DNA of 14,933 nt from an uncultured bacterium (GTDB taxonomy: Bacteria; Patescibacteriota; Patescibacteriia; Patescibacteriales; Patescibacteriaceae). Positions 1 to 14,933 of the stretch are shown here, piece after piece. Position numbers and translations under genes: made by a program. The first letter of the stretch is position 1, and the number at the start of each line of letters is the position of its first letter. The DNA is taken from positions 1 to 14,933 of the forward strand of contig CALMNI010000183.1 of NCBI GenBank assembly GCA_937868555.1, read 5' to 3'. The notes below the pieces were generated by a model. That model saw only the letters and a program-made list of their open reading frames with translations, was not told the DNA's origin and did no database searches.

Positions 1-1432
1 AGCCATCCAAACTAACAGTGTCGCCATCTTTAAGGCGCTTAGTAATTCCTAATAACCCTACTACCGCCGGTATCTTCATCTCACGGCTAATAACTGAAAC
101 ATGCGCTGTTATTCCGCCTTCTTCAGCGATAATACCGGCCACTTTACCTAATATAGGAACATAATCGGGACTAGTGTTAGTTACGACGATAATATCATTT
201 TCTTTAATTTTATGAAAGTCATCACTGCTTAAAACAATCACTGCTCGGCCAGTAGCCTTACCCTTGGATGCTGGTCGTCCGGTATATTCTTTCTCATGTC
301 CCGATTCGGCCGGCACTAAATAACGAGCCGCAAAAAGCTCGGCCTCTTCTCCGGCTAAGGGGAAAATATGCCCGGTATACGATATAAGAACATGCCGTTC
401 AGCACGCTTCTTAACGTAATCTAAATCTACCACTCCCCCTTCCAATACTTTTTCTATTTCGCTGGGAAGCATATCTTTTATCACCTCGATAGCTAGTCCG
501 CTACGACGAGAAATTTCTCCAAACAAAGGCTCGGCGAAATATGTAATGGCATTAACGGAAAATTTAAAATAATCTTTCAAATAAGCCGCTTCACCCGCGA
601 TTCTCGCTAAGGGCTTTAAGTCATCCGGGTGAGAAGCGAGTAAAGCCTTTTGTTCTTTAAGAATCATCTTGGTCGAAGCGAGACGTTCGTTTATTTTTTC
701 TTGTGGATTATTGTGTAATGCTTCGCTTAAGGCGTGGCGATAGGTCTCAATCGTTTTTGGTTTTTCATTATAATAACCGCAGATTATCCACGCATAGGCA
801 TCATGAATCTTGTGCAAATATTTTTGAACGTACTTTGAATCTATAGAAATATTTTTCTTAAGCATCTTTGCTGCTAATGCAAGGATAGCGCTTTCTTCTT
901 GATACGCGAAACCGGGGCGCGTTGGGAGACTAATAGTATGTATAATGTCATGCGCTTCCGCACTGTATTGCTTAGAACAATAAGCTATAATACCTCTATC
1001 AATAAAACGAAGAACAACCGCATGATATCCTAATGCGGCAAACTGTTCATTGAAAAAATGAAATTCTTTGATTAAATCTTTCGTAGAAATATGTTCCGGA
1101 TTAATAGCCTTGAGTCGCCGCATCGCTTCTACTCGCAGTTTGGTCGTCATTTTTTCAAGAACTTTTAATTCTTGAGGTTTTTTAAGAAATTGGCAGAAAA
1201 AGGTCTCAAAATCCTTAGGGTCTTTAAGGAACCAAATCCATTGGACTTGATGAGCCTTTGAGTCACCAACAAGCCCAAATGTTTGCGGCAAGGGCCAGCG
1301 CTTTGTTTCCGGCGGACGGCTATAATTTATAAACAAATTGTAGCTGGTATACAAATAACAAGCTCTTCCGCCTTCAAAGGAAAAATAAATTTCATCAAAA
1401 TATTTAAACAAATCTTGCAAATCTTTTTCCAT
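1..1432 (-). CDS. PEP-utiliser swivel-domain protein, array gene 1 (3' end cut by window edge)
   Basis: The frame is open from ATG at 1432 to the window edge, giving 477 visible codons; by comparison with its neighbours about 10 residues are missing. The C-terminal part from about residue 380 is a phosphohistidine swivel domain with the core GGITAHVSVISREMKIP, catalytic His at about 444. The central helical part (about residues 260-330) carries EAAYLKDYFKF and resembles the region before the swivel in PEP synthase and rifampin phosphotransferase. The N-terminal half shares RFIDRG, YQEES and CGYYNE blocks with genes 2 and 3. No ATP-grasp signature is visible. The start lies 1 nt after the stop of gene 2 and lacks a Shine-Dalgarno sequence, so translation is probably coupled. 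It is the closest relative of gene 3 (both have TAHVSV and TKRLKDGD). The substrate is unknown. Confidence 0.85.
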   Translation of the reverse strand, partial: MEKDLQDLFKYFDEIYFSFEGGRACYLYTSYNLFINYSRPPETKRWPLPQTFGLVGDSKAHQVQWIWFLKDPKDFETFFCQFLKKPQELKVLEKMTTKLRVEAMRRLKAINPEHISTKDLIKEFHFFNEQFAALGYHAVVLRFIDRGIIAYCSKQYSAEAHDIIHTISLPTRPGFAYQEESAILALAAKMLKKNISIDSKYVQKYLHKIHDAYAWIICGYYNEKPKTIETYRHALSEALHNNPQEKINERLASTKMILKEQKALLASHPDDLKPLARIAGEAAYLKDYFKFSVNAITYFAEPLFGEISRRSGLAIEVIKDMLPSEIEKVLEGGVVDLDYVKKRAERHVLISYTGHIFPLAGEEAELFAARYLVPAESGHEKEYTGRPASKGKATGRAVIVLSSDDFHKIKENDIIVVTNTSPDYVPILGKVAGIIAEEGGITAHVSVISREMKIPAVVGLLGITKRLKDGDTVSLDG

Positions 1433-1433
1433 A

Positions 1434-2864
1434 TTATTCACTAATAGTAATAATTCCCCTATCGGCGTCGACCTCGACCATATCACCATCTTTAAACAGC
1501 AAAGGGGCATGTAAAATCCCCACTACCGTCGGTATCTTCATTTCACGGCTAATAACAGCGACGTGCGCCGTTATGCCTCCGTCCTCCGCAATAATAGCGC
1601 TGACGCTTTTAAGAATGGGTACATAATCTGGGCTGGTATTACGAACAACAATAATATCCCCGTCTTCAACTTTATTAAAATCTTCAACTCCCAAAACAAT
1701 TCGTGCCCTTCCGCGAACTTGTCCTTTGCAAGCGCAACGGCCTTTAAAAATTTTTCTTTCTTCTTCTTTAGGCAAAAGCCACTGCTGCTCGAAATCCGCC
1801 GCTTCCTCAGCAGTTAAAAGGATAACCTTTTCCATGCCGCCAATTAAGATACAATGCTCGCGACGCGCTCCTAATATTTCATCCGACGGAGTTACTCCTG
1901 TTTCATGAGCTTTTATAAGCTCATCATATGTCAGCGAGAGAAGATCCTCAATATTCCGTTGGCACTCATCCGCCAGTGGTACAAAAAATTCTTTCTCAAG
2001 ACGAACAATAATACGATTGATATAATGCTTATAGAGATCTTTAAGATATACTATATGAGAAGCTAAGGCAGCGGCAAGCTTTTGTTCTGCTGAACATGCC
2101 TGTAAAAACTTTCGGCGCCGCTCGGCACTTTCCGCATTTTTTTCGTCTAGGATCTTAAGAGCTGATTCCGGATCTTGTATATGCGAATTTATAAAAGCAT
2201 GATAATAACCCATAGTTCTACTCGGCTCGCTAAAATAACCAGTTATCAAGGAAGAAAATCTTTCATGAATTTCCAACAATGGTTTAACAAGCAACTCATC
2301 ATCTGCCGTCGTAATGCCTCGTTGCTTAGCTTCAAGCGCGACGATAAGCAAAGCTCGCTCTTCCTGAGCTAAAAATAACTCCCGCTCAGAAATAGAAATA
2401 ACTTCTATTGTTTCTTGGTGCGAAAAAGAAGCCACCGGATAGCGGTCAAAATACCGCTGAGCCCCCCTATCAATTACTCGGAGCAAGCCCGAAAAAAACG
2501 CGAGATTTTGCACTCCGCTCACAACTTCCATTAAGCGCTCAGAATTTTTACTGCCTGTATTTAAAAAAGAACTAAACTCAGAATGAAAGTTTTCGCTCAG
2601 CAAGCCCATTTCCTTTTCTATCTCAAAACTTGATTCTTCCCCGCGAAGATAGGAATAAAAAATATCATCGTAGACTTCTACGTGTTCAGCAAAAATTCTC
2701 CACTGCGCGTCATTGTTTCTTGAATTTATAACAGCAATTAGCGGCAAATTCCATTTTTTATATCCCGTACCATAATAACTAGCCAAAAGATAACTAAAAA
2801 AGAAATGCAGTTTACGGCCGCCCTCGTTAAGCATTATATGGTTTTGTAAATTGGGTGCCTGCAT
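1434..2864 (-). CDS. PEP-utiliser swivel-domain protein, array gene 2
   Basis: Encodes 476 residues. The swivel domain spans about 372-476, beginning at KGRCACKGQVRGRARIV and carrying GGITAHVAVISREMKIP with the predicted phosphorylated His at 434. Residues about 260-360 form the central helical part, with YLKDLYKHY (273-281) and LLSLTYDELI (308-317). The latter resembles the 'D-x-x-x-L-T-x-x-E-L' stretch that precedes the swivel in rifampin-phosphotransferase and PEP-synthase relatives. The N-terminal half has RVIDRG (129-134), AQEER (166-170) and TGYFSE (208-213), blocks shared with genes 1 and 3. No signal peptide or membrane segment is seen, so it is probably cytoplasmic. ATG at 2864 follows the gene 3 stop by 3 nt with no Shine-Dalgarno. 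PEP synthase is ruled out because the ATP-grasp and TIM-barrel domains are absent. Confidence 0.87.
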   Translation of the reverse strand: MQAPNLQNHIMLNEGGRKLHFFFSYLLASYYGTGYKKWNLPLIAVINSRNNDAQWRIFAEHVEVYDDIFYSYLRGEESSFEIEKEMGLLSENFHSEFSSFLNTGSKNSERLMEVVSGVQNLAFFSGLLRVIDRGAQRYFDRYPVASFSHQETIEVISISERELFLAQEERALLIVALEAKQRGITTADDELLVKPLLEIHERFSSLITGYFSEPSRTMGYYHAFINSHIQDPESALKILDEKNAESAERRRKFLQACSAEQKLAAALASHIVYLKDLYKHYINRIIVRLEKEFFVPLADECQRNIEDLLSLTYDELIKAHETGVTPSDEILGARREHCILIGGMEKVILLTAEEAADFEQQWLLPKEEERKIFKGRCACKGQVRGRARIVLGVEDFNKVEDGDIIVVRNTSPDYVPILKSVSAIIAEDGGITAHVAVISREMKIPTVVGILHAPLLFKDGDMVEVDADRGIITISE

Positions 2865-2867
2865 ATA

Positions 2868-4283
2868 TTAGGTACGTAATACCGTTACGATTCCTGCAGT
2901 GGCGTCAACTACGACATTATCGCCATCCTTTAATCTCTTAGTAACTCCAGAAATTCCAACAACAGCCGGAACTTTCATTTCCCGGCTAATAACGGAAACG
3001 TGCGCGGTTATTCCTCCCTCTTCAGCAACAATAGCGGCAACTTTTGATAACACCGGAACAAAATCGGGGCTGGTGTTCTGTACGACGATAATATCTCCCG
3101 AATTAACTTTAGCGAAATCATCCGGAGACAAAACAACAACAACTTTTCCTTGAGCCTTGCCCTTGCAAGCCGGACGTCCCTTAAACTCCGTGCTGTTCTC
3201 CGCCTCAACATGCAAAAAATGTCTTTCAAGTTCGGCCGCCTCGCTGCCGGTATAGTGCGCACTATAACTTTCTGTTTTTATAATAAAAATACTATGAGCG
3301 TTATAGGCGCTGACCCTCTCGCGATCAAGCGGACGCCCTCGCAAAACAGTATCTAAATCATCGTGCATTAAGGTCTTTAAATATTTTGCCGGCAAGGATG
3401 TATGGAACGCTGCCTGCTGCCACATAATCTCAGCAACAGCCTGCGCCCGGTTTGCGGAAAATTTATAATAATCCTTAAGCCAGGCTGATTCACCTATGGC
3501 CATAATTAACTTCTCATGGGCAGGATATTTTTGAATAAACTCATCGCGCTCGCGCAAACGTTCAGTATGCTCAGCGGTATTTTTTTCTAATTCAGACTGA
3601 GCATCAAGCTCCCGCAATACTTGCAATTTTTCAATATAATATTCAAGTGAACGCGCCTGTTCATTATAGTAGCCTAATGTTATGTGTGAAAAATGAGCAT
3701 ATACATCCTCGGCCAGCGTACGAATATCTTCGCTTCCGCTTTCACATGCTGCCCGCGCTAAGGTCAGGGACTCTTGAACAAAAAATCCGGGGCGCTCGGA
3801 AACATTACAATGGCTTAAAATATCGCTAGCTAAGGATCCAAATTCTTTATTAACTGCCGCGATAATGCCTCTATCAACTTTTCGAAGATATACGGCGCAG
3901 TGATGGAGGTGTTGAACAATAACAAAGTAATCAGCAAACGCATCGGCCAGCGCTTCTCTGTTATGTACATCGCAGTCCTGCATACGAGCAATGGCGGCCT
4001 CGGATCGCATGCTAATTTCATCTTCGACTCCCTTGCCCCCATCGTTCAAAAAATAATTGAGGCTTTTTTTAACTTCCTGAGGTGTAAAAGAAAAATACAA
4101 TTTAAAATTATTATCCTTCATTTCAAGCAGCGAAGGCATATCGACTTGAAAGGGGCCCGGCCTATACAAATAACGGAATAAAATATTAACCGCCCACATA
4201 TATCCGGCTCGCCCCGCTTCGTATTCCAAGGGAGTAACGCTCAAATCATCTTCAAAGGCCTTAATAACTGCATCAGTAACCAT
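2868..4283 (-). CDS. PEP-utiliser swivel-domain protein, array gene 3
   Basis: Encodes 471 residues from the ATG at 4283. An in-frame ATG at 4328 would overlap the end of gene 4 by 41 nt; I prefer 4283 because it gives the 4-nt gap typical of this array. The swivel domain begins near 367 (FKGRPACKGKAQGK) and contains GGITAHVSVISREMKVP with His 428. The central helical part has ESAWLKDYYKF (265-275). The N-terminal blocks are RKVDRG (134-139), VQES (169-172) and LGYYNE (203-208), as in genes 1 and 2. No nucleotide-binding ATP-grasp motif is visible. It is translated between genes 4 and 2 and has no Shine-Dalgarno. Function is inferred only as a phospho-carrier or phosphotransferase-like protein of unknown substrate. 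Confidence 0.86.
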   Translation of the reverse strand: MVTDAVIKAFEDDLSVTPLEYEAGRAGYMWAVNILFRYLYRPGPFQVDMPSLLEMKDNNFKLYFSFTPQEVKKSLNYFLNDGGKGVEDEISMRSEAAIARMQDCDVHNREALADAFADYFVIVQHLHHCAVYLRKVDRGIIAAVNKEFGSLASDILSHCNVSERPGFFVQESLTLARAACESGSEDIRTLAEDVYAHFSHITLGYYNEQARSLEYYIEKLQVLRELDAQSELEKNTAEHTERLRERDEFIQKYPAHEKLIMAIGESAWLKDYYKFSANRAQAVAEIMWQQAAFHTSLPAKYLKTLMHDDLDTVLRGRPLDRERVSAYNAHSIFIIKTESYSAHYTGSEAAELERHFLHVEAENSTEFKGRPACKGKAQGKVVVVLSPDDFAKVNSGDIIVVQNTSPDFVPVLSKVAAIVAEEGGITAHVSVISREMKVPAVVGISGVTKRLKDGDNVVVDATAGIVTVLRT

Positions 4284-4287
4284 ATAG

Positions 4288-5616
4288 TTATAGTATGTTA
4301 ATTGTACCGAGATCGGCGTCAACTTCAACCATGTCTCCGTCTTTTAAAACTTTTGTAGCATTTTTAGTTCCAACAACACAGGGCTTTTTAAGTTCGCGAG
4401 CGACAATAGCCGCATGGCATGTTAAACCGCCAAAATCAGTAACAATTGCCGCCGACTGCTGCATGGCATGAATAATATCTGGCGTTGTCTCATAAGCAAC
4501 CAGTATCATCCCTTCCTTAAAATCTTTCATTTCCTCCCTAGTTGTAACAATTTTAACCTGCCCGACTGCTTTGCCTTTGTGCGCGCATAATCCCTTAATC
4601 TCCCTTGCATGCGTATTAAAGACAAGAAGTTTAGCAGCAGCAGCTTTTGTTTCTTCGATAGATAGTATACGTTCTTGACCGTCAAAATAAAAAGCGGTAT
4701 TTTGCTTACGAAGCAAGGCAGTTTCAGAACTTATCTGTTCAGAAATAATTTCACTGGCTGTATGTTCAACAATATCATTATAGGTTAAGCCAAACTGTTG
4801 TGCCTTTTTCTCTAAAATAAAAGAAGCATAATAACTTGCATAACCGCTCATCTCGGCGGCTCTAAATCGCAAAAATCCTATACGATTAAGCAAGTTAATT
4901 ACATAGTGCTCTTTTTCCGTTATTTCTACACTCTTTCTTTTCTCCGCTATGGGAGCGGCTGTTTGAGCTAAGCGGTCTTTTAACTCATTCAAAGTAAAAT
5001 GATGGATAGTAAAATGATGACTTCCGAGCCACTGATATTTTTGAACATGTCTAAGCGCTTCCTCAAGACAATCGGCGGGTATTTCGTCAAAACTTTGAAA
5101 ACTACGACCCAATGAATTTTCAATATTTTTACGAAGCACAAATAACTCATCTATTTGCTGCAAGGTCCACGGCTTTTCATCAAGAAATCCTACAACCGAT
5201 TCAAAAACTTCAGGATTTACTTCTTGGGCATACCGTTCAATACCGCTCGCAACAAGATTAAGCGGCATCCATAGTCCGGTCAGTAGCTTATAGCTATCAA
5301 AAAAATCAGGCAACGACGAAATATGTTCTACTTCGGTTTTCAATTTAATAACAACACCTTCCAACTCGTTTTGTATGCGAGAAAAAAAATCGAAATCTCT
5401 CTCGCTCGCCGCTTCATACGCCTCTTGCTGAAAACAATCAACATCATGTTTTGACAAAAAAAAGTCGCCATTTAAAAATAAAATCTTAGCGTCTAATTTT
5501 TCTTTAAAAAGTCGCTGGGCGACCTTGCCATACTCAAGCCATAACTCCGCCGCCAAAGCTGGTTCGGGCCATTTTCCAAGATGATGCCAAGATGTCTTAA
5601 GAATCTCTGTATCCAT
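4288..5616 (-). CDS. PEP-utiliser swivel-domain protein, array gene 4 (divergent)
   Basis: Encodes 442 residues from ATG at 5616. An upstream in-frame ATG at 5673 would overlap gene 5 by 53 nt and is less likely, since 5616 leaves a 4-nt gap after the gene 5 TAG. The swivel domain (about 338-442) has GGLTCHAAIVARELKKP with His 401. It is preceded by TTPDIIHAMQQSAAIVTD, where the other copies have P-[DET]-[FY]-[AVL]-P, so this copy has IIHAM instead of the usual VP[IVL][LM]. It reads most like the C-terminal swivel of classical PEP synthases. The central region carries YQWLGSHHFT (194-203), comparable to the 'y-x-W-l' stretch of archaeal-type PEP-utilisers. The N-terminus resembles none of the neighbours by eye. 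There is no ATP-grasp domain and no TIM barrel. Confidence 0.85.
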   Translation of the reverse strand: MDTEILKTSWHHLGKWPEPALAAELWLEYGKVAQRLFKEKLDAKILFLNGDFFLSKHDVDCFQQEAYEAASERDFDFFSRIQNELEGVVIKLKTEVEHISSLPDFFDSYKLLTGLWMPLNLVASGIERYAQEVNPEVFESVVGFLDEKPWTLQQIDELFVLRKNIENSLGRSFQSFDEIPADCLEEALRHVQKYQWLGSHHFTIHHFTLNELKDRLAQTAAPIAEKRKSVEITEKEHYVINLLNRIGFLRFRAAEMSGYASYYASFILEKKAQQFGLTYNDIVEHTASEIISEQISSETALLRKQNTAFYFDGQERILSIEETKAAAAKLLVFNTHAREIKGLCAHKGKAVGQVKIVTTREEMKDFKEGMILVAYETTPDIIHAMQQSAAIVTDFGGLTCHAAIVARELKKPCVVGTKNATKVLKDGDMVEVDADLGTINIL

Positions 5617-5620
5617 ATAT

Positions 5621-7045
5621 CTATGTTCGCATAGAAAAACGACGAATAATACCCTCATTCGCATCAACCTCAATCTCTTCGCCCGTTGTTAGCAGCCGAG
5701 TAGCATTTTTTGTACCGATAACGCAGGGGATTTTTAATTCTCGAGCAACAATAGCCGCATGGCACGTTACTCCCCCTTCGTCCGTAACAACAGCGCTAGC
5801 CATTTTCATTAAAGGCAAAAATTCCGGCCTCGTCATCGATGTTACTAAAATATCTCCAGCTTGAAATTTTGAAAAATCCTGAGAAGTATTAATAATGGAA
5901 ACCAGACCGCGTACCAAGCCTCTATAAGCCGTCGTTCCTGCAATATCCCCGTTATGATTTTTTTCCAAACGATCACTGGCTACTTTTGTAAGGGACTCAA
6001 TATTGCCATACTCAAAAGCAATCTCTGCCGGAGAAAAAAGAATAGCGACTCCTTCTTTACGACGCTTAAGCTCATCTATATAATTAGGTGCTAAAACATG
6101 TCCAGAAAAAAAATCAGCTTGATAGGCATAGACAACATCATCAATGGGCAACCCAACATTAATGAATATACAGCGGGCAGTAGTAACTATTAAAGTAATC
6201 AATTTTTGCAAAGGATCTTTTCGACTATCTCGCATCAACATACATAGCTGCACAAAATAAAATACAAACTGGAGCGGTGCATCAAGCTGTAAACGATACC
6301 TATTGTTTTCTTTTTTATTCTCCACTGCTATTTTTTCGGCTGTTATAATTTCTTGCTTAATTGCGCTCTCGCCGCCTTTAGCCGAAATAGCTTTCACTAC
6401 CATGTCATCTATTGCCTCTATCTCCGGTACAGAAAAATAATCGGCAAATATATACTGTTTAGCGGACGCTGGCGCGGATGATATAAGAAATTCGTTTTGC
6501 CGGACGGCCAACGAAACAAAAGTCGCTTTTGAAGCAAAGATGAAAAACTCATCAAAAGATTTTTTTTCGCCTCCAGCTTTTTCATACAATTCCAATATCA
6601 ATTCTTTATCAAGCGATTCGCAAAAAACAGTTTCTGCAAATAAATAAAAGCACTCCCTATATAATTGTATTATTAATTCCTCTAGCTCATTAAGATTCAT
6701 CGAAGCTACAACGGTCGGCTCATATGTTTCGTACCACTGGTTTATTCGCTGAGAACTAGTATTAAAACCAAGGCTATGCGGGAAAGCATCGCCTAGAGAG
6801 CAAAAACGCTCATACGCTTCTCGCGTATAGGCAGTATGATCATTCAAAGAAAAATATGTTAAACCATAGCCCCTGGAAAGAAGGAGCAAGGCGCCGCTCA
6901 TTACTGCCTTGGTATGATAGGCCGAAATATAAGGAGGAAGACAGCCGCCAAAACCTGCCGCAAAAACTAATAAAGAAAAATTACCGGCTTGCGTAGCAAT
7001 CGGCTCGTCTTTTAAAATATCAACCGCTTTGTCAATAATATTCAT
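5621..7045 (-). CDS. PEP-utiliser swivel-domain protein, array gene 5
   Basis: Encodes 474 residues. The swivel domain covers about 365-474, with TSMTRPEFLPLM (402-413) and GGVTCHAAIVARELKIP, predicted phosphorylated His 429. The central helical part has MRDSRKDP (271-278), a signature shared with gene 6 (RDIRKDP) and gene 9 (RDQRKN). IFADYF (199-204) matches FTDYY of gene 6. The N-terminal 100 residues contain a Gly-rich hydrophobic stretch (FAAGFGGCLPPY, 28-39), too short and broken for a confident membrane segment. ATG at 7045 follows the gene 6 stop by 3 nt. It ends in TAG, the only junction in the array not ending in TAA. The tail RRFSMRT is slightly longer than in its relatives. Substrate unknown; the catalytic ATP-binding domain is absent. 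Confidence 0.87.
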   Translation of the reverse strand: MNIIDKAVDILKDEPIATQAGNFSLLVFAAGFGGCLPPYISAYHTKAVMSGALLLLSRGYGLTYFSLNDHTAYTREAYERFCSLGDAFPHSLGFNTSSQRINQWYETYEPTVVASMNLNELEELIIQLYRECFYLFAETVFCESLDKELILELYEKAGGEKKSFDEFFIFASKATFVSLAVRQNEFLISSAPASAKQYIFADYFSVPEIEAIDDMVVKAISAKGGESAIKQEIITAEKIAVENKKENNRYRLQLDAPLQFVFYFVQLCMLMRDSRKDPLQKLITLIVTTARCIFINVGLPIDDVVYAYQADFFSGHVLAPNYIDELKRRKEGVAILFSPAEIAFEYGNIESLTKVASDRLEKNHNGDIAGTTAYRGLVRGLVSIINTSQDFSKFQAGDILVTSMTRPEFLPLMKMASAVVTDEGGVTCHAAIVARELKIPCVIGTKNATRLLTTGEEIEVDANEGIIRRFSMRT

Positions 7046-7048
7046 ATG

Positions 7049-8491
7049 TTATGACGGTGTACTCACACTCTTTTCAATAATAGCAACAAGGCCTTCATCA
7101 GCATTAACCTCAACAAGATCTCCGTCATGCAATAGATGCGTAGCGAATTTTGTTCCGGTAACACAAGGAATGCCAAGCTCGCGCGAAACAATGGCAGCAT
7201 GGCAGGTTATTCCGCCTTCATTCGTTATAACCGCTGCCGCCCGTTTCATGTACGGCACAAACTCCGGTCTTGTCATTGAAGTAACAAGAATTTCCCCCTC
7301 ATTAAAGACAGGGTCTTTGGTTACATCCAATAGTATCCGTATCCTTCCTTTTGCTATACCGCGATTAGCGCTCTGCCCTCGTAACAAGTTTTCTTCATGC
7401 CCCGTATGAGCATTTAAAGACATTACGTCGGCAATACCGCTTTCAAAATCACTAAGCTCAACATCTACCGAAGCATCGCTATTCATTAAAATAATGCAGC
7501 CATCGCGGCGTTTTCGTATTTCGTCAGCATGTTCTTTCAACCATTCAACGCCTCGTTCGAATTCGTAGGCGACTACCGACAAAATATATAATTCTTCAAT
7601 ATGCGCCCGCCGCGCAAGCTCGGCGGCACACTCATATATAACAACCTGCGATTGGGCAATGGGATCCTTACGGATATCGCGCGCTTCCATTACATATTGG
7701 ATATATTCAACGAGGCGTTCATCTTCTGTATGTAATGCATTCTTCCATTTTTCAAATTCAATTTTTTCCTGTTCTTTCTTCCCGCGCTCGAAAGATATCA
7801 TATCCATGCTAGCGTTGCGCTTTGCTATTTGTTCCTGCAGCGCGCTTTGAATTTCGGAAATATCTTTGGGCTTATAATAATCAGTGAACATATAACGCCC
7901 CCGCTTTGCCGCCTCTTCCAATGAATAATGATCAAGCAGCTCCACTATTTTTTCTTGCCAGCGAATTTCAAATGACAAAAAGCAGGGGTGCGTTGCCCGG
8001 TCCCAAATTTCATTTAAAGCAGAAATAGAATGATGAGGGACAGAAGCCGAAATCATTCCATAATCAAGCATTTCAATATACATTGTTCGAATCGTTAGCT
8101 GCGACAAATACTCGGTCGTTTCCCGAAGCAAAGCTATAATATCTCTTTCAGACATAGCAGCGAGATCTCGCTCAGTCCGCCGTTCATATGTTTTCAAAAT
8201 GTTTTGGTATATTGGTTCATACCCGACTTTTAGTTCAGCAATAGAAATTTTCTTATCCCTGTAGGCAATGAACATATCCAAAGCTTTGCCCATATACGAT
8301 GTTTCATTGATAGCCGCCAGGGCTTCGTGTCCGCGATTAACCATGATAATAGGAAATGAAGTTTGCTCGCTGCGCGGTAAGCGGGTATCATTCCATGACA
8401 ATAAAATTAGCAAAGGCGAAAAAGCGCCCCGAAATGGATAGATGGGATTGCCCTTAATCTCCTCGTAAAATTTTTGTATTAAGGTATTCAT
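7049..8491 (-). CDS. PEP-utiliser swivel-domain protein, array gene 6
   Basis: Encodes 480 residues from ATG at 8491. A GTG directly upstream (8494) abuts the gene 7 stop and is an alternative start, but ATG gives the usual 3-nt gap. The swivel domain (about 368-470) begins at RGQSANRGIAKGRIRI, has TSMTRPEFVPYM (404-415) and GGITCHAAIVSRELGIP with His 431, and ends in a short extra tail (KSVSTPS). The central helical part contains MEARDIRKDP (268-277), the signature also seen in genes 5 and 9. Residues about 205-255 are rich in Lys, Glu and Gln and probably form a long helix, possibly a coiled coil. In the swivel part the nucleotide sequence is strikingly like gene 9, suggesting recent duplication or gene conversion. 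No ATP-grasp motif. Confidence 0.87.
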   Translation of the reverse strand: MNTLIQKFYEEIKGNPIYPFRGAFSPLLILLSWNDTRLPRSEQTSFPIIMVNRGHEALAAINETSYMGKALDMFIAYRDKKISIAELKVGYEPIYQNILKTYERRTERDLAAMSERDIIALLRETTEYLSQLTIRTMYIEMLDYGMISASVPHHSISALNEIWDRATHPCFLSFEIRWQEKIVELLDHYSLEEAAKRGRYMFTDYYKPKDISEIQSALQEQIAKRNASMDMISFERGKKEQEKIEFEKWKNALHTEDERLVEYIQYVMEARDIRKDPIAQSQVVIYECAAELARRAHIEELYILSVVAYEFERGVEWLKEHADEIRKRRDGCIILMNSDASVDVELSDFESGIADVMSLNAHTGHEENLLRGQSANRGIAKGRIRILLDVTKDPVFNEGEILVTSMTRPEFVPYMKRAAAVITNEGGITCHAAIVSRELGIPCVTGTKFATHLLHDGDLVEVNADEGLVAIIEKSVSTPS

Positions 8492-8494
8492 CAC

Positions 8495-9964
8495 TTATGA
8501 AATTATACGAACAATGCCATGATCAGCATCAACTTCCACTACATCCCCGTCTTTAAAGATTTGTGTTGCCTTGCCCGTCCCGATTACACAGGGTTTATTC
8601 ATTTCGCGGGCAACAATAGCAGCGTGGGAAGTTATGCCGCCTTCGTTAGTAACAAAGGCACCGGCTTTTTCCATGATTGGCACAAAATCAACCGAAGTCA
8701 TAGTTGTTACAAGAATATCGCCGCGATTGAGTTTAACAAAGTCTTTGCTTTCTAAAATCACCCGAGCAATCCCGCGCACGACACCCCTATTGGCACTTGA
8801 ACCCTTAACGCTTTGTTCGCCCGTACTCGCTGCCGGTCTTCGTCCTTCGGCAATATCAATCAATTCTTTAAAAGGGCGTAAATCCGCTTCTTCTAATAGT
8901 ACTTCTGCGCCTTCGGCGTTAATATAGGCCCCGGCAATATTTCGCTTTGCGACAAGAGCCAAAACATTAATTTTTTCGCCCTCTAACAAAGCGAGCATTT
9001 CTGGAGGCGTAAGATAAAAACCGTCGCGCCAATTGCTTGATCCGCCTAATGAAACGATGTATTCGAAAATAGGACGGTACTGTAAAGAAACGAAAGAAAA
9101 AATATTTTTTCTATATTCATTGAGATAGGTTGCTTCTTGCAAAGCATAGGCCAATACATCTATTGTTTCATCACTTATTTCTTTCAATACCCTATCGCGC
9201 GCTTCAAGGTGTCTGGCATGGTCCTGCATGAGAGAATCTAATTTTTGCTGGCAGTCTTCGGACATTATAGCAGCCAACTGCGTACGGGCATCATCTTTAG
9301 ACCATGGCGCTTCGCAAAAATTTACCGGAATATGCGCATGCTTATGCAACCAGGCGTCGAGACTTTTTTCAATCTCATCAGGTCCAATGCGCTTCGACTG
9401 TGCCAAAGCTCCGATAGCGCATAAATCCTGCTGCGATTCAAACAAAGGAGAATGCTTTTCTGGGTATGTTATAATCGAAACCACTTCCGCAGCCCGCGCC
9501 GTATCATATCCTTTATCTTGCAAAGTTTTTTCAAGCAACACGGTTGCTTCGCGCCCCAAAGAATTGGTTGTCATTAATGAGGGACAAAAACGCTGGTAGG
9601 CGGTAATAAAATCGCTAAATGTCGCGACATTTGTATCAACACGGCAGCGTTCCAAAGCCATCATCAATTCCTCTGCGCGAATATGGCATAATTCATCAAG
9701 CTGGCTAATATTACTCCTACTCTTACAAAATTCTAATAACTTTTGTATATACTCGCCGAAGTTAGGTTCGTAATAAAAAATACTAGTGGCCGTTCCGTTA
9801 CGGCTGACATGCAAAGCTTCCAGCCGAACATCAATGCCGAAATCTTTGACGTTATAATAATAGCCAAGATTACCGAGATACTCATGCCAAAAAGACAGAT
9901 TCCGATTAACGACCAACTTCCATTCTTTGCCTTGAAATGTAACGGTATTTTTTACTTCTGACAT
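8495..9964 (-). CDS. PEP-utiliser swivel-domain protein, array gene 7
   Basis: Encodes 489 residues from ATG at 9964, 1 nt after the gene 8 stop. An ATG at 10024 would extend it by 20 residues into gene 8 and is rejected. The swivel domain (about 385-489) has GGITSHAAIVAREMNKP with His 447. The TSHAA form is that of pyruvate phosphate dikinase rather than the TCHAA of most neighbours. The central part is the clearest match to the rifampin-phosphotransferase/PEP-synthase linker: YLNEYRKN (280-287), then FYLTPPEMLALLEG (316-329) and an Arg before the swivel. The N-terminal 60 residues (FQGKEWKLVVNRNLSFW onward) look like a small beta-containing fold with no equivalent seen in other copies. TTMTSVDFVPIM replaces the Pro-Glu/Pro-Asp of the relatives. 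No ATP-grasp domain is present. Confidence 0.86.
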   Translation of the reverse strand: MSEVKNTVTFQGKEWKLVVNRNLSFWHEYLGNLGYYYNVKDFGIDVRLEALHVSRNGTATSIFYYEPNFGEYIQKLLEFCKSRSNISQLDELCHIRAEELMMALERCRVDTNVATFSDFITAYQRFCPSLMTTNSLGREATVLLEKTLQDKGYDTARAAEVVSIITYPEKHSPLFESQQDLCAIGALAQSKRIGPDEIEKSLDAWLHKHAHIPVNFCEAPWSKDDARTQLAAIMSEDCQQKLDSLMQDHARHLEARDRVLKEISDETIDVLAYALQEATYLNEYRKNIFSFVSLQYRPIFEYIVSLGGSSNWRDGFYLTPPEMLALLEGEKINVLALVAKRNIAGAYINAEGAEVLLEEADLRPFKELIDIAEGRRPAASTGEQSVKGSSANRGVVRGIARVILESKDFVKLNRGDILVTTMTSVDFVPIMEKAGAFVTNEGGITSHAAIVAREMNKPCVIGTGKATQIFKDGDVVEVDADHGIVRIIS

Positions 9965-9965
9965 A

Positions 9966-10946
9966 TTAGTTAGAGATAAGGGTAATAATGCCTTGTTCGG
10001 CATCCACCTCGACCATATCGCCATCTTTGAAAACTTGAGTGGCGATTTTAGTACCGATAATGCAGGGTTTTTTTAACTCGCGAGCGATGATAGCGGCGTG
10101 GCACGTTATACCGCCCTCATCCGTAATAACTGCCGCCGCTTTTTCTAAAATAGGCGCAAAAGTTGGCTGCGTCATAGCAGTTACAACAATATCCCCTGTT
10201 TGAACTTTATGAAACTCATCGGGTGAAAAAATTATTTTTACTTTACCCTCAACTTTTCCTTTAAAGGCTACTAAGCCTTTTATTTCTGTCGCCTCAACTA
10301 TTTTCGTTTCCTCAAATGAAAAATCGCGCTTTTTCAAAAAATCTTCCCATGATATGGTATAAAAATTATTTTTTGAAAAAACATAGCCTTTTTTTAAATC
10401 AGTATTTTCCGTAAATACATTGTCCGAGTTCAAAACGGAAAAAGATGATTGCCGTTCTGACTCAAAAACAGACGCGGCCATAGCATCGAATGTATTAAAA
10501 ATACCGTCCGACAATTCTCTGTATGCCGTACACAGCTTGATGATATTCTCTTTCTGGCTTGGTTCAATTTCGTCAGCCCACACATTGGGCACAAAAAAAC
10601 TAACGGCAAACAAAGGATAGATAACTTCAATCAAGCGCATTGCCTCTCGAATATCTTTTCGCTGCAGAGCTTCATTATAGGCTTTAATAAGATTTTTATA
10701 CTCTTCTATATGAGATCCAAAAAATTCGTTATGCGCGTGCGCCAGCATGGCGTCTTTTATTGCTCCGTGTAACTCCTGCGCTAAGCGAAATACTTCAACT
10801 TTACGGCCGTCAAATTTGGCGATTAGATCGCTGAAGCCTTTGCCAATAACTACTTCCAGTCCTCGTGTCGCCCCAAAATACCACGCCTGAATAGTAAGGG
10901 GATGATAGAAGCGTGTAACAATTTTCTGCAAAGCTTGCGTCGGCAT
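9966..10946 (-). CDS. PEP-utiliser swivel-domain protein, array gene 8 (short form)
   Basis: Encodes 326 residues, about 120-160 fewer than its neighbours. The start (ATG 10946, 3 nt after the gene 9 stop) fits the array and the frame is intact, so this is not simply a degraded copy. The swivel domain (about 222-326) is complete: FKGKVEGKVKIIF, then TAMTQPTFAPILEKAAAVI, then GGITCHAAIIARELKKP with His 283. Missing relative to the others is the central helical part with the RDxRK or YLKDY signature; the N-terminal region passes through a helical stretch (about 55-165) and a short linker directly into the swivel. It may have lost that subdomain or be a minimal carrier. No ATP-grasp domain. Function unknown. 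Confidence 0.85.
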   Translation of the reverse strand: MPTQALQKIVTRFYHPLTIQAWYFGATRGLEVVIGKGFSDLIAKFDGRKVEVFRLAQELHGAIKDAMLAHAHNEFFGSHIEEYKNLIKAYNEALQRKDIREAMRLIEVIYPLFAVSFFVPNVWADEIEPSQKENIIKLCTAYRELSDGIFNTFDAMAASVFESERQSSFSVLNSDNVFTENTDLKKGYVFSKNNFYTISWEDFLKKRDFSFEETKIVEATEIKGLVAFKGKVEGKVKIIFSPDEFHKVQTGDIVVTAMTQPTFAPILEKAAAVITDEGGITCHAAIIARELKKPCIIGTKIATQVFKDGDMVEVDAEQGIITLISN

Positions 10947-10949
10947 ATT

Positions 10950-12410
10950 TTAGCGTATAATGGTGATAATGCCTTTATCAGCATTCACTTCAACCATATC
11001 TCCATCTTTGAGAATATGCGTCGCAAATTTTGTTCCAATAACACAGGGTTTATTGAGTTCGCGGGAAACAATGGCAGCATGGCAGGTAATACCGCCTTCA
11101 TCGGTTACAATGGCTTTAGCCTTGCGCATAAGCGGCACAAACTCCGGGCGGGTCATGCCAGTAACTAATATCTCTCCCTCTTTAAAAGCAGCAAAATCAT
11201 CAGTCGATTTTATAACTCGTACGCTCCCCGTAACTACTCCCTTATTACCAACACGCCCGGCAATTTCTCCGCTTTGTTTCTCCTTGCCTTCTAAATAAAA
11301 ATCGTTGATTTGTTTATATTCCTCTTCAATATTGTCATGAGAAATAACAGCCTCCCCTTCATATGGAATAAACACGACATAATTATCAACGCGCAATTCT
11401 AACTCTTGTTTAAGAGAAGCAATATAGGTGCTCCCTCTGCTTAGCTCTTCAAAAGGACGAATATTTTCAATCAAAGATGCATCGACTCCCGCGCTTGCAA
11501 AAACTTTTTCCGCAATACGCCAAGCAATCACAAAACCTTTGGCAAAAAAATTCTTCCGCTGGTCGCGAACGCGCATTACTGACTGGCAATAATCAGCGAT
11601 ACGTTTTTGATCCTCCGAAAGCGTTTCCTTCCAAGCGCTATAGGATTGTTTTTTCAAGGCATCTTCTGCGTCCATTTCTTCCAAGGCCGTCACCGCTTTT
11701 TCGGGATGCTCCAAAAATTCTGCATACGTTTTCTGCAATTCCTGTTTAACATATGCCAAATCATATACTTTACGATACGAAGCATAAAAATACTGGCAAT
11801 GTTCAATCAAGGCCTCGCTGTTTCCCAAGCGCTGCAGCGCATTTAAAAAATCTCGTCGCTGTTCCTTGTCAAAAGATTCGGCAATAGAGTTTGTTGCTTG
11901 TTGCCACATTGCTTCAATATCACGACGCGCTATGTCAGGACGCTTCTCTGCTAGAACTTCTAAGCAAATATCAAAATCAAAGTGCAAAGAATAATGAGAC
12001 CAGGCGTTAGACTTCCAAATAAGATTAAAGGCCTCGCTAGCTATAGGTAACAGCTCTTCTTCATTTTTTCCGGCAATGTATTCATACGTATGCTGATTAT
12101 ACAAATCATCAATAGCCGGGAAATTTTTATAAAAATTATCCTCGATCATAGTGAGCGAGGATGAATCAAGCAGGTACTTGCCTAAAGCTTCTACGGAATA
12201 CTGATGCAAAGCATGCTCGCTGATAAAAGTTTGCGAATTGCCCTTATAGCGTATCGTCAGCAAACAATAATTCGGCTGCGACTCGTATACCCCTTCATTA
12301 AAGCGCTTCGTATTATAACCGGAACCGAAAACAAACAACGAATAATTGTTGAGCGGCGGCCATGATTGCGTCCCCCCTAAACTCTTAATAAAAAGACTGG
12401 ATATATCCAT
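10950..12410 (-). CDS. PEP-utiliser swivel-domain protein, array gene 9 (promoter-proximal)
   Basis: Encodes 486 residues and is the first gene of the transcript. The swivel domain (about 380-486) has TGMTRPEFVPLMRKAKAIV and GGITCHAAIVSRELNKP, His 444. The central helical part carries MRVRDQRKN (279-287), as in genes 5 and 6. Residues about 220-275 are rich in Lys, Glu and Gln and likely helical. The N-terminus (NNYSLFVFGSGYNT, 21-34) resembles the FSLLVFAAGFGG stretch of gene 5, hinting at a shared N-terminal fold in this subgroup. ATG at 12410 has no Shine-Dalgarno; instead an inverted repeat ends 6 nt before it. A near-consensus promoter lies about 70 nt upstream. As in all copies, the nucleotide-binding and PEP-binding domains of true PEP synthases are missing. 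Confidence 0.88.
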   Translation of the reverse strand: MDISSLFIKSLGGTQSWPPLNNYSLFVFGSGYNTKRFNEGVYESQPNYCLLTIRYKGNSQTFISEHALHQYSVEALGKYLLDSSSLTMIEDNFYKNFPAIDDLYNQHTYEYIAGKNEEELLPIASEAFNLIWKSNAWSHYSLHFDFDICLEVLAEKRPDIARRDIEAMWQQATNSIAESFDKEQRRDFLNALQRLGNSEALIEHCQYFYASYRKVYDLAYVKQELQKTYAEFLEHPEKAVTALEEMDAEDALKKQSYSAWKETLSEDQKRIADYCQSVMRVRDQRKNFFAKGFVIAWRIAEKVFASAGVDASLIENIRPFEELSRGSTYIASLKQELELRVDNYVVFIPYEGEAVISHDNIEEEYKQINDFYLEGKEKQSGEIAGRVGNKGVVTGSVRVIKSTDDFAAFKEGEILVTGMTRPEFVPLMRKAKAIVTDEGGITCHAAIVSRELNKPCVIGTKFATHILKDGDMVEVNADKGIITIIR

Positions 12411-12416
12411 ATAATA

Positions 12417-12455
12417 TAAGCAAAATAATAACCTTATTTTAGCATTTTTTGCTTA
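12417..12455 (-). repeat. Inverted repeat in the leader of the array transcript
   Basis: TAAGCAAAA (12417-12425) and TTTTGCTTA (12447-12455) are perfect 9-bp inverted arms around a 21-nt loop, which itself contains AATAA-CC-TTATT. In the minus-strand mRNA this would form a hairpin ending 6 nt before the gene 9 start codon, where it could affect ribosome loading or serve as a protein-binding site. There is no T-tract after it, so it is not an obvious terminator. The region is AT-rich, so a chance repeat is possible. Confidence 0.5.
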
Positions 12456-12480
12456 ACAATGTGAACAAATTTTATACTTG

Positions 12481-12509
12481 ATTGTACTATTATTTTAATA
12501 TATTGTCAA
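12481..12509 (-). promoter_or_regulatory. Sigma-70 promoter of the swivel-domain array
   Basis: On the minus strand TTGACA (12509-12504) is followed by a 17-nt AT-rich spacer and TACAAT (12486-12481), only one base from consensus in the -10 box. The predicted start near 12474 gives a leader of roughly 64 nt before the gene 9 ATG. It is the only strong promoter seen for the nine genes. Confidence 0.8.
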
Positions 12510-12529
12510 GGATATTCACTGTCCTTTTA

Positions 12530-12572
12530 TTGACATACCTACTCTTGATTGCTAGCTTTTAAATAATACTAT
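12530..12572 (+). promoter_or_regulatory. Possible promoter of the IMP cyclohydrolase gene
   Basis: Two candidate arrangements overlap here. TTGACA at 12530-12535 has a perfect -35 but only a weak TAGCTT 17 nt on. TTGATT at 12545-12550 is followed after 16 nt by TACTAT (12567-12572). Either would give a short leader before the TTG start at 12608. The TTGACA is in inverted orientation to the -35 of the array promoter, 20 bp away. Confidence 0.45.
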
Positions 12573-12594
12573 TTAAAAATTTAACCCTCATTTT

Positions 12595-12600
12595 AAGGAG
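12595..12600 (+). promoter_or_regulatory. Ribosome binding site fixing a TTG start
   Basis: AAGGAG lies 7 nt upstream of TTG at 12608. It supports this non-ATG start, since no ATG is found in frame before the conserved domain begins. It is the only clear Shine-Dalgarno seen near any gene start in the window. Confidence 0.8.
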
Positions 12601-12607
12601 ATACATT

Positions 12608-13297
12608 TTGAGCGAAAATCTAATAAAAAAAGAAATTAAAAACAACGTTCCTGTCAAAAACGCTTTTATTTCGGTTTACAACAAAGCATACCTGCTGAAC
12701 CTAATAGAGGGATTGTTAAATTATTGCCCCGACATCACCATCTATTCCAGCGATGGCACCTACAAAGCAATTGCTAATTTACTAAATCCACAAAAAATTC
12801 AAAAACATCTCAAGCAAGTGTCCGAATATACAGGACAACCAGAAACCGAAGGCGGACTTGTAAAAACTCTTCATCACAAACTTTTTTTAGGCTATTTAAC
12901 TGATACAACATTAACTTCTCACCAAGAAGACCTAAAAAGAGAAAATGCTGTTCCAATAGACTTAGTGGTTGTAAATCTCTATCCTTTTCAGGATGTCATT
13001 TCGCAAAAAGATTGCGCCTTAGAACTCGCTCGCAAAAATATTGATGTTGGCGGTCCTTCGGCTTTACGCGCAGGAGCAAAAAATTTCCTCCGCGTAATGA
13101 CACTGACTGAACCAACCTCATACAAACAATTTATTGATTCATTAAGAATTAATAAAGGCGCGACAACACTAAGACAAAGGATTGACGCCACTAAAAAAAC
13201 ATTTGGTATGCTCAGCCGCTATGACGGGGCTATATCTCACTACATTGAGAACCTTGACATACGCAAAGCATTAGAATGTTACGACATTATTAAATAA
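12608..13297 (+). CDS. purH: Stand-alone IMP cyclohydrolase (N-terminal domain of PurH)
   Basis: Encodes 229 residues that match the MGS-like IMP cyclohydrolase half of PurH, which closes FAICAR to IMP in the last step of purine synthesis. Visible blocks in order are ISVYNK (21-26), VSEYTGQPET (71-80), VKTLHHK (85-91), VVVNLYPF (120-127), NIDVGGPSALRAGAKN (144-159). The residues that correspond to the family's catalytic Lys, Tyr, Asp and Lys are all kept (K86, Y125, D146, K158), so the domain looks active. The usual STGGT phosphate loop reads SSDGT (47-51). The AICAR transformylase half (about 300 residues in normal PurH) is absent: the frame stops cleanly and the next gene is convergent. The gene starts at TTG with a good Shine-Dalgarno and ends before a hairpin terminator. 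By eye it is more AT-rich than the neighbouring array. Confidence 0.88.
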   Translation: MSENLIKKEIKNNVPVKNAFISVYNKAYLLNLIEGLLNYCPDITIYSSDGTYKAIANLLNPQKIQKHLKQVSEYTGQPETEGGLVKTLHHKLFLGYLTDTTLTSHQEDLKRENAVPIDLVVVNLYPFQDVISQKDCALELARKNIDVGGPSALRAGAKNFLRVMTLTEPTSYKQFIDSLRINKGATTLRQRIDATKKTFGMLSRYDGAISHYIENLDIRKALECYDIIK

Positions 13298-13316
13298 ATC
13301 AATAAACATTTTCACT

Positions 13317-13352
13317 TAATCCATGCTTATATTTTAGGCATGGATTATTTAT
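13317..13352 (+). terminator. Intrinsic terminator after the IMP cyclohydrolase gene
   Basis: A 10-bp perfect stem, TAATCCATGC (13317-13326) with GCATGGATTA (13338-13347), encloses an 11-nt loop and is followed by TTTATT. It lies 20 nt after the stop codon at 13297. On the opposite strand the hairpin is not followed by a T-tract, so it mainly serves the plus-strand gene, though it may also separate it from convergent dinB. Confidence 0.7.
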
Positions 13353-13363
13353 TTACTACTTCT

Positions 13364-14584
13364 TTAATCCGTATGATCGATAAAAGAAACCGTTTTTCTA
13401 AAACCTATGCGGTCATGCGCTAAGCTTTCCGTTCCCAGCATTGCTCCCCGCCGTACGGTATATTCACCAAACCTATCATTAATCGTATCTAAAGCAGCAG
13501 ACAAAGAGCGATTTTTAAAAGAATTAGAAAATAGTGAAAGCTGGCCGCTAACTGAATGCAAGGAAGAAACAGAAATAGCTAACATTCTTACCGGTGCTGC
13601 TAAATCCATCTTATTAAATTGATGCAAAGCAGCCTCAAAAATTTCTTCGGTAGTAAACAAAGGAGTGGCTGAAGTTTGACTCACCTGCAAAAAATCTCGA
13701 GAAATAAGGCCTACTTGCAAGGAAATACGATTAGCCTCAAAATCCCGCTCACGCAAACGGCGTCCGGTTTTTTCACATAATTTATATAAAATCCTATCTA
13801 AATATTCATGATCGGTTGTCTTACGAGGCAAGCAATAAGAATGGCCAATTGATTTAGGCGCTACTGAGCCTTTAGTAACGACGGAAATTTCTTGGCCATT
13901 AACATTGGCCCACATATAATAGCCGTACAAACCTAAAATTTTCTTTAAACGAATAGGATCAGCTTGCCGCAATTCATTAAGCGTCCTAATGCCAAGACCG
14001 CGCAAGCGGCGTTCCATTCCCTTGGCAATACCCCAGGCATCAGTAACAGGACGCTCTAAGTGTTCAGCTAAATTTTCCGGTTGTATTACCAATATCCCCG
14101 CCTTGGGAGAAATATCACCGGCGTATTTAGCTAAAAATTTAGTCCAAGAAATTCCCACCGAACATTTCAGCCATTCGCCGACTTCATCAAAAATACGCTG
14201 TTTAATTTCTTGGGCCGTTTCTACGGCTTGATCATATCCGCTGACGGTTTTACTTATATCAACAAAAGCTTCATCAATACTATAGGGCTCAAGATTATCA
14301 GTGTAATCACTTAAGATAGAGAAAATTCTTTTGGTTACGGTTCTATATTTAGCTGGTTCGTTTTCGAGCAGCACAATAGCAGGGTCAAGCACTTTAGCAT
14401 CAGCAATGCGCATGGCCGTTCGAATACCTTTGGCCTTCGCTTCAGTAGAACTGGCAATAATTGCTCCATTCGGTGATACGTAGGCGCACACGCCTACTGA
14501 TTTTCCGCGCAAAAAAGGATTGGCTTGCTGTTCAACAGAAGCAAAGTAAGAATTCATGTCTACATGAAGGATGAGGCGAGGCAT
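13364..14584 (-). CDS. dinB: DNA polymerase IV (Y-family translesion polymerase)
   Basis: Encodes 406 residues of a Y-family polymerase that copies damaged DNA. DMNSYFASVEQ (9-19) supplies the first metal-binding Asp (D9) and the steric-gate aromatic (F14). YSIDEAFVDIS (101-111) supplies the catalytic Asp-Glu pair (D104, E105). Fingers and palm follow, with helix-hairpin-helix motifs around GIAKGMERRLRGLGIRT (185-201) and a little-finger domain from about 240. A clear beta-clamp binding motif QLSLF sits at 348-352, with about 50 more residues after it (LDTINDRFGEYTVRRG, DRIGFRK). This is an internal position, unlike E. coli Pol IV where the motif is at the very C-terminus. ATG at 14584 is well supported because the conserved N-terminus follows at once. 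It lies downstream of a DUF6504-like gene, a common partner of such polymerases. No LexA box was recognised. Confidence 0.94.
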   Translation of the reverse strand: MPRLILHVDMNSYFASVEQQANPFLRGKSVGVCAYVSPNGAIIASSTEAKAKGIRTAMRIADAKVLDPAIVLLENEPAKYRTVTKRIFSILSDYTDNLEPYSIDEAFVDISKTVSGYDQAVETAQEIKQRIFDEVGEWLKCSVGISWTKFLAKYAGDISPKAGILVIQPENLAEHLERPVTDAWGIAKGMERRLRGLGIRTLNELRQADPIRLKKILGLYGYYMWANVNGQEISVVTKGSVAPKSIGHSYCLPRKTTDHEYLDRILYKLCEKTGRRLRERDFEANRISLQVGLISRDFLQVSQTSATPLFTTEEIFEAALHQFNKMDLAAPVRMLAISVSSLHSVSGQLSLFSNSFKNRSLSAALDTINDRFGEYTVRRGAMLGTESLAHDRIGFRKTVSFIDHTD

Positions 14585-14595
14585 AGAGAACGTCT

Positions 14596-14627
14596 CGGCA
14601 GAATCTCTCCGAAGGAGGATTCTGCCG
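14596..14627. repeat. Strong hairpin directly upstream of dinB
   Basis: CGGCAGAATC and GATTCTGCCG form a perfect 10-bp stem, extended by CTCC/GGAG past one bulged base. On the minus strand the apex reads CCTTCGGA. The hairpin ends 11 nt before the dinB ATG with no T-tract between, so it looks like an mRNA structure rather than a terminator. It is much more GC-rich than its surroundings. Confidence 0.75.
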
Positions 14628-14639
14628 TCAGTTAATAAT

Positions 14640-14667
14640 GGCAGAGTCCCCTACGGGAGACCCTGCC
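14640..14667. repeat. Second hairpin in the DUF6504-dinB spacer
   Basis: GGCAG (14640-14644) pairs with CTGCC (14663-14667), continued inward by GTC/GAC and CC/GG around TACG, with two mismatches. Its GGCAG and CTGCC arms repeat those of the neighbouring hairpin. The flanking CGTCT (14591-14595) and AGACG (14669-14673) could close both hairpins into one branched structure. Confidence 0.65.
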
Positions 14668-14682
14668 AAGACGAGGAGATAA

Positions 14683-14931
14683 CTATCCTTCAGTATATAG
14701 TTCTTCCAACTTCCAACCAAGATCTTTAGTAAAAAATGCTAAGCGGAAAAAACTGCCGTTATCAGAAACGCTAAAATAATACACTTTGTCCTCGCCTCGG
14801 CCTTCATGATGGACCAAATTTACTTTTTCAACGCGATAAGTTTTATGGTGCCAGCGAAAAAATGCCGGAAAAACTTTGCGGCGGTAAAATTTTACCATCA
14901 CTTCGACTGGCTCATTTATCTTTTCAAACAT
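14683..14931 (-). CDS. Small DUF6504-like protein, dinB partner
   Basis: Encodes 82 residues from ATG at 14931, two bases from the window edge; a longer N-terminus outside the window cannot be excluded. The layout INEPVEV, then PAFFRWHHKTYRVEKV, then KVYYFSVSDNGSFFRLAFF and a final GWKLEELY fits the DUF6504 family, small proteins rich in beta strands often encoded beside Y-family polymerases (ImuB/DinB type). The function of that family is not established, though the neighbourhood suggests a role in translesion DNA synthesis. It precedes dinB in the same direction with a 98-nt spacer holding two hairpins. The assignment rests on pattern and context, so it is moderately sure. Confidence 0.7.
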   Translation of the reverse strand: MFEKINEPVEVMVKFYRRKVFPAFFRWHHKTYRVEKVNLVHHEGRGEDKVYYFSVSDNGSFFRLAFFTKDLGWKLEELYTEG

Positions 14932-14933
14932 AT

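What the first reader, a model, noticed from the sequence alone, without database searches (positions are those of the whole stretch)
1..12410. Nine tandem PEP-utiliser swivel proteins with no ATP-grasp or PEP-binding domain
Nine successive genes, about 12.4 kb, all end in a phosphohistidine swivel domain with the catalytic His intact (residues 444, 434, 428, 401, 429, 431, 447, 283 and 444 in genes 1 to 9). Known swivel enzymes (PEP synthase, PPDK, rifampin phosphotransferase, enzyme I) carry the phosphate-donor domain in the same chain. Here the donor domain is missing from every copy while the N-terminal regions are strongly diversified. That suggests an expanded set of acceptor- or substrate-specific phosphotransfer subunits, a system I cannot match to any described one.
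Basis: partly seen in the sequence, partly recalled or inferred. Interest (0 to 1): 0.87.

Follow-up and report, generated by a model that had tools for sequence, protein, structure and literature searches.

The report
One phosphate donor, many swivel acceptors
A tiny bacterium carries dozens of diverse phosphate-passing proteins that lack an ATP-binding part, and a single separate ATP-binding protein in the same genome probably charges them, a one-to-many enlargement of a two-part enzyme type known so far as pairs.

The parts
2..1432 (-). Gene 1: acceptor domain + C-terminal swivel, cut by the contig edge (start 1432; His 444). Long class.
1434..2864 (-). Gene 2: acceptor domain + swivel, His 434
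   Evidence: PF00391 E 2.2e-21; best N-domain relatives are genes 1 and 3; motif K-D-L-Y-K
2868..4283 (-). Gene 3: acceptor domain + swivel, His 428 from start 4283
   Evidence: PF00391 E 2.4e-22; motif K-D-Y-Y-K
4288..5616 (-). Gene 4: acceptor domain + swivel, His 401 from start 5616
   Evidence: PF00391 E 1.5e-27; the RPH-like acidic and second basic residues of the acceptor motif are not kept here (R-F-R-A-A)
5621..7045 (-). Gene 5: acceptor domain + swivel, His 429
   Evidence: PF00391 E 2.2e-26; motif R-D-S-R-K
7049..8494 (-). Gene 6: acceptor domain + swivel, His 432 (431 from the ATG at 8491)
   Evidence: PF00391 E 1.9e-25; motif R-D-I-R-K
8495..9964 (-). Gene 7: acceptor domain + swivel, His 447 from start 9964
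   Evidence: PF00391 E 2.9e-26; a PRK06241-type NCBIfam model extends upstream of the swivel, ORF residues 256-509; motif N-E-Y-R-K
9966..10946 (-). Gene 8: short-class acceptor domain + swivel, 326 aa, His 283
10950..12410 (-). Gene 9: acceptor domain + swivel, His 444; first gene of the operon
   Evidence: PF00391 E 3e-25; motif R-D-Q-R-K

Best explanation
The nine genes encode acceptor subunits of a split, RPH-type dikinase system in which one stand-alone ATP-grasp protein serves many acceptors. Proposed cycle: the lone ATP-grasp subunit (G000 contig C2, 318 aa) binds ATP. The swivel domain of any of the 39 acceptor proteins docks on it, and its His takes the beta-phosphate (ATP to AMP + Pi + phospho-His). 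The swivel turns back to its own N-terminal acceptor domain, where a basic residue (RPH R666 equivalent) positions the phosphate for transfer to a hydroxyl of a bound substrate that differs from paralogue to paralogue. Nearby histidine-phosphatase-like enzymes may reverse the product or discharge the His. SHOWN here: domain content, intact His, predicted fold of two members, a single lone donor with most catalytic ATP-grasp residues kept, genome co-occurrence, cis-fused one-donor/many-swivel chains. INFERRED: that the lone donor charges the window proteins, the chemistry, small-molecule substrates, the phosphatase role.
For: (1) Fold: gene 1 and gene 8 models align with RPH from residue 320/325 to 858/867, i.e. 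acceptor + swivel without ATP-grasp. A 108-row family profile matches RPH at E 6e-38 over residues 441-865. (2) Donor: one non-PEP-synthase ATP-grasp in the genome, a complete 318-aa ORF whose K21, R113 and S132 align with RPH K22, R117 and T136, on a contig with a swivel gene and 6 bp upstream of an ORF that looks like an acceptor N-domain. (3) Among 61 genomes (own plus 60 relatives of the order), 20 of 24 with at least 2 swivel domains have this second ATP-grasp against 1 of 37 others; leaving out five genomes where it is only fused, 15 of 19 against 1 of 37, Fisher p 3e-9 (one of the 15, G058, is truncated). (4) Among 379 phylum genomes I took all 22 others with at least 5 swivels: 21 of 22 have it, 20 as one lone ORF and one broken, and 7 of the 22 show no PEP synthase-type match. 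(5) Nineteen single chains carry one ATP-grasp and 2-5 swivels; Pfam confirms 1+5, 1+4, 1+4, 1+4 in the four largest. (6) Lone and fused states switched at least 11 times on the ATP-grasp tree. (7) In another genus of the order, N-domains are under purifying selection (dN/dS 0.09-0.15 in the three of six acceptor pairs with usable dS).
Against: No biochemistry. The donor gene is not in the window operon. G056 (7 swivels, 98% complete) and G119 (5 swivels; its only ATP-grasp is a frame-broken PEP synthase) have no lone donor; G023, G032 and G035 also lack a standard one, and G047 has a lone donor with a single swivel domain. By sequence alone the best PDB matches of the family profile are PEP synthases (E 2e-54), through the swivel, and in both VIA lists swivel-only matches score Z close to RPH; the case for RPH rests on coverage of the N-domain at rmsd above 5. 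The RPH acid and lysine positions are only partly kept (43 of 108 D/E, 64 of 108 K/R) and not in the short class; gene 4 has lost both. The G000 donor does not group with its order-mates' lone donors, so the association may have arisen more than once. The assembly is 202 contigs and 94% complete, so a second donor could be missing.
Confidence: 0.78

Rival explanations
1. A regulatory phosphorelay: the lone ATP-grasp charges swivel proteins whose phospho-His state, set by a signal bound to the N-domain and reset by histidine phosphatases, controls transcription or partner proteins.
For: HTH domains (Cro/C1-like, MerR, ArsR/MarR-like) fused to acceptor-swivel modules in several genomes, including L016:5776-7428 of the window's own genome; histidine-phosphatase-like ORFs enriched near these genes, 37 of 369 near against 6 of 371 far.
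Against: None of the nine window proteins has an HTH at E up to 1 in Pfam. The two modelled members keep the RPH acceptor fold, and most members its phosphate-positioning basic residue. A weak methyltransferase match and an ABC transporter among neighbours hint at small-molecule tailoring.
Confidence: 0.22
2. The swivel proteins are charged by the housekeeping PEP synthase or another donor; the lone ATP-grasp has an unrelated job.
For: A full PEP synthase is in the genome (L021:70-2445); G056 and G119 have several swivels and only a PEP synthase ATP-grasp.
Against: Seven array genomes show no PEP synthase-type match, only the second-family ATP-grasp. All 12 lone donors in A1 lie within 4 kb of a swivel gene, 6 of them within 50 bp. 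Cis-fused chains pair the same ATP-grasp family with the same swivels.
Confidence: 0.07
3. The array is not catalytic: a fast-diverging family kept as decoys, binders or scaffolds.
For: N-domains share only about 20-25% identity; gene 4 has lost part of the acceptor motif.
Against: The motif His is present in all 40 swivel domains of the genome; swivel pairs have a median identity of 53% while N-domains diverge; dN/dS is low in orthologues of another genus.
Confidence: 0.04
4. Assembly or binning artefact: swivel contigs of another organism in this MAG.
For: The three same-genus genomes searched have only one PF00391 domain each.
Against: Contamination 0.64%; LepA on the same contig as a swivel gene (C107) is 79-81% identical to same-genus LepA, the closest of the 40 other genomes searched (one contig tested); similar arrays occur in other genomes.
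Confidence: 0.04

Closest known systems
Two-component small-molecule dikinases HpeHI, CreHI, PpsAB (PMC12167813; abstract and passages read)
   Same: ATP-grasp on one chain; RIF-binding-like substrate domain plus C-terminal swivel His on the other
   Different: Described, as I read it, as 1:1 pairs for aromatic catabolism; here 39 acceptors to one donor, complete acceptors of 326-551 aa against 71 kDa for HpeH; not compared directly with HpeH sequence
Rifampin phosphotransferase RPH (PMC4844700, passages; PDB 5fbs/5fbt/5fbu)
   Same: Same acceptor + swivel fold and domain order; R666-equivalent basic residue mostly kept
   Different: RPH is a single chain with its own ATP-grasp; window proteins lack it
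PEP synthase / PPDK
   Same: Swivel domain and, in the lone protein, the ATP-grasp domain
   Different: No PEP/pyruvate-binding domain PF02896; swivel at the C-terminus, not central
PTS enzyme I / HPr (recalled as an analogy)
   Same: One general phosphoryl donor serving many specific acceptors through phospho-His
   Different: Donor would use ATP, not PEP; each acceptor carries its own swivel and substrate domain
RedH / PigC ligases (NCBIfam matches)
   Same: Models match the lone donor and the acceptor C-termini
   Different: Models cover one chain; all matches far below the curated cut-offs

Membership tests
Two-component RPH-type dikinase (HpeHI/CreHI/PpsAB) | Acceptor subunit = substrate domain of RPH fold + C-terminal swivel with catalytic His | tested here: met
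   (two of nine modelled; all nine in one homology network)
Two-component RPH-type dikinase (HpeHI/CreHI/PpsAB) | Separate ATP-grasp subunit in the same genome | tested here: met
   318-aa ORF, PF01326 E 4.1e-97
Two-component RPH-type dikinase (HpeHI/CreHI/PpsAB) | Each acceptor has its own donor beside it (1:1 pair, as I read the described cases) | tested here: not met
   39 acceptors, one lone donor, on another contig
Two-component RPH-type dikinase (HpeHI/CreHI/PpsAB) | Both components needed for ATP-dependent phosphorylation of the substrate | not testable with these tools
   Needs enzyme assays
Rifampin phosphotransferase (RPH) | ATP-grasp, acceptor and swivel in one chain | tested here: not met
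   No PF01326 in any of the nine
Rifampin phosphotransferase (RPH) | Acceptor-site residues R666, E667, K670 | tested here: inconclusive
   In the nine window genes: basic in 8, acidic in 8, basic in 7 (gene 8 by inference); in A2, 81, 43 and 64 of 108; in A3 only R666 kept, 71 of 72
PEP synthase / PPDK | C-terminal PEP/pyruvate-binding domain PF02896 | tested here: not met
   none at E up to 1
Known anti-phage defence family | Match in PADLOC-DB | tested here: not met
   No match for 4 of the 9 window proteins, the lone donor and the L051 chain at E up to 0.01; the other 5 were not tested

The most novel reading that the evidence does not exclude
A general one-hub, many-spokes phosphotransfer platform of ultra-small, probably host-dependent prokaryotes (Patescibacteria and DPANN archaea): a single ATP-grasp hub charges a fast-evolving, exchangeable repertoire of phospho-His acceptors, in trans, in operons, or as one-hub/multi-swivel single chains. 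Together with histidine phosphatases and HTH-fused members, it would phosphorylate and release many external small molecules, a functional counterpart of the PTS that runs on ATP.
Probability: 0.3. Interest if true: 0.9.

Novelty: new variant of a known kind. Interest (0 to 1): 0.77.

Why it matters
A genome of about 1 Mb spends 39 genes on one kind of phosphotransfer acceptor and, as far as assembled, keeps one donor for them. If the donor is shared, this is an ATP-driven analogue of the PTS with an unusually large set of specificities, in organisms whose dependence on hosts is poorly understood. It gives a direct test: one purified donor against many acceptors. It also gives a functional handle on uncharacterised Patescibacteria and DPANN genes, and I found no description of the one-hub/multi-swivel chains in the papers searched.

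Tried and rejected
Cryptic ATP-grasp in the N-domains: rejected by Pfam and by two models. Contamination: unlikely. Anti-phage defence: no PADLOC match in the proteins tested. Rfam: nothing in the window at gathering scores. The 24,859-aa open frame listed for G360 is a stretch read as N, not a giant gene. Pfam His_Phos_1 alone is a poor marker of the nearby phosphatase-like genes: 24 matches in 16 genomes, few beside arrays. The near/far test used a short motif, which also catches non-phosphatases, and was not significant for the window's own and order-level loci (11 of 191 near, 1 of 37 far). Single-linkage networks can chain; the reversed control gave 2 edges against 2541 at E < 1e-4 and 3 against 2761 at 1e-3, but at E < 1e-10 the largest group holds only 4 of 9 window genes. 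I first counted G119 among the genomes with the second-family donor; searches show its ATP-grasp pieces belong to a frame-broken PEP synthase, so it is now an exception, while G243 has one 386-aa lone ORF and G205 a donor broken in two frames. Literature: no paper on swivel arrays in Patescibacteria or DPANN was found in the listings (open-licence PMC only; subscription papers not covered). Read: PMC12167813 outline, abstract and passages; PMC4844700 passages; nothing else beyond listings. Labels lone/fused are mechanical: 5 of the 27 lone ORFs exceed 400 aa (two at a contig edge) and may be mis-called, which also affects the count of changes. A wider DPANN count was not made (one search failed).

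Full report
OBSERVATION. The window is contig C183 of a 1,016,061-base, 202-contig, 94% complete genome. No name is given for it; I infer Patescibacteria because the nearest named relatives of its lone ATP-grasp are titled so (71% identity to L051). Nine minus-strand genes from 2 to 12410 each end in PF00391 and show no PF01326 or PF02896 at E up to 1. The genome has 40 PF00391 domains, and the motif His is present in all 40 ORFs. One is the full PEP synthase (L021:70-2445), leaving 39 proteins without a donor domain.

THE DONOR IS IN TRANS. PF01326 rings twice in the genome: in the PEP synthase, and in a complete 318-aa ORF on contig C2. That ORF lies downstream of a swivel gene and a Sua5-like gene (named by eye), and 6 bp upstream of an ORF cut by the contig end that resembles an acceptor N-domain by eye but has no NCBIfam match. 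Its K21, R113 and S132 align with RPH K22, R117 and T136 (alignment; roles from PMC4844700 passages). Twelve such lone proteins, from this genome and eleven relatives of the order, align end to end, the others 51-59% identical to the window genome's. Their nearest swivel genes lie 0-3939 bp away, 6 of 12 within 50 bp. Acceptor N-domains, by contrast, share about 20-25%.

ONE DONOR, MANY ACCEPTORS. In 61 genomes (own and 60 relatives of the order), the second-family ATP-grasp is present in 20 of 24 genomes with at least two swivel domains and 1 of 37 others (p 3e-11); by genus 17 of 20 against 1 of 22; without five genomes where it is only fused, 15 of 19 against 1 of 37. One of the 15, G058, is a truncated 259-aa ORF. 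These rows are related genomes, so p-values are optimistic. Exceptions are G023, G032, G035, G056 and G047. In 379 genomes of the phylum (which scored at most 15 candidates each), 133 have no PF00391. The window genome has the most candidates (42; next 21, 18, 16). I then tested all 22 other genomes with at least five swivels: 21 have the second-family ATP-grasp, told from PEP synthase by score and frame length. In 20 it is one lone ORF (19 with frames of 312-346 aa; G243 386 aa), and in G205 it is broken in two frames beside two swivel genes. G119 has only a frame-broken PEP synthase. Seven (G102, G130, G219, G243, G296, G412, G430) show no PEP synthase-type match.

CIS-FUSED CHAINS. By ORF, 27 are lone and 53 fused to a swivel. 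Nineteen fused ORFs exceed 1000 aa and hold 2-5 swivels with one ATP-grasp. Pfam gives 1 PF01326 + 5 PF00391 in L051 (2609 aa, Patescibacteria HKST-UBA43) and 1+4 in L085 (2217 aa, Woesearchaeota), L113 and L127. The L051 genome also has eight further swivel domains on the same contig and strand just after that chain. On an ATP-grasp tree, lone and fused states change 22 times, at least 11 forced by well-supported branches. The window genome's donor lies among fused relatives such as L051, L053 and L058 (92/86), not in the lone-donor clade of its order-mates (99/98), so the many-to-one state may have arisen more than once.

CONTEXT. Within 2.5 kb of these genes, 37 of 369 ORFs carry a histidine-phosphatase-like motif against 6 of 371 farther than 4 kb (p 4e-7; 34 of 79 loci); it is not significant in the window's own and order-level loci. 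Pfam confirms His_Phos_1 in several and finds nothing in others. HTH domains precede the acceptor module in own-genome L016:5776-7428 (MerR type), L106 (Woesearchaeota), L103, L036:3614-5380, L048, and weakly in L036:5753-7630, L038 and L042. In one other genus of the order I compared eight orthologue pairs: six acceptors and two ATP-grasps. N-domain dN/dS is 0.09-0.15 in three acceptor pairs, one was saturated and two had no computable dS. No same-genus orthologues of the window genes were available.

MECHANISM. By homology with RPH and HpeHI, I infer ATP-grasp-bound ATP to swivel phospho-His to a hydroxyl of a substrate in the acceptor domain. HpeHI is reported to need both parts, with the His essential. 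That one donor serves all 39 follows from genome counts and from the cis-fused chains, not from an assay. Small molecules are the likeliest substrates because described relatives act on small molecules, but a signalling role is open.

NOVELTY. The parts are known: the system is a variant of two-component RPH-type dikinases. The scale (39 to 1), its recurrence across the phylum, the presence of the family in DPANN archaea, the multi-swivel chains and the HTH fusions were not found in the listings of the paper searches made.

Noticed in passing
window 12608-13297 (+): A 229-aa ORF with an MGS-like domain and only positions 2-59 of 311 of AICARFT/IMPCHase: looks like a truncated PurH beside the operon.
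   Followed up: no
window 13364-14584 (-): DNA polymerase IV-like protein (impB/mucB/samB) next to the array.
   Followed up: no
L036:11279-12760 (+): A variant swivel protein with GGTGITSHPAT in place of the usual GGxTxHAA motif; possibly altered or inactive.
   Followed up: partly
L033-L046, L050: In several order-level genomes the array lies in a recurring neighbourhood whose genes I read as rsmI, metG, cvpA, sua5 and tatD (names by eye), suggesting an old locus.
   Followed up: partly
L031:13962-19683 and L032:3-863: Several ORFs that look alike by eye, one with a weak methyltransferase match, lie between swivel genes in the G049 array; a neighbour family with G049 members recurs in 3 genomes or loci.
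   Followed up: partly
L078:12427-14397: A histidine phosphatase domain and an N-formylglutamate amidohydrolase domain in one ORF beside an ATP-grasp locus.
   Followed up: no
G056 (L046, L047): Seven swivel domains but no lone donor; next to the swivels sits a RhuM-like ORF (named by eye) that in G031 flanks the donor, as if the donor had been lost.
   Followed up: partly
L140:3896-4675 (G058) and L138:4160-5247 (G205): Lone donors that look damaged: one lacks its N-terminal part, one is broken across two frames; decay or sequencing error.
   Followed up: partly
L080, L097, L101, L130: Nanoarchaeota, SR1 and Falkowbacteria ATP-grasp domains group closely (97/96): cross-domain transfer or mis-binned contigs.
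   Followed up: no
phage records MT838023.1, MT835602.1, OR848170.1 and others: Eight phage-labelled records encode distant relatives of the lone ATP-grasp at 34-38% identity.
   Followed up: no
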